DNA of 64,000 nt from Rhizobiaceae bacterium CPCC 101076 (GTDB lineage Bacteria; Pseudomonadota; Alphaproteobacteria; Rhizobiales; Methylopilaceae), in contig QDFX01000003.1 of NCBI GenBank assembly GCA_003347645.1, forward strand, positions 186,001 to 250,000, in the 5' to 3' direction. This document shows, in pieces, positions 1-64,000 of the stretch (its first letter is position 1; every line of letters starts with the position of its first letter). A program made the translations under genes and the position numbers. Below the pieces are notes generated by a model, which was not told where the DNA came from, searched no databases, and was given only the letters and a program-made list of their open reading frames with translations.

Positions 1-2243
1 CCGATCTTCAAGATCGTCGCTCGCTCCTCGGCGGTGAGATCCTTCTCCCAGCCGAGTTTCTTCAGGATGCCGTAGGTGAATTCGGGATAACCATCGGTCA
101 GCTCCGAATCCTTGGAATAGCTGTCCTCGGCCAGCAAGGTCACGCCGTTGCGTTCCACGCCGAAGCGGGCGCGGAAGCAGCCGCCGCCGTCCCACACCCG
201 AAGGCTGGTGTTGTAGAGGATGGCGGAACCCGGATGGCGGACCTCCGGCTTACCCCAGCATGGCCAAGGCAGGCCGTAATAGTCGCCGCCGACCTCTGGA
301 ACATCCTTCGGAGCGCGCAACGTCACCAGGTCGAACTTGTCCTGGTATTTCATATGCGCCTTCAGCCGCTCGGGAGACTGACCGCAATAACCGGTGGACC
401 AGCCGCCGCGATTGATCTCGCGAAGAATGTCCTCGGCCGAGACGTGTCCGTTCTCGACCTTGATGTTCTTGAACATCTTGTCGGCAAAACCGAGTTTTAC
501 CGCGAAGTCGTACAATACGTCGTAGTCGTTGCGGCTTTCGAAAGCCGGCTCGACGATCTTCTCGCCCCATTGCAGCGAGCGGTTGGATGCGGTGCGCGAT
601 CCGTCCATTTCGAGCGACGTGCAGATCGGCAGGAGATAGGTGCCGTTCTGGCGCTGCTTCAGCGACGCGAATGTCGTCGGGTGCGGATCGGCTACGACCA
701 GGAGGTCGAGCTTTTCCAAGCCCCTCACCATTTCCGGCATACGGGTGACGGTGTTCCCGCCGTGACCCATGACGAACATGGCTTTCAGATTGTCGCGCTG
801 GTCGACATCGTCCGCGGGTAGGTTGACCGCATCGAACCACCGCGTGGAGGTGATGCCGGGGGTCTCCATGTTCTCCTTCTTCGAGCGCGGTTTGCGGCCG
901 CCCTTGGCCGGCACCTCGTCGAAGCGGTCCTGGAGATATTGGTAGTCGACCTCCCAGACGCGCGCCCAGTGCTTCCAGGCGCCCTCTGTCAGGCCGTAAT
1001 AGAGGGGCAGGGTGGTTATATCGAGCCCGAGGTCCGTGGCTCCCTGAACATTGGTGTGGCCGCGGAAGATGTTCGCGCCCGTGCCCGGCGCCCCGACATT
1101 GCCGGTCGCCAGCAGGAACGTGCAGTAGGCGCGGACATTCGCCGTGCCGACCGTTTTCTGCGTCGCGCCCATGCACCAGATCAGCGTCGAGGGTTTCTCA
1201 TGCGTGAATAGATAGGCGATGCGCTTCAGCTGCTCGCCCGGAACGCCGGAGACGCGCTCTACCTCGTCTGGCGTCCACTTCGCGACTTCCTTGCGCACGT
1301 CGTCCATGCCGTAGACGCGCTTCCTGATGAATTCCTTGTCCTCCCAGCCGTTCTCGAAGACGTGCCAGAGCAGACCCCAGATCACCGGGATGTCAGTGCC
1401 TCCGCGCAGGCGCACATATTCCGTCGCGTGCGCGGCGGTGCGGGTGAAGCGCGGATCGATAACGATCATGTTAGCGCGATTGATCTCCTTGCCCGCCAGG
1501 ACGTGCTGCAACGAGATCGGATGCGCTTCCGCCGGATTACCGCCCATGATGATCATGGTCTTGGCATTGCGGATGTCGTTGTAGGAATTCGTCTGGGCGC
1601 CGTAGCCCCAGGTGTTGGCGACGCCTGCGACTGTGGTCGAGTGGCAGATGCGCGCCTGATGGTCGACCGAGTTCGTGCCCCAGAAAGCGCCGAACTTCCG
1701 CATCAGATAGGCCGCTTCGTTGGTGAATTTGGCCGAGCCGAGCAGGTAAACGGAATCGGCGCCAGATTTCTGGCGGATCTCCAGCATCTTGTCGCCGATC
1801 TCGTCGATCGCCTGTTCCCATGAGAGCTTCTGCCATTCGCCGTTGACGAGCTTCAGCGGATATTTCAGCCGCCTGTCGCCATGTACGATTTCGCGGATTG
1901 ATGCGCCCTTGGCACAATGGGTTCCGCGATTGATCGGGCTGTTCCAACTCGGCTCCTGGCCGGTCCAGACGCCGTTCTGCACTTCGGCGGTGACCGTGCA
2001 GCCGACCGAGCAATGTGTGCAGACATTCTTCTTGATGGTGATCGGCACGCCCTGTTCGTGGACGCCACCGATCGCATTCGCCTTGCGGACAGAGCCCGGC
2101 ATCATCGTGCTGAACGCGGCGAGCCCGCCAGCGGCGAGGCCCGAATTGCGAAGGAAGGTGCGGCGGTCCATCCCGTTCGCCGCCGGTGCGGCGTTCGAGG
2201 AGCGGATTTGTCCGGGCTTGCCGGCTTTGCGTTTGATCAGCAT
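1..2243 (-). CDS. fdhA: Formate dehydrogenase, catalytic (molybdopterin/W) subunit, C-terminus cut by window edge
   Basis: Oxidises formate to CO2 at a bis-MGD molybdenum or tungsten centre, passing electrons through an N-terminal 4Fe-4S cluster to a beta subunit expected beyond the left edge. About 747 codons are present. The N-terminus carries a Tat signal (RRTFLR followed by a hydrophobic Ala/Gly stretch), so the enzyme is exported. A CTHCSVGC motif with a later HCAKG supplies the cluster cysteines. The residue that is Sec in FdnG/FdoG is Cys here (DHQARICHSTT), so no SECIS element is needed. The start at 2243 has GTGAGG a few bases upstream and lies 7 bp after the previous stop. It is last of a visible TorD, Tat-peptide, FDH run. 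Family assignment is firm; whether the complete enzyme is FdnG-like cannot be judged here. Confidence 0.93.
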   Translation of the reverse strand, partial: MLIKRKAGKPGQIRSSNAAPAANGMDRRTFLRNSGLAAGGLAAFSTMMPGSVRKANAIGGVHEQGVPITIKKNVCTHCSVGCTVTAEVQNGVWTGQEPSWNSPINRGTHCAKGASIREIVHGDRRLKYPLKLVNGEWQKLSWEQAIDEIGDKMLEIRQKSGADSVYLLGSAKFTNEAAYLMRKFGAFWGTNSVDHQARICHSTTVAGVANTWGYGAQTNSYNDIRNAKTMIIMGGNPAEAHPISLQHVLAGKEINRANMIVIDPRFTRTAAHATEYVRLRGGTDIPVIWGLLWHVFENGWEDKEFIRKRVYGMDDVRKEVAKWTPDEVERVSGVPGEQLKRIAYLFTHEKPSTLIWCMGATQKTVGTANVRAYCTFLLATGNVGAPGTGANIFRGHTNVQGATDLGLDITTLPLYYGLTEGAWKHWARVWEVDYQYLQDRFDEVPAKGGRKPRSKKENMETPGITSTRWFDAVNLPADDVDQRDNLKAMFVMGHGGNTVTRMPEMVRGLEKLDLLVVADPHPTTFASLKQRQNGTYLLPICTSLEMDGSRTASNRSLQWGEKIVEPAFESRNDYDVLYDFAVKLGFADKMFKNIKVENGHVSAEDILREINRGGWSTGYCGQSPERLKAHMKYQDKFDLVTLRAPKDVPEVGGDYYGLPWPCWGKPEVRHPGSAILYNTSLRVWDGGGCFRARFGVERNGVTLLAEDSYSKDSELTDGYPEFTYGILKKLGWEKDLTAEERATILKI

Positions 2244-2250
2244 CGCCGCC

Positions 2251-2472
2251 TCACTTTTTCAGGGTTTCGTAGCCGTTGGTGCGGTAGAAGGCCTGCACGT
2301 CCGGCGCTTCGGGCTGATATTTCGACTTCGTCTCGTCCTGACCGGGATCGTATGCCTCGGCCTCGCTGACGAAGACCGGCGTCGTTGCCGCCACGGTCGC
2401 AAGAAGAGTGGCCGTCCCGCTCGCGGAACGCAGGAAGCTGCGTCGGTCGAGCGCGTCGCGGTCGTTGGTCAT
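2251..2472 (-). CDS. Small formate-dehydrogenase-region Tat-signal protein
   Basis: A 73-residue protein with a twin-arginine motif (DRRSFLR) near the N-terminus, an Ala/Thr-rich hydrophobic stretch and a short Lys-rich tail ending YETLKK. It matches the small Tat-target proteins recurrently coded just upstream of formate dehydrogenase catalytic subunits; their role is not established, and a helper in export or assembly is inferred. The start at 2472 was preferred over one 33 bp upstream because AAAGGAGAG lies directly before it. The stop is 7 bp from the start of the catalytic subunit, so the two are very probably cotranscribed. Confidence 0.8.
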   Translation of the reverse strand: MTNDRDALDRRSFLRSASGTATLLATVAATTPVFVSEAEAYDPGQDETKSKYQPEAPDVQAFYRTNGYETLKK

Positions 2473-2512
2473 CGTGCTCTCCTTTGGACGGCGTTGGCCG
2501 TCCATTCCATTG

Positions 2513-3157
2513 TCACGCGGCCCAGGCGAGTGCCTCGGCCTCGATTTCCATGAACATCCTGCCGATCGCTCCCACGTGTCGGTAGAACGCCGCGCCCTCG
2601 GCGGTTTCGAGGTCGGCGAAGAAACGCGCCGCCCAGGGCTTTAGATGCCTGTCGAAGAACAGACTTTCGGACTCGGCCGGCGTCCCGAACCGGCCCAGAA
2701 TAAGGCCGGCCATGGTCTCGCAGACGACGGCGATGTGATCCTCGGGCTCACGCAGGTCGGGCGATCGCTCGATGCCCAGCGCGGCCATGTCGGCGCGCAG
2801 ACGAGCTAGCGGCCGTTCCTGCAAGAAGCCGGTCAGATAGAACGAGCAGAACGGTACGAGCTCGCCGCGTCCGACTCCGATGAAAAGCCTGAAATACTCA
2901 CGCTGGAGCGCGCCGGGGTCGGCCGTTCGAGCGGCATCGGCGAGAGCGATGTGGGCGAGGCCAAGCGGACTTGGGCCGCCGGTAATCTTGGCGAGCTGCG
3001 CAAGCACCTCGTCGCTCGGAGCGCGGCTCAGAAGGACGGCAAGGAGGCTGTATTCGTGCGCACGCAGAAGGTCGTCATGGGTGGGCCGCTGCTCGGCCAT
3101 TCCCTGATCTTCCACTCTGTCCGTTGTCTCGGACATTGGCAGTCTACCGTCTTCCAT
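2513..3157 (-). CDS. TorD-family molybdoenzyme maturation chaperone
   Basis: About 214 residues, the normal size for TorD/DmsD chaperones, mostly helical in composition. Features typical of the family are the early YSLLAVLLSRAP segment, the central EYFRLFIGVGRGELVPFCS stretch and a later EPEDH segment. These proteins bind Tat signal peptides or apo-molybdoenzymes and hold them for cofactor insertion before export. It sits first in the - strand run leading to the Tat-peptide protein and formate dehydrogenase, which fits that client. In-frame alternative starts at 3136 and 3100 cannot be excluded; none has a strong ribosome binding site. A CTATCG/CGATAG inverted repeat (3179-3192) lies just upstream. 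Confidence 0.85.
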   Translation of the reverse strand: MEDGRLPMSETTDRVEDQGMAEQRPTHDDLLRAHEYSLLAVLLSRAPSDEVLAQLAKITGGPSPLGLAHIALADAARTADPGALQREYFRLFIGVGRGELVPFCSFYLTGFLQERPLARLRADMAALGIERSPDLREPEDHIAVVCETMAGLILGRFGTPAESESLFFDRHLKPWAARFFADLETAEGAAFYRHVGAIGRMFMEIEAEALAWAA

Positions 3158-3178
3158 TCCCGACCTGATAAGGACTGG

Positions 3179-3192
3179 CTATCGACCGATAG
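3179..3192. promoter_or_regulatory. Inverted repeat upstream of the torD-like gene
   Basis: CTATCG and CGATAG arms separated by 2 bp, about 20 bp before the TorD start and inside the only gap (about 110 bp) ahead of the formate dehydrogenase run. Operator role is inferred from position only. Confidence 0.35.
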
Positions 3193-3268
3193 TTGACACC
3201 AATCATACCGCGCTTACAGCACGCTGCAAGCTGTCTTTTTACTAGTTCTAGGGTGAAAAACAGAAATT

Positions 3269-3883
3269 TTAAGTGGGCAGGGCACTGCCATGACGACGTG
3301 GGCGGGGCGCTTCCGCCTCCGTTTCCTCGACTGTCTCTTCCCGAGCCATTTCCCGCTCCGGAGCGGGCATTGCCGGACACCTGTGAGCAGTCGGAGCGGG
3401 CGGCGCTTGCTCGACCGTTTTTTCGGCCGTGTGTTTGGCGATTTCGGGCATCTCCGCCTGGGAAGCGTCTTCTTCGCCGATGATGCGGCGAAGCATGCTC
3501 TGAACATCGGTCGTCGGGCTCAACGGACCCGAAACGGGGACACCGCCGGGAATATTCCAGTCCCACGAATAGTCGCGTGCTTCGCCGACGAAATCGCGAA
3601 TCGACGGGTCCACCGTCCACATTCGACGTAGCGCGGCATTCTTCAGGACCAGCGGAACCCCTTTCCGGAGAAAGCCGGCAATGTCCGAGCCGGCGTGAAG
3701 CTCCTCTATCGGCGGTAGGGCCGCTATCTCTTCCTCCGTTATCGCGGTTTCTGCCGGAACCGGCTCAGCCGCTTCAGCCGCGATCTCCACGTCTGCGATT
3801 TCGGCCGTGGGCTCGTTCGGCGTGCTCGGCTCGGCATTAGCCAGCTTCCGCCGCGACCACCGGGAGAGGAAGTTATCGCTCAT
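3269..3883 (-). CDS. DUF3306 family protein
   Basis: A 204-residue protein opening with NFLSRWSRRK, which I recall as the signature N-terminus of DUF3306, then an acidic Ala/Glu/Pro-rich segment (about 20-60), a compact middle part with DFVGEARDYSWDWNIPGG, and a low-complexity Glu/Arg/Pro tail. No catalytic motif is visible. DUF3306 proteins occur with DUF3305 in formate dehydrogenase loci, so an assembly role is inferred. Here the DUF3305 partner is about 6 kb away on the other strand. A start at 3883 is chosen because the conserved segment begins there; the reading frame extends upstream but that part antiparallels the neighbouring gene. No strong ribosome binding site precedes it. Confidence 0.75.
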   Translation of the reverse strand: MSDNFLSRWSRRKLANAEPSTPNEPTAEIADVEIAAEAAEPVPAETAITEEEIAALPPIEELHAGSDIAGFLRKGVPLVLKNAALRRMWTVDPSIRDFVGEARDYSWDWNIPGGVPVSGPLSPTTDVQSMLRRIIGEEDASQAEMPEIAKHTAEKTVEQAPPAPTAHRCPAMPAPEREMAREETVEETEAEAPRPRRHGSALPT

Positions 3884-3956
3884 GCAGACCATCTTTGCGC
3901 AGCCCACCCGGATTGCAAGCTTGCACTCGGCGCTTCGATTGCCTTTCACTGCCTCG

Positions 3957-5219
3957 ATGCGCCGCGCCATTATCGCCGGACTGTTTCTGATTTCTGCCTT
4001 CGCCGCCCAAGCCCAGGAATTGCGCGGCCATGGCGGTCCGGTTCGTGCGCTCGCGGTGTCCAGCGACGGCAAGATGGCGATTTCCGGCAGCTTCGATTCG
4101 ACCGCGATCGTCTGGTCGCTCGAGCGCGGCGCGGCTCAAAGCGTTCTTCAGTTTCACAACGGCTCGGTGAACGCCGTGGCGATCCTTCCGGACGGCCGCT
4201 ACGTCACTGCCGGCGAGGACGCCCGGATCGCGATCTGGAAACCGGGGCCTTCTGTGCCAGAGATCGTCTTGGAGGGACATACCGCTCCGATCGCCGCACT
4301 CGCGGTATCGCCGGACGGCCGCAGGCTCGCCTCCGCCGCCTGGGACGGAACCGTAAGGGTCTGGCCGCTCGAGGGCGGCGGCGCTCAGGTCCTGGAGGGC
4401 CATCAGGGTAACGTGAACGGCGTCGGCTTTCTTCCGGATAGCCGGGTCGCCTCCGCCGGATACGACGCGTCTCTGCGGATATGGTCCGAGACGAACACGC
4501 CGGAGATCATGAGGTTCCCGGCGCCGCTCAACACGCTGGCGGTGCTTCCCGATGGCCGTGTGGCTGTCGGTGGCGCTGACGGCCGCCTTCGCGTAGTCGA
4601 CCTGACTACCAAAGAGATGAAAGAAATTGAAATCGGCTCAACGCCGGTGATCTCCATCGCGATCGGCACTCGTCGGTATGCTTCCGCAGTGATCGGCGGG
4701 GTTTCGGCGATCCTCTCAGCGGACAGACTGGAGATCGAACGGACGCTCGTCGGCCCCGGTATTCCGGTCTGGTCGCTGGCTTTCTTGCCGAATGGCGACG
4801 AGCTTCTGACAGGAGGCGGCGACCGGATTATCCGCCGTTGGAACGCTGCAACCGGAGAGACTATCGGACCGCTGGTCGCCGGAAACCCGCCGGATCCTCT
4901 CGCCGGTTACGCCGACGATCCCGGCGCCCAGGTCTTTAGAGCCTGCGTTGCCTGCCACACGCTCCGCCCGGACGAGGGCCTCCGCGCCGGTCCCACCCTC
5001 TATGGGATTATGGGACGCCGCATCGCATCGGTTCCCGGCTATCCGTATTCGGAGGCTTTCCGGACCCTGGACATCATTTGGACACCGGAGACGGTCGCGA
5101 AACTCTTCGAGCTCGGCCCCCATGCCTATACGCCTGGGACGAAGATGCCGGAGCAGACGGTCAACCGTCCCGAAGACCGCGAGGCCTTGGTGAGATTTCT
5201 GGAGCGCGTGACGAAGTGA
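3957..5219 (+). CDS. WD40-repeat protein fused to a C-terminal cytochrome c domain
   Basis: About 420 residues. A signal peptide (MRRAIIAGLFLISAFAAQA) is followed by roughly seven beta-propeller repeats with recurring GH, DGR and W signatures (about 20-320), then a class I c-type cytochrome: heme attachment CVACH and a probable axial Met in TKMPEQ. The product should be periplasmic, with the propeller as a protein-binding platform and the heme as an electron carrier. Its position inside the formate dehydrogenase accessory cluster suggests a redox partner or docking protein for the exported enzyme (inference). An in-frame ATG at 3882 with GAGAGGAAG upstream would add 25 residues before the signal peptide and share its CATG with the divergent DUF3306 start. 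Confidence 0.82.
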   Translation: MRRAIIAGLFLISAFAAQAQELRGHGGPVRALAVSSDGKMAISGSFDSTAIVWSLERGAAQSVLQFHNGSVNAVAILPDGRYVTAGEDARIAIWKPGPSVPEIVLEGHTAPIAALAVSPDGRRLASAAWDGTVRVWPLEGGGAQVLEGHQGNVNGVGFLPDSRVASAGYDASLRIWSETNTPEIMRFPAPLNTLAVLPDGRVAVGGADGRLRVVDLTTKEMKEIEIGSTPVISIAIGTRRYASAVIGGVSAILSADRLEIERTLVGPGIPVWSLAFLPNGDELLTGGGDRIIRRWNAATGETIGPLVAGNPPDPLAGYADDPGAQVFRACVACHTLRPDEGLRAGPTLYGIMGRRIASVPGYPYSEAFRTLDIIWTPETVAKLFELGPHAYTPGTKMPEQTVNRPEDREALVRFLERVTK

Positions 5220-5247
5220 CATATCCCGGTCTGGGTGCAGCAAAGCT

Positions 5248-5336
5248 GGATCCCGAGAACCGGGACCCAGCGCATACTGGCGAAAGCCCTTTACTATAGA
5301 GCGCCTGCGGCGCACTTGGACGCTGGGCCCCGGATC
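5248..5336. repeat. Intergenic imperfect inverted repeat between convergent genes
   Basis: The arm GGATCCCGAGAACCGGGACC continuing to CAGCG (5248-5272) pairs imperfectly with CGCTGGGCCCCGGATC (5321-5336); a small inner hairpin GCGCC-TGC-GGCGC lies at 5301-5313. It occupies the gap between two convergent genes, so it could act as a two-way transcription stop. It also resembles dispersed palindromic intergenic units common in Hyphomicrobiales genomes; copy number cannot be judged from one window. Confidence 0.45.
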
Positions 5337-5368
5337 GGCGTGCGCTCCGCGCTCTTGTCGGGGAACAA

Positions 5369-7099
5369 TCACTCGCCGTTATCTGCGGACAGATAGTCGT
5401 CGGCGGTGCGGGGTTTCGGTCTTCCCGCGCCGGCATAGGGATCGAAGCCCTCGTTCAGAGCGGCTTCGACCCGGCAGTTCTCACACATCTTGATCGCGTC
5501 GAGCCTGCGCGCATTCTCGCCCGAGAACATCCAGTGCTTGGATTCGAGCTTGGCGATGATCCGTTCGATCGTGCTCTTGGTGCCGAAAGGCTTTGCGCAT
5601 TGGATGCAGCAGAACGGCTCTTCTTCCTTGATCACGCGGCGAGGCGCATTCCAGGCGGTGAAGTCCAGGCGCGGTTCGAGGGCGATCACCTGTTCCGGAC
5701 ATGTCGCGGCGCAGAGGCCGCACTGGACGCAGGCACTTTCCTGGAAACGCAGCGACGGCCGCTCCTCGCTCGCGGAAAGCGCGCCGGTCGGACAGGCGGA
5801 CACGCAGGACAGGCAAAGGGTGCAGCCCTCGGTGTTGATCGCCAGCGTCCCGAAGGGAGCACCTTTCGGAAGGGGCACGACATCGATCGGCGACGGGGCC
5901 ACCCGATGGAGCATGCGTAGAGACAGCTCCAGCACGCTGCGTTTCCCGCCGCTTGGAGTGAATGTCGACGGGTTGGGAGAGGGAACGCCTACCGGCGAAA
6001 GCTCCAGCGCAGTCGCGAGATCGTCCGGTGTATCCACATTGAACAAGCCGCAGGCATCGGCCCCATAGCCAAGAGCTGCCGCCAGCGTATTGGCCGTTAC
6101 GATCGTGCCAGACAGCGCGACGATACCGTTTTTCGGAGCCCTCCGCGCGATCACACGAACGGACGATGCACCGTAGGCGAGAACGGCGGCGAACGCCTCG
6201 ACGCCCAATTGCTTGATCTCGTTCACGGCGAACGGGAGCACGTTGGCGGGAAGGTCGACTTGCTCGACGAGCGGCGCGCCGTGATAGCCGTCATGGAACA
6301 GCACGATCGCGTCGCGTCCGCCGGCCTCGCGATAGGACATCAGCAGAGTGCGGAGTGTGCCCAGCAGGTTGTCGACCGTCGGCAGGGTGTAGGATGCGGC
6401 GCCCGTCGGGCAGACGGCCGCGCAGTTGCCGCAGCCGGCGCAGACATAGGCGTCGATTTCGACATGATCCCCCGCCGGCTCGATCGCCTGCATGGCGCAG
6501 ACGTCCAAGCACCTTGTGCAGCCTTTGATCGTCGAGCGGGAATGGGCGCAGATGTCTTCGTTGAAGGTGATGTAGCGGGGCTTATCGAACTCGCCGACGA
6601 GTTCGCCCGCATCCTCCAGCGCCAGGGCTAGACGTTCCGGGTTCGCCGAATCGACCTTGAAATATCCCTCTCGCGCCTCGTGCGCCGGAAAAAGCGCCGG
6701 TCGAGCCGAGATATCCAGGATCAGGTCGCAACGGGACACCGCGCCGTCGCGGCGGGCGCCGAGGACGATCGCTCCATCCACGCCTGCCTGCGGAGCTGAA
6801 TAGCCGTCTACCGTGAGTTCATAGGCGCCGAAATGACCTCGCGCCGAGACGATCCGGCCGCGCGCCACTGGAAACACCAGTCCGGGAGGCACATCGAACG
6901 GTTCGGAGGAATCGATCAGAACCGTGACGTCGAGACGACCGGCGAGCTCCTGTCCCGCGAGAATCGCCCGGCCGTCGCTGCCATAGATCAACACCACGCC
7001 ATCGCTTTGCAGCGGGATCATGGGCACCGAGGGTGAAGGTTCAGCCGCGATTGCCGCCAGTGCTATCGTCTTGGGGGACTCGGTAGGCCTTTCGGCCAT
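5369..7099 (-). CDS. Multi-cluster 4Fe-4S ferredoxin-type protein of the FDH locus
   Basis: A 576-residue soluble protein with four Cys clusters: an irregular one (CTRCLDVC, about 195-205), CAGCGNCAAVCP (about 222-233), CTLCLSCVSACP (about 430-441) and CVQCGLCAATCP (about 463-474). The C-terminus adds FCCIQC and MCENC pairs, possibly a further metal site. Between the second and third clusters is a Rossmann-like region without cysteines. Such proteins accompany formate dehydrogenases with DUF3305/DUF3306 and are presumed to carry electrons during maturation or turnover; no direct role is proven. GGAGAAAG precedes the ATG. It is transcribed divergently from the ligase-like operon across an 84 bp gap. 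Confidence 0.85.
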   Translation of the reverse strand: MAERPTESPKTIALAAIAAEPSPSVPMIPLQSDGVVLIYGSDGRAILAGQELAGRLDVTVLIDSSEPFDVPPGLVFPVARGRIVSARGHFGAYELTVDGYSAPQAGVDGAIVLGARRDGAVSRCDLILDISARPALFPAHEAREGYFKVDSANPERLALALEDAGELVGEFDKPRYITFNEDICAHSRSTIKGCTRCLDVCAMQAIEPAGDHVEIDAYVCAGCGNCAAVCPTGAASYTLPTVDNLLGTLRTLLMSYREAGGRDAIVLFHDGYHGAPLVEQVDLPANVLPFAVNEIKQLGVEAFAAVLAYGASSVRVIARRAPKNGIVALSGTIVTANTLAAALGYGADACGLFNVDTPDDLATALELSPVGVPSPNPSTFTPSGGKRSVLELSLRMLHRVAPSPIDVVPLPKGAPFGTLAINTEGCTLCLSCVSACPTGALSASEERPSLRFQESACVQCGLCAATCPEQVIALEPRLDFTAWNAPRRVIKEEEPFCCIQCAKPFGTKSTIERIIAKLESKHWMFSGENARRLDAIKMCENCRVEAALNEGFDPYAGAGRPKPRTADDYLSADNGE

Positions 7100-7136
7100 T
7101 CGCTTTCTCCAGCGGGTCTTCCTCGCCCGAATTGGT

Positions 7137-7156
7137 TATAGATTAGAACTTCTATA
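7137..7156. promoter_or_regulatory. Palindromic site in the divergent ferredoxin / ligase-like promoter region
   Basis: TATAGA (7137-7142) and TCTATA (7151-7156) form an inverted repeat; nested within is an 11-bp palindrome TAGAACTTCTA. It is the only AT-rich stretch in the 84 bp gap between two divergent FDH-linked transcription units, so an operator or overlapping promoters are plausible. Confidence 0.4.
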
Positions 7157-7183
7157 GATCAGCGCAACCAGTGTTGGCGTGAC

Positions 7184-7876
7184 GTGAGCAACCAAGAACT
7201 GATCCTGCCGCCGCCGTTCTCGCTGATCGCTCTCCGGGAGGTCGGAGATGCATTCCGCCACGCCCAGAACATCGCGGCGGAGAGCGGAGCAGGGACGATC
7301 GTCTGGACACGGCGGTTCGACATCGCCGAGTTCGCGATCGTCCTAGAACCGGACGAGCCGCTCCGGCTTTCGCGGCGGGCGATCTATATCTGCGGCAATG
7401 CTCTCGCCGATGCCTTGTCCGTCCATGCCCCTCCAGAACATCCGATTACGCTCGATTGGCCAGACGCGATCCGTGTCGACGACGCTCTCGTCGGAGGCCT
7501 GCAGATGGCCTGGCCCCAGTCGAGCGAAGACGACGTGCCCGATTGGCTCGTCGTCGGCATCATGATCCGCACCGTCGTGATGCGCGCCGGGGAGGCCGGA
7601 TTACAGCCGCTTCTAGGAGGTTTGGACGAACAGGGTTTCGAGGAACTGAGTCCAGCCACTGTAATCGACGGCTTTAGTCGTTATCTTCTCAGGGCGATGG
7701 ACGATTGGAATACCGAAGGTTTCTCGACGGTTCGGCGGTTTTGGCTCGACCGGGCCGCAAAGAAGACGATTCGGATCGCGGATGACGGCGATCTGGACGG
7801 GCAGGCGGGCAGTCTCCGCGATGCCCTGGCCAGGCCGTCGTGGCACGATCCTGAGACAGGCGCGCCATGGCCCTGA
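7184..7876 (+). CDS. Biotin/lipoate protein ligase-like protein, probably catalytically degenerate
   Basis: A 230-residue protein with the fold signature of the BirA/LplA superfamily: an N-terminal TRRFDIAEFAIVLEPD strand pair, a helix with GNALADAL, then WPDAIRVDDALVGG, which lines up with the ligase WPND...K-AG motif. The catalytic Lys of that motif is absent, and no GRGRxxR adenylate-binding loop is visible upstream (GAGTIVW instead). Genes of this type recur next to DUF6505/DUF6352/DUF3305 in FDH loci. It may therefore be a binding or scaffold protein rather than a ligase (inference). GTG start at 7184. Its end overlaps the next gene by 10 bp, so translation is probably coupled. Confidence 0.7.
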   Translation: MSNQELILPPPFSLIALREVGDAFRHAQNIAAESGAGTIVWTRRFDIAEFAIVLEPDEPLRLSRRAIYICGNALADALSVHAPPEHPITLDWPDAIRVDDALVGGLQMAWPQSSEDDVPDWLVVGIMIRTVVMRAGEAGLQPLLGGLDEQGFEELSPATVIDGFSRYLLRAMDDWNTEGFSTVRRFWLDRAAKKTIRIADDGDLDGQAGSLRDALARPSWHDPETGAPWP

Positions 7877-8409
7877 AACTTCCCCGGACAATTCGGCTCG
7901 ACCCGTCCGACGAGTTCGTCTTCCCACTGGCGGCGCAGCCCGGTGAATGGGCTGTCTCCGGCGCATTCCGGTTCTGGGACGTCGACACGAACGAACTCAC
8001 GGGGAAGGACCGGCAGGCCTTCCGCGCGGGCCTGCTCGGCATCGAGAGCTTCGGCTGGTCGACCCTGGGGGTGGTCAGCGATGCCACGGAGGACGAACTG
8101 AAGGGCGCGATCGATCGCCTTGCCGTGCAGTTGGTGGATCATCTTGGGGCGCCGAGTTTCGAAGCGGCCCGCGCCGCGGCAGCCGAGGAGATCGCCTTCG
8201 CATCCTCTCTTTGCGACCATCCCGTCAACACGCTCCTTGCCGTCCAGCGCTCGACGGAGCCGGAGGGGATACGCGAACGCTTCCGCACCCTCCACAAGCG
8301 CGATGACATCACCAAGCCGACCCAGGCTTTCGTAATCGTCGAGGACGAAACCGACGAGATCATCGAACACGTCGATCTCGCCACCTTGTCGAAGGCAGAT
8401 TTGAAATGA
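7867..8409 (+). CDS. DUF6505-like protein of FDH locus
   Basis: A 180-residue soluble protein with no signal peptide, membrane segment or recognisable catalytic motif. The opening (LPRTIRLDPSDEFVFP) and GEWAVSGAFRFWD segment match what I recall of DUF6505 proteins that lie beside formate dehydrogenase genes. It overlaps the upstream ligase-like gene by 10 bp and the downstream gene by 4 bp (ATGA), so all are one transcription unit. Function unknown; involvement in FDH maturation is inferred only from constant company. Confidence 0.65.
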   Translation: MALKLPRTIRLDPSDEFVFPLAAQPGEWAVSGAFRFWDVDTNELTGKDRQAFRAGLLGIESFGWSTLGVVSDATEDELKGAIDRLAVQLVDHLGAPSFEAARAAAAEEIAFASSLCDHPVNTLLAVQRSTEPEGIRERFRTLHKRDDITKPTQAFVIVEDETDEIIEHVDLATLSKADLK

Positions 8410-9404
8410 AGGACTTCTGGATATCGTCCGGCCATCATCTGCTCGACCATGACGAAAACGGCCGGCTGGTCGTCACCGATGAATTTCTGAAGGCCTATCT
8501 GGCGCGGCCGGAACTCGTTCCGCCTGATGACGCCTGCGCTGCGGAACGGGCGCTACATTCGAGCCTTCTTGCCGAGCCGCGGCGAAAGGTGTCCGCTTCC
8601 GAGATCGATGCACTCGACGACGAGGACGCGCGCGAGAATTGGCGGGTCATGCTCACTTTTCGCGACCGGCTGATATCCGAGCCGACGCTCGAGGCAGCCT
8701 ATCTCAATCTGGTGCGGGGTGATCTGTCCGGAACGCCGTCGCTGTTCTTGAACCAACTCACCCAGGTCGTTCTCCGCAATGCCTTGGACGGCTGCGAGGA
8801 CCCGCACATCGTCAGGGCATCCGAGCTGTTTTTCCGTCCCCAGCGTGCGAGCGTCCACGAGGAAAGCTTGCTGCTGGCCGATCAGGAAATCATTGAGGAG
8901 CATGAGGGCCAGCGTGCGAACTCGCCATTGCTGCAGATGTTCGCCGGGCCGGCAGTGACCGATCTCGACGTTCTGGAGGCATCGAACGCCGACGGGTATT
9001 TCGAACGGAGCGACGCCTTCGACATGGTCCTGAGCTTCGCCGGCACGGAGGGCAGGGCAGGGCTCGCCCGCGCTCTGGAGATATGGATCGCCCATCTGCT
9101 CGGTATCCGCGTCTCCATCGAACCCGTTGCGAAGGCGGAAGACACCGACTGGGCGTGGTTCGTCGGCCTCGATGCCGAGGCGACCCGCATCGGCAATGCG
9201 CTGTGGCGCGGCCACGAGGTCGGCGATGACGCTCTCGACCGGATTGTCGGGCTGTTTCGCCTGTCCTTTGAGGAAAGCACCGTCGCGCGATCCGAAATCG
9301 CAGGACGACCGGTCTGGCTGTTCCTGGCGACTGCACCCGACAAGACGATCCGGCTCAAGCCGCAAAACCTCATCACCGGTCTGCCGCTGGCGGAGGCGAG
9401 CTGA
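8406..9404 (+). CDS. DUF6352-like protein of FDH locus
   Basis: A 332-residue, acidic, helix-rich cytosolic protein beginning MKDFWISSGHHLLD, an N-terminus I associate with DUF6352. The next segments (TDEFLKAYLARPELVPP and a long helical middle) show no metal-binding cysteines or nucleotide loops. The start overlaps the preceding stop (ATGA) and its stop overlaps the next ATG by 1 bp, so the four genes form a coupled operon. Function is unknown; an FDH assembly or quality-control role is only inferred. Confidence 0.65.
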   Translation: MKDFWISSGHHLLDHDENGRLVVTDEFLKAYLARPELVPPDDACAAERALHSSLLAEPRRKVSASEIDALDDEDARENWRVMLTFRDRLISEPTLEAAYLNLVRGDLSGTPSLFLNQLTQVVLRNALDGCEDPHIVRASELFFRPQRASVHEESLLLADQEIIEEHEGQRANSPLLQMFAGPAVTDLDVLEASNADGYFERSDAFDMVLSFAGTEGRAGLARALEIWIAHLLGIRVSIEPVAKAEDTDWAWFVGLDAEATRIGNALWRGHEVGDDALDRIVGLFRLSFEESTVARSEIAGRPVWLFLATAPDKTIRLKPQNLITGLPLAEAS

Positions 9405-9853
9405 TGGCGTCAGTGGCTTTTAAGGTGGGGGTCATCGTCGAGCGGCATCCGGCGGTTACCCAATGGGCTGACTATTCCTGGCGCGTGTCCCAAGTGCTGG
9501 TCGAGCCGCCCGAGATCCCGATCGGTACCGTGTTGAAGAACGAAGCGGGCGTCCTGAGCCTCTTCGCCGGTTATGCCGAGGTCGAGTTCCACTCGGTTGA
9601 GAGCGGTAATTATCGCGACAATCTCGCGAGCGGTCAGCCGAGCCTCTGGGTCGTGCTTGAAGCCGGCGAGACCCCGGGCGAAATTGATCTGGTTGCGGTC
9701 CTTGCGGACCCAGCGGAGGGGGAGGCGATGACCGAAGCGGGCGATCTCATCGTCGAAGCGGTGCCGATGCCTGCCTCACTCGCGGCCGAACTCGTGATCT
9801 TCGTCGCCCAACATCACGTCGAACAGGTTTTCGTCAAGCGGATCAGAGATTAG
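9404..9853 (+). CDS. DUF3305 family protein
   Basis: A 149-residue protein with the DUF3305 hallmarks: an early strand VGVIVERHPAVTQWADYSWRV, a middle GYAEVEFHSVESGNYRDNL, then PSLWVVLE, and a terminal VFVKRIRD. The family is found next to DUF3306 and formate dehydrogenase genes and is uncharacterised. It is last in the four-gene + strand operon. The DUF3306 partner is about 6 kb away on the opposite strand, which is a split arrangement. Confidence 0.78.
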   Translation: MASVAFKVGVIVERHPAVTQWADYSWRVSQVLVEPPEIPIGTVLKNEAGVLSLFAGYAEVEFHSVESGNYRDNLASGQPSLWVVLEAGETPGEIDLVAVLADPAEGEAMTEAGDLIVEAVPMPASLAAELVIFVAQHHVEQVFVKRIRD

Positions 9854-9904
9854 GCCTGATACTCGACCGGCGTGTGCGACGCCGTCCACGTGGCATTTCA
9901 TCCG

Positions 9905-9919
9905 TTAACCGCGCGTTAA
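9905..9919. promoter_or_regulatory. CtrA-type binding site TTAA-N7-TTAA
   Basis: TTAACCGCGCGTTAA is a perfect match to the full CtrA consensus (TTAA, 7 bp, TTAA) known from alphaproteobacteria. It lies about 90 bp upstream of the HD-GYP protein start and is itself an inverted repeat. Cell-cycle control of that gene is inferred. Confidence 0.55.
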
Positions 9920-9951
9920 TTGAGGACAATCAATCTACAACTAAAGGGAGA

Positions 9952-9984
9952 ATGACTAAGCGGCCACTCGCTCGAAAAAGGTGA
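9952..9984 (+). other. Possible 10-codon leader ORF ahead of the HD-GYP gene
   Basis: ATG preceded directly by AAGGGAGA encodes MTKRPLARKR and stops at 9982-9984, 22 bp before the HD-GYP start. The Shine-Dalgarno-like sequence is good, but so short a basic peptide can occur by chance. Confidence 0.25.
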
Positions 9985-10006
9985 GGACCGCATAGGTGAT
10001 CCGACA

Positions 10007-11107
10007 ATGCTGCGATCCCAGGACCTGGCGGCTGGTCACCACGACAAAGTCGCGGCGGTTATCGTCGTCGGCGACGATACGGTGTCGTCTCCTGTCTATG
10101 ACTTGCAGGACGCGGACTTCGTCGACATCGCCGACGAAAAATGCGCGCGATACGATTTCGGATCGCCGCAGGCGGTGGTGTTCGATGTCGCCCTGTCCAG
10201 AGAAAACATTGCGATCATCCAGAGCCTAAATCCCGTTCTGCCGAAGAAGCGGGTTTTCTCCGTCGATCTGAAAAGCTTTCGGGCGCGGATCCAGGCAAAC
10301 AGCCTCGGCGCCACCGCACTGATCAACCGTCCCATCAGGATGCGGGAACTCAACTACTGCATTCAGGAGCTGATCGGGACGACACAACGAAAGCGCGACC
10401 GGCGACAGGTCGAGATCGATCGGTCGATCAAGGGCGCCGCCAGCGCGCTGACGTCGATGTTCGACGGCATTTCGACGGGCGCGAAGCTCGACGTCGAGGG
10501 CGCGCTTCGGGCCTGCGGCGACATCGGTGCTGCGATTCCGGAATTCGGCCAGGAGAAATGGTTGGACAATATACGCAAGCACCACGTGAGCACCTTCCAG
10601 CACTGTCTCCTGGTCACGAGCGTGGCGACCATGTTCGGACAGTCACTCGGCATGAGGCGCGCGGATGTCGTGGCGCTGACCATGGCGGGCATGCTCCATG
10701 ATATCGGAAAGGCGACCATCCCGGTGGCGCTGCTCGACAAGCCGGGGAAGCTGACCGACGCCGAACTCAAGATCATCAAGTCCCATCCCGAGGTCGGATC
10801 CCGCTATCTGTCGTCGACCGTGATCCGACCGGACATCCTGCATGCGGTCCGGCATCACCACGAGGCTCTAGACGGCAGCGGCTATCCGGACGGCCTGAGC
10901 GGCCATCAGATACCGGACATGACCCGAATTCTGACGGTTTGCGACATTTACGCCGCGCTGATTGAACGGCGCTCCTACAAGGAGCCGCTACCGCCGGCCG
11001 CGGCGATCGACGTGCTCCGCACATTGGCGACCGGTGGCAAAGTCGAAGGTGCTCTCGTCGAAGCGCTGGCATCGGCCGTCTTCGACCGGACAACCGCCTC
11101 GGCTTGA
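10007..11107 (+). CDS. Response-regulator-like protein with C-terminal HD-GYP domain
   Basis: A 366-residue cytosolic protein. Residues about 1-125 resemble a receiver domain: an Asp in AVVFDVALS could be the phosphoacceptor, but the conserved Lys-Pro is Arg-Pro (NRPI). Residues about 195-345 are an HD-GYP phosphodiesterase: HCLLV helix, HDIGK metal motif, HPEVG, HHEALDGSGYP and the GYP triad, then CDIYAAL. It should hydrolyse cyclic di-GMP, with the N-terminus as regulatory module. The start has AGGTGA 7 bp upstream. It stands alone, and a CtrA-type site about 90 bp upstream suggests cell-cycle-linked expression. Confidence 0.88.
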   Translation: MLRSQDLAAGHHDKVAAVIVVGDDTVSSPVYDLQDADFVDIADEKCARYDFGSPQAVVFDVALSRENIAIIQSLNPVLPKKRVFSVDLKSFRARIQANSLGATALINRPIRMRELNYCIQELIGTTQRKRDRRQVEIDRSIKGAASALTSMFDGISTGAKLDVEGALRACGDIGAAIPEFGQEKWLDNIRKHHVSTFQHCLLVTSVATMFGQSLGMRRADVVALTMAGMLHDIGKATIPVALLDKPGKLTDAELKIIKSHPEVGSRYLSSTVIRPDILHAVRHHHEALDGSGYPDGLSGHQIPDMTRILTVCDIYAALIERRSYKEPLPPAAAIDVLRTLATGGKVEGALVEALASAVFDRTTASA

Positions 11108-11146
11108 GCGGAGACAGCGTGCGGTGAGGAGAGGCGCGCCAAAGGA

Positions 11147-12739
11147 TCAAAAGCCGTTTGCTGCGCCGTCGCTTCGGGGATCGGCTGCACCCTCGAGCAG
11201 GCCGGACTTTTGCCTGACGATGGCGCCAGCGTGCCCCATCGTCGATGTAAATTCGTCCAGCACTTCGACGTTGTGACCGGCAGCGCGAAGCTCTGAGATC
11301 ATATCCGGAGAAAAGCGGTTCTCCAGCTTCAAGGTGACGCTCTCCTCGCCCCAAGTCCGGCCGAGCAGCCAGCGCGGAGCGGTGACTGCCGTCTGCAATT
11401 CCTGGCCGAACATCGCGTAGCGACTGAAGATCGCCGCCTGTGTTTGCGGTTGGCCCTCGCCACCCATCGTTCCGTAGACCATGTCGCGGCCATCGTCGAA
11501 CCGGGCGAAGGCGGGATTGAGCGTGTGAAACGGGCGGCGGCCCGGCCTGAGCGCGCGGGGATTGTTGTCGTCCGAGAGGACGAAGCTGGCCCCCCTGTTC
11601 TGCCAGAGCACGCCGGTCTGCGGCAGGACGAGACCTGAGCCGAATTCGAAGAAGATGCTCTGGATGAAGCTCGCGGAGATACCGTCCTTGTCGATCGCGC
11701 CGAGCCAGACAGTGTCGCCGGCCAAGGGTGGCGCGGGCCAGGGCAGGGCACGGCCGGGGTCGATCTTATGGGCGAGCGAATCCAGAACCGAGCCATCAAG
11801 AAAAGCATCGGGCGCATGGGCCATCGCATCGGGATCGCCGATGATGCGATCACGGACGAGGAATGCCTGCTTGGTGGCCTCGACGAGCCCGTGGATATGG
11901 GAAAAGCCGTCCGCGTCCCGCACGCCAAGCCTGCTGAAGATGCCGAGGATCATCAGCGAGGACAGGCCCTGTGTCGGCGGCGGGAAATTGTAGAGCGTCG
12001 CGCCGGGCAGCTTCATCGACAGCGGCGCACGACTGCGGGCCCGATGCCGCTCCAGGTCTTCCCCGCGAACCGGTGAGCCACTGGTCTCAAGATCAGCCGC
12101 GATCTCGCGCGCCAGGGCTCCGGTGTAAAAGTCGTCGACGCCGTCGCGGCCGATACGGTGGAGTGTTCTGGCGAGCGCCGGCGATTTGAGCGTTTCGCCG
12201 GTCGCAGGCGCGCTACCGCCGGCCAGGAAGGCATCGACGAAGCCCGGCACGTCCCGCAGTTCGCCGAGTTTCGAGACAGTCAGCTCGTTCTGGCTCGCGG
12301 TGACCGGAAAACCCTCGTCGGCATACCAGACGGCATCTTCCACGAGTCTAGACAGAGGCAGCGCGCCGCCGTGTCCGGACGAGATGCGGAGCGCCTCACC
12401 CCAGCCTGAGACCGTCGCCGCCACGGTGTTCGCCGCGAGCGGACCGCGCGTCGGAATGCTCGCGAAGCCGCGTTCACGATAGTACGAAACGTCGGCCAGC
12501 GCCGCTGCCTGTCCGCAGGCCTCGACGGCCACGGGCTCCTGTCCGGGGGCGGCAATCAGCCAGAAGCCGTCGCCGCCGATCCCGTTCATATGCGGATAGA
12601 CCACCGCCAAAGCCGCCGCCATCGCGACAGTCGCCTCGATGGCATTGCCGCCATCGCGAAGGATGCGAAGCCCGGCCTCGCTCGCCAGGTGATGCGGCGA
12701 GGTGACCATGCCCCGCCGGGCGCGAACCGTGTTCAGCAT
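11147..12739 (-). CDS. Gamma-glutamyltransferase family protein (Ntn hydrolase)
   Basis: A 530-residue protein of the gamma-glutamyltranspeptidase family. The N-terminal part has the usual GMVTSPHHLAS and GGNAIEATVAMAAALAVVYPH segments and MNGIGGDGFWL; the autocleavage/nucleophile Thr is in AGDTVWLGAID near the middle, and YGTMGGEGQPQTQ follows. No clear signal peptide, so a cytosolic YwrD-like hydrolase or acylase is more likely than classical periplasmic GGT. The start at 12739 follows the TRAP large-subunit stop by 7 bp, so the enzyme is probably the last gene of the TRAP operon and acts on the imported compound. An upstream start at 12781 would overlap the permease. Confidence 0.85.
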   Translation of the reverse strand: MLNTVRARRGMVTSPHHLASEAGLRILRDGGNAIEATVAMAAALAVVYPHMNGIGGDGFWLIAAPGQEPVAVEACGQAAALADVSYYRERGFASIPTRGPLAANTVAATVSGWGEALRISSGHGGALPLSRLVEDAVWYADEGFPVTASQNELTVSKLGELRDVPGFVDAFLAGGSAPATGETLKSPALARTLHRIGRDGVDDFYTGALAREIAADLETSGSPVRGEDLERHRARSRAPLSMKLPGATLYNFPPPTQGLSSLMILGIFSRLGVRDADGFSHIHGLVEATKQAFLVRDRIIGDPDAMAHAPDAFLDGSVLDSLAHKIDPGRALPWPAPPLAGDTVWLGAIDKDGISASFIQSIFFEFGSGLVLPQTGVLWQNRGASFVLSDDNNPRALRPGRRPFHTLNPAFARFDDGRDMVYGTMGGEGQPQTQAAIFSRYAMFGQELQTAVTAPRWLLGRTWGEESVTLKLENRFSPDMISELRAAGHNVEVLDEFTSTMGHAGAIVRQKSGLLEGAADPRSDGAANGF

Positions 12740-12746
12740 CTTGGTT

Positions 12747-14073
12747 CTACCAGCCGATGGCTTCGGGGAGCCATGTGGCAAGGCCGGGGAAGGCGAATAC
12801 GAGGGTCAGCGCGATCAGCTGCAACACGATGAACGGCACGACGCCTTTGTAGATGTCGAGCGTGGAGACCTCGGGAGGCGCCACGCCGCGCAGGTAGAAC
12901 AATGCCCAGCCGAACGGTGGGGTGAGGAAAGAAGTCTGGAGAATCGTCGCGATCAACGCCGCGGCCCAGACGAGGTCGACGCCAGCCGACTGCATCAGCG
13001 GCAGGAACATCGGCACCACGATGTAGCTGATCTCGATCCATTCGATGAAGAAGCCGAGCACGAAGATGGATCGCCAGCATGAAGATGAGGATGCCGTTCG
13101 TGCCGCCCGGAACCATGCTGAACATGTCGTGCACCAGACGCTCGCCGCCGAGGCCGCGGAAGGAGAGCGCGAAGACCTGCGAGCAGATAAGGATGAAGAA
13201 CATCATCGCAGTGATGCGCGCGGTGGAGTTCACTGTCTCGACCAGCGTCTTGAGCGTTAGCCGGCCAGCGACGGCGGCGACGAGTATCGAACCGACGGCG
13301 CCCATGCTGGCGGCCTCGGTGGGGGCCGCAATGCCGCCGATGATCGAGCCGAGCACGGCGACGACGAGCGCGATCGGCGGCAGGCCGACCTTCAGCACCT
13401 TGAGCCAAAGCTCCTTGCGCGGCATCGCCTGGCGTTCTTCCAGCGGGATCGGTGGCACCTTTTCCGGCCAGATGATGCCGGAGGCGATGATCCAGGCGCA
13501 GAAGATCGCCGAGAGCAGCAGGCCGGGAAGGACGGTGGCGGCGAAGAGCGTGCCGACGGATTCGCCGAGGATGTCGGCCAGGAGGATGAGGATCGTACTC
13601 GGCGGAATGAGCTGGCCGAGCGTGCCCGAAGCGCAGATCGTCCCGCAGGCGAGGCTTTTGTCGTAGCCGCGGCGGAGCAGCGTCGGCAACGTAAGCAGGC
13701 CGAGGGTGACGATGGTAGCGCCGACGATGCCGGTGGTCGCTCCCATCAGCACGCCGACGAGCACGATTCCGAGGCCCATGCCACCGCGCAGGCTGCCGGA
13801 CAGATGGCCGATGACCTCCATCAGCTCGTCCGCCATTCGCGATTTCTCGAGCATCACGCCCATGAAGACGAAGAGCGGGATCGCGATCAGCGTGTAATTC
13901 GCGGTGACGCCGTAGATGCGCGCCGGCAGGAGGTTGAAAAGGCCGGTGCCGAAGCCGAGCCAGCCAAAGAAGAATCCCGAGATCGCGAGCGTCAGCGCGA
14001 CCGGAACGCCGACGAACAAAAGGACGAAGAAGGACGCGATACAGCCGAGGGCCAGAATTTCATTCCACGGCAT
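12747..14073 (-). pseudogene. dctM: TRAP transporter large permease DctM, frameshifted
   Basis: About 440 residues of a DctM-type permease with a dozen hydrophobic segments, readable from 14073. The frame is lost near 13061-13075, where coding continues in another frame as LGFFIEWIEISYIVVP, a standard DctM segment, to a natural stop at 12747. The local sequence reads MLA-I then a surplus base (or 4 bases, given a GATC-CATC near-duplication) before FVLGFF. Everything else in the gene is intact. Either a recent inactivating mutation or a sequencing error; with an intact DctP and DctQ beside it the latter is possible. Overlaps dctQ by 14 bp. Confidence 0.88.
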
Positions 14074-14611
14074 TGATGCTCACCGTGCCGCCGGACGTTG
14101 CGTCCGAGCCGCCGAAGAAGGGTTGAACCGTGCGCAGAACCCAGGCCAGGCTCTGCAGCGCGAGAAGCACGAAGCCGGCGGGAATGAGCGCCTTGAGGAT
14201 GAAGCGGTAGGGAAGGCCACCCGGGTCGGGCGAGCCCTCGCCGATGCGCCACGACTGCATGACGTAGGGCAGCGAGAGCTTCACGATGATCAGCGAGATC
14301 GTCAGGATCGACAGCGCCGAGAACAGATTGATCGCGTGCTGAACCAGGCGCGGCAGATAGCCGTAGAAGATGTCGACCTGGACGTGGCCTTCATGCTTGA
14401 TCGTATAGGCGATGCAGAGCAGCGTCAGCGGCGACATCAGGTGCCATTCGAGCTCCTGCATCGCGACCGATCCGGTGTGGAACAGGTAGCGAAGCAGGAC
14501 GTTCGTCGCCATCACCACGACCAGCGCGAAGCCGGACCAAGCGGCGATTCGGCCCGAGACCTCGACGATTGCGTCGAGGCCGTGGGCCCACTTTTCCAAT
14601 GTCTCGACCAT
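14060..14611 (-). CDS. dctQ: TRAP transporter small permease DctQ
   Basis: A 183-residue membrane protein with four hydrophobic segments and the family motif around MQELEWHLMSPLTLLCIAY, GHVQVDIFYG following. It bridges the binding protein to the large permease in Na+-driven uptake of organic acids. It begins 6 bp after the dctP stop and overlaps dctM by 14 bp. The solute is set by the TakP-like binding protein upstream. Confidence 0.9.
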   Translation of the reverse strand: MVETLEKWAHGLDAIVEVSGRIAAWSGFALVVVMATNVLLRYLFHTGSVAMQELEWHLMSPLTLLCIAYTIKHEGHVQVDIFYGYLPRLVQHAINLFSALSILTISLIIVKLSLPYVMQSWRIGEGSPDPGGLPYRFILKALIPAGFVLLALQSLAWVLRTVQPFFGGSDATSGGTVSINAVE

Positions 14612-14617
14612 GATGGA

Positions 14618-15697
14618 TCAGGCGCGGATCTGTTCTTGGTAGACGGCTTCCGAGATGCCGGCCCACTTGTCGTGCTTGGTCTTGAAGGCGGTGAACGAGT
14701 CGTAAACCTTCTTGATCTTCGGATCGCTGGCGGCGAGGTCGGAAAGCGTCTGCTTGGAAACCTCGCGGAGCTTCTCGACCACCGGACCCGGCAGCGGGCC
14801 GGCGATCACGCCTTCCTTGGCCACTAGTTCGTCAAGCGCGTCGGAATTGGTCGCCTCGCACCAGGTGTGACTCGTCACGACGCAGGCGGCGGCGGCGCTG
14901 CGGACGATCTCCTTCAGGTCGGCCGGAAGCGAGTCCCAGGCGGCCTTGTTGACGATCAGCTCGGTGACGTTGTTCGGTTCGTGCCAGCCGGTCGTGTAGT
15001 AGTATTTCGCCGCCTTCTGCAGGCCGAGGCGGCGATCCTGGAACGGGCCGACGAACTCCGCCGCGTCGATGACGCCGCGCTCGAGGGCGGGGAATATCTC
15101 GCCGCCCGGAAGCAGCTTCACGTCGACACCGAGCTTTGCATAGACCTTACCGGCGAGGCCGGGGATGCGCATCTTCAGGCCCTTAAAGTCCTCGACCTTC
15201 TCGATCGGCTTGCGGAACCATCCGGTCATCTGCACACCGGTATTGCCGAGCGGCATCGGGACGAGGTTGAACGGGGTGTAGAGTTCCTCCCAGAGGGCGA
15301 GGCCGCCGCCATGGTAGATCCAGGCGGTGTGGCCCTGGAAGTTCAGGCCGAACGGCACCGTGGTGAAGAACTGCGCCGCCGGCACCTTGCCGGCCCAGAA
15401 ATAGGAATTCGAGGCGTTCATCTCGACCGTGCCGGCTGAGACGGCGTCGAAGCCCTCGAAAGCCGGGATCAGCTCGCCCGCGGCGAAGTGCTGGATGTTC
15501 AGGCGGCCACCCGACATATTCTTAACGAGCTCGCAGAAATAGGTCGGGCTGCCGGGGCCGGTGACGTAGAACGGCGAGCCCGGACCGTAGGAATTGGTCA
15601 TCTTCCAGTTGAAGCTCTGCTGCGCCCGGGCGACGGCCGGCGCGGCGAGGGTTGCGGTTCCCGCGACACCCGCGGTGAGGAATTTACGGCGATCCAT
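14618..15697 (-). CDS. dctP: TRAP transporter periplasmic binding protein, TakP-like (2-oxoacid type)
   Basis: A 359-residue protein with an N-terminal Tat-like signal (MDRRKFLTAG, Ala-rich core, ARAQ cleavage region). MRIPGLAGKVYAKLG, GGEIFPALERGVIDAAEFVGP and a GWHEPNN segment correspond to the TakP group of TRAP binding proteins, which bind 2-oxo acids (pyruvate, 2-oxobutyrate and branched relatives) using a conserved Glu/Arg and Trp. The solute here is inferred, not known. AAAGGGA precedes the ATG. A 377 bp region separates it from the divergent AraC-amidase fusion, a likely regulatory pair. Confidence 0.9.
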   Translation of the reverse strand: MDRRKFLTAGVAGTATLAAPAVARAQQSFNWKMTNSYGPGSPFYVTGPGSPTYFCELVKNMSGGRLNIQHFAAGELIPAFEGFDAVSAGTVEMNASNSYFWAGKVPAAQFFTTVPFGLNFQGHTAWIYHGGGLALWEELYTPFNLVPMPLGNTGVQMTGWFRKPIEKVEDFKGLKMRIPGLAGKVYAKLGVDVKLLPGGEIFPALERGVIDAAEFVGPFQDRRLGLQKAAKYYYTTGWHEPNNVTELIVNKAAWDSLPADLKEIVRSAAAACVVTSHTWCEATNSDALDELVAKEGVIAGPLPGPVVEKLREVSKQTLSDLAASDPKIKKVYDSFTAFKTKHDKWAGISEAVYQEQIRA

Positions 15698-16074
15698 CTC
15701 GATCCCTTTCGTTCTGCGATGCTGCGACCGCAGCAGGACGTGTTTGACCGCGCCGTCCGAAGGACAGCGGTTCGGGTAGCGCATCCGGGATGCGCCCTGA
15801 GTTCTGTATTGGTGCCCGGCGAGGCGCCCCTGCCTCGTCGATGTGCAAGAAGTCTTGCAGGCTCTCTCGTCCGCCGCAATCCGTATCGGCCAAGAGAGGT
15901 CGGCGCTGGATTCACTTTCTTGTTCTAAAAAGAACAATCAGTTCAATATCTTATCGCTGATTGGCGCGCGACCGACGCCGCTCTGCGGCGGGTTTAGGCA
16001 AATTTTTGTGCGCGGTTCGTCAAGATGGCACGGAGCCTGCTAGGCAAAGTGGCAGCTTCTCCGAGTGCAGTCAG
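15698..16074. promoter_or_regulatory. Divergent promoter region with three inverted repeats
   Basis: No gene seen in these 377 bp between the TRAP operon and the AraC-amidase fusion. Three perfect inverted repeats stand out: GCGCATC-CGG-GATGCGC (15779-15795), TTGTTCT-AAAA-AGAACAA (15920-15937) and CGCCGC-TCT-GCGGCG (15976-15990). The middle one lies in AT-rich sequence and is the best operator candidate for the AraC-type regulator; the GC-rich ones may be leader hairpins. Confidence 0.45.
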
Positions 16075-18408
16075 ATGAACCGTCCGTTCGATCCCGTTTC
16101 CATCAGCGCCTTTCCCCGCGGCAAGCAGGAGGAAGCATGGCGTGCGACCTTGCGTTCGCTGTCGATCGTCTGCCGCCATCGCGACGAGGCGGGCTTCGAT
16201 TTCGGCGAGATCGCAACCCGTTCGGTGCCGACAGGAGCGACGGCCACCCTGCTGCGCTCGACGGCGCAGGATTTTGCCGGGCTGCCGGAGACCAAGGACG
16301 ACCGCATCCTGATCGGCTTCGTCCAGTACGGTCGCGGGCATATCGGCGACGGGGGCCGCCGGGTCAGCGAGTTCGCCGACGGCGACCTGTGGGTCTGCGA
16401 TGCCCAAACGCCGTGGTCGCTGCAATTCAGGAACGATTTCGAGCTTCTGCTGCTTCAGCTTCCGCGCGAGCGGATGGCAGGACGGATGGGACGCGCGCCG
16501 GTCATCCCCGGCACGGTGCTCGGGGAGACCGTCGCCGCCACCGCCGCGCGGCCGGTGATGCGGGCGCTCGCCAGCAATTTCGCGATGGCCGAGGACGGTG
16601 ACCTGATCGCGAGCGAGATCGCGATCACCGAACTCGTCCTGTCCTCGCTCTTGGCCGAAGCGCGGCCGGAGGAGGACAGCGCGACGCAGGTGCAGGCCGG
16701 TCATTTCGCCCGTGTCTGCGCCGTGGTCGAGGCGCGGCTGCGCGACCCGGACCTGTCGGTCGCCGATATCGCCAGGGAAGAAGGGCTGTCCCCGCGCTAC
16801 ATCCAGCGCCTGTTCGAGGGCCACGACCGCTCGTTCTCGGACTATGTCCGCCACCGCCGGCTGGAGCATTGCCGGCTCGACCTCGTCAACCCGCAGCATG
16901 CCGACCGCAGCATCGCCGAGATCGCCTTCCGCTGGGGCTTTCCCGACCAGGCGCATTTCAGCCGGGTGTTCAGCACGGCGTATGGCGCCTCGCCGCGTGA
17001 ATTCCGCAAATCGGCCCCGGAGCTGAGCGCGACCCGATGGACGCGCGGCCGGCCGCTGCATACCGGGTCGAGGCCGGGAACGAGGCCGGCTGCTCCGCCG
17101 ATCGAGGAAGCACCGGTCGCGGCGCTGTCTCGACCGTCGCCGCTGCCGCCGAGCACGCCGGAGCGGCATCATCTCGCGGTGTCGCGCGACACCGTCCATT
17201 GGGGCTATCTCAGCCGCTCGATTCCGCCGGTCCTGCGCGTCCGGCCGAACTCGGAAATCACCGTCGAGACGCTGACGCAGCACTCGTATGACGACCATGC
17301 GCGGATGATCGCGGGCGATGCGGGCGTGGAAAGCGTCTTCGCCTGGACGCGCGACTACAAGGCGGTCGATCGGCGCGGCGCGGGGCCGATGAACGCGACG
17401 ATCTTCGGCCGCGGCGCAGGCGAGGGGTTCGGCGTCCATATCTGCACCGGGCCGATCTACGTCCACGGCGCCGAGCCGGGCGACGTTCTGGAGGTGCAGA
17501 TCCTCGATCTCCGGCCGCGTCCCTGCGCCAACCCGGAATTCGCCGGCTATGCGTTCGGCAGCAATGTCGCCGCCGCCTGGGGTTACCATTACGACGACAT
17601 GCTGGACGGTCCGCGCACCCGCGAGATCGTCACGATCTACCGCACCGAGGTCGATGGCTCGTCCGGGTTCGCCGAGCCCGTCTACAGCTATCGCTGGGTG
17701 GCGCAGACCGATCCGTTCGGCGTGGTGCACGAGACGATCGACTATCCGGGCGTGCCGATCGATCGCTCGAAGGTGCGGGAGCGGCACGGCGTGATGGCGG
17801 GAATGCGCATCCCGATCCGCCCGCATTTCGGCTTTATCGCGGTGGCGCCGCGCGAGGCGGACATCGTGGATTCGGTGCCGCCCGGCTATTTCGGCGGCAA
17901 TGTTGACAACTGGCGGGCGGGCAAGGGTAGCTCGGTCTATCTGCCGGTCGCGGTGCCGGGCGCGCTGCTGTCGATCGGCGATCCGCATCTGGCGCAGGGC
18001 GACGGGGAGATCAGCGGTACCGCGCTCGAATGCTCGCTCACGGGTGACATCCGCGTGGTGCTGCACAAGCGCAACGAGACCGGAAAGCCCTTCCTCAACG
18101 GCCTGTCGAGCCCGCTGCTGGAGACGCCGGACGCCTGGATCGTCCACGGCTTCTCCTATCCCAACTATCTCCGCGAACTTGGCCGCAACGCGCAGTCGGA
18201 AGTGTTCAAGAAGTCATCGCTGGACCGGGCGCTGAAAAGCGCGTTCCGCACCGCGCGCAAGTTCCTGATGGAGCATTACGGCCTCGACGAAGACGAGGCG
18301 GTTTCGCTGATTTCGGTGGGGGTCGATTTCGGCGTGACGCAGGTGGCGGACGGCAATTGGGGCGTTCACGCCATCATCAGGAAAAGCATGTTTCCTCCAG
18401 CAGAGTGA
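16075..18408 (+). CDS. AraC-type transcriptional regulator fused to acetamidase/formamidase
   Basis: One uninterrupted 777-residue reading frame. Residues about 10-185 resemble the N-terminal ligand domain of AraC/OxyR-like regulators (GFVQYGRGHIGDGG, FELLLLQLPRERM). Residues about 209-315 are a complete double AraC HTH (DIAREEGLSPRYIQRLF and IAEIAFRWGFPDQAHFSRVF). A Pro/Arg-rich linker (about 316-362) leads to a full FmdA/AmdA amidase (about 363-775): HSYDDHARMIAGD, GPIYVHGAEPGDVLEV, PIRPHFGFI, GNVDNW and the GDPHLAQGDGE segment. The amidase releases ammonia from short amides. One protein could sense and hydrolyse its own inducer. It is divergent from the TRAP operon. Start chosen at 16075; an upstream in-frame ATG at 15961 is possible but poorly coding. 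Confidence 0.88.
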   Translation: MNRPFDPVSISAFPRGKQEEAWRATLRSLSIVCRHRDEAGFDFGEIATRSVPTGATATLLRSTAQDFAGLPETKDDRILIGFVQYGRGHIGDGGRRVSEFADGDLWVCDAQTPWSLQFRNDFELLLLQLPRERMAGRMGRAPVIPGTVLGETVAATAARPVMRALASNFAMAEDGDLIASEIAITELVLSSLLAEARPEEDSATQVQAGHFARVCAVVEARLRDPDLSVADIAREEGLSPRYIQRLFEGHDRSFSDYVRHRRLEHCRLDLVNPQHADRSIAEIAFRWGFPDQAHFSRVFSTAYGASPREFRKSAPELSATRWTRGRPLHTGSRPGTRPAAPPIEEAPVAALSRPSPLPPSTPERHHLAVSRDTVHWGYLSRSIPPVLRVRPNSEITVETLTQHSYDDHARMIAGDAGVESVFAWTRDYKAVDRRGAGPMNATIFGRGAGEGFGVHICTGPIYVHGAEPGDVLEVQILDLRPRPCANPEFAGYAFGSNVAAAWGYHYDDMLDGPRTREIVTIYRTEVDGSSGFAEPVYSYRWVAQTDPFGVVHETIDYPGVPIDRSKVRERHGVMAGMRIPIRPHFGFIAVAPREADIVDSVPPGYFGGNVDNWRAGKGSSVYLPVAVPGALLSIGDPHLAQGDGEISGTALECSLTGDIRVVLHKRNETGKPFLNGLSSPLLETPDAWIVHGFSYPNYLRELGRNAQSEVFKKSSLDRALKSAFRTARKFLMEHYGLDEDEAVSLISVGVDFGVTQVADGNWGVHAIIRKSMFPPAE

Positions 18409-18413
18409 TCTTC

Positions 18414-18437
18414 GCTCCGGCGCAAGGCGGAGCTTTC
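18414..18437 (+). terminator. Possible weak terminator after the AraC-amidase fusion
   Basis: GCTCCG (18414-18419) pairs with CGGAGC (18428-18433) across 8 bp and is followed by TTTC. Stem of 6 GC-rich pairs directly after the stop codon; the U-tract is short, so activity is uncertain. Confidence 0.35.
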
Positions 18438-18581
18438 ATCAGGGAGGACCCGATCCGAAGCATTCGAGCGGAAAGCTCATCCGAATGACCGACGAGGAAG
18501 ATCACCGGCAGCGCCGTTCGAGCCTATGAAAAGGTTGTTCTTCAATGGGGTAAGACTTGGAGACCGCGTCGGCGTACATCA

Positions 18582-19095
18582 AAGCTGCAGATCATCCAGA
18601 TAGATCAGGATCTGCGGAGCGAGGTCGCGGCGGAGGATCAGCTGAAGCGGATCGATCTCGTCGCGCCGCAGGGCGGCATGGTCCACCAGCTCGCCGTCCA
18701 TACGGTCGGGGGCGTGATCTCGCCCGGCGACACGATCATGCTCATCGTGCCCGACAGCGACAGGCTCATGCTGGAAGCACGGATCCTGCGACCAGATCGA
18801 ACTCGGCCAGCCCACGGTGCTGAGGATGTCGGCTTTCAACCAGCGCGTGACGCCGGAGCTCAACGGAGAAGTCAGCCGCATCGCCGCCGATTTGACCGAG
18901 GAGGAGAGGACCGGTCTTTCCTATTTCGCGGTCAGGATAACGGTGATAGCCGCCGAGTTGGCGAGGCTCGGCAAGCTCACGCTCGTTCCCGGAATGCCAG
19001 CGGAGGCTTTCATCCAGACGGGCGAAAGAACCGCGCTGTCCTATCTCATGAAGCCGCTCGGCGATCAGATCGCGCGGGCGTTCCGGGAGGAATCG
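18582..19095 (+). pseudogene. HlyD-family type I secretion membrane fusion protein, C-terminal remnant
   Basis: Two frames together spell the C-terminal third of a HlyD/PrtE-like adaptor: first a coiled-coil end and LVAPQGGMVHQL-AVHTVGGV with IMLIVPDSD, then, after a frame change near 18780-18790, DQIELGQPTVLRMSAFNQR, GEVSRIAADLT, PGMPAEAFIQTGERTALSY and AFREE. The N-terminal membrane anchor and most of the coiled coil are missing, and no stop follows the family end. It is a decayed fragment of a type I secretion gene; no ABC exporter partner is visible. Confidence 0.75.
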
Positions 19096-19192
19096 CGGCA
19101 GCAAAAAAATTTGCGACCGATGTCCGTAAATCGAGTTTTGAATCGTCCTAAGGATGAACGGCCATTTTCGCGGCCGAACGGGTGGGGGCGGA

Positions 19193-19783
19193 ATGAACAT
19201 CGCGACCGATATCGGCGGACGCTGGCAGCGGCTGAGGGCGCTGACCCATGATACTCACGACACACTGGACCGCCGCATCATGGGTGCGCGGGCATTCGAG
19301 AGCCGCGAGCGGTACGGCCTGTTCGTCCTAGTGCAGCGGGCCTTCCATCGCGATGTGGACGCGCTCTATTCGAATGCCTCGCTGGACGCGCTGCTGCCTG
19401 ATCTCGCTGGGCGGCGAAGGCTCCCCCTGATCGAGCAGGACGTCGACGATCTCGGTCTGGCTCCGCCCGCTGACAATGGTTCGCCGGTATTCGACGTCCA
19501 GGCCGACATTCCGAGCGCGCTCGGCTGGCTCTACGTCGCGGAGGGCTCTAACCTCGGCGCGGCCTTCCTGCTGAAGGAAGCGGAACGCCTCGGCCTGTCG
19601 GAGACTTTCGGCGCGCGACATCTGGCGCCCAGCCCAGCCGGACGGGGCATCCACTGGCGTACGTTCACGGCCGCTCTCGATGCGGTCGAGCTGACAGCGC
19701 CGGAAGAAACCCGCCTCGTTGCCGGCGCCGAGTCTGCGTTCCGCCGCGTCCATGATCTGGTCGAGCGCAGTCTCATCGCGTGA
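19193..19783 (+). CDS. Biliverdin-producing heme oxygenase family protein
   Basis: About 196 residues. LRALTHDTHDTLD near the N-terminus contains the candidate proximal heme His, and GWLYVAEGSNLGAAFLLKEA (about 117-136) matches the distal-helix signature of bacterial heme oxygenases of the BphO/HemO group. It would open heme to biliverdin, CO and Fe2+, for iron supply or for a phytochrome chromophore; neither a heme importer nor a phytochrome is in the window. A start at 19193 preceded by GGGGGCGG is preferred over the in-frame start at 19154. It follows the HlyD remnant and is convergent with the next gene. Confidence 0.82.
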   Translation: MNIATDIGGRWQRLRALTHDTHDTLDRRIMGARAFESRERYGLFVLVQRAFHRDVDALYSNASLDALLPDLAGRRRLPLIEQDVDDLGLAPPADNGSPVFDVQADIPSALGWLYVAEGSNLGAAFLLKEAERLGLSETFGARHLAPSPAGRGIHWRTFTAALDAVELTAPEETRLVAGAESAFRRVHDLVERSLIA

Positions 19784-19960
19784 GACGAGCGGATCGCCAG
19801 AGCTGCGGACAGGCTTTGCGGGTCTGCTTCGGCAGGCGAGGGCCAAGCCAGCCAGCCGGCTTTCCGGCAAGCCAGCCAGGCCGCTCTGACGAACTGCATG
19901 CCCAAGCCCCGTGGTCGGCGACGTCTTCGGTCATTCAGCCGAGATGCCTAACAACCCGCT

Positions 19961-20944
19961 TTAGTACTGCAGCTGAGGGTCCACGACATTCAGCAGGGGT
20001 TGTCCGGACCGAAGATTCACCAGGTTGCGAAAAACGAGATCGAGCGTTTTTGGCGTGTACTGCTCGGCGTCGTCCGACGAGCAATGAGGCGTGATGATCA
20101 GGTTGCGCACACTCCAGAGCGGCGACGATGGGGGCAGGGGCTCGGGGTCGAAGACGTCGAGAACAGCCGTGAGGCGCCCTTGCTCCAACTCGGCGCTGAG
20201 CGCGTCGTAATCGACGAGATCCGCGCGGCTGTAGTTCACGAGGCCTGCGCCGTCCTTCATCAATGCGAGTTCGTCCCGGCCGAGAAGCTGCTTGGTCGCG
20301 CCTGTCGACGGCGTCGTCATCAGAACGAAATCGGCACGGGGCAGCAATGTCCTCAACGCTTCGGGCCGATGCATCTCATGGACATGTGGATGCGGCTCTC
20401 CGCTCCGGCGGATGCCTATGACCTTGAGGCCGAAACGGTCGGCCCATTTCGCGGCGCCGCCACCGATATGGCCAACCCCGATGATCAGGACGGTCTTGCC
20501 GACGATTGAAGAACTGAACACCTGATCCCAGCGCGCATTGCGCTGGTTCGTCATGCTCTCCGGAACCCGGTTGTTGAGCATGAGCAGCGCCATGATCGTG
20601 TATTCGTCGGCCTTCTCGCCATGTACGCCGCGGCTATTGGTCAGCACTGCCCCCGAGGGCAGCCAGTCCAGCGGCATTAAATGGTTCACACCGGCTCCGT
20701 GAGCATGGACCCAGCGCAGGTTAGGCGCGCTTTGAGCCAGCGCCTTGTCGAAGCGCCAACCCATCAGCACGTCAGCAGTCTGCATCTCGCAGGCGAAGAC
20801 GTCGCCATCGTATCCAACGGTAATCCTGAGATCCGACAAGTCCGGATGTCTCGCGCAGGCCTGGGCGATCCGCTCCGGCGTCGCCTCGAAGACCGGGCCG
20901 AGCGCGCGATTGTTCTCGATGTGAAGATGGATCGGCCGGGACAT
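19961..20944 (-). CDS. D-isomer-specific 2-hydroxyacid dehydrogenase
   Basis: A 327-residue NAD(P)-dependent reductase. Rossmann motif GVGHIGGGAA, the catalytic Arg in NYSRADLVD, Glu in DVFDPEPLP and His in ITPHCSS are all present, giving the full Arg-Glu-His triad. It likely interconverts a 2-oxo and a 2-hydroxy acid made downstream of the ABC/ureohydrolase pathway (inference). The ATG at 20944 overlaps the DUF1989 stop (TGATG), so translation is coupled, and it closes the long - strand array. The 160 bp beyond it toward the heme oxygenase hold only a short tandem AAGCCAGCCAG repeat. Confidence 0.88.
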   Translation of the reverse strand: MSRPIHLHIENNRALGPVFEATPERIAQACARHPDLSDLRITVGYDGDVFACEMQTADVLMGWRFDKALAQSAPNLRWVHAHGAGVNHLMPLDWLPSGAVLTNSRGVHGEKADEYTIMALLMLNNRVPESMTNQRNARWDQVFSSSIVGKTVLIIGVGHIGGGAAKWADRFGLKVIGIRRSGEPHPHVHEMHRPEALRTLLPRADFVLMTTPSTGATKQLLGRDELALMKDGAGLVNYSRADLVDYDALSAELEQGRLTAVLDVFDPEPLPPSSPLWSVRNLIITPHCSSDDAEQYTPKTLDLVFRNLVNLRSGQPLLNVVDPQLQY

Positions 20945-21543
20945 CAGACGACCGAGAAGTGAGCATCTGTTGGCGTGCAGTTCACGCCATTCACGGGAAG
21001 CATGTCCTGCGGACACGAGGAGAAGACGACAACGCAGTCCATCTCAGCCCGCAAGGTTACTGAGCCGCCGGGCTTCGATGGCGGAGCGGCGAAGCTGAGC
21101 GCGCCGTCGGCGGATACCGGGACGTTCATGAACAGGTTGAGCGGGCTCGGTACCTCTGGCGATTCCAGGCCGATCGCGTGGAGGGCATCGTGCAGATTGT
21201 CGGTGCAGCTATCGTGATGTCCGACATGGCCGAGCTGCTCGTAGCGATAGCGGTCGCAGGCCGCCATGAGCATGTCGTGGATTCCGCCCGACGTGTCCTC
21301 GATGAGTGTCAGGATCGGCCTGCGGTGGTTCGTCAGTAGAGCATCGCCCACGGCGGGTATCAGCTTCAGGAGGCGTGCTCGCGTGTGCTCCATCGACATG
21401 AATTCCGAGAGATCGTCCGCATTGAATGCCCAGGTGTCGACGACCTGTTCGCCGTGCGTGTTCCGGACGATTACGGATTGTCCCGCTTTCAGACGGGCGG
21501 CGGTGCCCTTACGGGCGGGAATGGTGCTGAAATTGTCCGGCAT
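20944..21543 (-). CDS. DUF1989 urea carboxylase-associated family protein
   Basis: About 199 residues with the DUF1989 landmarks: early IPARKGTAARLKAGQSVIV, then a DTWAFNADD block, SMEHTRARLLKLIP, TNHRRPILTLIEDTSG, CDRYRYEQLG and a late SPLNLFMNVP. Conserved Cys, His and Asp residues suggest a metal site. These proteins accompany urea carboxylase and other urea or guanidine pathways; catalysis is unproven. It lies 2 bp after the ABC ATPase stop and overlaps the next gene. Together with the ureohydrolases in the same array it points to urea-forming catabolism (inference). Confidence 0.82.
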   Translation of the reverse strand: MPDNFSTIPARKGTAARLKAGQSVIVRNTHGEQVVDTWAFNADDLSEFMSMEHTRARLLKLIPAVGDALLTNHRRPILTLIEDTSGGIHDMLMAACDRYRYEQLGHVGHHDSCTDNLHDALHAIGLESPEVPSPLNLFMNVPVSADGALSFAAPPSKPGGSVTLRAEMDCVVVFSSCPQDMLPVNGVNCTPTDAHFSVV

Positions 21544-21545
21544 GA

Positions 21546-22373
21546 TCACCCTGTGATTTCGGATACGGAGCCGCTCGCATTGCGCGACTTCCATGTGTCG
21601 AGGAACTGCGCGAGGCGGGGGCTCTCGGGTTTCGAGAACAGGCGCTGAGGCGGTCCTGCTTCCACGATCGAGCCGCCGTCCATGAAGATCACGCGATCGG
21701 CGACTTCGGCTGCGAAACCCATTTCATGGGTGACGACGACCATGGTCATTCCCTGCGAGGCGAGCTGACGCATGACCTCGAGGACTTCGCCGACGAGTTC
21801 CGGATCGAGCGCCGAGGTCGGCTCGTCGAAGAGGAGGATCGAGGGGTTCATTGCAAGCGCGCGGGCGATGGCGACGCGCTGTTGCTGGCCGCCCGAGAGG
21901 CGGTCCGGATAGGCGTCCGCCTTGTGGGCGAGGCCGACCGTTTCCAGCGCCTCTCGTCCGATCTTCTCGGCTTCCGCGCGGGTCATGCCTTTGACGATGC
22001 GCAGGGCGGCAATGACATTGCCGAGCGCCGTCATGTGAGGCCACAGATTGAACTGCTGGAAAACCATTCCGACGTTGCGCCGGACATTGGCGGTCTGGAC
22101 CTCGGAATCCTTCTTCCGCGTGCCATCCGAGATCGAGTATCCGAGCAGGCGGCCCTCGACGTAGATCTCGCCCTCATCATAGGTCTCCAGGAAGACCATG
22201 CAGCGCAGCAGGGTGCTTTTGCCCGAGCCGGACGGTCCGATGACGCAGACGCGCTCGGACCTTTCGATATCGAGATCCACGCCCTTCAGGACCGTATTCG
22301 AACCGAACGTCTTGCCGACGCCGCGCAGCTGGATGGCGGCGTCACGCGCTCCAATGTCCCTCAACACGCTCAT
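21546..22373 (-). CDS. Polar amino acid-type ABC transporter ATP-binding protein
   Basis: A 275-residue ABC ATPase with Walker [11 protein letters not shown]-loop [11 protein letters not shown], signature LSGGQQQR, Walker [14 protein letters not shown] and switch His (VVTHEM). The [19 protein letters not shown] pattern is that of GlnQ/HisP-type importers. It overlaps the upstream permease by 4 bp and is followed by DUF1989 within 2 bp. It energises the two permeases and binding protein coded just upstream. Confidence 0.92.
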
Positions 22374-23020
22374 GCGCGGACCAGCCTTCTCTCGATTTGC
22401 CGGCTACCGAACGCGACCATTGCAGTTACGGACCAATAGGCGAGGCCAAGCAGCAGATAGGGTTCGACGACGACGAAGGTCTCGCTGACGATGCGCGTTG
22501 TCGTGAGCGTCAGTTCCGGCACGGTGATCACGGACAGCACGGCGGACTCCTTGATGATGCTGATCATCTGGTTTGTCGTCGGCGGAACGACGAGCCTCAG
22601 CATCTGCGGCAATTCGATATGACGGACGATCTTGAGCTTGGTGAAGCCGAGCATGCGAGCGGCTTCGACCTGGCCCGGCGGCACGGCCTCGAACCCCGCA
22701 CGGAATATCTCGGCGAGATAAGCTGCGGTATAGAGCGACATGCCGAGCACGCCGGCTTGATACGAAGTCGGCAGGAAGCCGAAGGTCGGGCCGCCATAAT
22801 AGAGGATGAAGAGCTGCAGCAGCAGCGGCGTGCCGCGCCAAAGCTCGATGTAGGAGCGGATCAGCCAACGCAGCGGCAGCCAGGGCAGGCGCGCGAGCAG
22901 CGCGACGCCGAGGCCGAGCAGAAGACCCAGGACCAGCGACACCGCGCAGATCTCGATCGTGACGAGGAGACCCCGTCCGATGGCCGGCGCGTATTCGGCG
23001 ATAGCGGTGAAATCGATCAT
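22370..23020 (-). CDS. Polar amino acid ABC transporter permease
   Basis: A 216-residue HisMQ-type membrane protein, about five transmembrane segments, with the [21 protein letters not shown] coupling loop (EAA motif) and the typical [20 protein letters not shown] segment. Overlaps the ATPase by 4 bp and the second permease by 4 bp. Forms the heterodimeric channel with that second permease. Confidence 0.92.
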
Positions 23021-23673
23021 GCGGGCTTCGGCGTCAGCCGCCGTTCGAGAAAGCGTCCGAACGAGGACACCGCCGTCGACATCAGGAAATAGAAGAGGCC
23101 GCAGACGAGATAGGTTTCGAGCGGACGATAGGTCGAGGAGACGATCTGCTGGCTGATGCGCAGGAGTTCCGTCACCGCGATGATAGACAGGAGACCGGAA
23201 CTCTTCACGACGTCAACGGCCTCGTTGGTCAGCGCCGGGATCGTCACGCGGAAAATCTGCGGCAGGAAGATGTGGCGCGCAATCTGGAGACGGCTGAAGC
23301 CGAGCATCCGCGCCGCCTCGGCGTGTCCGGGAGGAACGGTGAGAAAGCCGGCGCGATAGATTTCGGTCTGGTAGCCGGCTGTATTGAGCGTGAGGCCGAG
23401 GAGAGCGGCCGTGAGGGGCGTCGTTTCCACGCCGAAGTTCGGCGGGACGTAGAACAGGATCAACAGGACGACGAGGAGTGGCAGGCCGCGAAACATGCTG
23501 ACAAACACCGCCGCCAGCGCCCGAAGGAAGATGTTCCGCGACAGCCGCGCCGCACACATGACGAGGCCGAGCGCGGCGCCGCAAAGCAGCGCCGCAGCCG
23601 AAATCCAGATCGTCGTCTGGGCGCCAGCCGCCATTCGCGGCAGCTGGGCTATGACGGCGGTGAAATCCAGCAT
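23017..23673 (-). CDS. Polar amino acid ABC transporter permease
   Basis: A 218-residue HisMQ-type permease paralogous to its neighbour: SMFRGLPLLVVLLILFYVPP and an [21 protein letters not shown] coupling loop. About five membrane segments. It starts 17 bp after the binding-protein stop and overlaps the other permease by 4 bp. Confidence 0.92.
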   Translation of the reverse strand: MLDFTAVIAQLPRMAAGAQTTIWISAAALLCGAALGLVMCAARLSRNIFLRALAAVFVSMFRGLPLLVVLLILFYVPPNFGVETTPLTAALLGLTLNTAGYQTEIYRAGFLTVPPGHAEAARMLGFSRLQIARHIFLPQIFRVTIPALTNEAVDVVKSSGLLSIIAVTELLRISQQIVSSTYRPLETYLVCGLFYFLMSTAVSSFGRFLERRLTPKPA

Positions 23674-23690
23674 CGACCTCTATTCCCCAA

Positions 23691-24536
23691 TCACATCGTC
23701 GGTTCGCCGATGTCGTCGGGCATGTCGTAAGTGAAGCCGATCCACTTGGTCTGAAGCTCGGACATGGTGCCGGCTTTCTTGAGCTCGAGGATACCCTTGT
23801 TCAGGAGCGCGATCAGGCTCGCGCTGTCGTCTTCCTTGCGGGCCGCCCAGCCGAAATAGGTCTTCGGGCCGATCGTCTCCTTCATGTACTCGAACGTCTC
23901 CGGCTTGCTCTTCACGAGAGGAGCGACGTTGGCGCCGGACTGCGCGACGGCCTTGATGCGGCCGGCGGCGAGATCGGCATAGGCCTCGTCGAAGCCGACA
24001 TATTCCTTGATCTCGGAGACGCCCTTGCCGCCTTCCTTCTCGAGCTTGGCGTTGAATTCCTTCAGGACCTGGAGCTGCGCGGCGCCGGTCTGGCTGCCAA
24101 CGGGCTTGCCGGCGATGTCGGCCGGGGTCTTGATCGAGTCGTCGCCGGTCTTCTTGAGAAGGCCGGTGGTCGCCTCCGCGATCGGCGTCGTGAACGTGTA
24201 TTTCTCGGCGCGGGCCTTGGTGATGGTCACGGCCGTGATGACGACGTCGTACTTCTTGGCGCTCAGGCCCGGCAGGATGCCCTGGAACGGCAGGTCGAGC
24301 TGCTTAACCTTCACGCCGGGCAGGTACTTGTCGAACACCAGCTTCATCATTTCGGGGCCGTAGCCGACGATCTTGCCATCCTCGACATATTCGAACGGCT
24401 GGAAGCGGGCTTCGGTCGCAACGACGATCTCGCCCTTCTTCTTGATGTCGTCGAGCAGGTCGGCCTTCGCCGCCGTCACGCCGAACACCAGTCCGGCTAC
24501 GGCGAGGGCCATAGAATTCTTCAGCAGCTTGGACAT
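23691..24536 (-). CDS. Polar amino acid-type ABC transporter substrate-binding protein
   Basis: A 281-residue periplasmic protein with a Sec signal (MSKLLKNSMALAVAGLVFG, then TAAKA). KGEIVVATEARFQPFEYVEDGKIVGYGPEM is the classic family 3 solute-binding opening, and the YDVVITAVTITKARAEKYTFT segment supplies ligand contacts, normally including an Arg that binds an alpha-carboxylate. Placed directly after two ureohydrolases, the ligand may be a guanidino acid such as arginine or a relative (inference). GGAGAG precedes the ATG; an upstream in-frame start would spoil the signal. Confidence 0.9.
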   Translation of the reverse strand: MSKLLKNSMALAVAGLVFGVTAAKADLLDDIKKKGEIVVATEARFQPFEYVEDGKIVGYGPEMMKLVFDKYLPGVKVKQLDLPFQGILPGLSAKKYDVVITAVTITKARAEKYTFTTPIAEATTGLLKKTGDDSIKTPADIAGKPVGSQTGAAQLQVLKEFNAKLEKEGGKGVSEIKEYVGFDEAYADLAAGRIKAVAQSGANVAPLVKSKPETFEYMKETIGPKTYFGWAARKEDDSASLIALLNKGILELKKAGTMSELQTKWIGFTYDMPDDIGEPTM

Positions 24537-24615
24537 GGAAACTCTCCGTCTTGGGGTTTGGAGATCCACGCAGCAAAGCGGCGCGAATGCCGACCGTCCG
24601 CTGCGAGGAAGGGTG

Positions 24616-25566
24616 CTATCGGGCATCGAGAATCCGCCCAATCAAATTGAGAAGGATCTGCGCCGCGAGGATCGACGTGACGCCGGCCGGATCGTATTCG
24701 CGGGCGACCTCGACGAGATCGACGCCAACGATCTTTCCGCGCTTGGCCAGGCCCGCGAGAAGCTCCAGCACCTCGTAGTACATGAAGCCGCCATGGCTCG
24801 GCGTGCCGGTGCCAGGCGCGATCGACGGATCGAAGCCGTCGATGTCGATCGTCACGTAGTAGCGTGAGCCGGCGGGCACGCGCTCCAGCACGGCATCGAC
24901 ACCGAGCTTCCGGATCTGGCGGACGCTGAGGATGTCCGAACCCATGCGGCGCGCATCCTCGTAGCCCTCGCGAGCGGTCGAGGAGACATTACGGATGCCG
25001 AACTGTGAGAGGCCCATGACATAGGGCTTCTCGGCCGCGCGGCGCATCGGGCTGCCATGACCGTTCTTCACGCCGTGGCGCTCGTCGACGAAGTCGAGAT
25101 GCGCATCGATCTGGACGATGTGGATCGGCCCCTGGTCGTAGAAGGCGTTGATGCAGGGGATGTTGATCGAATGGTCGCCGCCGAGGACGACCGGGATCGC
25201 TCCGGCTGCGAGGATCTTGCGGACGCCGAGTTCGATATTCGCGTGGCTGCGGGTCGTGTCGGTGTGGATCATGTCCGCGTCGCCGATATCGACGATGCGG
25301 GTTGTCTCCGCCGGCAGGTAGACGGCGTCGTCCTCATGGTCGTAGGCGCCGGCGTGGCCGAACGAGAACAGGGTCGACGCCTCGCGGATGGCCCGTGGAC
25401 CGGAGCGGGAGCCGGAGCGCCATTGGGTGCCAAGATCGAACGGTGCGCCGAGCACCGCGACATCGGCCTGGATGTTGTCCCAGTCCAAACACAGCGGGTA
25501 TTTGCCGAACGTGCAAATGCCGACGAAGGGAAGGTCGAGGCGGCCGCTTTCATATCCGTGAGACAT
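24616..25566 (-). CDS. Ureohydrolase (agmatinase/arginase family), paralog 1
   Basis: A 316-residue binuclear metal hydrolase that releases urea from guanidino compounds. All metal ligands are visible: GGDH (129-132), DAHLD (154-158), Asp241 and Asp243 in TIDIDGFDP. The substrate loop GVKNGHGSPMRRA departs from typical agmatinase (HGTPFRRA in paralog 2), so a different guanidino substrate is likely. It sits 12 bp after paralog 2. Agmatine, guanidinobutyrate, guanidinopropionate or guanidine are all open; sequence alone does not settle it. Confidence 0.88.
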   Translation of the reverse strand: MSHGYESGRLDLPFVGICTFGKYPLCLDWDNIQADVAVLGAPFDLGTQWRSGSRSGPRAIREASTLFSFGHAGAYDHEDDAVYLPAETTRIVDIGDADMIHTDTTRSHANIELGVRKILAAGAIPVVLGGDHSINIPCINAFYDQGPIHIVQIDAHLDFVDERHGVKNGHGSPMRRAAEKPYVMGLSQFGIRNVSSTAREGYEDARRMGSDILSVRQIRKLGVDAVLERVPAGSRYYVTIDIDGFDPSIAPGTGTPSHGGFMYYEVLELLAGLAKRGKIVGVDLVEVAREYDPAGVTSILAAQILLNLIGRILDAR

Positions 25567-25578
25567 GTCGATCGCCCC

Positions 25579-26559
25579 TCAAGCCAGCATGGTTTGTGGC
25601 GCGGAGGCCGGGCGGCGCGTGGCGATTGAATCGGCGAGCACGCAAAGCAATTCGAACATCATGGTCGCGCCGGTCAGCGCGGTGATGCCGCCCTGGTCGA
25701 ACGGTGGCGAAACCTCGACGAGGTCCGCACCGCGGATATCGAGGCCACGCAGGAGACGGACAAGCCGTTGCGCCTCGCGGGTCGTGATCCCGCCGATCTC
25801 GGGAGTGCCGGTGCCTGGTGCGAAGGAGGGGTCGATGACGTCGATGTCGAACGAGACATAGATCGGCTGTTCGCCGACGATCGCTCGCGCCTCTGCCATC
25901 ACCTCGTCGACGCCGCGTGCCTCGAATTCCTCGATGAAGATCAGCCGGATGCCGGCCTGTTTCGCGAAATCGAAATTCGACGCGTCGGAAATGCCGCCGC
26001 GGAGGCCGATCTGGACCACGCGCTTCGGGTCGAGAAGCCCTTCCTCGATCGCCCGGCGGAACGGTGTGCCGTGGTTGTAGCGGCTCGTCCCGAAGAAGCT
26101 GTCATAGGTGTCGGAATGGGCGTCGAAATGGATCATTCCGAGCGGCCCGTCCGTCGCGATGCCGCGAAGGATCGGTAGCGAGATCAGATGGTCGCCGCCT
26201 GCTGTCAGCGGGACGGCGCTGGCTTCACGAACACGGCGATAGAAGGCCGCGATCTTGTCGAGGCTGTCGCCGAGATCGAGCGGGTTCGTCGGAACGTCGC
26301 CGCAATCGCCCGCACGGACGAGATCGAAGGGCGAGATTCCGGTCGCATGATGGACGCGACGGACCATGCTTGACTGATTGCGGATCTCGCGCGGACCGTG
26401 GCGTGGACCGGCGCGGTTGGTCGTGCCGCCATCGAAAGGCACGCCGATCAACGCGACCTCGACCTGTTCCGGCTCCGCCTGGGGCAAGCGCATGAAAGTC
26501 GGGACGCCGGCAAAACGCGGAATGAGACCTGAATCGAGAGGCTGGAAATCCTCGCTCAT
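25579..26559 (-). CDS. Ureohydrolase (agmatinase/guanidinobutyrase-like), paralog 2
   Basis: A 326-residue ureohydrolase with complete metal ligands: GGDH (121-124), DAHSD (146-150), Asp238 and Asp240 in SFDIDVIDP. The loop YNHGTPFRRAIEEGLLDPKR is close to agmatinase and guanidinobutyrase sequences as I recall them. Mn2+- or Ni2+-dependent cleavage to urea plus amine is expected. The start at 26559 lies 4 bp after the creatininase stop, and the gene precedes paralog 1 by 12 bp; the pair may work in sequence, on two substrates, or as a heteromer. Confidence 0.9.
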   Translation of the reverse strand: MSEDFQPLDSGLIPRFAGVPTFMRLPQAEPEQVEVALIGVPFDGGTTNRAGPRHGPREIRNQSSMVRRVHHATGISPFDLVRAGDCGDVPTNPLDLGDSLDKIAAFYRRVREASAVPLTAGGDHLISLPILRGIATDGPLGMIHFDAHSDTYDSFFGTSRYNHGTPFRRAIEEGLLDPKRVVQIGLRGGISDASNFDFAKQAGIRLIFIEEFEARGVDEVMAEARAIVGEQPIYVSFDIDVIDPSFAPGTGTPEIGGITTREAQRLVRLLRGLDIRGADLVEVSPPFDQGGITALTGATMMFELLCVLADSIATRRPASAPQTMLA

Positions 26560-26563
26560 CGCG

Positions 26564-27337
26564 TCAAAGCCCAAACTCGATGCGGACGGCCTTGGTGATC
26601 AGCTCGACATGGTCGTCCATCAGCCACTGGCCCTTTTCGGCGGTCGAGCCCTGCGCGCGGGCGAGCACGCCCGAGGCCGGCACGAAGCCGTCCGGGATCG
26701 GGAACTTGTCGTAGGTCGGGAACTTGGCCGGACCGTCGCTCGGTATCTTCGACATGTCGACGAGGTCGGGACGCAGCAGCAGCATCAGCGAGGTTTCGAG
26801 CAGGCTCGCATGCTCCAGTTCGGTGCCGGGGAAGCCGTCCGGGAACAGCCTGTCGAGCGTCTCGCGGCGGACGAAGTCCCAGTATTCGAGTCGCATGAGC
26901 TGCATGTCGGCGATGCCGTCGCGGCGCAGTTCACGCAGGCCGAGATCGACGCCCTCGACTGCTGGCCAGGAGTTCTCGAAGTGTCCGTTGACGACGACGA
27001 GACGGCGCACGCCGTGGTGGCCGAGCGAGCGGATGACGTCGCGAACGACGAGCGAGAATGTGTTCGCGTCCAGGCTGGTCGTGCCGGGAAAGGCCTCGCC
27101 GCCGCCCGAGCGCGGCATCGACTTGTAGCCATACGGGATGGTCGGGGCGACGATGCCGCCGACATTCCTGGCCACACGCTCGCAGACGCCGGTCGGCAGG
27201 ACGACATCCACGTTCAGCGACATATGCGGGCCATGCTGCTCGGTGGTTCCGAGCGGCAATAAGACCGGCACGTTCTCTTTCACCTTCGCCGCGAATTCGG
27301 GCCAGGTGAGTTCCGCCATCAGCACGCTATCGACCAT
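26564..27337 (-). CDS. Creatininase (creatinine amidohydrolase family)
   Basis: A 257-residue protein that follows characterised Pseudomonas creatininase unusually closely from memory: GTTEQHGPHMSLNVD, GYKSMPRSGGGEAFPGTTSLD, LVVVNGHFENS, LEYWDFV, ELEHASLLETSLM and PDLVD. Metal ligands (Glu and His of EQHG, Asp of NVD, His of NGH, Glu of ELEH) are present. It would open a five-membered cyclic amide such as creatinine to creatine, or a related lactam. No creatinase is coded nearby; instead two ureohydrolases follow, which suggests the ring-opened guanidino acid is split by one of those (inference). Confidence 0.88.
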   Translation of the reverse strand: MVDSVLMAELTWPEFAAKVKENVPVLLPLGTTEQHGPHMSLNVDVVLPTGVCERVARNVGGIVAPTIPYGYKSMPRSGGGEAFPGTTSLDANTFSLVVRDVIRSLGHHGVRRLVVVNGHFENSWPAVEGVDLGLRELRRDGIADMQLMRLEYWDFVRRETLDRLFPDGFPGTELEHASLLETSLMLLLRPDLVDMSKIPSDGPAKFPTYDKFPIPDGFVPASGVLARAQGSTAEKGQWLMDDHVELITKAVRIEFGL

Positions 27338-27346
27338 GATCTGTCC

Positions 27347-28042
27347 TCAGTGCATTGCCGCGCCGCCATCGACGCTGATGCATTGTCCGGTGATGAAAGA
27401 AGCCGCCGGGGAGGCCAGGAAGACGATCGCGGCAGCGACCTCTTCCGGGCGGCCGATCCGGCCCATCGGGTTATCGATTTCGAGCGCCTTCTGCGCCTCG
27501 GTCATGCGCTCGAAGCCGAGAAGCGGCGTATCGATCGGGCCGGGCGCGACCGCGTTGACGAGAATGTCTGGCGCGAGTTCGCGCGCCCACGACCGGGTCA
27601 GCGAGATCGCCGCGCCCTTCGTCGCGCAATAACCGGACGCGCCTTGCCGCCCGAGATAGGCGAGCTCCGAGGCGATGTTGATGATCCGGCCGCCGGGCTT
27701 CATAGCTTTCAGCGCCTCGCGAGCGACGAGAAACGGGCCGCGCACGTTCACCGCGTACATCCGGTCGACATCAGCGATGTCGATGCTCTTCAGTGGCGCC
27801 TCTATCTCGATGCCGGCGCAGTTGACGACCACGTCGAGACCGCCGAGCAGTCGAACCGCATCCGCCACGCCAGCCACAATCTGGCTTTCGTCGGTCAGGT
27901 CGACGACCACCCAATTGGAATCTCCACCGACGCGATCGAGGCCGACCGCCTTCGCGCCGGCATTGCGCAGAGCCGCGAGTGCGGCCTTGCCGATGCCGCT
28001 GGCGGCGCCCGTCACAAGGGCGCGCTTGCCGTCCAGACCCAT
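27347..28042 (-). CDS. SDR family oxidoreductase
   Basis: A 231-residue classical short-chain dehydrogenase/reductase: cofactor motif TGAASGIG, NCAG, catalytic Ser in NIASELAYLG, YCATKG (Tyr-Lys pair) and late DTPLLG. An Asp at the end of the second strand region (LDRV) favours NAD(H). The ATG at 28042 overlaps the stop of the preceding SDR (TAATG). Probably oxidises or reduces a hydroxy intermediate of the imported compound; substrate unknown. Confidence 0.88.
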   Translation of the reverse strand: MGLDGKRALVTGAASGIGKAALAALRNAGAKAVGLDRVGGDSNWVVVDLTDESQIVAGVADAVRLLGGLDVVVNCAGIEIEAPLKSIDIADVDRMYAVNVRGPFLVAREALKAMKPGGRIINIASELAYLGRQGASGYCATKGAAISLTRSWARELAPDILVNAVAPGPIDTPLLGFERMTEAQKALEIDNPMGRIGRPEEVAAAIVFLASPAASFITGQCISVDGGAAMH

Positions 28043-28800
28043 TACCAAGGCACTTCTCCACGATCGGCGCCTAAGCTCTGGCCGGTGACGTTGATGGCGA
28101 GATCGGACGCAAGAAACAGGTACGGGCCAGCGATATCTGACGGCTCCATCAGGCCGGGCAGGGCCTGCACGCCGACGATCTCGGCGAGAAGCTCGTCCTC
28201 GGGCTTTCCGGTTCGCTCGGCCATGCGTCCGAGCGAGCGCACGCTGGCGACGGTTTTGACCCAGCCGGGGCAGACCGCGTTGACGCGGATGCCACGCGGA
28301 CCAAGCTCTTTCGCCCAGGTCTTGGTGAGGCCGATTACAGCGTGCTTGGACGCGACATAGGCCGAGAACAAGGGCTCCGCGACGCGACCCCAGACGGAGG
28401 CCGTGTTGATGATCGCACCGCCGACGCGGAGTCTGGGAAGGGCGGCCTGCGTGGTCAGGAACGTGCCGGTGACGTTGATGTCGACGATGCGCCGGAAGTT
28501 CGACTGATTGCCGGTACTGGTATCGTCGAGCGGCGTCATCAGTTCGAGGCCGGCATTGTTGATCAGGACGTCGATCTCGCCGCTTGCGGCGAACAGCGCC
28601 TGGACGTCATCCCAGCGCGAAATGTCGGCCTGATGTCCCTTCACGCCGAGCTTCGCGGCGGCCTCCGCGATGTCCGCGCCTTCAGACGCGATCTGCACCA
28701 CGCAGCCGGCATCGACGAAGGCCTGGGCGATGCCGAAGCCGATGCCGCGGCTCGCGCCAGTGATGAGGACCCGGCGGTCCTGAAGGCCAGGAATGCTCAT
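28042..28800 (-). CDS. SDR family oxidoreductase
   Basis: A 252-residue short-chain dehydrogenase with TGASRGIG, NNAG, NTASVWGR and YVASK motifs, and a terminal ITGASLGADRGE-type region typical of 3-ketoacyl reductase-like SDRs (here VTGQSLGADRGE). It overlaps the upstream ABC ATPase by 4 bp and the downstream SDR by 1 bp. Two adjacent SDRs suggest a two-step oxidation or a pair of alternative substrates; not determinable from sequence. Confidence 0.88.
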   Translation of the reverse strand: MSIPGLQDRRVLITGASRGIGFGIAQAFVDAGCVVQIASEGADIAEAAAKLGVKGHQADISRWDDVQALFAASGEIDVLINNAGLELMTPLDDTSTGNQSNFRRIVDINVTGTFLTTQAALPRLRVGGAIINTASVWGRVAEPLFSAYVASKHAVIGLTKTWAKELGPRGIRVNAVCPGWVKTVASVRSLGRMAERTGKPEDELLAEIVGVQALPGLMEPSDIAGPYLFLASDLAINVTGQSLGADRGEVPW

Positions 28801-29573
28801 TCGTGTCCGGCTCCCGATTTGCGGAGCAGGCGCAGGATCTCGTTGCGGAGCTCGAAGAACCCGACGCTGTCGCGAAGATCGAGATGCCGGTCGGCGCCTA
28901 GCCGCGCGGTGATGTCGATATCGGCGACGACGCGGGCAGGGCGCTTGGAGAAAACGATGACGCGGTCCGCAAGGAACACCGCCTCCTCGACATCGTGCGT
29001 GACGAACACGACAGTCTTCGCGTCGCGCTTCTGGATGTTGCGAAGTTCGACTTGCAGCGTCTCGCGACGCTGAGCGTCGAGCGCTCCGAATGGCTCGTCC
29101 ATCAGGAGGACATCGGAGCCTGATGCGAGCGTGCGGGCGATCGCCACCCGCTGACGCATGCCACCTGAAACACGGTTCGGATAGGCGCCGGAGAACTCGT
29201 AGAGACCGACGAGATCGAGATAGTGGTCCCGGCGGGCGAGCTTCTCCTCTTCCGTCAGATCGTGGCGGTAGCGCATGCCGAACTCGACGTTCTGCGCCAC
29301 CGTGAGCCAGGGGAACGACGAATAGGACTGGAACATCATCCCGCGCCGCCAGTCCGGCGGACCGACGGGGACTCCCTGAAGCCGGATCTCGCCGCCCGAC
29401 GGCGTATCGAGCCCGCCGATCATCCGCATCAACGTGGTCTTTCCACAGCCCGACGGACCGAGGAACACGACGAAGTCATTCTTCTCGATGCCCAGATCAA
29501 AATGAGGCGCGACAACCTCGATATCGCCGAAGGTTTTCGTGATGCGGTCGAAGGTGAGATAAGGCGTGTTCAC
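28797..29573 (-). CDS. Nitrate/sulfonate/taurine-type ABC transporter ATP-binding protein
   Basis: A 258-residue ATPase with GPSGCGKTT, MFQSYSSFPW Q-loop, signature VSGGMRQR, Walker B LLMDEPFGALD and VTHDVEEA. The VSGGMRQRVAIARTLA and GALDAQ pattern is that of SsuB/TauB/NrtD importers. It starts 7 bp after the permease stop and overlaps the first SDR, so transport and catabolism genes are one unit. Confidence 0.92.
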   Translation of the reverse strand: MNTPYLTFDRITKTFGDIEVVAPHFDLGIEKNDFVVFLGPSGCGKTTLMRMIGGLDTPSGGEIRLQGVPVGPPDWRRGMMFQSYSSFPWLTVAQNVEFGMRYRHDLTEEEKLARRDHYLDLVGLYEFSGAYPNRVSGGMRQRVAIARTLASGSDVLLMDEPFGALDAQRRETLQVELRNIQKRDAKTVVFVTHDVEEAVFLADRVIVFSKRPARVVADIDITARLGADRHLDLRDSVGFFELRNEILRLLRKSGAGHE

Positions 29574-29580
29574 CGGCGCC

Positions 29581-30441
29581 TCACAGATATTGGAAGGCGC
29601 GGCGATGGATCGCCCGCAGGATCTGGTCGGTGACCAGGCCGATGATGCCGATCACGACGACGCCGGCCATGACCTCCGGCGTCTTCATGTATCGGCGGGC
29701 GGTCCAGATGACGAAGCCGATGCCGCTGTCGGCCGCGACGATCTCGGCGATGATCAGATAGGTCCAGCACCAGCCGAGCGTGATGCGGAGATTGTCGACG
29801 AGGCCCGGCAGCATCGCGCGGAACGCCACGTCCTTGAGGATCTGGTGCGGCTTCGCGCCGAGCGTAGAAGCAATCTCGACATATTCCTGCGGGACGCGGC
29901 GCATGTCGTCGGCGACGAGCAGGACGAGCTGGAAGAACGTGCCCAGCCAGAGCAGGTAGATCTTCGTGCTCTCGCCGACGCCGAACCAGATGATCGATAG
30001 CGGTACGAGCGCGGGCACCGGCAGATAGCGAATGAAATCGATGACCGGTTCGAGCGGCGCGCCGATCACCCGATAGCTCGACATCAGGATGCCGATCGGG
30101 ATCGCCATCGCCGCCGCGATGAGGAAGGCGACCCAGACGCGCATCGTCGAGATGCCCGCATGCCAGAGCAGGCTCTGGTTCACGATCATCCGGCCCATCG
30201 CTGCGATGACGGTGCTCGGCGCAGGGAAGAACACCGGATTGGTCCAGCCGAGGCGAGCAGCGGCCTCCCAGAGAAGCAGGAGGCCGACGCTGCCGCCGAT
30301 GCCCAGCGCGATCTCGGCACGGCGGGCTAGCAGACCGCGGAAGACGAAGAACCGGGAGAGCGACGGCTTTGCGCGCACCGGCTCTTCAGTCTTGTCCTCG
30401 ATCTGCCCCATGCCGGACACCGCCTGCGCCAGGTTTGTCAC
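29581..30441 (-). CDS. SsuC/TauC-type ABC transporter permease
   Basis: A 286-residue protein with a cytosolic N-terminus and about six membrane segments. PAPSTVIAAMGRM and the coupling segment YVEIASTLGAKPHQILKDVAFRAMLPG are characteristic of the taurine/nitrate/thiamine-precursor group. It begins 3 bp after the binding-protein stop. Confidence 0.9.
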   Translation of the reverse strand: MTNLAQAVSGMGQIEDKTEEPVRAKPSLSRFFVFRGLLARRAEIALGIGGSVGLLLLWEAAARLGWTNPVFFPAPSTVIAAMGRMIVNQSLLWHAGISTMRVWVAFLIAAAMAIPIGILMSSYRVIGAPLEPVIDFIRYLPVPALVPLSIIWFGVGESTKIYLLWLGTFFQLVLLVADDMRRVPQEYVEIASTLGAKPHQILKDVAFRAMLPGLVDNLRITLGWCWTYLIIAEIVAADSGIGFVIWTARRYMKTPEVMAGVVVIGIIGLVTDQILRAIHRRAFQYL

Positions 30442-30444
30442 GGA

Positions 30445-31422
30445 TTACTCCGAGACGCCCGCGAGAGCCGAAGGATCGATCTGCGTCGCCGGGTTCAGTT
30501 TGTTGTCCGCGGCGCCGTTCTCGAGGTTGAGCCCCATCACGATATCGAAGATGCCGTAGAGCGTGCCCGGCTTGTCCTTCGTGCCGATCAGCTTCTTCGT
30601 TTCGGCGAGGTTGGTGTAGCCGAGGCTCGTGTCGAGAATCTCCTTCACCTCCGCCTCGCTAAGATTGTAATGCGGCGCGGCGAGCTTGATGAACTCGGCC
30701 GGGTTCTTCTCGTAGAGGGCGACCGCCTGATAGATGCCTTTGAGGAAGTTCGAATACTTCTTCGGATTCGCCTTCAGGTCGTCCTGACGGGCGGTGATGA
30801 CGTCGATGATGATGTCGCTGTCCTTCGACGACAGCAGGATCTTGCCCTTCCGGCCGGGGTTCGCGGTGATCGCCTGCGACTGGAACGGCTCATAGGTGCC
30901 GACGGCGGAGATCGACGTGTCGGCGAACACGGCAACCGTATCGGCGGTCGCGATCTCCTTCACCTTGAGATCCTTCAACGTCAGGCCGTCCTTCTTCAGC
31001 GCGAGCTGCAGGAGGAGACGGGCGGGGATGTTAGGCTCGACCGCGATCGTCTTGCCCTTGAGGTCGGCCACCGATTTGATCGAGCCGTCGGCGATGACGC
31101 CGTCGCCGCCCACCGACTTGTCGATCGTGCCGATGATGATGCCGGGCGTGCTCTCGTCGCGCGGACGGCCCTGGTGTTCGCCGACCGTCCGCATGTCGAC
31201 CTCGATGTCTCCGCGCGCGTAGGCGGCCATGACGTTCGAGCGATCGTCTTCGAACTTCATCTGGACCGTCAGGCCGAGGTCTTTGAAATATCCCTTGTCG
31301 ATGGCAACGAAGACCGGCGCGAAGCCGGGCCAGGTCGGGGACAGGACGCGGATCGTATCGGCTGCAAAGGAGGGGACGGCGGTCCCGATCAGCAGCGCGG
31401 CAGCAAGGACGGGGCGGAACAT
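30445..31422 (-). CDS. ABC transporter substrate-binding protein, NMT1/SsuA-like
   Basis: A 325-residue periplasmic protein with a Sec signal (MFRPVLAAALLIGTAVPSFA). IRVLSPTWPGFAPVFVAIDKGYFKDLGL is the standard opening of NMT1/THI5/SsuA-type binding proteins, which bind sulfonates, pyrimidines, nitriles or other small heterocycles. Given the creatininase downstream, a cyclic nitrogen compound is a reasonable guess. GGAGAG precedes the ATG. First gene of the array; a 103 bp gap with paired ACATCGAA repeats separates it from the divergent LysR. Confidence 0.88.
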   Translation of the reverse strand: MFRPVLAAALLIGTAVPSFAADTIRVLSPTWPGFAPVFVAIDKGYFKDLGLTVQMKFEDDRSNVMAAYARGDIEVDMRTVGEHQGRPRDESTPGIIIGTIDKSVGGDGVIADGSIKSVADLKGKTIAVEPNIPARLLLQLALKKDGLTLKDLKVKEIATADTVAVFADTSISAVGTYEPFQSQAITANPGRKGKILLSSKDSDIIIDVITARQDDLKANPKKYSNFLKGIYQAVALYEKNPAEFIKLAAPHYNLSEAEVKEILDTSLGYTNLAETKKLIGTKDKPGTLYGIFDIVMGLNLENGAADNKLNPATQIDPSALAGVSE

Positions 31423-31467
31423 CGACGCTCTCCAGAATGCGGGACGAGCGGAGGATCGGCCAACTTC

Positions 31468-31507
31468 ACATCGAAGAAAATTGCTTTTAGTAGAAGGATA
31501 CATCGAA
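31468..31507. promoter_or_regulatory. Paired ACATCGAA direct repeats in divergent LysR promoter
   Basis: ACATCGAA occurs at 31468-31475 and 31500-31507, 32 bp (about three helical turns) apart, in the AT-rich gap between the importer operon and its divergent LysR gene. The first copy sits in TTC-ACATC-GAA, an inverted repeat. Phasing on one DNA face fits a LysR tetramer (inference). Confidence 0.4.
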
Positions 31508-31525
31508 AAATGCAGAAGTGATTTC

Positions 31526-32457
31526 ATGCGCCGTCTCGACAACATCGATCTCCGTCTCCTCCGCGTGTTCGTCGCCATTGCTGATGCTCACGGCTTCGCC
31601 GACGCGCAGATCGCACTCAATCTCTCGCAATCCACGCTTTCGACTCACCTGACCGCGCTGGAACGGAAACTCGGAGCGCCTTTGTGCGAGCGAGGGCGAA
31701 GGGGTTTCCGGCTGACCGAGTTCGGCGAGACGACCTACGCAGCGGCGCGGCATCTCTTCTCAGACATCGAGAGCTTCGAGGCACGGCTGGGGCGTGGACG
31801 CGGCAAGCTGGCCGGCCGACTACGCATCGGCATCGTAGACGGCGTCGTCACGAGCCAGGAACTCGGACTGCAGAGCGCGATCGGACGCTTCCGCGAATAT
31901 GCGCCCGACGTGTTTCTCGACCTGTCGCTCGGCACACCGGCGGAACTCGAGCGTTGGGTGACGGACGGCCAGCGCGACCTCGTGATAGGACCCATGTCGC
32001 AGAAGGCTCCGGGCGTCCGTTACATCGCCTTCTACCGCGAGCCCCATGCCCTCTATTGCGGCAAGGACCATCCGCTGTTCTCCAAGAAGGACGAGGCGAT
32101 CGACAGGCCGGCTATCGAGAATGCGGCGTTCTCGGTCCGGGGCTATCTCCACTTCGACGACCTCTATCGCCTCAATCATCCACGGCCGGCCGGTACGGTC
32201 GTGCATATGGAAGCCCAGGTCATGATGGTCCTGTCGGGCCGATTCATCGGTTTTCTTCCGCGCCATATCGGCGAGGACTGGGTCAGGCGTGGCCTGATGC
32301 GCGCCCTCAAGCCGGAGAGCTATGGCTTCGCCTCGCAGCATTTCCTCGCGGTTCGCATGGTCGACGCGTCCCGGCCGCTGGTGAGTACGTTCGTCAGCGA
32401 GCTGCTGGGGCGAGAGATACCGGGGCGTTTCGCGGAGCCATCCGGGACGGTCGCGAG

Positions 32458-32461
<4 letters not shown>
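31526..32461 (+). CDS. LysR-family transcriptional regulator
   Basis: A 311-residue LysR protein: N-terminal winged HTH (DLRLLRVFVAIADAHGFADAQIALNLSQSTLSTHL-type helix order, about 6-60) and a C-terminal effector domain with RLRIGIVDGV. It is divergent from the NMT1-like importer and so probably controls the long - strand ureohydrolase/creatininase array. Start at 31526 is where LysR homology begins. The stop codon shares TTAA with the convergent ABC ATPase stop. Confidence 0.9.
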
Positions 32462-33580
<1,119 letters not shown>

Positions 33581-33600
<20 letters not shown>

Positions 33601-34387
33601 TCAGGACTTTCCCGAGGCCAAGATAGAAATTGGCGACGGTGAGCAGGGTGGCGGTGATGACGATGTAGATCGCCGAAAGAGCGGCGAGCGTCGGATCGGC
33701 GTATTCGCGAACGTAGTTGTACATTGCGACCGGCAGGGTCTGGGTCGCCTGGCTGGTGACGAACAGCGAACCGGTGAACTCGTTGAAGGACAGGATCGCC
33801 GCGAACAGCCAGCCGGAGATCAGGCCCGGCGCGAGCAGCGGCAGGACAATGGTGACGAGAACCTTCCAGGGCGGCGCGCCGAGGCTGGCCGCCGCGAGTT
33901 CAAGACGCTGATCGAGGTTCTGGAGTGAGATGTAGACGCTTCGGATCACGAACGGCAGCACGATCACCACATGGCAGAACACGACGACCGCGAACGTCCT
34001 GCCGAAACCCATCTGCGATGCGAGCATCAGCAGTCCGAGTCCGATGGTGAAGTGGGGAATGATCAGCGACGACATCAGCACGCTTTCGAGCACGTGCTTG
34101 AGCGCGAAATCGTAGCGGTGCAGGGCGTATGCGAACGCGGCGCCGACCGTCAGCGCGATCGACGACGCCCAGAGCATGACGATGAGCCCGTTGCGGAAGC
34201 CGTGGCGGAAATCGTCGTAGGTCAGTGCCCGCTCGAACCATTTGAGCGAGAACGCCTGTGGTGGGAAGGTCAGGATGGCCCGGTCGTTGAAGCCGGCGAT
34301 GACGACGACGACCGCAGGCAATACGAGAAACGCGACGACCGCGACCACTGCGAGCCTGAGCGCCCAGTCTAGAGGCGACCGGTTCAT
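33581..34387 (-). CDS. PotC-like ABC transporter permease
   Basis: A 268-residue inner-membrane permease with six predicted segments. The coupling loop LELAAASLGAPPWKVLVTIVLPLLAPG and FNEFTGSLFVT are characteristic of PotC-type subunits. Overlaps PotB-like gene by 4 bp. Confidence 0.9.
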
Positions 34388-35247
34388 GCCTGACCTCCCA
34401 GTTGTTCGAGAGGTCGCGTCGCGCGCTTGAACAGCGCCAGAACAATGATCGTGAAAGCGAGCCCGGCCAGGCTCAGCGCCGCCGCGAACGGGAAATTGAA
34501 CGAGGCGAAACCGAGCTGATAGACCAGCGTCGAGATCGTATTCACCTGACCGCCGCCGATCAGTTGCGGTGTCGCGAAGGCGCTGAATGTCCAGGCGAAG
34601 GCCGTGGTCACGCCGGCGATGATGCCGGGCATGGACAGCGGCAGTGTCACGGTCAGGAAGGTTCGGGCAGGGCTCGCGCCGAGACTGGCGGCGGCCTTCT
34701 CATAACCTTGGTCGATATGGGAGATTGCGGCCGAGAGCATGATCACCATGACGGGCAGGGTGACGTGCACCAGCGCGACGACGACGCCGAACGTCGTGAA
34801 CATCATCTGGAGTGGCCGATCGATCAGGCCGAGATTGAGCAACACGCTGTTCACGAAGCCCGAATTGCCGAGCACGATGATCCAGGAATAGGTGCGCACG
34901 ACTTCGCCGAGGAACAGCGGCGTGACAGCGGTGACCAGCAGCGCGGATTTCAGGACGCGGCTCTTCGCGCGCACGAGCATGAAGGCGAGCGGATAAGCGA
35001 GCACCAGCGTGATGAGAGCGGTCTCGATGCAAATCAGCAGCGTATCGAGGAATGCCCGCGCATAGATCGGCTTGCCCATCTGCGCGAAATTGCCGAGCGA
35101 GAAGCCGCCGGGCTCGAGCTCACCCGGGATGTAGGCCCTCAGGCTGAACTGCAGGATGGCAATGACCGCTGCGCTGAAACCCACCGCGATCAATGCGGCC
35201 GGCGACACGAACAGTCGCAGGAAGGGGCGGTCGGATAGGGCGGACAA
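34384..35247 (-). CDS. PotB-like ABC transporter permease
   Basis: A 287-residue permease with six membrane segments; EKAAASLGASPARTFLTVTLPLSMPG is the coupling loop. The start codon is TTG at 35247, with AAGGAGA 8 bp upstream deciding the choice. A stable hairpin (35265-35290) separates it from the binding-protein gene, a common way of making more binding protein than permease. Confidence 0.9.
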   Translation of the reverse strand: MSALSDRPFLRLFVSPAALIAVGFSAAVIAILQFSLRAYIPGELEPGGFSLGNFAQMGKPIYARAFLDTLLICIETALITLVLAYPLAFMLVRAKSRVLKSALLVTAVTPLFLGEVVRTYSWIIVLGNSGFVNSVLLNLGLIDRPLQMMFTTFGVVVALVHVTLPVMVIMLSAAISHIDQGYEKAAASLGASPARTFLTVTLPLSMPGIIAGVTTAFAWTFSAFATPQLIGGGQVNTISTLVYQLGFASFNFPFAAALSLAGLAFTIIVLALFKRATRPLEQLGGQA

Positions 35248-35264
35248 TGCCGGGTCTCCTTGTG

Positions 35265-35290
35265 GAGGCGGAGCGGTCTGGCTCCGCCTC
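35265..35290 (-). other. Intercistronic hairpin between binding protein and permease genes
   Basis: GAGGCGGAGC and GCTCCGCCTC form a perfect 10-bp stem around a 6-nt loop. On the - strand it directly follows the binding-protein stop and is not followed by a U-tract, so transcript protection or attenuation is more likely than full termination. Confidence 0.6.
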
Positions 35291-35300
35291 TTTCAGCCGT

Positions 35301-36332
35301 TCAGCGAGCGATCATGTTCTCGGCGAACCATTTGCGCCATTCGCCGGTCTTCTCGGCGCGAAGCTTGTGGTCGATGATGATCGCCTGGGACTTCCACTGC
35401 TCGGGAGTGGTGAACACCCCCGGAAGAGCCGCGGTCTCGGGCTTCAGCTTTGCATTGTCGACCACCGGGCTGCCTTTCTTGAACTCGGCGATGGCGGCCT
35501 GCACGTCCGGGTCGAGCGCGGCGTTGATGAATTTGTAGGCAAGCTCGCTCTTCTTCGTGCCAGCCATGACCGCCATCGTGTCGACGCCGAGCACCGCGCC
35601 TTCCTTGGGGATGATGATCTCGACCGGAACGCCCTGCGATTTCATGTAATAACCGTTCATCGACAGCAGGACCTGGATCGGCGTCTCACCGGTCGACAGC
35701 AGCTGCTGACTGTTGGCGTCGTTGGTATAGAAGGCCTTGAAATTCGGCTTCAGTTCGAGAAGCTTCGCCTGGCCCTTTTCCCACGTCGCCGCGTCGCCGC
35801 CTGACAGCATGGCCGAGACCACCATGATGTGGCTCGGATCGAAGTCCGGCGAGGCGAGCATGCCCTTGAACTCGGGTTTCCAGAGATCCGCCCAGCTTTC
35901 GATCTTGGCGCCTTTGGGCAGAAGGTCGGGACGATATCCGATCGTATAGACATAGGCCCAAGAGCCAATGTGGTAGGGGCTGATCTTCGCCTGCTCGACA
36001 AGATGCGAGGCATTCGGGATCTTCGACAGGTCGAGCTGCTCGTAGAGGCCGTCGTTCGCGTACAGCCAGCCGACATGCGAGGTGGTGAAGGTGATGTCGC
36101 TCTCGGGCGCGCCCTTGGCGAGCTTGGCCTTGTTGAGGCGGTCGATCGTGCCACCGGTGATGTACTCGACCGCGACACCCGTATCCGCCGTGAACTTCTT
36201 GGCGATGGTTTCGGCGATGAGATCGCGGAAGCTGCCGCCCCAGGTGCTGACGACGAGTTTTTCCTGAGCTTGGGCCGGCCCTGCCAACAATGCGGCGGCC
36301 ACGGCCATTGCCGAGATGATGTGTCTTTTCAC
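35301..36332 (-). CDS. ABC transporter substrate-binding protein, PotD-like (extracellular solute-binding family)
   Basis: A 343-residue periplasmic protein, signal MKRHIISAMAVAAALLAG-PAQA. KLVVSTWGGSFRDLIAET is the opening common to the spermidine/putrescine/opine branch (PotD, AgtB), with WADLWKPEFKGM and a late AYKFINAALDP. Polyamine, opine or betaine-like ligands are all possible. The start codon is GTG with AAGGAG upstream. The 279 bp region before it is AT-rich and carries a large palindrome. Operon order: binding protein, hairpin, two permeases, ATPase. Confidence 0.9.
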   Translation of the reverse strand: MKRHIISAMAVAAALLAGPAQAQEKLVVSTWGGSFRDLIAETIAKKFTADTGVAVEYITGGTIDRLNKAKLAKGAPESDITFTTSHVGWLYANDGLYEQLDLSKIPNASHLVEQAKISPYHIGSWAYVYTIGYRPDLLPKGAKIESWADLWKPEFKGMLASPDFDPSHIMVVSAMLSGGDAATWEKGQAKLLELKPNFKAFYTNDANSQQLLSTGETPIQVLLSMNGYYMKSQGVPVEIIIPKEGAVLGVDTMAVMAGTKKSELAYKFINAALDPDVQAAIAEFKKGSPVVDNAKLKPETAALPGVFTTPEQWKSQAIIIDHKLRAEKTGEWRKWFAENMIAR

Positions 36333-36427
36333 TGACGCGACTCCTTGTTGAAATTGTCAGATCGCCTGTAGCAAATGGCGTGCCAGCTAAAGTAATGACG
36401 CTAATCAAAGATTGATTATTGGTGATG

Positions 36428-36498
36428 CTTCTAGAAGTATATGTAGAGTGAAGACACAAGTGTTCACACGTATTCTCGGAAGAATACTGAGTGAACAC
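36428..36498. promoter_or_regulatory. Large palindromic operator region upstream of the PotD-like gene
   Basis: GTGTTCAC (36460-36467) pairs with GTGAACAC (36491-36498), and GTATTCT pairs with AGAATAC around a CGGA centre, giving a 39-bp nested palindrome. A perfect 10-bp palindrome CTTCTAGAAG lies at 36428-36437. The gap 36333-36611 otherwise holds no gene I can see and is markedly AT-rich. No U-tract follows, so an operator is more likely than a terminator, though it could also end transcripts of the GhrA-like operon. Confidence 0.5.
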
Positions 36499-36611
36499 AT
36501 ATTCGACGACGGATCGTTCGATTGACCCCGCCTCTGAGACAGCGTGTCCCCAAGAGGTGGATCAGTAAAATATTTTTAGTTTTTGATTTGCATCGAGAAA
36601 TCAGATGCAGA

Positions 36612-37544
36612 TCAGTAGCCGCGTTTCACATCCACGCAAAAATCCAGCTTTTCACCGATGCGAACGCGGCGGATGTTCTCTGCAATCTGCGGTGCAGCAG
36701 AGGAGGGTAGGGCGATCGACGCCAGATGGGGCGTGATCAGGACGTTCGGCAAAGTCCAGAGAACATCGTCCGCAGGAAGCGGCTCGGTCTGGAACACATC
36801 CAGCGTCGCTTCGGCTATCCGGCCGCCTTGCAGTGCCGCAACGAGCGCCTGCTGGTCGACGATGTCGCCGCGCGAGACATTGATGAGCTTCGCGCCTTTC
36901 GGCAGCAGCGACAGTTCGCGAGCTCCGATCCGGCCTCGTGTTTCCGGGGTGGCGGGCAGCATTACAACCAGAATATCGGTTTCGGCGAGTACCTGATCGA
37001 GTGCGTCGGCTCCGGCGAAGCAACTGACGCCTTCGATATCCTTGAGAGAGCGAGACCAGCCACGGACGTCGAAGCCTTGGCGCACGAGTTCGCCCGCCGC
37101 ATATCCGCCGAGCTCACCGAGCCCAAGCACGCTGACGCGGATGTCTCGTGCTTCTCGCGGGTGGACGTAGTGCCATCGATGCTCGCGCTGCGCCCGCTCG
37201 AAGACCGGGATGTCTCGGGCATAGCGAAGCACTGCGAAGAGCACGAAGCCGGCCATCATCCGAGACATGTTCGGATCGGACAATCGCGTGATCGGAACGT
37301 CCGGCAGGTCGTCGCGCCCGACAAGGGAATCCACGCCGGCGCCGAGATTGATCACCAGCTTGAGGTTCGGATAACGCGCGAAGAACCCCGCCGGTGGGTT
37401 CCAGACGAGCGCATAGCGGACGGAGGCCGGATCCAGGGCCTCATCGGCCCGACGAATGTCAAGGTCCGGAAGCCCGCTCTCGAGCGCCTTCCGCCAGGCG
37501 TCGAAATCGTCGAACTGGCTATAGAAAATCAGTGTGTCGCGCAT
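36612..37544 (-). CDS. ghrA: Glyoxylate/hydroxypyruvate reductase A-like 2-hydroxyacid dehydrogenase
   Basis: A 310-residue reductase of the GhrA subgroup: WNPPAGFFARYPNLKLVINLGAGVDS, Rossmann GLGELGGYAA, Arg in NVSRGDIVD, Glu in DVFQTEPLP and His in ITPHLAS. It reduces glyoxylate, hydroxypyruvate or similar 2-oxo acids with NADPH. As last gene of the TRAP/enolase-superfamily operon it probably handles a 2-oxo acid formed by dehydration of an imported hydroxy acid (inference). Confidence 0.88.
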   Translation of the reverse strand: MRDTLIFYSQFDDFDAWRKALESGLPDLDIRRADEALDPASVRYALVWNPPAGFFARYPNLKLVINLGAGVDSLVGRDDLPDVPITRLSDPNMSRMMAGFVLFAVLRYARDIPVFERAQREHRWHYVHPREARDIRVSVLGLGELGGYAAGELVRQGFDVRGWSRSLKDIEGVSCFAGADALDQVLAETDILVVMLPATPETRGRIGARELSLLPKGAKLINVSRGDIVDQQALVAALQGGRIAEATLDVFQTEPLPADDVLWTLPNVLITPHLASIALPSSAAPQIAENIRRVRIGEKLDFCVDVKRGY

Positions 37545-37551
37545 CGGTCGT

Positions 37552-37794
37552 TCACTTCAGCATCGGCCCGATCGCCGTACGTTCCCGCATGAAATAGAAG
37601 CCGTCCTGCTCGATCGCGATCGTCGCGTCCTCGAACTCCGGAAAGCGGGTAGATTCGATACGGCGGAAGTCTTCCCAATAGCCGCTCTCGTCGATCATCG
37701 GTAGTGCCGTCAGGCCGTCCACCGGCATCACCGCCCAGATCTTGGACCGGACATTGGTGCCGCGAACCCAGTTCATGATCGTCCACTCAGCCAA
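37552..37794 (-). CDS. Small uncharacterised protein
   Basis: An 80-residue protein with no recognised family, rich in Trp, Phe and acidic residues (ESGYWEDFRRIESTRFPEFED). It fits tightly between the GST gene (30 bp) and the GhrA-like gene (7 bp) on the same strand, and its codon usage looks like its neighbours, which supports a real gene. A second ATG at 37776 is possible. No signal peptide or membrane segment. Confidence 0.55.
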   Translation of the reverse strand: MAEWTIMNWVRGTNVRSKIWAVMPVDGLTALPMIDESGYWEDFRRIESTRFPEFEDATIAIEQDGFYFMRERTAIGPMLK

Positions 37795-37824
37795 GATACT
37801 TCTCCAGTTCAGGTGCGGGACCGC

Positions 37825-38427
37825 TCAGGCGTCCATCGGCACGGTCATCTTCATCGACGGGCGTTCGGAAAACGCGGCGAACCAATCCGCCAGTAGCGGG
37901 TGAGGCGAGCGCCAGTCGATCTCGGGATAGCGAAAGTCGAGATAACCGAGGGCGCAGCCGCAGGCGATTGCGCCGATAGTAAGATTGGAAGGCACATTGT
38001 CCGCCATGCTAGCAACCGCACGATGGACCTTGGCGAGCTGAGCGTCGCGCCAGCCCTGCCACTGACGTTCGGCTGGTCGCATCAATGCCTCATAGCGCGC
38101 GCCGAGCGCGGCATCGATCAGGCCGTCGCCGAGTGCCTGTTGGGTCAGCGCCCGCCAGCGGGCCTTGCCTCCTGCCGGGAACACTTTGACGCCCGACGAG
38201 CGCGCGTCGAGGAATTCGCAGATCACCCGGCTGTCGAACAAGGTCTCTCCGTCGACGACCAATGCTGGGATCTTCCCGAGCGGATTGGCGCGATTCAGGT
38301 CCTCATTGGGCGTGACCGGGCTTGCGGTGGTGAACACGATCTCGATGTCGTCGACTTGGCCGGTCTCATGCGCGACGACCATCACCTTCCGCGTATAGGC
38401 GGACGTTGGCGCGTAAAGCAGCTTCAT
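37825..38427 (-). CDS. Glutathione S-transferase family protein
   Basis: A 200-residue GST. The N-terminal thioredoxin fold starts LLYAPTSAYTRKVMVVAHE, with Ser/Thr near residue 8-10 in the catalytic position, NPLGKIPALVVDGETLFDSRVICEFLD for glutathione binding (cis-Pro and the ES/DS motif), and an all-helical C-terminus. It could isomerise, dehalogenate or cleave an ether or thioether of the imported substrate; no choice is possible from sequence. It starts 10 bp after the TRAP permease stop. Confidence 0.88.
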   Translation of the reverse strand: MKLLYAPTSAYTRKVMVVAHETGQVDDIEIVFTTASPVTPNEDLNRANPLGKIPALVVDGETLFDSRVICEFLDARSSGVKVFPAGGKARWRALTQQALGDGLIDAALGARYEALMRPAERQWQGWRDAQLAKVHRAVASMADNVPSNLTIGAIACGCALGYLDFRYPEIDWRSPHPLLADWFAAFSERPSMKMTVPMDA

Positions 38428-38437
38428 GGCTGTTCCC

Positions 38438-39718
38438 TCAGTCCTTCATGTAGTTCGGTAGCCAGGTGCTGATCTCCGGCACCGCCATCAGCAGGATGGT
38501 GAAGAGGATGATCGCCACGAAGAACGGAATGCAGGCCTTGAACACTCGGATCTGATCCACGTTTGCGATCCGGCCGGAAATAATGAGCGCAATCCCGATC
38601 GGCGGATGGAGTTGGCCGATGACGACCGCCATCACCATGAGTACGCCGAAATGCACGAGGTCGATCTGGTAAGCCAGCAAGGTCGGCATGATGACCGGGA
38701 TCAAAACCGGGATCAGCGGATCGATGAACATGCCGGCGATGATCGCGAGAACCATCAGCGCGGCGAGGCGCATGAACATACTGTCGCCGACTGCCAGCAC
38801 ATCGACGAAGGTGGCGAGCGCCTCCGGTACATGGGCGCTGGCGAGGCTGACCCCGAGCGCGCCGGACAGGCCGACCATCAGGAGGAGCTCGCCGGATAGC
38901 TGCACGGAGGCGAGTCCTGCTCGATAGATCTCGCGCGGGCCAATGCTGCGGTAGACGAAGACGGACACGAGCAGCGCATAGACGACGCCGAACGCGCCGC
39001 CCTCGGTTGGCGTGAACACGCCGATCGTGGTTCCGCCGACGATGATCAGCGGCATTCCAATCGAGAAGAACGCGGCCTTGAACGTGGTCCAGATTTCGGA
39101 CCAGGAGAGATCGCCGTGGCGCGGGAAATTGCGGGTGCGGGCGAGGACGAACACCACGCCCATGAAGACGAGCCCCATGAGAATGCCGGGGATGATGCCG
39201 GCCATGAACAGCGCGCCGAGTGAGGTGCCGGTTACCGCCGAATAGAGGATCATCGGCGAACTCGGCGGGATCATCGGGCCGACACCGGAGGAGGCGGCGC
39301 AGGTCGCGGCCGCGAAACCCGGGCTGTAGCCCTCCTTCTTCATCGCCGGGATGGTGATCGAGCCGGTGCCTGCGATGTCCGCGGTCGAGGAACCGAACAT
39401 GCCGCCGAGGAAGATGCTGGTGACGACGTCGACCTGCGCGAGGCCGCCGCGCATCCAGCCGACCAGCGAATGGGCGAAGTCGAACAGCCGGGATGACAGG
39501 CCACCGACATTCATCAGCACGCCGGCCAGCACGAACAAGGGCAAGGACAGGAGCGAGTAGTCGCCGAGCCCATTCAGGATCGACTGGGGCATGACCAGCG
39601 CCCATTGCCCGCCCAGCCAAAGTCCAATGGCGACCGCGCCAGTCAGCGCCGCAATCATCGGAACCCCGATGACCAAGAGAAAGACGAGAAGCGAAATGCC
39701 GATGAGGGCGCCGACCAT
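38438..39718 (-). CDS. dctM: TRAP transporter large permease DctM
   Basis: A 426-residue membrane protein of the DctM family with about twelve hydrophobic segments. GGMFGSSTADIAGTGSI, GVGPMIPPSSPMILY and PTEGGAFGVVYAL are the standard family motifs. Intact throughout, unlike the first TRAP system in the window. It carries Na+-coupled uptake with DctQ and DctP. Confidence 0.93.
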   Translation of the reverse strand: MVGALIGISLLVFLLVIGVPMIAALTGAVAIGLWLGGQWALVMPQSILNGLGDYSLLSLPLFVLAGVLMNVGGLSSRLFDFAHSLVGWMRGGLAQVDVVTSIFLGGMFGSSTADIAGTGSITIPAMKKEGYSPGFAAATCAASSGVGPMIPPSSPMILYSAVTGTSLGALFMAGIIPGILMGLVFMGVVFVLARTRNFPRHGDLSWSEIWTTFKAAFFSIGMPLIIVGGTTIGVFTPTEGGAFGVVYALLVSVFVYRSIGPREIYRAGLASVQLSGELLLMVGLSGALGVSLASAHVPEALATFVDVLAVGDSMFMRLAALMVLAIIAGMFIDPLIPVLIPVIMPTLLAYQIDLVHFGVLMVMAVVIGQLHPPIGIALIISGRIANVDQIRVFKACIPFFVAIILFTILLMAVPEISTWLPNYMKD

Positions 39719-39744
39719 TGCGTGAAAGCCTCGTTTGTTGGTGG

Positions 39745-40350
39745 TCAGGCCTTGGCGGCCAGCAGACGCCCGCCTTCGACGATGAAGGCAAGGACGACGA
39801 GAATGGCGCCGATGAACAGCGCCGAGGTGAACCAGCTCGTGGGCAGGTCGAGATAGAGAGTGGTGTCATTGCCGAAGAGCTTCAGCTGGTTGAAACCGCC
39901 GACGGCGACGTAACAGAACGCGGCTGCTGAAAAGACGCTGGCGAAGATGTCCACGGACCTGCGCAGCCGCGGCGGCATCATGTCCATGAAGTATTCGATG
40001 CGGATCAGCTCCCGCTGGCGGATCGACAGATACACGCCGCACATCGCGAGCCAGGGCATCAGCGCCACGATCAGTTCGTCGGCCCAGATGACGGTGAAGT
40101 TGAAGATGTAGCGCGTCGTCGCATTGCCGAAGATCAGCAAGGTGATCCCGCCCAGGATCGCGACGCCCACGAACCCGATCAGTCCATCGATAACACGCTC
40201 GACGGGCGTCTCGGCCTGACGAAATCCGAGCTCGAATTCGCTCAGCGCGTCCTGAGCTGAAATCTCGAGATCGATCGGCGTTCCATCGCCGGCATATTCC
40301 ACCGGCTCGTGCGGCCCAGGTCGGGCTTGATGCTGATTGCGCTTGTCCAT
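39745..40350 (-). CDS. dctQ: TRAP transporter small permease DctQ
   Basis: A 201-residue protein: a hydrophilic 60-residue N-terminus, longer than usual, then four membrane segments with FNFTVIWADELIVALMPWLAM and RQRELIRIEYFMD typical of DctQ. Start at 40350 (MDKRNQH). Separated from dctP by about 105 bp that holds two strong hairpins. Confidence 0.88.
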   Translation of the reverse strand: MDKRNQHQARPGPHEPVEYAGDGTPIDLEISAQDALSEFELGFRQAETPVERVIDGLIGFVGVAILGGITLLIFGNATTRYIFNFTVIWADELIVALMPWLAMCGVYLSIRQRELIRIEYFMDMMPPRLRRSVDIFASVFSAAAFCYVAVGGFNQLKLFGNDTTLYLDLPTSWFTSALFIGAILVVLAFIVEGGRLLAAKA

Positions 40351-40371
40351 GATCCACAATCCTAAGGCTGC

Positions 40372-40446
40372 GACCCGCGCACTCCTGACAGTGGGAGCAC
40401 GCGGGTCACGAACGATGATCGGCACGGGCCTGCGAGACCCGTGCCG
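40372..40446 (-). other. Two intercistronic hairpins between dctP and dctQ
   Basis: Hairpin 1: GACCCGCG (40372-40379) with CGCGGGTC (40400-40407), plus an inner CTCC/GGAG pair. Hairpin 2: CGGCACGGG (40420-40428) with CCCGTGCCG (40438-40446). They follow the binding-protein stop on the - strand and lack a U-tract. A role in raising binding-protein over permease output is inferred. Confidence 0.55.
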
Positions 40447-40455
40447 AGCTTGCGT

Positions 40456-41442
40456 TTACTTCACGGCTTCAAGCGTCGCCTTCACGAGATCGGCGCCGGC
40501 GATCTTGCCGACGGCGTCGTAGAGAGGCGCGGCGGCCTTCTTGAACGAGTCGACTTCAATTTCGGCAATCTGGATCTTGCCGCCGTCGCGCAGTTGCTTG
40601 ATCAGTTCCTGATCCTTCTGCGTGCCGATCTCGCGCACTGCCACGGCAGCCTCATGCGCCGCGGCCTTCACAGCAGCCTTCTGCTCAGGCGTAAGGCTGT
40701 CGAACTTCGCCTTGTTCATGGTCAGTGTGACCGGCGTGTAGACGTGGTTCGAGATCGAGAGGTATTTCTGCACCTCGTTGAAGGACTGCCCGACGATGTC
40801 GACGAGCGGGTTCTCCTGGCCGTCGACCGTGCCGCTCTGGAGCGCGACGTAGACTTCCGAGAAGCTCATGTTCACCGGCGAGGCGCCGAAGGTCTTGAAC
40901 ATCAGAACCCGGGTCGGGCTGCCCGGCACGCGGATCTTCATGCCCTTGAAGTCGGCGGGCGTCTTGATCGGGCGGACATTGTTGGTCATCTGCCGGAAGC
41001 CGATCTCGCCGAAAGCGAGCAGTTCGAGGCCGGCCTTCTCGCGCAGCGAGACGCGCAGCTTCTCGCCGACATCGCCGTCCAGCACCTTGGCGACGACCGT
41101 CCGATCCTTGAACAGGAACGGCAGGTCGAAGACCGAGAAGCTCTTGTCCATCTGCACGATGTCCGAGCCGAACGGATAGACGTCGATCTGGCCGGTGCGG
41201 ACCTGCTGCGCATGCACCGTCTCGTCGCCCAGCGTACCGCTGTGGAAGTATTCGAGCACTAGGCCATCGCCGAGCTTGGTCTTGAGATTCTCGTTGAACT
41301 TCTCGGCGATGACGCTGTCGAGGGAGTTCGGCGGCGAGGAACTCGATACGCGAAGCTTCAGCGCATCCGCCGAGGCCTCTCCCGCCAACATGCATGTACT
41401 TAGAACAATGGCGCTGAGAAGCGCCTTCATGGAAATTGTCAT
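40456..41442 (-). CDS. dctP: TRAP transporter periplasmic binding protein DctP
   Basis: A 328-residue DctP with a Sec signal (MKALLSAIVLSTCMLAGEASA). LKLRVSSSSPPNSLDSVIAEKF, the GMKIRVPGSPTRV arginine motif that binds the solute carboxylate, then SEVYVALQSGTVDGQENP are all typical. Substrates of such proteins are C4 acids or sugar acids; the enolase-superfamily enzyme next door favours a hydroxy or sugar acid (inference). AGGAGG lies ahead of the ATG. Confidence 0.92.
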   Translation of the reverse strand: MTISMKALLSAIVLSTCMLAGEASADALKLRVSSSSPPNSLDSVIAEKFNENLKTKLGDGLVLEYFHSGTLGDETVHAQQVRTGQIDVYPFGSDIVQMDKSFSVFDLPFLFKDRTVVAKVLDGDVGEKLRVSLREKAGLELLAFGEIGFRQMTNNVRPIKTPADFKGMKIRVPGSPTRVLMFKTFGASPVNMSFSEVYVALQSGTVDGQENPLVDIVGQSFNEVQKYLSISNHVYTPVTLTMNKAKFDSLTPEQKAAVKAAAHEAAVAVREIGTQKDQELIKQLRDGGKIQIAEIEVDSFKKAAAPLYDAVGKIAGADLVKATLEAVK

Positions 41443-41473
41443 ACCCCTGCCTCCTGCGAATAACGGGCGCCCG

Positions 41474-42568
41474 TCAGACTTCGACGAGCGTTTCCTTCAG
41501 CCTCTCTTTGTTCAGCGTGACGCCGAATCCCGGTGCCTGCGGTATCGCCACCCGGCCGTTCACGGCCTTGGGAGGGTCGACGAACATCTGGGCCTCGACC
41601 TGCTCGGTACCGACATGGATCTCTGCGAGCGTGCCGTTGCGGAAACCCGCAACGTGGTGCAGGCACCAGACGCCGCCACCGCCCGCGTCGGACAAAGGCT
41701 TGTTGTAGATTTGGGAGAGATGAGCGACCCGGCGGGTCTCGGTCATGCCGCCGTTGTACATGCTGTTCGGCATGAAGATGTCGATCGCGTCATGCTCGAC
41801 CCATTCGCGGAAACGCAGCGCGTGGCCGTCCATCTGTCCGGCGGACAACGGGATCGTTGTGCGTTTCCGCAGCATGCCGAGATCGCGCGCGTCGACCCGG
41901 CGCAGCGGGTCCTCGAACCACGCTATGTTGTAGTCTTCGATCAGCGGGCATAGCCGCGCGGCGTCTTCGAGGCCGATGCTCTCGTTGGCGTCGATCGCGA
42001 GCAGGATGTCGTCGCCGAGCGCCTCGCGCACTGCCCGCACGCGCCTGGCGTCCTCGAGAACGCCGAGCTTGCTGCCGACCAGCATCTTCAGCCTTGTATG
42101 GCCCTCGGCGACCAGCCTCCGGCCGGCTTCGATCAGGTGGTCGATGTCGTAGGCGGCGAAGCCATAGGTGACGTAGACGTCCGCATAATCCTTGGCGCCG
42201 CCGAGGAGTTGCGCCACCGACCGGCCGCTTGCCTTGCCGATGATATCCCAGAGGGCAAGATCGATGCATGACAGGGCGGCCAGGTTGATACCGGTCATCG
42301 AGCCGCGCTCGGAGATTAGCGGCTGCAGGCGCGCGTGGATCTTTTCGAGGTCGCGCGGGTCCATGTCGATGACGGCCGGACCGAGATGCTTCGCGACGCT
42401 GGCCGCGACGCCGTGCCAGAGAAAGCGCGACGCCATCCCGATTCCAACATGGCCGTCATCGGTCTCGATCTCGCAGATGATGCGGTAGTCGTCCTCGATC
42501 GGTTTGTTGATCAGCGGAACGAAGTTCTCGAAGCGATGAACGCTGACTCGGACGTCCTTGATCTTCAT
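41474..42568 (-). CDS. Mandelate racemase/muconate lactonizing enzyme family protein
   Basis: A 364-residue enolase-superfamily protein: N-terminal capping domain (1-125) and a TIM barrel. Metal ligands Asp (AIDANES) and Glu (FEDPL) are clear; at the third ligand site a Gln stands where most members have Glu (SAGQMDG), and the loop that carries the catalytic His in mandelate racemase reads SDAGGGG. Only one Lys of the KxK motif is evident (RLKML). It probably dehydrates or epimerises a hydroxy acid brought in by the adjacent TRAP system, but substrate cannot be predicted. First gene of the operon. Confidence 0.87.
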   Translation of the reverse strand: MKIKDVRVSVHRFENFVPLINKPIEDDYRIICEIETDDGHVGIGMASRFLWHGVAASVAKHLGPAVIDMDPRDLEKIHARLQPLISERGSMTGINLAALSCIDLALWDIIGKASGRSVAQLLGGAKDYADVYVTYGFAAYDIDHLIEAGRRLVAEGHTRLKMLVGSKLGVLEDARRVRAVREALGDDILLAIDANESIGLEDAARLCPLIEDYNIAWFEDPLRRVDARDLGMLRKRTTIPLSAGQMDGHALRFREWVEHDAIDIFMPNSMYNGGMTETRRVAHLSQIYNKPLSDAGGGGVWCLHHVAGFRNGTLAEIHVGTEQVEAQMFVDPPKAVNGRVAIPQAPGFGVTLNKERLKETLVEV

Positions 42569-42807
42569 ATCCGGCCTCCGTCGGACTGACGGCGCGAGTC
42601 AGCCGGAGCTGTCGCGATGCGCGGTTGAGATCGACTGGACTGCCTCACCTTCGGAACATCCTCGTTTGTGGCGCGAATGTTCGGTGTATTGGAGATAAAT
42701 AGTCAACTATAATCTACGTATATATATCACATAACGACAAATTTGTGCAGTTGTTCAAAAAAGATGCATGCATATGACGTCATTATAAACAGTAGCTAAA
42801 ACGTAAT
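42569..42807 (-). promoter_or_regulatory. AT-rich promoter region with three 10-bp palindromes
   Basis: No gene seen. Three perfect palindromes occur in 47 bp: ACAAATTTGT (42737-42746), ATGCATGCAT (42764-42773) and, directly adjoining, ATGACGTCAT (42774-42783). The stretch is strikingly AT-rich for this window and precedes the enolase-superfamily/TRAP operon. GntR- or LacI-type operators are plausible; no regulator gene accompanies the operon. Confidence 0.5.
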
Positions 42808-42856
42808 TCGAAAGACAAAAGCCTGATCGCTCAGAACTATATCCGAACGTCAGGCT
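42808..42856 (-). terminator. Rho-independent terminator of the monooxygenase operon
   Basis: On the - strand AGCCTGA and TCAGGCT form a 7-bp stem around a 23-nt loop, followed by TTTTGTCTTT. It lies about 55 bp after the last stop of the HpaB-like operon, so it probably ends that transcript before the next operon's promoter. Confidence 0.6.
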
Positions 42857-42910
42857 CTACAATAGAAAATTATGATTGCTGGCATCGATATATTCTAGAT
42901 TTGATCCTTC

Positions 42911-43336
42911 CTATGGCTTCTGATCTTCGGCGCCGATAGCCGCGAGACCAGCCCGGGCAACCTCGACATCCTGCTCGCCCGTTCCAGAGCCAACGCCGAT
43001 CGCGCCTACGCAATGGCCGTCGATGATGATCGGCAGTCCGCCTTCGAGATTTGTCAGTCGTCCACCGCCGGCGATCGCCAGCTTGATCTCGTTCCTCGGA
43101 TCGAGGCGCGAGGTCGGCTGGCGATGCGACGATGCCGTGATCGCCTTCGACATCGACGTCTCGCGGGACAGCAACTTGGCCCCGTCCATGCGAACGTAGG
43201 CGAGCAGATTGCCGCCCTCGTCGACTACGGTGATGTTCTGCGGCACGCCAAGCTCCTCGGCCTTGCGCAGCGCGCCGTCGAGCGCCTGGAGCGCACCGGA
43301 ATGGGTCAGCTTGAGGGTCGGTCTGGTCGCGGACAT
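42911..43336 (-). CDS. GlcG/HbpS-like heme-binding (DUF336) family protein
   Basis: A 141-residue protein with the family layout: ITVVDEGGNLLAYVRMDGAKLLSRETSMSKAITA early, then GGLPIIIDGHCVGAIGVGSGTGEQDVEVARAGL. Members bind heme or corrinoids in some species, or occur as accessory proteins in glycolate, propanediol and aromatic pathways; the role here is unknown. It overlaps the DUF1028 gene by 1 bp (TGATG) and is last in the operon. Confidence 0.88.
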   Translation of the reverse strand: MSATRPTLKLTHSGALQALDGALRKAEELGVPQNITVVDEGGNLLAYVRMDGAKLLSRETSMSKAITASSHRQPTSRLDPRNEIKLAIAGGGRLTNLEGGLPIIIDGHCVGAIGVGSGTGEQDVEVARAGLAAIGAEDQKP

Positions 43337-44013
43337 CAGAGGTCTCCCGGTACGCCGTAGGCGGGAGCCGTGGAAGGCTCCAGAGCGCGCGTCACATAGT
43401 CCGACGCCTGCGGCTTCCAGAGCATCCAGAGGCCGGCGAGCGCGCCGATCGGGTCGGTGTCGTGCCAGTCGATCCGCAGATCGGCGATAGGCCAGCTCAC
43501 TTTGTCTGCGATCAGCATTCCCGCGGAATGAACCGGACCTTCCTCGCCTCCGGCTTCGACGGCGGCCGCCATCGCCCGGATGAGGCGGTCGCCGATGTGA
43601 AGTTCCGGCGATGCGGCGAACGCTTCCAGCATCAGCTTCGGGACGTCGCCATTCGCGAGCAGGTTCCCTGCGGCGACGGCATTCGTTTCCGCGGCGGAAC
43701 GGTAGAGTCCGAGCGTCTTGTCGCCGGACCAGGAGGCGGCGCGTCCCTCGGAGTCGATCAGGGCGAGTTGCCTGTAGTCGACATGTCGTGCCTCAGCGCG
43801 AAGCATCTCCATCGCCTCGTTGGCCGAAAGCCCCGATGCGAGCAGATCCAGCCCGAGTGGGCCAAGGCTCGGATCCGTGATGTTCTGGGTCGCGACCGCG
43901 CCGACGCCGGCACGCACATGCGCGCAACGGGCGGCGACGCAAGGGCTCGATGAGGAAACAGCGATGCCGAACATGCCGGTCCGCTCGCATCGCGCGGCGA
44001 TCGAGAAGGTCAT
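43336..44013 (-). CDS. DUF1028 family protein (Ntn-hydrolase-like)
   Basis: A 225-residue protein starting MTFSIAARCERTGMFGIAVSSSSPCVAARC, with GVGAVATQNITDPSLGPLGLDLL and a SWSGDKTLG segment, the hallmarks of DUF1028. The fold is related to Ntn hydrolases, and a peptidase/amidase activity is suspected but unproven. It is a frequent companion of RidA and M20 hydrolases in catabolic clusters, exactly as here. It overlaps the last gene and follows RidA by 22 bp. Confidence 0.87.
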   Translation of the reverse strand: MTFSIAARCERTGMFGIAVSSSSPCVAARCAHVRAGVGAVATQNITDPSLGPLGLDLLASGLSANEAMEMLRAEARHVDYRQLALIDSEGRAASWSGDKTLGLYRSAAETNAVAAGNLLANGDVPKLMLEAFAASPELHIGDRLIRAMAAAVEAGGEEGPVHSAGMLIADKVSWPIADLRIDWHDTDPIGALAGLWMLWKPQASDYVTRALEPSTAPAYGVPGDL

Positions 44014-44035
44014 TGGCGCGCTGCCGTCATCTGGC

Positions 44036-44455
44036 TCAGGCCTCGTCCGGGATGACGGCCGTGACTTCGATCTCGACTACCCATTCCGGGCGGGCGAGGG
44101 CGGAGACGACGAGCCCCGTCGAGCAGGGGAACACGCCCTTCAGCCAGCGACCCATTTCCCGGTAGACCGGTTCGCGATACCGGATGTCAGTCAGATAGAC
44201 GACGATCCGGCAGATGTGCTCCATCTCTCCGCCGGCCTCTTCCATCAGCATCTTGATGTTCGACATCGCCTTGGCTGTCTGCTTCTCGGCGTCGCCGACA
44301 TGCAGGCTCTCGCGCGTGTCGAGATCCTGGGAGATCTGGCCGCGCAGGAAGACCATGGTCCCGCGCGCGACGACGCCCTGCGACAGGTCGTTGTCGAGCT
44401 TCTGCTCCGGATAGGTGTCCTTGGTGTTGAAGGGGCGCAGCCGCTTGTGGATCAT
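44036..44455 (-). CDS. RidA-family protein (enamine/imine deaminase type)
   Basis: A 139-residue RidA/YjgF/RutC relative: GVVARGTMVFLRGQISQDLDT, MSNIKMLMEEAGGEMEHICRIVVYLTDI and VEIEVTAVIPD. The conserved Arg of canonical RidA active sites (in the CR-VVYL segment) is present as ICRIVVYLTD. Such proteins hydrolyse reactive enamines/imines to ketones plus ammonia, a fitting step after opening of a nitrogen ring (inference). The ATG at 44455 overlaps the upstream stop (ATGA). Confidence 0.9.
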   Translation of the reverse strand: MIHKRLRPFNTKDTYPEQKLDNDLSQGVVARGTMVFLRGQISQDLDTRESLHVGDAEKQTAKAMSNIKMLMEEAGGEMEHICRIVVYLTDIRYREPVYREMGRWLKGVFPCSTGLVVSALARPEWVVEIEVTAVIPDEA

Positions 44456-45702
44456 TGGTCTCTCGAAGTGTGGAGCGAAGACATCCAGTCTGGATCGGTG
44501 AGGAGGGCCTGCAGGCGGCCCAGCATGCGGTTGACGGCGGCGAGCTCGTCGCGGCCAATCCATTCGTCGGCCTTGTGAGCGCGAGCGATGTCGCCGGGTC
44601 CGCAGACCAGAGTGGGAATACCGGCGGCGGCGTAGAAGCCAGCTTCGGTCCCGAACGAGATCGTCGAGGCGGTCTGGCGATCCTCCGCGAGATCGGCGAC
44701 GAGCTTGGTGGCACCGGAATCCGGGCTGCCGTCGAGACCGGGATAGTCGATCAGCGGCGTGACCTCGATCCGGGCGTCCGATGCCGCCGCCTTGAGCGAC
44801 GCCTCGGCTCCGGCGATCAGCCGATCGACCCGTCGCAGCAGATTGCCGACATCCGATCGCGGCGTCGCGCGGATCTCGAATTCGATGACGGCATTATCGG
44901 GTACCAGATTGAGGGCCGTGCCGGAATGCAGCGAGCCGACGTGGACGGTCGGACAGGGCGGGTCGTACCCCGGCGAGTCCGGCGCGGAAGCACATTCGCG
45001 TGCGAGATCGCGAAGACCGACCGCGATCTCGGCCGCTGCATCAAGTGCACTGGCGGCCTTGTGCGGATAGGCCGAGTGGCCGCCCTTGCCATGGACGGTG
45101 ATCCGCCGCGCGACCTTGCCCTTGTGGCCGCAAACGACCCGCATCCGGGTCGGCTCGCCGACAATGCACAGTGCGGGAACCGTCGGAAGCGCCGCGACCT
45201 CGGCGACGAGATCCGGAGCACCGAGGCATCCGAGTTCTTCGTCATAGGAAAATGCGATGTGCACGGGCGCCTGAAGTGAAGCTTTCGTCAGTTCCGGCAC
45301 CTGTGCCAGCACGGCGGCGACGAAGCCCTTCATGTCGGTTGTGCCGCGCCCGTAGATGCGGCCTTCGATCTCCGTCGCCCTGAACGGCGGAGTCGACCAC
45401 GACTGGCCTTCTACAGGAACCACATCCGTGTGCGCGGACAGCACGATTCCGGCCTTATCGGCAGGACCGATCGTCGCCAGCACCGATGCCTTGTCGCCTG
45501 AGCCATCGGGAATTGTTCGGCTGGCAACGCCATGCATCTTCAGAAATTCGATGATGTAGTCGACCGCGGCGAGGTTGGAGCGCACGCTCACGGTCTCGAA
45601 GGCGACCAGATCAGCCAGAATCCCGATCGTGCGCTCAGTCACGTCGTCCGCCGCGTCGAAAGACGCACTGTCGAGACGAAGCGTGGAGAGCGCGTCGGAC
45701 AT
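44452..45702 (-). CDS. argE: M20 family deacylase, acetylornithine deacetylase-like
   Basis: A 416-residue dizinc hydrolase: AHTDVVP (His), GRGTTDMKG (bridging Asp), SYDEELGC (catalytic Glu and metal Glu), GEPTRM, then a dimerisation domain and GTEAGFYAAAGIPTLVCGPG near the end. It resembles ArgE, which removes acetyl from N-acetylornithine, but the setting with a flavin monooxygenase and RidA suggests an N-acyl or N-carbamoyl ring-opening product as the real substrate (inference). Start at 45702 overlaps the flavin reductase stop (TGATG). The symbol reflects family likeness only. Confidence 0.88.
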   Translation of the reverse strand: MSDALSTLRLDSASFDAADDVTERTIGILADLVAFETVSVRSNLAAVDYIIEFLKMHGVASRTIPDGSGDKASVLATIGPADKAGIVLSAHTDVVPVEGQSWSTPPFRATEIEGRIYGRGTTDMKGFVAAVLAQVPELTKASLQAPVHIAFSYDEELGCLGAPDLVAEVAALPTVPALCIVGEPTRMRVVCGHKGKVARRITVHGKGGHSAYPHKAASALDAAAEIAVGLRDLARECASAPDSPGYDPPCPTVHVGSLHSGTALNLVPDNAVIEFEIRATPRSDVGNLLRRVDRLIAGAEASLKAAASDARIEVTPLIDYPGLDGSPDSGATKLVADLAEDRQTASTISFGTEAGFYAAAGIPTLVCGPGDIARAHKADEWIGRDELAAVNRMLGRLQALLTDPDWMSSLHTSRDQ

Positions 45703-46193
45703 CAGGCGGCCTGCAGCTTCTGATAGGAGCGATTGGCATGTACCAGTGGCTCGGTGCCTGCGCAGGCGAGGTCGACGACGATACCGGCAATGATCCGGTG
45801 GGAGCCGAACTCGAATATCTCGGCGACACGGCAATCGAACGAGCAGAGCGAGCCGCGCAGCACCGGAGCGCCGGTAGCCAGCGCATGCCATTCGCCTTCG
45901 CCGAACCGGTTATCCTTCAACTCTGGCACTCGCCCGGCGAAGGTGTCCGCGACGCGTTGTTGATCGCTCCCGAGCACGTTCGCGACAAAGACACCGTTCG
46001 CGACGATCGCGGGCAGGGCGCGGCTGTCGCGATGAATGCAGAGCACGACCGAGGGCGGCTCGAGCGACAGCGAGCATAAGGTCGAAACTGTCACGCCAAG
46101 GCGGCCGGCCTCGCCATTGGTTGTGACGACAGTCACGCCCGATGCCGTCATCGACATCGCGTCCCGAAAGCGGTCGGCGTCGACTGGATTCAT
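45702..46193 (-). CDS. Flavin reductase of a two-component monooxygenase (HpaC-like)
   Basis: A 163-residue flavin reductase: FRDAMSMTASGVTVVTTNGEAGRLGVTVSTLCSLSLEPPSVVLCIH matches the FMN/FAD-binding domain of HpaC/RutF proteins, with LVHANRSYQKL at the end. It supplies reduced flavin to the HpaB-like oxygenase. The ATG overlaps the oxygenase stop (ATGA). RutF plays the equivalent part beside RutA in pyrimidine degradation. Confidence 0.92.
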   Translation of the reverse strand: MNPVDADRFRDAMSMTASGVTVVTTNGEAGRLGVTVSTLCSLSLEPPSVVLCIHRDSRALPAIVANGVFVANVLGSDQQRVADTFAGRVPELKDNRFGEGEWHALATGAPVLRGSLCSFDCRVAEIFEFGSHRIIAGIVVDLACAGTEPLVHANRSYQKLQAA

Positions 46194-47644
46194 TTTGAAG
46201 GTCCTTTGATGCGTTCCGACAGGCCGGCCGATTTGCGGACGAATTCCAGCGGACCGGAGAAGTCGAAATTGCCGTAGACGGCAGCCAGATGATTGAAATG
46301 GGGCGCTTGCGCAAATTGTACGAAGGTCAGGCGGTGGCCCGCGTAGTCCGAGTTCAGGAGGTCGCGGGCGAAGGCGAGCAATTTGCGGCGGTCTTCCGCC
46401 TCCCATTGTTCGTTCAGCGTATAGAACTTGTTGAGCCAGTCGCCCGAGCCCGGCGTGTTGAACGCGGCCGCATTCGGGGTGACGCAGATCTGGCCGCCAC
46501 AGAGCTCGCGGGCGATGTGCATCATCGCGGGCAGCTGCGAGCAGGCGAAGACGCGGCCGGCATAGAGCATCGACTGCTGCGGCATCAGGAGCCCCCCCGG
46601 GCTCTTTTCCGCCAAGGCGATCGAGGCCGTCAGATGCGCGTTGATGCCTTCGCGATAGCAGGCGAGGTCGGCGAGCTTCTCGCGAACCGCCTGCATCTTG
46701 TCGAGGCCGGTCTGCTTGGCGTTCCACATCGCCGCGCCGATCATCATGTCGGCGACATAGAGAAGGCGGAGCACATATGGGAACGCCGAATAACGATGCA
46801 GCGTCGAGCGGATGTACTGCGCCGCCTTGGTGTGACGATAGAAGAAGACGTCTTCCCAAGGGATCAGCACGTCGTCGAATACGACCAGCGCCTCGACCTC
46901 GTCGAACTTATTAGCGAGCGGATAGTCCGCCGGGTCGGTGCGGCCGGCGAAGCTTGACCGGCAGATGTGCTTCACGCCCGGCGCGCCCATCTTGACGATG
47001 CAGCCGACGGCGTAGTCGGAGAGGGTCTCGTTGGTCCACGCGCCGACGGTCGGCTTGAGGAATGCCTGGTCGGCATAGGCCGCGGCCGTCTCGTATTTCG
47101 CGCCGCGAATGATGATGCCGGCGTCCGTCTCTTTCTTGACGTGCACCATCATGTCCGGATCTTGGTCCTGCGGCGCGCGCGATCGGTCCCCCTTCGGATC
47201 GGTGTTCGCCGAGACGTGGAATATGTCTGTCTCGATGACGTTGCGGACGTGGCGGTCGACATTGTCCGCGAACTTGGGATCGAACTCCGCAAGCACATCT
47301 CGGCCGTCGATCAGCGACCAGACCTCACCGATCGTCTCGTCGCCGACGCGGGTGACCACGCCGCCGATGTCCTTCATCACGGCATCGACCGCGTCGAGCT
47401 TGTCGGTCCAGTCCTGCGTCTCGCGGGGCGGCTTGTAGAAGGTCGTGTGGCGCTGGTTGTCCTCGACGTAGGTCAGGCGATCCCGGTAGGTCGCTTCGTG
47501 CTGCATGTCGTACATACGGGCACGGACATCGACGATCGGCTTGAAAGCCTTGTGCGTTGTCACGTCGGAAACGCGCTCACCATCGATCCAGATTTCGCGG
47601 CCGTCGCGCAGCCCAGCCCGATACTCGTCTCCCGTCCGGATCAT
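46190..47644 (-). CDS. HpaB-like flavin-dependent monooxygenase, oxygenase component
   Basis: A 484-residue 4-hydroxyphenylacetate 3-hydroxylase family protein. RTGDEYRAGLRDGREIWIDGERV, the central DAGIIIRGAKYETAAAYADQAF, FDDVLIPWEDVFFYRH and AQAPHFNHL are characteristic of HpaB/PvcC/HadA types, which hydroxylate aromatic or heteroaromatic rings with FADH2. Substrate is unknown; homologs attack phenols, pyrroles and chlorophenols. Start at 47644, with GAGG 8 bp upstream. First gene of the operon and divergent from a LysR regulator over 90 bp. Confidence 0.92.
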   Translation of the reverse strand: MIRTGDEYRAGLRDGREIWIDGERVSDVTTHKAFKPIVDVRARMYDMQHEATYRDRLTYVEDNQRHTTFYKPPRETQDWTDKLDAVDAVMKDIGGVVTRVGDETIGEVWSLIDGRDVLAEFDPKFADNVDRHVRNVIETDIFHVSANTDPKGDRSRAPQDQDPDMMVHVKKETDAGIIIRGAKYETAAAYADQAFLKPTVGAWTNETLSDYAVGCIVKMGAPGVKHICRSSFAGRTDPADYPLANKFDEVEALVVFDDVLIPWEDVFFYRHTKAAQYIRSTLHRYSAFPYVLRLLYVADMMIGAAMWNAKQTGLDKMQAVREKLADLACYREGINAHLTASIALAEKSPGGLLMPQQSMLYAGRVFACSQLPAMMHIARELCGGQICVTPNAAAFNTPGSGDWLNKFYTLNEQWEAEDRRKLLAFARDLLNSDYAGHRLTFVQFAQAPHFNHLAAVYGNFDFSGPLEFVRKSAGLSERIKGPSK

Positions 47645-47693
47645 TCCAAAACCCTCATTAACGTGGATGAAGGTTGCGCCCGGGCCGTAGATC

Positions 47694-47707
47694 AATAAAA
47701 TATTATT
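47694..47707. promoter_or_regulatory. AT-rich inverted repeat in the LysR/HpaB-like divergent promoter
   Basis: AATAA (47694-47698) and TTATT (47703-47707) flank 4 bp in the 90 bp gap between the monooxygenase operon and its divergent LysR gene. LysR sites are often AT-rich dyads of this type; the short arms make it tentative. Confidence 0.3.
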
Positions 47708-47734
47708 ATGCGTTAAATGGCATAGGAATTGCCG

Positions 47735-48670
47735 ATGAACATCTCACTCCGTGCCCTGCGCTACGTCGTGGCGACCGCCGATTGCGGGAACCTAACCGAG
47801 GCAGCGAAGAAACTGAACGTCTCCCAGCCGTCGATCTCGGCTGCTCTGGCACAGGTCGAGGCGGAACTCGGCGTGCAGATATTCGTCCGCCACCACGCTC
47901 GCGGCGTGACGCCAACCGCGGCCGGCAATCGCATCGTCAATGACGCGCGGGCTCTCCTGAACCACGCCCGCGATTTCGCGACGACCGCGCAGTCGCTGGG
48001 CGACGAGGTGAGGGGAGAGATCTCTGTCGGCTGCTTCTGGACGATCGCCACCCATGTCATGCCTCGCTTGCTGTCGACATTCGCCGAAAAGCACCCGGGC
48101 ATTTCGGTCAGCCTGGACGAGGGCGACCAGCAGCACATCCTGGAGACGTTGATGTCCGGCCGCACCGAGATGGCGCTTGCCTATAGACTCGCCATTCCGG
48201 ACGAAGTGCAGGGCGAGCTTCTGGCGGAACTGCCTCCCTACGCAATCCTGCACGCCGACCATCCTTTCGCCGGACGTTCGGAGGTTCACCTCTCCGAATT
48301 GGTCGACGAGGATTTCGTCATGCTCGATCTGCCGTATTCGCGCGACTACTTCGTCGGCCTGTTCCACGCCCGAGGCATCGAGCCGCGCATCGCGTTCCGC
48401 TCGCGAGCCTATGAGCTGGCGCGCGGCCTCGTCGGTCACGGGCGGGGATACACGATCACCAATCTCGTACCACGAACCACCTACACGCATGACGGCGGCC
48501 GGGTCGCCGCCGTGCGCATCGCCGGCGATCCGGAGCCGATCCAGCTGATGATCCTGTCGCTGAAGCGGCAGATGCAGCGTCCTGCGGTGGAGGCGTTCGC
48601 GACCCATCTACGGTCGGCGTTCGCGGCCGGCGGCGATGCACTCAAACCCGCATTCGCAAAAGCTGGCTAG
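47735..48670 (+). CDS. LysR-family transcriptional regulator
   Basis: A 311-residue LysR protein: N-terminal HTH (LRYVVATADCGNLTEAAKKL, NVSQPSISAALAQVE) and effector domain with GEISVGCFWTIA. AGGA is 7 bp before the ATG at 47735. Being divergent from the HpaB-like operon, it most likely controls that operon in response to the substrate or an intermediate. Its stop overlaps the convergent AroQ-like stop. Confidence 0.9.
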   Translation: MNISLRALRYVVATADCGNLTEAAKKLNVSQPSISAALAQVEAELGVQIFVRHHARGVTPTAAGNRIVNDARALLNHARDFATTAQSLGDEVRGEISVGCFWTIATHVMPRLLSTFAEKHPGISVSLDEGDQQHILETLMSGRTEMALAYRLAIPDEVQGELLAELPPYAILHADHPFAGRSEVHLSELVDEDFVMLDLPYSRDYFVGLFHARGIEPRIAFRSRAYELARGLVGHGRGYTITNLVPRTTYTHDGGRVAAVRIAGDPEPIQLMILSLKRQMQRPAVEAFATHLRSAFAAGGDALKPAFAKAG

Positions 48671-49131
48671 GGAGCGGGGAGGGGACGCGTTCCGGTCAGA
48701 TCGGCAATCGCCAGCAGCGCCAGTTCGTATCCAAGGGCGCCGAGGCCGGCGACGACGCCCGTCGCCGCCTTCGACACGAAGGATTTGTGCCGGAACGGCT
48801 CGCGCTTCCAGATATTGCTCATGTGCGCCTCGATGATCGGCCCTTCATAGGCCAGCAGCGCGTCGAGGATCGCGATCGAGGTGTAGGTGAGGCCGGCGGC
48901 GTTGATGACGATGCCCGCTGTCGTTCCGCGCGCCTGCTGGATCCAGTCGACGATCTCGCCCTCGTAGTTCGATTGCCGGAAATCGAGTTCCAGCCCCAGG
49001 GAGGCAGCCCGCGCTTCGCAGCGCTCCTTGATCGCGGGAAAGCTCTCGGTGCCGTAGGTGCCGCTCGGATCGAGGCCGTAGAGGTTTGCGTTGGGGCCGT
49101 TGATGAAAAGAATCTTCTGCGTGGTTGCCAT
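48667..49131 (-). CDS. aroQ: AroQ-like (type II 3-dehydroquinate dehydratase family) protein, altered active site
   Basis: A 154-residue protein with clear AroQ fold motifs: INGPNANLYG, FRQSNYEGEIVDWIQ, EAHMSNIWKREPFRHKSF and GVVAGLGALGYELAL. In classical AroQ the mobile loop reads LLG-x-R-E-P...YG with an essential Arg; here it reads LYGLDPSGTYG, keeping the Tyr but with Asp at the Arg position. VALRDA is replaced by IAILDA. The His of the E-H-S-N motif remains. Dehydroquinate dehydratase activity is therefore doubtful; a related dehydration of another ring or acid is possible. Divergent from the racemase-like gene. Confidence 0.82.
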   Translation of the reverse strand: MATTQKILFINGPNANLYGLDPSGTYGTESFPAIKERCEARAASLGLELDFRQSNYEGEIVDWIQQARGTTAGIVINAAGLTYTSIAILDALLAYEGPIIEAHMSNIWKREPFRHKSFVSKAATGVVAGLGALGYELALLAIADLTGTRPLPAP

Positions 49132-49201
49132 GTGATGTCCTGACGCGCTGTCGTCGATGCAAGATTAGGCGCGCTCGGAGAAAGCGATGAATCGTACTTT
49201 C

Positions 49202-49216
49202 CGATGCAGTGCATCG
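49202..49216. promoter_or_regulatory. 15-bp palindromic operator candidate
   Basis: CGATGCA-G-TGCATCG is a perfect palindrome in the 161 bp gap between the divergent AroQ-like and racemase-like genes. A further CGATGCA half site lies at 49155-49161. One regulator binding here could control both genes. Confidence 0.5.
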
Positions 49217-49292
49217 AACAATAATGGCGAGCGGCCCGGTTGGTCTGGCCGGATTCGAAATCTATGCTCCGCGCAGTTCAGCCGGAGTTTAC

Positions 49293-50060
49293 ATGTCCGC
49301 GATTGCCCCGAAGTTTCGTCCAGACGGTGATGGCTACAAGGCGCGGATCGGACTGATCTACATCGCATCGAGCGTCGTGATGGAAGCGGAGATGTGGGCG
49401 ATGGCGGCGGAGGGCGTGTCGATCCATACGACCCGCATCCATCTCCCCAAGGTCACCATCGAGGGGATCGAGGAGATGATGGCCCATCCGATGCTGGAGC
49501 AGTCGGCGCGCCTCGTCGGCTCCGCGCCAATCGACGTCCTCTGCTTCGGCGGCACCAGTGCCTCGTTCCTGCGCGGCACAGCCTATGACAAGGCACTCAC
49601 CGCCAAGATCGTCGAATGGGCGCCAGGCCCGAAGATCACCACCGCATCGACGGCATCTCTTGCGGCTCTCGCCGAAGTCGGAGCCGGCAAGGTCGCGCTC
49701 GCGACTCCCTACGTTGACGAGATTCACCAGCGCGCGATCCGTTTCCTGGAAGAAAACGGCCACGAGGTCGTCCGGCACGGCAATCTCGGGATCAACAGCG
49801 ATCACGCTCTCGCCGAGGTTCCGCTGGAGAAGGTCTACGACCACGTGCTGTCCGTCGATCATCCGGACGCCAGCGCGATCTTCATCAGCTGCACGAACTT
49901 CCGCAGCGTCGGAGCCATCGAAGCGCTGGAGGACAAGCTCGGCAAGCCGGTGATCTCGGCGGTCCAGGCCTCGTTCTGGCACTGCCTGGAACTGACGGGA
50001 GTCGATGGCGCAAAGCCCGGCTATGGCCGTCTCTTCGCCCGCCGCCTCACTCAATCCTGA
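49293..50060 (+). CDS. Asp/Glu racemase superfamily protein, maleate isomerase/arylmalonate decarboxylase-like
   Basis: A 255-residue protein with two equivalent Cys motifs facing each other: LCFGGTSASFLRG (about residue 83) and FISCTNFRS (about residue 197), as in maleate cis-trans isomerase and glutamate racemase relatives. RIGLIYIASSVVMEAE opens the fold. It may isomerise or racemise a diacid, or decarboxylate a malonate. GGAG lies 7 bp before the ATG at 49293; the frame extends upstream but lacks coding character. Divergent from the AroQ-like gene, so the two probably serve the same pathway. Confidence 0.85.
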   Translation: MSAIAPKFRPDGDGYKARIGLIYIASSVVMEAEMWAMAAEGVSIHTTRIHLPKVTIEGIEEMMAHPMLEQSARLVGSAPIDVLCFGGTSASFLRGTAYDKALTAKIVEWAPGPKITTASTASLAALAEVGAGKVALATPYVDEIHQRAIRFLEENGHEVVRHGNLGINSDHALAEVPLEKVYDHVLSVDHPDASAIFISCTNFRSVGAIEALEDKLGKPVISAVQASFWHCLELTGVDGAKPGYGRLFARRLTQS

Positions 50061-50097
50061 TCAGCGACGATGACTATGGCGGCCACCCAATTTTTTG

Positions 50098-50126
50098 CCT
50101 ATCTGTATCCCCTCCTGGAGGATAGG
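50098..50126 (+). promoter_or_regulatory. Nested inverted repeats over the ribosome binding site of the metal sensor
   Basis: CCTATC (50098-50103) pairs with GATAGG (50121-50126), and inside TATCCCCTCCTGGAGGATA (50106-50124) is a GC-tract dyad of the kind bound by RcnR/CsoR-family sensors. It overlaps the GGAGG ribosome binding site, so bound repressor, or the RNA hairpin, would block expression. Confidence 0.55.
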
Positions 50127-50128
50127 AA

Positions 50129-50401
50129 ATGAACGAACCTCATCAACATCACGAAGCTGTCGCCAAGCGCCTCAAGCGGGCGCAGGGCCACCTGAAAACG
50201 GTGGTGGCGATGATCGAGAATGGCCGTTCCTGCCTCGACATCGCCCAGCAGCTTCACGCGGTCGAGAAAGCCATCGGCCAGGCCAAGAGAACCTTGATCC
50301 AGGACCATCTCGATCATTGCCTCGAAGAGACGATCGGAGCCCTGCCGCGCGATCAACGCGCGCCGATCGATGAGTTCAAGGAAATCACCAAATACCTGTG
50401 A
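50129..50401 (+). CDS. Metal-sensing CsoR/RcnR-family repressor (nickel/cobalt type)
   Basis: A 90-residue all-helical repressor: KRLKRAQGHLKTVVAMIENGRSCLD and AVEKAIGQAKRTLIQDHLDHCLE. Likely metal ligands are Cys35, His60 and Cys64 plus N-terminal His residues (NEPHQHH), a pattern closer to the NreA/DmeR/InrS branch than to E. coli RcnR, which has His at position 64. It should release DNA on binding Ni2+ or Co2+ and is 9 bp ahead of the efflux gene it presumably controls. Confidence 0.88.
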   Translation: MNEPHQHHEAVAKRLKRAQGHLKTVVAMIENGRSCLDIAQQLHAVEKAIGQAKRTLIQDHLDHCLEETIGALPRDQRAPIDEFKEITKYL

Positions 50402-50410
50402 GGCTGACAC

Positions 50411-51616
50411 ATGCCGTCATTTGAGGAACTGATCCAGCAGGGCGCCGGTAACGCCTGGCTGTTCATACCCAGCGCAATCCTGCTGGGCGCCTTGCATGGG
50501 CTGGAGCCCGGTCACTCGAAGACAATGATGGCCGCGTTCATCATCGCGATCCGGGGAACGATCGCCCAGGCAGTGATGCTCGGTATTGCCGCGACCGTTT
50601 CCCATACGATTGTGGTTTGGACGATCGCACTCGGCGGCATGTATCTCTATCAGGGCCTCGATGCTGAAAAGGTCGAGCCGTACCTGCAGCTGGTGTCCGG
50701 GGTGATCATCATCGGCATGGCGCTATGGATGATCCAGCGGACCTGGCAGGACCAGCAGGCTGCCAAGGCCGCCGCCGACCATTCGCACGGGCACCACGAT
50801 CACGATCATGACCACTCGCATGGTCACGATCACCACCATGACGATGTCCGGATGATCGATACCGGCCACGGTCTCCACAAGCTGGTGCTGCACGAAGATG
50901 CCGCCGGGGCCCGCTGGCGCTTCTCCCCCGAGCGCGGCAAGCCTTGGACGGCCGGAGAAGTCACGCTGAAGACCGAGCGCCCGGACGGCCGCGAGCAGAC
51001 TTTCACCTTCCGCGAGGCCGGTAGCTATATCGAGAGCGTCGAAGTAATTCCGGAGCCCCATGACTTCATGGTCCGCCTCGTCCTGGGCCACAAGGACCAC
51101 TCACACGACTTCGATGTTTCGTTCCTTGAGAGCACCGCGGGATCCGATCATCTCCATGAGGAGATGAGGGGACTGGAAATCGGCACGGACGGCTACCAGG
51201 ACGCCCACGAACTCGCGCATGCCAACGACATCCGCAAGCGCTTCGCTGGGCAGCGCAATGTCACCAATTGGCAGATCGTGCTCTTCGGCCTAACCGGCGG
51301 ACTGATCCCATGTCCCGCTGCCATCACCGTCCTGCTTCTCTGCCTGCAGCTGAAGGAAATTCCGCTCGGCGCGGTTCTGGTTCTCTGCTTCTCGATCGGC
51401 TTGGCCGTGACGCTGGTCCTCGTCGGAGCAGCCGCGGCGGTCGGTGTCCGCCACGCGACACAACGAATCAGCTGGTTCTCGACTTTCGCCCGGCGCGCGC
51501 CCTATTTCTCAGGCGTTCTGCTCGTGGGTGTCGGACTTTATGTCGGCTGGCATGGCTATGCCGGTCTGCCGGATCACGCGGCTTCGGCTGCAGATCTGAC
51601 GATCAGCCGGGGATGA
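50411..51616 (+). CDS. rcnA: Nickel/cobalt efflux protein RcnA (NicO family)
   Basis: A 401-residue inner-membrane exporter with about six transmembrane segments. HGLEPGHSKTMM in the first helices is the NicO metal motif, and a long His/Asp-rich loop (about 122-145, repeated HGHHDH-type) binds metal in the cytosol or periplasm. GGLIPCPAAITVLLLCL near residue 296 is a second family signature. Between them lies a 110-residue soluble insert, longer than in E. coli RcnA. Cotranscribed with the metal sensor just upstream. Confidence 0.93.
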   Translation: MPSFEELIQQGAGNAWLFIPSAILLGALHGLEPGHSKTMMAAFIIAIRGTIAQAVMLGIAATVSHTIVVWTIALGGMYLYQGLDAEKVEPYLQLVSGVIIIGMALWMIQRTWQDQQAAKAAADHSHGHHDHDHDHSHGHDHHHDDVRMIDTGHGLHKLVLHEDAAGARWRFSPERGKPWTAGEVTLKTERPDGREQTFTFREAGSYIESVEVIPEPHDFMVRLVLGHKDHSHDFDVSFLESTAGSDHLHEEMRGLEIGTDGYQDAHELAHANDIRKRFAGQRNVTNWQIVLFGLTGGLIPCPAAITVLLLCLQLKEIPLGAVLVLCFSIGLAVTLVLVGAAAAVGVRHATQRISWFSTFARRAPYFSGVLLVGVGLYVGWHGYAGLPDHAASAADLTISRG

Positions 51617-51654
51617 GCGACCTAATCCGGCGGCATCCGCGGGCGTGGCCGTTC

Positions 51655-52713
51655 TCACGAGAGACCAAGCATCCGCCGGGCGAGATTCGTATCCTTCGCG
51701 CCGCCGGCGAAGTCATCGAAGGCCGTTTCGGTCACGCGAATGATGTGGTCGGCGATGAAACGGGCGCCTTCGCGGGCGCCGTCTTCGGGGTGCTTCAGCG
51801 CGCATTCCCATTCGAGCACCGCCCAGCCTGCGAAGCCGTACTGCGTCAGTTTCGAGAAGACGGCCTTGAAGTCGACCTGTCCGTCGCCGGGCGAGCGGAA
51901 GCGACCGGCACGATCGATCCAGGGCGCATAGCCCGAATAGACGCCCTGGCGGCCGGTCGGGCGGAACTCGGCATCCTTCACGTGGAAGGCGCTGATCCGC
52001 TCGTGGTAGATGTCGATGAAGGAGAGGTAGTCGAGCTGCTGCAGGACGAAATGCGACGGATCATAATTAATCCGGCAGCGCGGATGTCCGCCCAATCGTT
52101 CGAGGAATAGCTCGAAGGTGGCGCCGTCGAAGACATCCTCACCCGGATGGATCTCGAAGCCGATATCGACACCCTCGGCATCGTAAGCGTCGAGGATCGG
52201 TCGCCAGCGGCGCGCAAGTTCCGCAAAGGCCTCCTCGGCCAGACCGGGAGGCCGCTGCGGCCAGGGATAGACGAAGGGCCATGCGAGCGCCCCGGTGAAG
52301 CTGACGCTGCCGGTCAGGCCAAGCCGTCGCGAGGCTCTGGCGGCGAACAGCATCTGCTCCACCGCCCACTTCTGACGCTCGCTCGGCTTGCCGTGCACCT
52401 CTCCTGGAGCGAAAGCATCGAAGGCGGCATCGTAGGCGGGATGGACGGCGACGAGCTGGCCGAGAAGATGGGTCGAAAGCTCGGTGATCTCCACACCGTT
52501 CTCCCGAGCGGTCCCCGCGATCTCATCGCAATAGGTCTGCGAATTGGCGGCCTCGGCGAGATCGAAAAAGCGCGTGTCCGAGGCCGGCAGCTGGACGCCG
52601 CGATAGCCCAGACCGGCAGCCCATTTCGTGATCTCCGGCCATGACGAAAAGGGGGCGACATCGCTGGCGAACTGGGCAAGGAAAATCGCGGGACCATTTA
52701 TCGTCGCGGGCAT
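51655..52713 (-). CDS. Sugar phosphate isomerase/epimerase family TIM-barrel protein
   Basis: A 352-residue xylose-isomerase-like TIM barrel: IGFEIHPGEDVF (Glu and His), INYDPSHFVLQ (Asp and His), ISAFHVKDAEF and AVLEWECAL carry the usual divalent metal ligands. Family members isomerise or epimerise sugars and inositols, or dehydrate sugar acids. It is divergent from the ROK regulator and sugar importer, which suggests that it acts on the imported sugar or an oxidised derivative produced by the Gfo/Idh/MocA enzyme. Confidence 0.88.
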   Translation of the reverse strand: MPATINGPAIFLAQFASDVAPFSSWPEITKWAAGLGYRGVQLPASDTRFFDLAEAANSQTYCDEIAGTARENGVEITELSTHLLGQLVAVHPAYDAAFDAFAPGEVHGKPSERQKWAVEQMLFAARASRRLGLTGSVSFTGALAWPFVYPWPQRPPGLAEEAFAELARRWRPILDAYDAEGVDIGFEIHPGEDVFDGATFELFLERLGGHPRCRINYDPSHFVLQQLDYLSFIDIYHERISAFHVKDAEFRPTGRQGVYSGYAPWIDRAGRFRSPGDGQVDFKAVFSKLTQYGFAGWAVLEWECALKHPEDGAREGARFIADHIIRVTETAFDDFAGGAKDTNLARRMLGLS

Positions 52714-52832
52714 TTGTGACGGCCTTCTGCGGATTGGATCGTCCGACGTTGCCGCAAGGTCGAGCGCTTCGTCCAGCCTTCAGCGAATGGCCGAAGCCAA
52801 ACGCGCTTCAACTCCACTTCAGCTCGGTGCAG

Positions 52833-52847
52833 GCCGAAGTTCGGCCT
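52833..52847. promoter_or_regulatory. Palindrome in the ROK / isomerase divergent promoter
   Basis: GGCCGAA-G-TTCGGCC is a perfect 15-bp palindrome in the gap 52714-52927. A second dyad GGCC-GAATAA-GGCC lies at 52889-52902. Either could be an operator for the ROK-family repressor. Confidence 0.4.
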
Positions 52848-52969
52848 TGAGCGGCGGCAGTTTCTTCGCCTAGCCTTGGATTCAGAGCGGCCGAATAAGG
52901 CCCTAGGGAAACGCTCGGGAGGCTAAGATCGCGCTGCCGTGGCATCATGTAAGCCCGGGCGAGCTCGCG

Positions 52970-54133
52970 ATGCTCAATGCGATCTTCTGGTCGGGCGGCT
53001 GTGCGCGCCACGAATTATCGGACACGCTCGAGTTCTCGCGCAGCAAGACCAATGCGCTCGCCGCCGGGCTGCTTGAACAGGGCCTCCTGGATGAGGTTGG
53101 CCTCCAACTGTCGCGAGGCGGCCGGCGGCCCGAGACCCTCCGTATCGATTCTCAGATGGGCGTGGTGATCGGCGTCGACATCGGCGCGACAAGCCTTGAT
53201 CTTGCTCTGCTCCGCCCGGACCTCAGCGTCGTCGCCAAGCACTCACAAACCGCCGACGTCCAACTCGGCCCGGGACCGATCATGTCGCGGCTCCGTACGC
53301 TGATCCCGGCCATGCTGGCAGAGAACGGCATTGCGCCCGAAGACGTGCTCTCGGTTGGCATCGGCGTGCCGGGGCCGGTGAACTTCGCGGTCGGCCAGCT
53401 CGTCAATCCGCCATTGATGCCGGGCTGGGACAGTTTCTCCATCCGCGACGACATTCGCGAAGTGACGTCGGCGCCCGTCTTCGTTGACAACGATGTGAAT
53501 CTGATGGCGCTCGGCGTGCTGTGGCGCCAGCACCGGCAGATCCAGGACTTCCTCATCATCAAGGTCGGGACGGGAATAGGCTGCGGTATCGTCTGTCATG
53601 GTGAGCTTTATCGCGGGGCGAGCGGCTCGGCCGGGGATATCGGGCATATCTGCGTCGATCCCGAGGGCCCGGTGTGCCGCTGCGGCAACAGAGGCTGCGT
53701 CGAGGCGATGGCGGCGGCACCGGCAATCGTCGAGATGGCCGTGGAGGCTGCTCAGTCCGGCCGGAGCCCCATTCTCGCGGAGAAGCTCAAGGCGAAGGGC
53801 CGGTTGGAAGCGATCGATGTGGGGGCGGCGAGCCGCGCCGGCGATGCCGCCTCCGACGCGATCATCGCGCGGTCCGGGCATCTGATCGGTCAGATGCTCG
53901 CGGCGCTCGTCAACTTTTACAATCCCTCACACGTCTTCGTCGGCGGTGGCGTATCTGGTATCGGGCCGATGTTCCTTGCAGCGATCCGGCAGAGCGTGAG
54001 CCAGCGCTCCCTGGCGCTGTCGACGCGTCATCTCGAAATCACCTACGCCCCGCTCCGCAACGAGGAGGGCTTGATCGGGGCAGGTGTCCTGGCCATGCGC
54101 GAGGCGCTGCGTATCGGGAGTGTCGCCGTATGA
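52970..54133 (+). CDS. ROK-family transcriptional repressor
   Basis: A 387-residue regulator from the ATG at 52970: N-terminal winged HTH (HELSDTLEFSRSKTNALAAGLL), then a sugar-kinase-like ROK domain with GVDIGATSLDLAL, VGIGVPGPV, VDNDVNLMALG, the zinc motif CRCGNRGCVE and GGGVSGIG. It binds a sugar and derepresses the ABC importer downstream, with which it overlaps by 4 bp (ATGA). The start is doubtful: homologous-looking residues (LPWHHVSPGE) continue 14 codons upstream to an ATC codon at 52928 that has a perfect GGGAGG 5 bp before it. Confidence 0.87.
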   Translation: MLNAIFWSGGCARHELSDTLEFSRSKTNALAAGLLEQGLLDEVGLQLSRGGRRPETLRIDSQMGVVIGVDIGATSLDLALLRPDLSVVAKHSQTADVQLGPGPIMSRLRTLIPAMLAENGIAPEDVLSVGIGVPGPVNFAVGQLVNPPLMPGWDSFSIRDDIREVTSAPVFVDNDVNLMALGVLWRQHRQIQDFLIIKVGTGIGCGIVCHGELYRGASGSAGDIGHICVDPEGPVCRCGNRGCVEAMAAAPAIVEMAVEAAQSGRSPILAEKLKAKGRLEAIDVGAASRAGDAASDAIIARSGHLIGQMLAALVNFYNPSHVFVGGGVSGIGPMFLAAIRQSVSQRSLALSTRHLEITYAPLRNEEGLIGAGVLAMREALRIGSVAV

Positions 54134-55650
54134 CCGACACGGCACAGAGCCTAGCCGGCGTCTCAGTTGCCTTCGACGGCATCGTCAAGCGCTTCGGCCC
54201 CGTCGAGGTGCTGCACGGGGTGAGCTTCGCGCTGGAGCCCGGCCGCGTCTATGGCCTGCTCGGCGAGAACGGCGCCGGCAAGTCGACGCTGATGAAGATC
54301 CTCGCGGGCTATGAGGCGCCGAGCGCGGGCAGCGTGCTGATCAATGGCGAGCCGGTCTCGTTCAGAACTTCCCGCGATGCCGAGACGCTCGGAATCGTGC
54401 TGATCCATCAGGAGTTCAACCTGGCCGAAGACCTCACCGTCGCCGGCAACATCTTCCTCGGCCACGAAAAGAAGAGGGGCTGGTTCCTGAACGAGGCGGC
54501 GATGCGGGAAGGCGCACTCGCGGCGATGCGGCAGGTCGGGCTCGACATCGATCCGGCGACTCCCGTTCGCCGCCTGATCGTCGCGGAGAAGCAGCTCGTC
54601 GAAATCGCGAAGGCGGTGGCGCGTCGCGCGCGGCTCCTGATCATGGACGAGCCGACGGCGACCCTGACACCGTCCGAGGCCGCCAGGCTCTTCGCTCTGA
54701 TCGCGCGAATGCGCGCAGATGGCGTGACCGTGATCTACATCTCGCACAAGCTCGACGAGGTGGAGCGGATCACCGACGAGGTGATCGTCATGCGAGACGG
54801 GCGGTTCGTCGGCCGCGCGCCGACGCATACGGTCACGCGCCATGCGATGGCCACGATGATGGTCGGCCGCGAGATCGCCGATCAGTTCCCGCCCCGTCTG
54901 ACGGTGGATGAAACCCGCGCTCCGGCTCTTGGCGTCCGCAAAGTCAGCGTTCCCGGCTGGGCGTATGAGGCCAGCTTCGAGGTCCGTCCCGGCGAAATCC
55001 TCGGCTTCGCCGGGCTCGTTGGGGCAGGCCGCACCGAGTTGTTCGAGGGCATTCTCGGATTGCGCCCGGCGAGCGGAACAATCGAGCTGCAGGGGAGGGC
55101 GGTAAAGTTCCGCTCGCTGCGCGACGCAGCCAAATACGGACTCACCTATCTGAGCGAGGACCGCAAAGGCAAAGGCCTGCATGTCGATTTCCCGCTCGGT
55201 CCAAACCTGACCCTGATGGCGCTCGAGCGTTATGCGAAACCCTGGCTCGACCCGTCGGCGGAGAGACGGGCGCTCGAAGGCGCGGTCGACGAATTCGGCA
55301 TCCGCGCCGGATCGCTCTCGGTCAAGGCATCATCATTGTCGGGCGGCAATCAGCAGAAGCTTGCGCTCGCCAAGGTGCTCCATCCCGAACCGAAGGTCGT
55401 CGTTCTCGATGAGCCGACGCGCGGCGTCGACGTCGGCGCCAAGCGCGAAATCTATTTCTTGATCCATCGGCTGGCCCAGCAGGGCCTGGCGGTGATCGTC
55501 ATCTCGTCCGAGCTAATCGAGCTGATCGGGCTCGCAAATCGGGTCGCCGTCATGCGCGCGGGCCGGATCGTCGCGACGCTTTCGGGTGAAGAGCTGAATG
55601 AAGAAACCATGATCGCTTACGCCACGGGGACGCGGCATGTCGCAGCCTGA
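54130..55650 (+). CDS. Sugar ABC transporter ATP-binding protein (two ATPase domains)
   Basis: A 506-residue RbsA/XylG/AraG-type protein with two ABC domains. Domain 1: [32 protein letters not shown], with an unusual [16 protein letters not shown] signature. Domain 2: degenerate Walker [30 protein letters not shown] and [13 protein letters not shown]. It energises uptake of a monosaccharide. Starts within the ROK stop (ATGA) and overlaps the permease by 14 bp. Confidence 0.93.
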
Positions 55651-56668
55651 CATCAACACCAGCACGACCAGCGTGGGCAAGGCCGGACGCCGGAGTGCCA
55701 ACGCGAAGTCATCCCTCTCCGAGCGGTTGGCAAGCCTGGGGCCGGTCCTCGGGCTGATTCTCCTCTGCGCGGTCGGGACGGCGCTCAACAGCGACTTCGC
55801 CACGGTCGACAACCTGACGAACGTCCTGACGCGCACGGCCTTCATCGGCATCATCGCGGTCGGCATGTGTTTCGTGATCATTCTCGGAGGCATCGACCTC
55901 TCGGTCGGGTCGATGGCCGCGTTGATCGCTGGCTGCGTGATCATGTTCATCAACTGGGCAGGACCGGCGCTCGGATCGCCGCTTCTGGCGGTGCTGCTCG
56001 GCGCGGCGCTGGCCGTCGTCCTCGGAGCGGCTTTCGGGCTGATCCACGGCGTTCTGATCGCGAAAGGGCGGATCGAACCCTTCATCGTCACGCTCGGCAC
56101 ACTCGGCATTTTTCGTGCCTATCTGACCTATTTCGCGGATGGCGGTGCGCTGACCCTCGCCAACGATACCGCGGATCTCTACGCGCCGGTCTACTACGGC
56201 AGCTGGCTCGGCGTTCCGGTGCCGGTCTGGGTGTTTCTCATGGTCGCGCTGGTCGGCGCTCTGATTCTCAACAAGACCGCCTATGGACGCTACGTTCAGG
56301 CGATCGGCTCCAACGAGGCGGTCGCCCGCTATGCCGCCGTCGACGTCGATCGCATCAAGATACTGACCTACATGCTGCTCGGCGCCTGCGTCGGCATCGC
56401 GACGCTGCTCTATGTCCCGCGTCTCGGCTCGGCCTCGCCGACGACCGGACTTTTGTGGGAACTGGAGGCGATCGCATCCGTCATCGTCGGCGGCGCGGCG
56501 CTCAAGGGCGGCCAAGGCAGCATCACCGGAACGGTGGTCGGCGCGATCCTGCTCTCGGTGATCAGCAACATCCTCAATCTCACGAGCATCATCAGCGTCT
56601 ACCTGAATGCCGCCGTGCAGGGCTTCGTCATCATCGCCGTCGCGTATTTGCAGAAGGGGCGCCGTTAG
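55637..56668 (+). CDS. Sugar ABC transporter permease (RbsC-like)
   Basis: A 343-residue membrane protein of the ribose/xylose/arabinose permease family with about ten hydrophobic segments. [62 protein letters not shown] and [19 protein letters not shown] are family signatures. Overlaps the ATPase gene by 14 bp. Confidence 0.93.
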
Positions 56669-56696
56669 AGCGACCCGCCAACAGGGAGGTAATGAA

Positions 56697-57671
56697 ATGT
56701 CAGAAACGAACCGGCGTGACATGCTGAAGTCGGCGGTCGCGGCCGTCGCCTTCGCGGCCGTGGGCGCGTCGCCCTCACTCGCGGCAGAGACCGTCAATCT
56801 CGGCGTGTCGATCCCGGCCGCCACCCACAGCTTCATGGGCGGCATCAACTACTGGGCGAACCAGGCGAAGAAGAATCTCGAGGCGCAGCACAAGGACCTG
56901 AAGATCACCATCAGGACGGCCGCGAACGCAACCGAGCAGGCGAACCAGCTTCAGGATCTGAGCACGGTCAACAAGATCAACGCGCTCGTGGTCTTCCCCT
57001 TCGAGTCGGCCGCGCTGACGAAGCCGGTCGCAAACGTGAAGGCGAAGGGCGCCTACGTCACCGTGGTCGATCGCGGCCTGACCGATACGAGTGCGCAGGA
57101 CGCCTATGTCGCTGGCGACAACACCGCGTTCGGCCGAATTCCCGCCGAGTACATCGTCAAGAAGCTCAACGGCAAAGGCAACGTCGTCGCCCTGCGCGGC
57201 ATCCCGACGACGCTCGACAACGAACGCATGGATGCCTTCACAGCCGTCCTGAAGGCGCATCCCGACGTCAAACTGCTTGATGCCAAGTATGGAAACTGGA
57301 ACCGGGACGACGCCTTCAAGGTCACACAGGACTTCCTGACGCGCTTCAAGGAGATCGATGCGTTCTGGGCGGCCGACGACGACATGGCGTTCGGTGCCAT
57401 GCGTGCGATCAACCAGGCTGGCCGCAAGGACATCAAGCTGATCTTCGGCGGCGCCGGCGCGAAGGACATGGTGAAGGTGATCCTCGACGGGTCCGATCCA
57501 CGGATCGAGGCCAATGTCAGCTATTCGCCGAAATTCATCTACGACGCGATCAAGCTGACCGCCGAGGCGCGGCTGAAGGGCGAGAAGCTGCCGCCGACGA
57601 CGATCATTCCCTCGGTGCTGATCGATAAGGGCAACGCCAAGGACTTCTACTATCCCGACTCGCCGTTCTGA
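56697..57671 (+). CDS. Sugar ABC transporter periplasmic binding protein
   Basis: A 324-residue periplasmic-binding protein of the ribose/galactose type. A Tat-like signal ([24 protein letters not shown]) is followed by [42 protein letters not shown] and [16 protein letters not shown], which line the sugar site. GGGAGGT lies 7 bp before the ATG at 56697; a nearby out-of-frame ATG at 56692 is ignored. Sugar identity is not fixed by sequence; L-arabinose or D-galactose would suit the enzymes downstream. Confidence 0.92.
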
Positions 57672-57733
57672 GCCGGCGCTCTCCCGCAACGGTCGCCGCG
57701 ATGGCGGCGGCCGCTTTCCCCACGGATAAGATC

Positions 57734-58897
57734 ATGAGCGAGGAATCCCCGCGCAAGCTGCGCTATGCGATGATCGGTGGTGGGCGCGATGCCTTCATCG
57801 GGGCGGTGCACCGGCATGCGATTGCGCTGGACGGCATGGCCGAATTCACGGCCGGAGCCCTCTCGTCGACGCCCGAACGCGCGCTGGAATCCGGCCGCAT
57901 GCTCGGCCTTCCACCCGCGCGCAATCATGGCGATTGGCGAGCGCTGCTCGACGACGAACTACGGCGTCCCTCCGACGAACGCGTCGATTTCGTCACGATC
58001 GTCACGCCGACCGACACACATTTTTCGATTGCTGAAGCATTCGTCACCGCAGGCTTTCATGTCGTCTGTGACAAGCCGTTGGTGCAGTCCTCGGAGCAGG
58101 CGGAGACTCTCGTCCAAGCCGTCGCGGATCAGGGAAGCGTGTTCGGCGTCACCTACAACTATACGGGTTATCCCATGGTCCGTCAGGCGCGCGACATGGT
58201 GCGCGACGGCACGATCGGTACGGTGCGGAAGATCGTTGTCGAATATAATCAGGGCTGGCTAGCCACCGCGCTGGAGCGGGAAGGGCAGAAGCAGGCGAGC
58301 TGGCGCACCGACCCGGCGATGAGCGGCATCGGCGGCGCGATCGGCGATATCGGATCCCATGCCGAGAACCTCGTCTCGGCCGTGACCGGGCTCGAAATCG
58401 AGTCGCTCGTCGCTGATCTGGGCGCATTGGTTCCCGGCCGAGCCCTCGATGACGACGCCAATATGTTGCTGCGCTTTCGAGGTGGGGCTCGCGGCGTGCT
58501 GGTCGCCTCGCAGATCAATACCGGTCTCGAAAACGATCTCCGTCTTCACGTGTCGGGAACACTGGGAACGCTGGAGTGGCGGCAGGAACGGCCCAGCCGG
58601 CTGATCCATCACCGGCATGATGGCCCGAAGATCGTACTGACGCGCGGTTCGCCCTGGCTGAGCGCCTCGGCGAAGAGGGCAAGCCGCATCCCGGCTGGTC
58701 ATCCAGAAGGATTTATCGAAGCGTTTGCGAACATCTATCGCGGCGTCTTCGCCGCTATCAAAGCGAAAGAATCCGCCGGCACCGCCGATCCCATCGAAGC
58801 CGATTATCCGACTGTTCAGGACGGCGCTCGCGGCGTGCGCTTCATCGAACGCGCAGTCCAGTCGTCGAAACAAGGACAGTGGCTGGCATTCGATTAA
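57734..58897 (+). CDS. Gfo/Idh/MocA family oxidoreductase
   Basis: A 387-residue NAD(P)-dependent sugar or inositol dehydrogenase. Rossmann start [45 protein letters not shown] (catalytic Lys of the DKP motif), and [20 protein letters not shown] with the conserved Asp and His. In the neighbourhood of a xylose-isomerase-like protein on the opposite strand it may oxidise a sugar that the isomerase then rearranges. Starts 62 bp after the binding-protein stop. Confidence 0.9.
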
Positions 58898-58912
58898 ATC
58901 CCTTGCTCATCT

Positions 58913-58937
58913 CAATAGCTATATAATATGACTATTG
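58913..58937 (+). promoter_or_regulatory. Inverted repeat enclosing a TATAAT box upstream of the FadR-type regulator
   Basis: CAATAG (58913-58918) and CTATTG (58932-58937) flank a perfect TATAAT (58922-58927) in an AT-rich gap after the Gfo/Idh/MocA gene. This suggests an internal promoter for the second half of the cluster, repressed by a dimer bound over the -10 box, perhaps the FadR-type regulator itself. No clear -35 box is seen. Confidence 0.5.
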
Positions 58938-58998
58938 GATGCTGCTGAAGCGGGACCGACCGTCCATCAGAAGACGGCGGTGAAAAGGGAGGCCGGCC

Positions 58999-59118
58999 AT
59001 GAGTCGAACGGCAACGCTGCCGAGGGCGAACACATCTTCGTCTCTCGGACTTCACGAGCTTGCTGCAGACCGTTCCACATCCACGCGCCACGCCCTGGAT
59101 GCGCGAGGCCGCTGGTGA
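58999..59118 (+). CDS. Possible 39-codon upstream ORF coupled to the FadR-type gene
   Basis: ATG at 58999 has AAAGGGAGG 8 bp upstream, the best ribosome binding site in this gap. The reading frame encodes 39 residues, Ser/Thr/Arg-rich, with no known family, and its TGA overlaps the GTG start of the regulator (GTGA at 59115). That geometry suggests translational coupling, with the regulator lacking a strong site of its own. It could still be a chance ORF. Confidence 0.35.
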   Translation: MSRTATLPRANTSSSLGLHELAADRSTSTRHALDARGRW

Positions 59119-59855
59119 ACACGCAGCTCATCGTCATTCCCGTCGGCCGCGCTCGCTCGAACCACGCGGAGATCGCCCGCCAGATCGGCATCGACATCAT
59201 CGCCGGGCGCTATCCCGAGCACGGCAAACTGCCCGGCGATGCGGAGTTCACTGCTCAGTTCGGTGTCTCGCGACCCGTCGTCCGGGAAAGCGTCAAGACG
59301 CTGGTGGCAAAGGGCCTGCTCAGCACCAAGGCGAAGGTCGGCACGGTGGTGCGGGAGCGTTCCGCATGGAACATGTTCGATCCCGACGTGCTGGCCTGGC
59401 ACCTTGACGCCGGCATCGACCGCCGCTTCCTGCGCGATCTCGCCGATATTCGCCTCGCGGTGGAGCCGCGTTCGGCCGCGCTCGCAGCCGAACGGCGTAC
59501 TCCCGAGGCGCTGGCGCTGATCGAAGCGGCGATGCAGGAAATGCGCGAGGCGGATCCTTATTCGGTGGCGTTCGCTGAGGCCGACCTCCGCCTGCATATC
59601 GCTATCGCCAACGCCTCGGACAATCCGTTCATGCGCTCGATCGGCGCGGTCATAGAGGCGGCGCTTCGAGCCTCGTTCCTGCTCAGCGCTCCGGTTGAGG
59701 ACGTGGAGCGAGAGATCGCGATCGCCGCGCATTCGCGGATCGTCGAGGCGATCGCCCAACGCTCGCCGGAACTGGCAGGCGCGGCGATGACCGACGTGAT
59801 CTTCAACGGACTCCGCCGCCAGGGGGTGGATGGCGAAGGAGCCGCCGCCAGATGA
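59115..59855 (+). CDS. FadR-subfamily GntR transcriptional regulator
   Basis: A 246-residue regulator: winged HTH (about 15-80: IARQIGIDIIAGRYPEHGKLPGD, SRPVVRESVKTLVAKGLL) and an all-helical FCD effector domain with metal-ligand style residues (DLADIRLAVEP, DLRLHIAIANAS, HSRIVEAI). Such proteins respond to sugar acids and similar metabolites. It overlaps the dehydratase gene by 4 bp (ATGA), so it is in the operon it probably controls. The start is taken as GTG at 59115, where homology begins; a longer frame from 58935 exists but looks non-coding. Confidence 0.85.
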   Translation: MNTQLIVIPVGRARSNHAEIARQIGIDIIAGRYPEHGKLPGDAEFTAQFGVSRPVVRESVKTLVAKGLLSTKAKVGTVVRERSAWNMFDPDVLAWHLDAGIDRRFLRDLADIRLAVEPRSAALAAERRTPEALALIEAAMQEMREADPYSVAFAEADLRLHIAIANASDNPFMRSIGAVIEAALRASFLLSAPVEDVEREIAIAAHSRIVEAIAQRSPELAGAAMTDVIFNGLRRQGVDGEGAAAR

Positions 59856-60772
59856 CTGCGCGCCGACCATTCAAGGGCGTGTTCCCAGTGGCGCCCACCG
59901 TCTTCGACGACCATGGCGAACTCGATCTCGACGGGCAGAAGCGGGCCCTCGACTTCATGATCGATGCGGGCTCGCAGGGCATCTGCGTCCTCGCCAATTT
60001 CTCGGAGCAGTTCGTGCTCAGCGACGCCGAGCGCGACCTCGTGATGAGAACCGCGCTCGAGCACGTGGCTGGGCGCGTGCCAGTCATCGTCACCACCACT
60101 CATTTCTCGAGCGCGGTCTGTGCGGAGCGGTCTCGCCGGGCGCAGGAGGCGGGGGCCGCCATGGTGATGATCATGCCGCCCTATCACGGCGCCACGATCC
60201 GCGTGCCCGAAGACGGCATCTACGAGTTCTTCCGCCGCATCTCCGATGCGATCTCCATTCCGATCATGGTGCAGGACGCGCCTGTTGCCGGCACGCCTTT
60301 GTCGGCGCCGTTCCTCGCGAGGATGGCGCGGGAGATCGACAACCTTTCCTATTTCAAAATCGAGGTGCCACAGGCGGCTGCCAAGCTCAGGACCCTGATC
60401 GAGATCGGCGGCGAGGACATAGAAGGGCCCTGGGACGGCGAAGAGGCGATTACGCTGATCTCCGATCTCGAAGCCGGGGCGACCGGAGCGATGACCGGCG
60501 GCGGCTATCCGGACGGCATTCGAGAGATCACCGACTCCTTCTTTGAGGGTCGTCGCGACGACGCCTTCGCCGCCTATCAGCGCTGGCTGCCGCTGATCAA
60601 TTACGAGAACCGCCAGTGCGGCCTCTCAACCTGCAAGGTGCTGATGAAGGAGGGGGGTGTGATCGCATCCGAAGCGGTACGTCACCCGCTGCAGCCGCTC
60701 CACCCGGCAACCCGCGCCGGTTTGATCGAGACCGCGCGGCGTCTCGATCCCTTGGTATTGAGGTGGACATGA
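59852..60772 (+). CDS. L-2-keto-3-deoxyarabonate dehydratase-like (DapA superfamily)
   Basis: A 306-residue DHDPS-family aldolase/dehydratase. [17 protein letters not shown] opening, [39 protein letters not shown], the Schiff-base Lys in YFKIEVP and [15 protein letters not shown]. The whole pattern agrees with the Azospirillum L-2-keto-3-deoxyarabonate dehydratase as I remember it, which yields 2,5-dioxovalerate; the next gene encodes the dehydrogenase for that product. Overlaps both neighbours by 4 bp. Confidence 0.85.
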
Positions 60773-62355
60773 CGATCACAGGCGATCTCTTGATCGGTGC
60801 TCGCGACGTTCCGGCGAAGGCAGGCTTCCGCGCGATCGATCCAGCCCGCGGAGAGGCAATCGAACCGGTCTTCGCCGATGCCGGTCCGGGCGAGGTCGAA
60901 CGTGCAGCCGCGCTGGCCGCCGCTGCGTTCCCGACCTTCCGCGAAACGCAGCCCGAGGAGCGCGCGCGGTTTCTCGAAAACATCGCCGACAGGATCGAGG
61001 CGCTCGGCGACACATTGATCAGCCGGGCGATGAGCGAGACGGCCCTGCCGAAGGGGCGGCTCAACGGCGAAGGGGCACGCACGACCGGGCAATTGCGCCT
61101 GTTCGCCCAGATGGTGCGCGGCGGCGATTGGGTCGAGGCGCGAATCGACACGGCGTTGCCAGACCGGAAGCCATTGCCACGTCCCGATCTGCGCCTGCGC
61201 CACGTCGGCATAGGCCCGGTTGCGGTATTCGGCGCCAGCAATTTTCCGCTCGCCTTTTCCGTGGCGGGCGGAGACACGGCCTCGGCGCTCGCCGCCGGCT
61301 GCCCAGTCGTCGTCAAGGGACATCCGGCACACCCGGGCACGTCGGAGCTGGTCGGGCGCGCGATCCGCGAGGCCGTGGCCCAGTCTGGCCTTCCCGAGGG
61401 CGTATTCTCGCTTCTGACTGGTACGTCGAATGAGCTTGGTGGAGCGCTGGTAGCCGATCCACGCATTATGGCCGTGGGCTTCACCGGTTCTCGGGCGGGC
61501 GGCCTCGCGCTGATGCGCATCGCCGCGGCGAGGCCTGTGCCGATACCGGTCTATGCCGAGATGAGCAGCATCAACCCGGTCTTTCTGCTGCCGAGCGCGC
61601 TTGACGCGCGGGCGGAGACGCTTGGCAGGGCATTCGTAGGTTCGCTTGTTCTGGGGGCAGGGCAGTTCTGCACCAATCCTGGCCTCGTCATCGCTCTCGA
61701 CGGGCCTGCGCTTGATCGCTTCATCGCTGCAGCTAGGGCGGCTCTCGGCGAGATCAACGCCGCAACCATGCTGACGCCGGGCATCCATCAGGCTTTCGGC
61801 AGGAGTGTCGCTGAACTCGAAAAGCATTCGAGCACGGAGCTTCTTGCCCGTGGTTTGCCAGGGGAGGGCGCGAATATGTGCCGCGCGGCGCTGTTCGCGA
61901 CGGATGCGAAGACGTTTATCGGCGACCACGCCCTGGCGGGCGAGGTGTTCGGCGCCTCCTCGATCATCGTGCGCTGCGCGGACGAGGCCGAGATGATTCA
62001 GGCAGCCGAACGACTCGAAGGTCAGCTGACGGCGACGATCCACATCGATGCCGGTGACCACGCGCTCGCGCGCCGCCTGTTGCCATTGCTGGAGGAACGC
62101 GCCGGCCGGGTGCTCGCCAATGGATGGCCGACCGGTGTCGAAGTCGGACAGGCGATGGTGCATGGCGGGCCGTTTCCTGCCACCTCCGATCCCCGTTCGA
62201 CCTCAGTCGGCACGCTGGCGATCCGGCGCTTCCTCAGGCCGGTCTGCTATCAGGACCTCTCTGACGACCTTCTGCCGGAGGCTTTGAAAGCGGCAAATCC
62301 TCTGGGCCTGCGGCGGCTCGTCGACGGCGTTTCGGGGAGGACTGACCATGGGTGA
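60769..62355 (+). CDS. 2,5-dioxovalerate (alpha-ketoglutaric semialdehyde) dehydrogenase
   Basis: A 528-residue NADP+-preferring aldehyde dehydrogenase, the usual size for the KGSADH III group. [34 protein letters not shown], catalytic Glu in [11 protein letters not shown] and catalytic Cys in [10 protein letters not shown]. It oxidises 2,5-dioxovalerate to 2-oxoglutarate, feeding the TCA cycle. The ATG overlaps the dehydratase stop (ATGA) and its end overlaps the next gene by 8 bp. Confidence 0.9.
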
Positions 62356-63283
62356 TATTCGTCTCGCCATCGTCGGTCTCGGAAAGATCGCCCGCGACCA
62401 GCACATTCCGGCGATCGCAGCCACGGAAGGAATCGAGCTCACGGCAATCGCCAGCCGGAACGCCAAGCTCGGTGCTGTGGCGCACTTCGCCACGATCGAC
62501 GACCTCTTGGCCGGCGCGCCGGAAGTGGACGCGGTCGCTCTCTGCACTCCTCCCCAGGTGCGGCGGGCACAGGCCGCCTCGGCGCTGAGAGCAGGCAAGC
62601 ATGTGCTGCTGGAAAAGCCGCCGGGCGCCAGCGTTTCCGAACTGCCGGTCCTGATCGCCGCCGCCGAAATCGGCAAGCGCACGCTCTTCGCGACGTGGCA
62701 TTCGCGCTTCGCTGCTGGTGTCGAGCCGGCGCGCATCTTCCTTGCGGAGCGGGAAATCCGTTCGGTCCGGATTGAGTGGAAGGAGGATGTGCGCGTCTGG
62801 CATCCTGGCCAGACCTGGATATGGGAGCCGGGCGGGCTCGGCGTGTTCGACCCCGGCATCAATGCTCTGTCCATTCTGACGCGTATTCTGCCGCAGCCGA
62901 TATTTCTCACCGCTGCGGAACTGCGGTTTCCGGAGAACTGCGCGGCGCCGATCGCGGCCGATCTCGACTTTTCGGACGAGGCGGGAACGCTGATCCGGGC
63001 CGAGTTCGACTTCCTCCAGACCGGCCCCCAAACCTGGGACATCCATGTGGACACGGACCAGGGGCGGCTGACTTTGTCCTCCGGAGGAGCCCGTCTGTTC
63101 CACGACGGTCGAATCCTAGTCGACGGAGAGGATGCCGAATACCGCGGCATCTACCGGCGGTTCGTCGATCTCATCCGCACCGGCCAGTCGGACGTCGACC
63201 TGACGCCACTGGCGCACGTCGCGGATGCCTTCATGCTCGGCCGGCGCAAGACCGTCGAAGCCTTCGTTGAGGAAGCGGCATGA
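62348..63283 (+). CDS. L-arabinose/D-galactose 1-dehydrogenase (Gfo/Idh/MocA family)
   Basis: A 311-residue dehydrogenase: [37 protein letters not shown] (catalytic Lys), then [12 protein letters not shown]-x-WIWEPGG and [13 protein letters not shown], the segment that marks the Azospirillum L-arabinose and Pseudomonas D-galactose 1-dehydrogenases. It makes the aldonolactone from the free sugar, the first step of the oxidative route ended by the two preceding enzymes. Overlaps the mutarotase gene (ATGA). L-arabinose is favoured over galactose by the dehydratase next door. Confidence 0.88.
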
Positions 63284-64000
63284 ACGCGCCCGTCCTCCAG
63301 ATGACTGATCGCCAACCGGCGCTCGAACGCGATGTGTTCGGCCGACTGCCCGGCGGGCGGGTGGTTGAGATTCTGCGCCTCTATGGCGAGGATGGCTTCC
63401 AGGCGCGTGTCATCACCTATGGCGCCGGCCTTCAGACACTATTGGTGCCGGACACGGAGGGGCGTCTCGCCGATGTCGTGCTCGGCCACGATAGCGCCGC
63501 CGGCTACTACCGGGACCGCAGTTTCTTCGGCGCCACGATCGGTCGGTTCGCTGGCCGCATCGCGCATGGTCGCTTTGCCATTGACGGACAGGTTCACGCA
63601 CTGATCTGCAACGATCGCTCGCATGCGCTCCATGGCGGCGATGAGGGGTTCGACCGGCAGATTTGGAGCGTCGAGGCGCTCGGGTCGCAGCCCGAGCCGT
63701 TCGTCACGCTCTCGCGCATCAGCCCCGACGGCGAAGAGGGTTATCCCGGAACGCTGGACGTGAGGGTGACCTATCGCGTCTCGGGGCCACGCGAGCTCAC
63801 GGTCGAGTATTCCGCGACGACTGCCCGGCCGACGGTGATCAATCTCACCCATCACAGCTTCTTCAATTTGGCCGGAGAAGCGTCGGGCGACGTGCTGAAC
63901 CATCGGCTGACGCTCCACGCCGATCAATATCTGCCGGTGGACGCAGGTACGATCCCTCTCGGTCCGCCTGCGCCGGTGGATGGGACGCCGTTCGACTTCC
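63280..64000 (+). CDS. galM: Aldose 1-epimerase (mutarotase), C-terminus cut by window edge
   Basis: About 240 residues of a galactose mutarotase-type protein: ARVITYGAGLQTLLVPDTEGRLADVVLG, GATIGRFAGRIAHGRF, HALHGGDEGFDRQIW and the catalytic-His region NLTHHSFFNLAG. It speeds interconversion of sugar anomers so that the 1-dehydrogenase always has its preferred form. The ATG overlaps the dehydrogenase stop. The catalytic Glu would lie in the missing part. Confidence 0.92.
   Translation, partial: MNAPVLQMTDRQPALERDVFGRLPGGRVVEILRLYGEDGFQARVITYGAGLQTLLVPDTEGRLADVVLGHDSAAGYYRDRSFFGATIGRFAGRIAHGRFAIDGQVHALICNDRSHALHGGDEGFDRQIWSVEALGSQPEPFVTLSRISPDGEEGYPGTLDVRVTYRVSGPRELTVEYSATTARPTVINLTHHSFFNLAGEASGDVLNHRLTLHADQYLPVDAGTIPLGPPAPVDGTPFDF

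Follow-up and report, generated by a model that had tools for sequence, protein, structure and literature searches.

In AraC/XylS regulators, the helix-turn-helix (HTH) usually lies C-terminally, and the DNA sites bound are direct repeats with a spacing of about two helical turns. Among MocR/GabR regulators, an aminotransferase-like domain acts as the effector sensor. Passages of three papers (PMC6917764, PMC4944035, PMC5734734) describe MocR/GabR-type regulators as single proteins that combine an enzyme-derived domain with a DNA-binding domain; in those of PMC6917764 and PMC4944035, a winged HTH is joined to the aminotransferase-like domain, and GabR changes when it binds GABA. BzdR is presented, in passages of PMC3602430, as a case in which an enzyme was turned into part of a transcriptional regulator. 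For the acetamidases/formamidases, passages of a sequence survey (PMC5052560) report three clades, with many copies in Bradyrhizobium and Starkeya, and make no mention of regulator fusions. Open-licence PubMed Central literature yielded, among the matches listed, no paper on a fusion of the kind described below, and a PubMed Central search for a structure paper on the FmdA/AmdA family likewise gave none among its listed matches.

The window, the whole 64,000-nucleotide stretch of DNA analysed here, contains a gene that joins an AraC-family regulator to an FmdA/AmdA domain. We favor, at a probability of roughly 0.58, the reading that its product is a one-component AraC-family regulator with a recruited FmdA/AmdA domain as the substrate-sensing module, possibly with residual hydrolysis.

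Architecture of the fusion protein

The gene and its parts are as follows.

16075..18408, + strand: AraC-FmdA/AmdA fusion gene, 777 aa (ORF, Pfam, phmmer, fold match)
16075..17034, + strand: regulator half, aa 1-320, with AraC_binding_2 at aa 73-174 and HTH_18 at aa 232-312 (Pfam; fold match to CuxR 5nla)
17041..17163, + strand: linker, aa 323-363, Pro/Arg-rich (model mostly of low confidence; pLDDT below 50 at 315-360)
17164..18399, + strand: FmdA/AmdA half, aa 364-775 (phmmer, alignments; Q402, core residues kept)

An earlier, sequence-only reading had described a single 777-codon frame encoding an AraC-type regulator and an acetamidase/formamidase. This description holds: the frame has zero internal stops, and its openness extends upstream to a TTG at 15961. 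The ATG at 16075 corresponds, residue 1 to residue 1 in tblastn, to that of three orthologues (L012, L014, L034), and the remaining three orthologous regions have an ATG at most 5 alignment columns from it. The Pfam domains expected from that reading, AraC_binding_2, HTH_18, and FmdA_AmdA, were all found. HTH_18, a double HTH, scores 76.1 bits against a cut-off of 33.6, and FmdA_AmdA (PF03069) scores 95.3 bits against a cut-off of 27 in two stretches, the best at residues 600-755. The HTH is not C-terminal, since roughly 410 residues of enzyme domain come after it. Residues 364-775 align by phmmer with residues 73-481 of 3b9t, the nearest solved relative (E 2e-163), and the enzyme half is therefore full length. 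The full-length AlphaFold model has a mean pLDDT of 69.7 and a pTM of 0.50, which makes it good for fold search and not for domain arrangement or the placement of residue 402. In that search, the model matches 3b9t with a TM score of 0.89 by target length, and the best fold match of its regulator half is the AraC-like activator CuxR (5nla).

Shortly past the HTH, the linker carries an RGxP motif (aa 324-327, window 17044-17055) that recurs in 38 of 40 fusion linkers, which are otherwise variable; of the two linkers that lack it, one holds a run of N. As a general AT-hook the motif was rejected, RG[RK]P occurring in only 25 of the 40. A few candidates for an internal start that would release the enzyme were seen, and none is common to the fusions.

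Distribution and origin

Homologues of the fusion are found in both Alpha- and Betaproteobacteria, and the carriers are many soil and marine bacteria, among them Ancylobacter, Bradyrhizobium, Mesorhizobium, Actibacterium, Tropicimonas, Sinorhizobium, Rhizobium, Novosphingobium, Paraburkholderia, Caballeronia, and Variovorax. With the best two candidates per genome scored, a fusion across both halves was found in 19 of 397 sampled genomes of the window's order, 44 of which have any match at E ≤ 1e-80. Samples of the class and the phylum, which overlap, gave 4 of 385 and 8 of 398 genomes, respectively. Sixteen plasmid records showed at least 80% cover, and 12 of these were fetched. In public records, the protein is labelled either "acetamidase/formamidase family protein" or "AraC family transcriptional regulator".

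A single origin of the fused enzyme halves is supported by a tree built from 109 enzyme sequences by a quick method without bootstrap: all 40 form one side of one branch (SH-aLRT 95), and the nearest free sequence is L030 (support 82). The tree left out L032, L039, L040, and L063 as well as hits covering fewer than 330 query positions. Its 65 free and 40 fusion rows contain near-duplicates (e.g., L018 = L088, L071 = L084, L082 = L086), and L029 is counted as a fusion across its N gap.

Among 28 genomes with only the free enzyme, none has the regulator half as a separate gene beside it (E ≤ 1e-12; AraC matches in 16, judged by position). L029 gave the appearance of a split homologue, but a run of N sits in its linker; in L096 (Rhizobium johnstonii TP60), annotated as two genes, the break falls inside the regulator half and not at the domain junction; and a TAA reported within the G092 copy is its normal stop. 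The linker of the window's gene holds no stop, and homologues are not always split. The idea that two genes were merged through a sequencing or assembly error has nothing found for it in the fusion, the nearest point being a one-base difference in the adjoining dctM that could be an error; it is already refuted by the same domain order in fusions from many independent assemblies, and we regard it as barely conceivable.

Genomic settings and free paralogues

The fusion gene faces an operon on the opposite strand.

14618..15697, - strand: dctP, TakP-like TRAP solute-binding protein (Pfam; PDB relatives)
14060..14611, - strand: dctQ (Pfam)
12733..14073, - strand: dctM, out of frame after about residue 334, with an extra base near 13069 (Pfam; comparison with relatives)
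11147..12781, - strand: gamma-glutamyltransferase (GGT) family gene (Pfam)

A divergent TakP-type TRAP operon ending in a GGT gene had been read from the sequence alone, and the order dctP-dctQ-dctM-GGT agrees with it; the PDB relatives of DctP include 2hzk (267 bits), a TakP entry. Relative to five of five relatives, the window's dctM has a one-base insertion near 13069, so that its last part is out of frame, and genuine C-terminal sequence resumes in another frame (ORF 12747-13061). The extra base could be a sequencing error or a real break. Downstream of the fusion, window 19961-24641 (- strand) holds a hydroxyacid dehydrogenase, a DUF1989 protein, and an operon for an amino-acid-type ABC transporter (transporter read by eye); the cluster of ABC genes was not found in L011-L014 or L034.

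The survey of recurrence that the earlier reading had proposed separates three settings: (A) the fusion is divergent from dctPQM-GGT, as in the window, L011-L014, L034, and G092; (B) its divergent partner is a free enzyme of this family that shares about 56-60% identity with the fused half; and (C) it occurs with an amino-acid-type ABC transporter and a leaderless free enzyme, joined by RidA in Rhizobium-type loci. Setting B includes the second fusion copy of the window's own genome (C2:33693-35993; a free paralogue lies at C2:31932-33197), Bradyrhizobium, Mesorhizobium, and Rhodobacterales; the N termini inspected for it bear a twin-arginine, Tat-like motif (read by eye). Four loci have other layouts (L093, L097, L123, L129).

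A free family enzyme is present in all 46 long-flanked loci outside setting A (17 + 8 + 21, a few genomes being repeated). It lies about 7 kb off in L097 and is of a more distant type (38-39%) in L093, L123, and L129; the count leaves out L032, in which the contig end cuts the fusion, and L030, which is a free enzyme. Eighteen of the 19 fusion genomes of the order sample also hold a close free enzyme. The exception is G092: there, the fusion alone matches at E ≤ 1e-60 (4 candidates scored), and no free close relative was found. All five setting-A genomes searched through their loci have a second fusion and a free enzyme as well; three second fusions from Ancylobacter are 51-53% identical over residues 97-776 or less. 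Because the free enzyme accompanies the fusion in 46 of 46 non-TRAP loci and mostly lies elsewhere in setting-A genomes, the fused copy is rarely the sole catalyst.

Other neighbors in these genomes include three more FmdA/AmdA homologues within about 7 kb at L010 (C35:128000-146000 of the window's own genome), a DUF3830 gene beside a Paraburkholderia fusion locus (L093 6815-7240), and GGT-like matches near two other fusions (L110 5951-7285, 27%; L022 4181-5752, 37%).

The enzyme half: conserved core and altered residues

The sequence-only reading had called the enzyme apparently complete. Length and core residues bear this out, and one otherwise invariant histidine does not. The core residues of classical FmdA, represented by four homologues, are all present in fusions: H455, N609, D611, D636, H638, Q641, D643, E645, E652, and H765. 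Among 65 free relatives, a set that excludes the four classical FmdA rows, 62 positions reach a conservation of at least 97%, and 48 of these are kept in all fusions. Position 402, which aligns with residue 111 of the 3b9t chain sequence by counting along the phmmer alignment, differs: all 65 free enzymes (Proteobacteria, Actinomycetota, Bacillota) have His, and 38 of 40 fusions, among them that of the window, have Gln; the two exceptions are one sequence (L018 and L088), which keeps His. A second set gave Gln in 21 of 22 fusions versus His in 21 of 21 free enzymes, with His kept in L129; it partly covers the same genomes, as 6 of its 22 fusions repeat first-set genomes and L131 repeats L124. 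At position 623, Leu occupies 40 of 40 fusions and Tyr 40 of 40 near free enzymes. The fusions that keep His402 (L018 = L088 and L129) are natural controls for the His-to-Gln change. In L124 and L131, which are the same record, the free enzyme has Thr at the position of His765, conserved in the others compared.

These residues bear on a bifunctional arrangement in which the AraC N-terminal domain senses the inducer and a fully active amidase half destroys it, giving the built-in feedback suggested by the sequence-only reading, whose ideas of a small-amide ligand and of ammonia sensing are speculative. With every core residue retained, the domain could be an ordinary active enzyme. In the classical FmdA homologues (4 of 4), position 402 is Ala or Gly and position 623 is Leu, the alignment there being uncertain, so the changes seen in the fusion need not kill catalysis; purifying selection on the fused enzyme half points the same way, as does G092 with its single fusion. 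On the other hand, Gln402 in 38 of 40 fusions means that normal catalysis cannot be assumed, and the free enzyme is normally present too. On balance, we judge full bifunctionality unlikely, although it is the rival to be taken most seriously.

Fused enzyme halves have dN/dS values of 0.06-0.16, indicative of purifying selection. In all 10 pairs compared, the fused half has a higher dN than its free partner enzyme; the pairs share species and so are not independent. Selection also informs a second alternative, in which the enzyme half is a structural passenger, a module for dimerisation or stability, and the AraC part alone senses and regulates. The AraC part is complete by itself, the linker is variable save for RGxP, and in Bradyrhizobium pairs its conservation roughly equals or slightly exceeds that of the fused enzyme half. 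Against this reading, the core enzyme residues are kept in the fusions; in the window's lineage, the enzyme half is the more conserved one (dN/dS 0.09-0.16 vs 0.16-0.30 for the regulator half), and the 28 genomes with only the free enzyme offer no regulator-only homologue beside it. The passenger reading is improbable.

The conserved upstream site

Two elements lie between the divergent genes.

15997..16023, + strand: putative operator GGCAAATTTTTGTGCGCGGTTCGTCAA, two CAA boxes 22 bp apart (conservation 7/7, matrix tests)
15920..15937, no strand assigned: dyad TTGTTCTAAAAAGAACAA of the sequence-only reading (present, not conserved)

The dyad, TTGTTCT/AGAACAA, exists at the place where it was first seen and is the only perfect copy in the genome. 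It is absent from six orthologous regions, and across 153 fetched loci the exact dyad occurs in none other than four copies of the window locus; it is thus not a likely operator and was rejected as such.

The site at 15997-16023 ends 52 bp before the ATG of the fusion and starts 300 bp upstream of the dctP start. Its pattern is CAA-N4-TTGTGCGC-N7-CAA, a 22-bp repeat, and GRCAARTTTTTGTGCGCNNNTCGTCAA is kept in 7 of 7 aligned orthologous regions, the window's included. For 14 of 25 loci from the other settings (8 of 18 after thinning close relatives), a matrix made from the seven orthologous sites has its best whole-locus site within the regulatory region, compared with an area expectation of 0.70 and with a mean of 0.75 and a maximum of 6 for 200 column-shuffled matrices. 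Applied to 19 further loci, the same matrix succeeds in 11, against an area expectation of 1.27 and a mean of 1.3 for 300 shuffles (maximum 6); a second matrix, to which sites of the first test set were added, succeeds in 12 of 19 (shuffles, mean 1.2, maximum 5). The test on these 19 loci left out L126, which belongs to the training set, L127, which is of the same genus, and L131, which shares its record with L124. In 11 of the 25 loci and 8 of the 19, the best match of the seven-site matrix lies outside the regulatory region; of its 11 successes, eight come from related Rhizobium-type loci, and the one in L124, with a score of 0.2 and a position inside a gene, looks spurious. In 27 chosen sites, the spacing of the two CAA boxes is 22 bp, and self-similarity is highest at that offset (4.63 of 9 positions; at most 3.04 at other offsets), which is descriptive because the sites were chosen with the matrix.

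Sites precede the ABC transporter operon in L095, L100, and L110-L117 and, in setting B, occupy the gap that separates the divergent genes. The L100 site, in front of the operon of ABC transporter and enzyme genes, is some 6 kb away from where the fusion starts. A conserved site before the transporter-enzyme operons of relatives supports the view of the fusion as a working regulator. Within the genome of the window, exact copies of the core CAARTTTTTGTGCGC are confined to the regions preceding the two fusions, and with up to two mismatches the core is not commoner than a backward control (4 matches vs 7). A one-mismatch site under a relaxed pattern, at C8:80432, precedes a gene that resembles a small heat-shock protein (read by eye). 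Seven Bradyrhizobium loci (L015-L017, L019, L024, L027, L029) have two opposite-facing operator-like sites between the free enzyme and the fusion.

Proposed mechanism

In the sensor reading that we prefer, a free amidase-like enzyme would have been recruited as the C-terminal FmdA/AmdA domain of an AraC-family regulator. This domain would sense the inducer, presumably an amide or amino-acid-like compound, through binding in the enzyme pocket coupled to DNA binding, and may slowly hydrolyse it. The fusion protein itself is the probable binder of the conserved direct repeat with its 22-bp period, and it would activate rather than repress. It would control its own gene and probably the divergent TRAP-GGT operon, while in relatives the targets would be the free enzyme or the amino-acid-type ABC transporter-enzyme operon. 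Among the points against this scheme, the window's site is much nearer the fusion than dctP, and an ordinary AraC_binding_2 domain is also present and could sense a ligand alone. A more specific version, which we entertain tentatively, is that the His-to-Gln change in a THH motif retuned the amidase to bind the inducer and turn it over only slowly, such that occupancy of the active site, whether functional or crippled, sets the transcription of uptake and hydrolysis genes; the switch would be self-resetting, with a free paralogue in most genomes.

Comparison with known systems

The closest enzymes are of the 3b9t type, which takes in the Methylobacillus flagellatus structure and free enzymes of the Tat type or from ABC operons; over the enzyme half, identity is 55% to 3b9t and about 53-60% to the close free enzymes, and the core residues agree. 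Unlike 3b9t-type enzymes, the fused domain sits behind an AraC regulator, has no leader, and carries Gln for His402 and Leu for Tyr623. The free paralogue is often only one gene away from the fusion. The proposed sensor and the enzyme could be compared residue by residue, which would make the step from catalyst to sensor directly testable.

On the regulator side, the fusion resembles FeaR and CuxR of the AraC/XylS family in its AraC_binding_2 domain and double HTH, CuxR being the best fold match; the FeaR model scores 127.8 bits on the fusion, below that model's cut-off of 199. It differs from both in that the HTH is internal, with the enzyme domain of about 410 residues after it. If the sensor reading is correct, genes now labelled only by enzyme or regulator family would gain a function, and the operator would be ready for use in a biosensor once the ligand is identified. 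The fusion regulators are apparently a widespread and unstudied class.

Like BzdR, the fusion is an enzyme made part of a transcriptional regulator. BzdR has a shikimate-kinase-like domain, and its DNA-binding and enzyme families differ from those of the fusion. The likeness to MocR/GabR lies in an enzyme-derived domain that is fused to a DNA-binding domain and, as proposed for the fusion, serves as the effector sensor for catabolic genes. The difference lies in the parts: MocR/GabR combines a GntR winged HTH with a PLP aminotransferase fold, neither of which Pfam finds in the fusion, whereas the fusion has an AraC-type HTH followed by the enzyme, plus a separate AraC ligand domain. The best reading is that the fusion works like MocR/GabR but is unrelated to it; if so, it would be a further case, separate from MocR/GabR, in which a DNA-binding regulator acquired a complete enzyme as its sensor.
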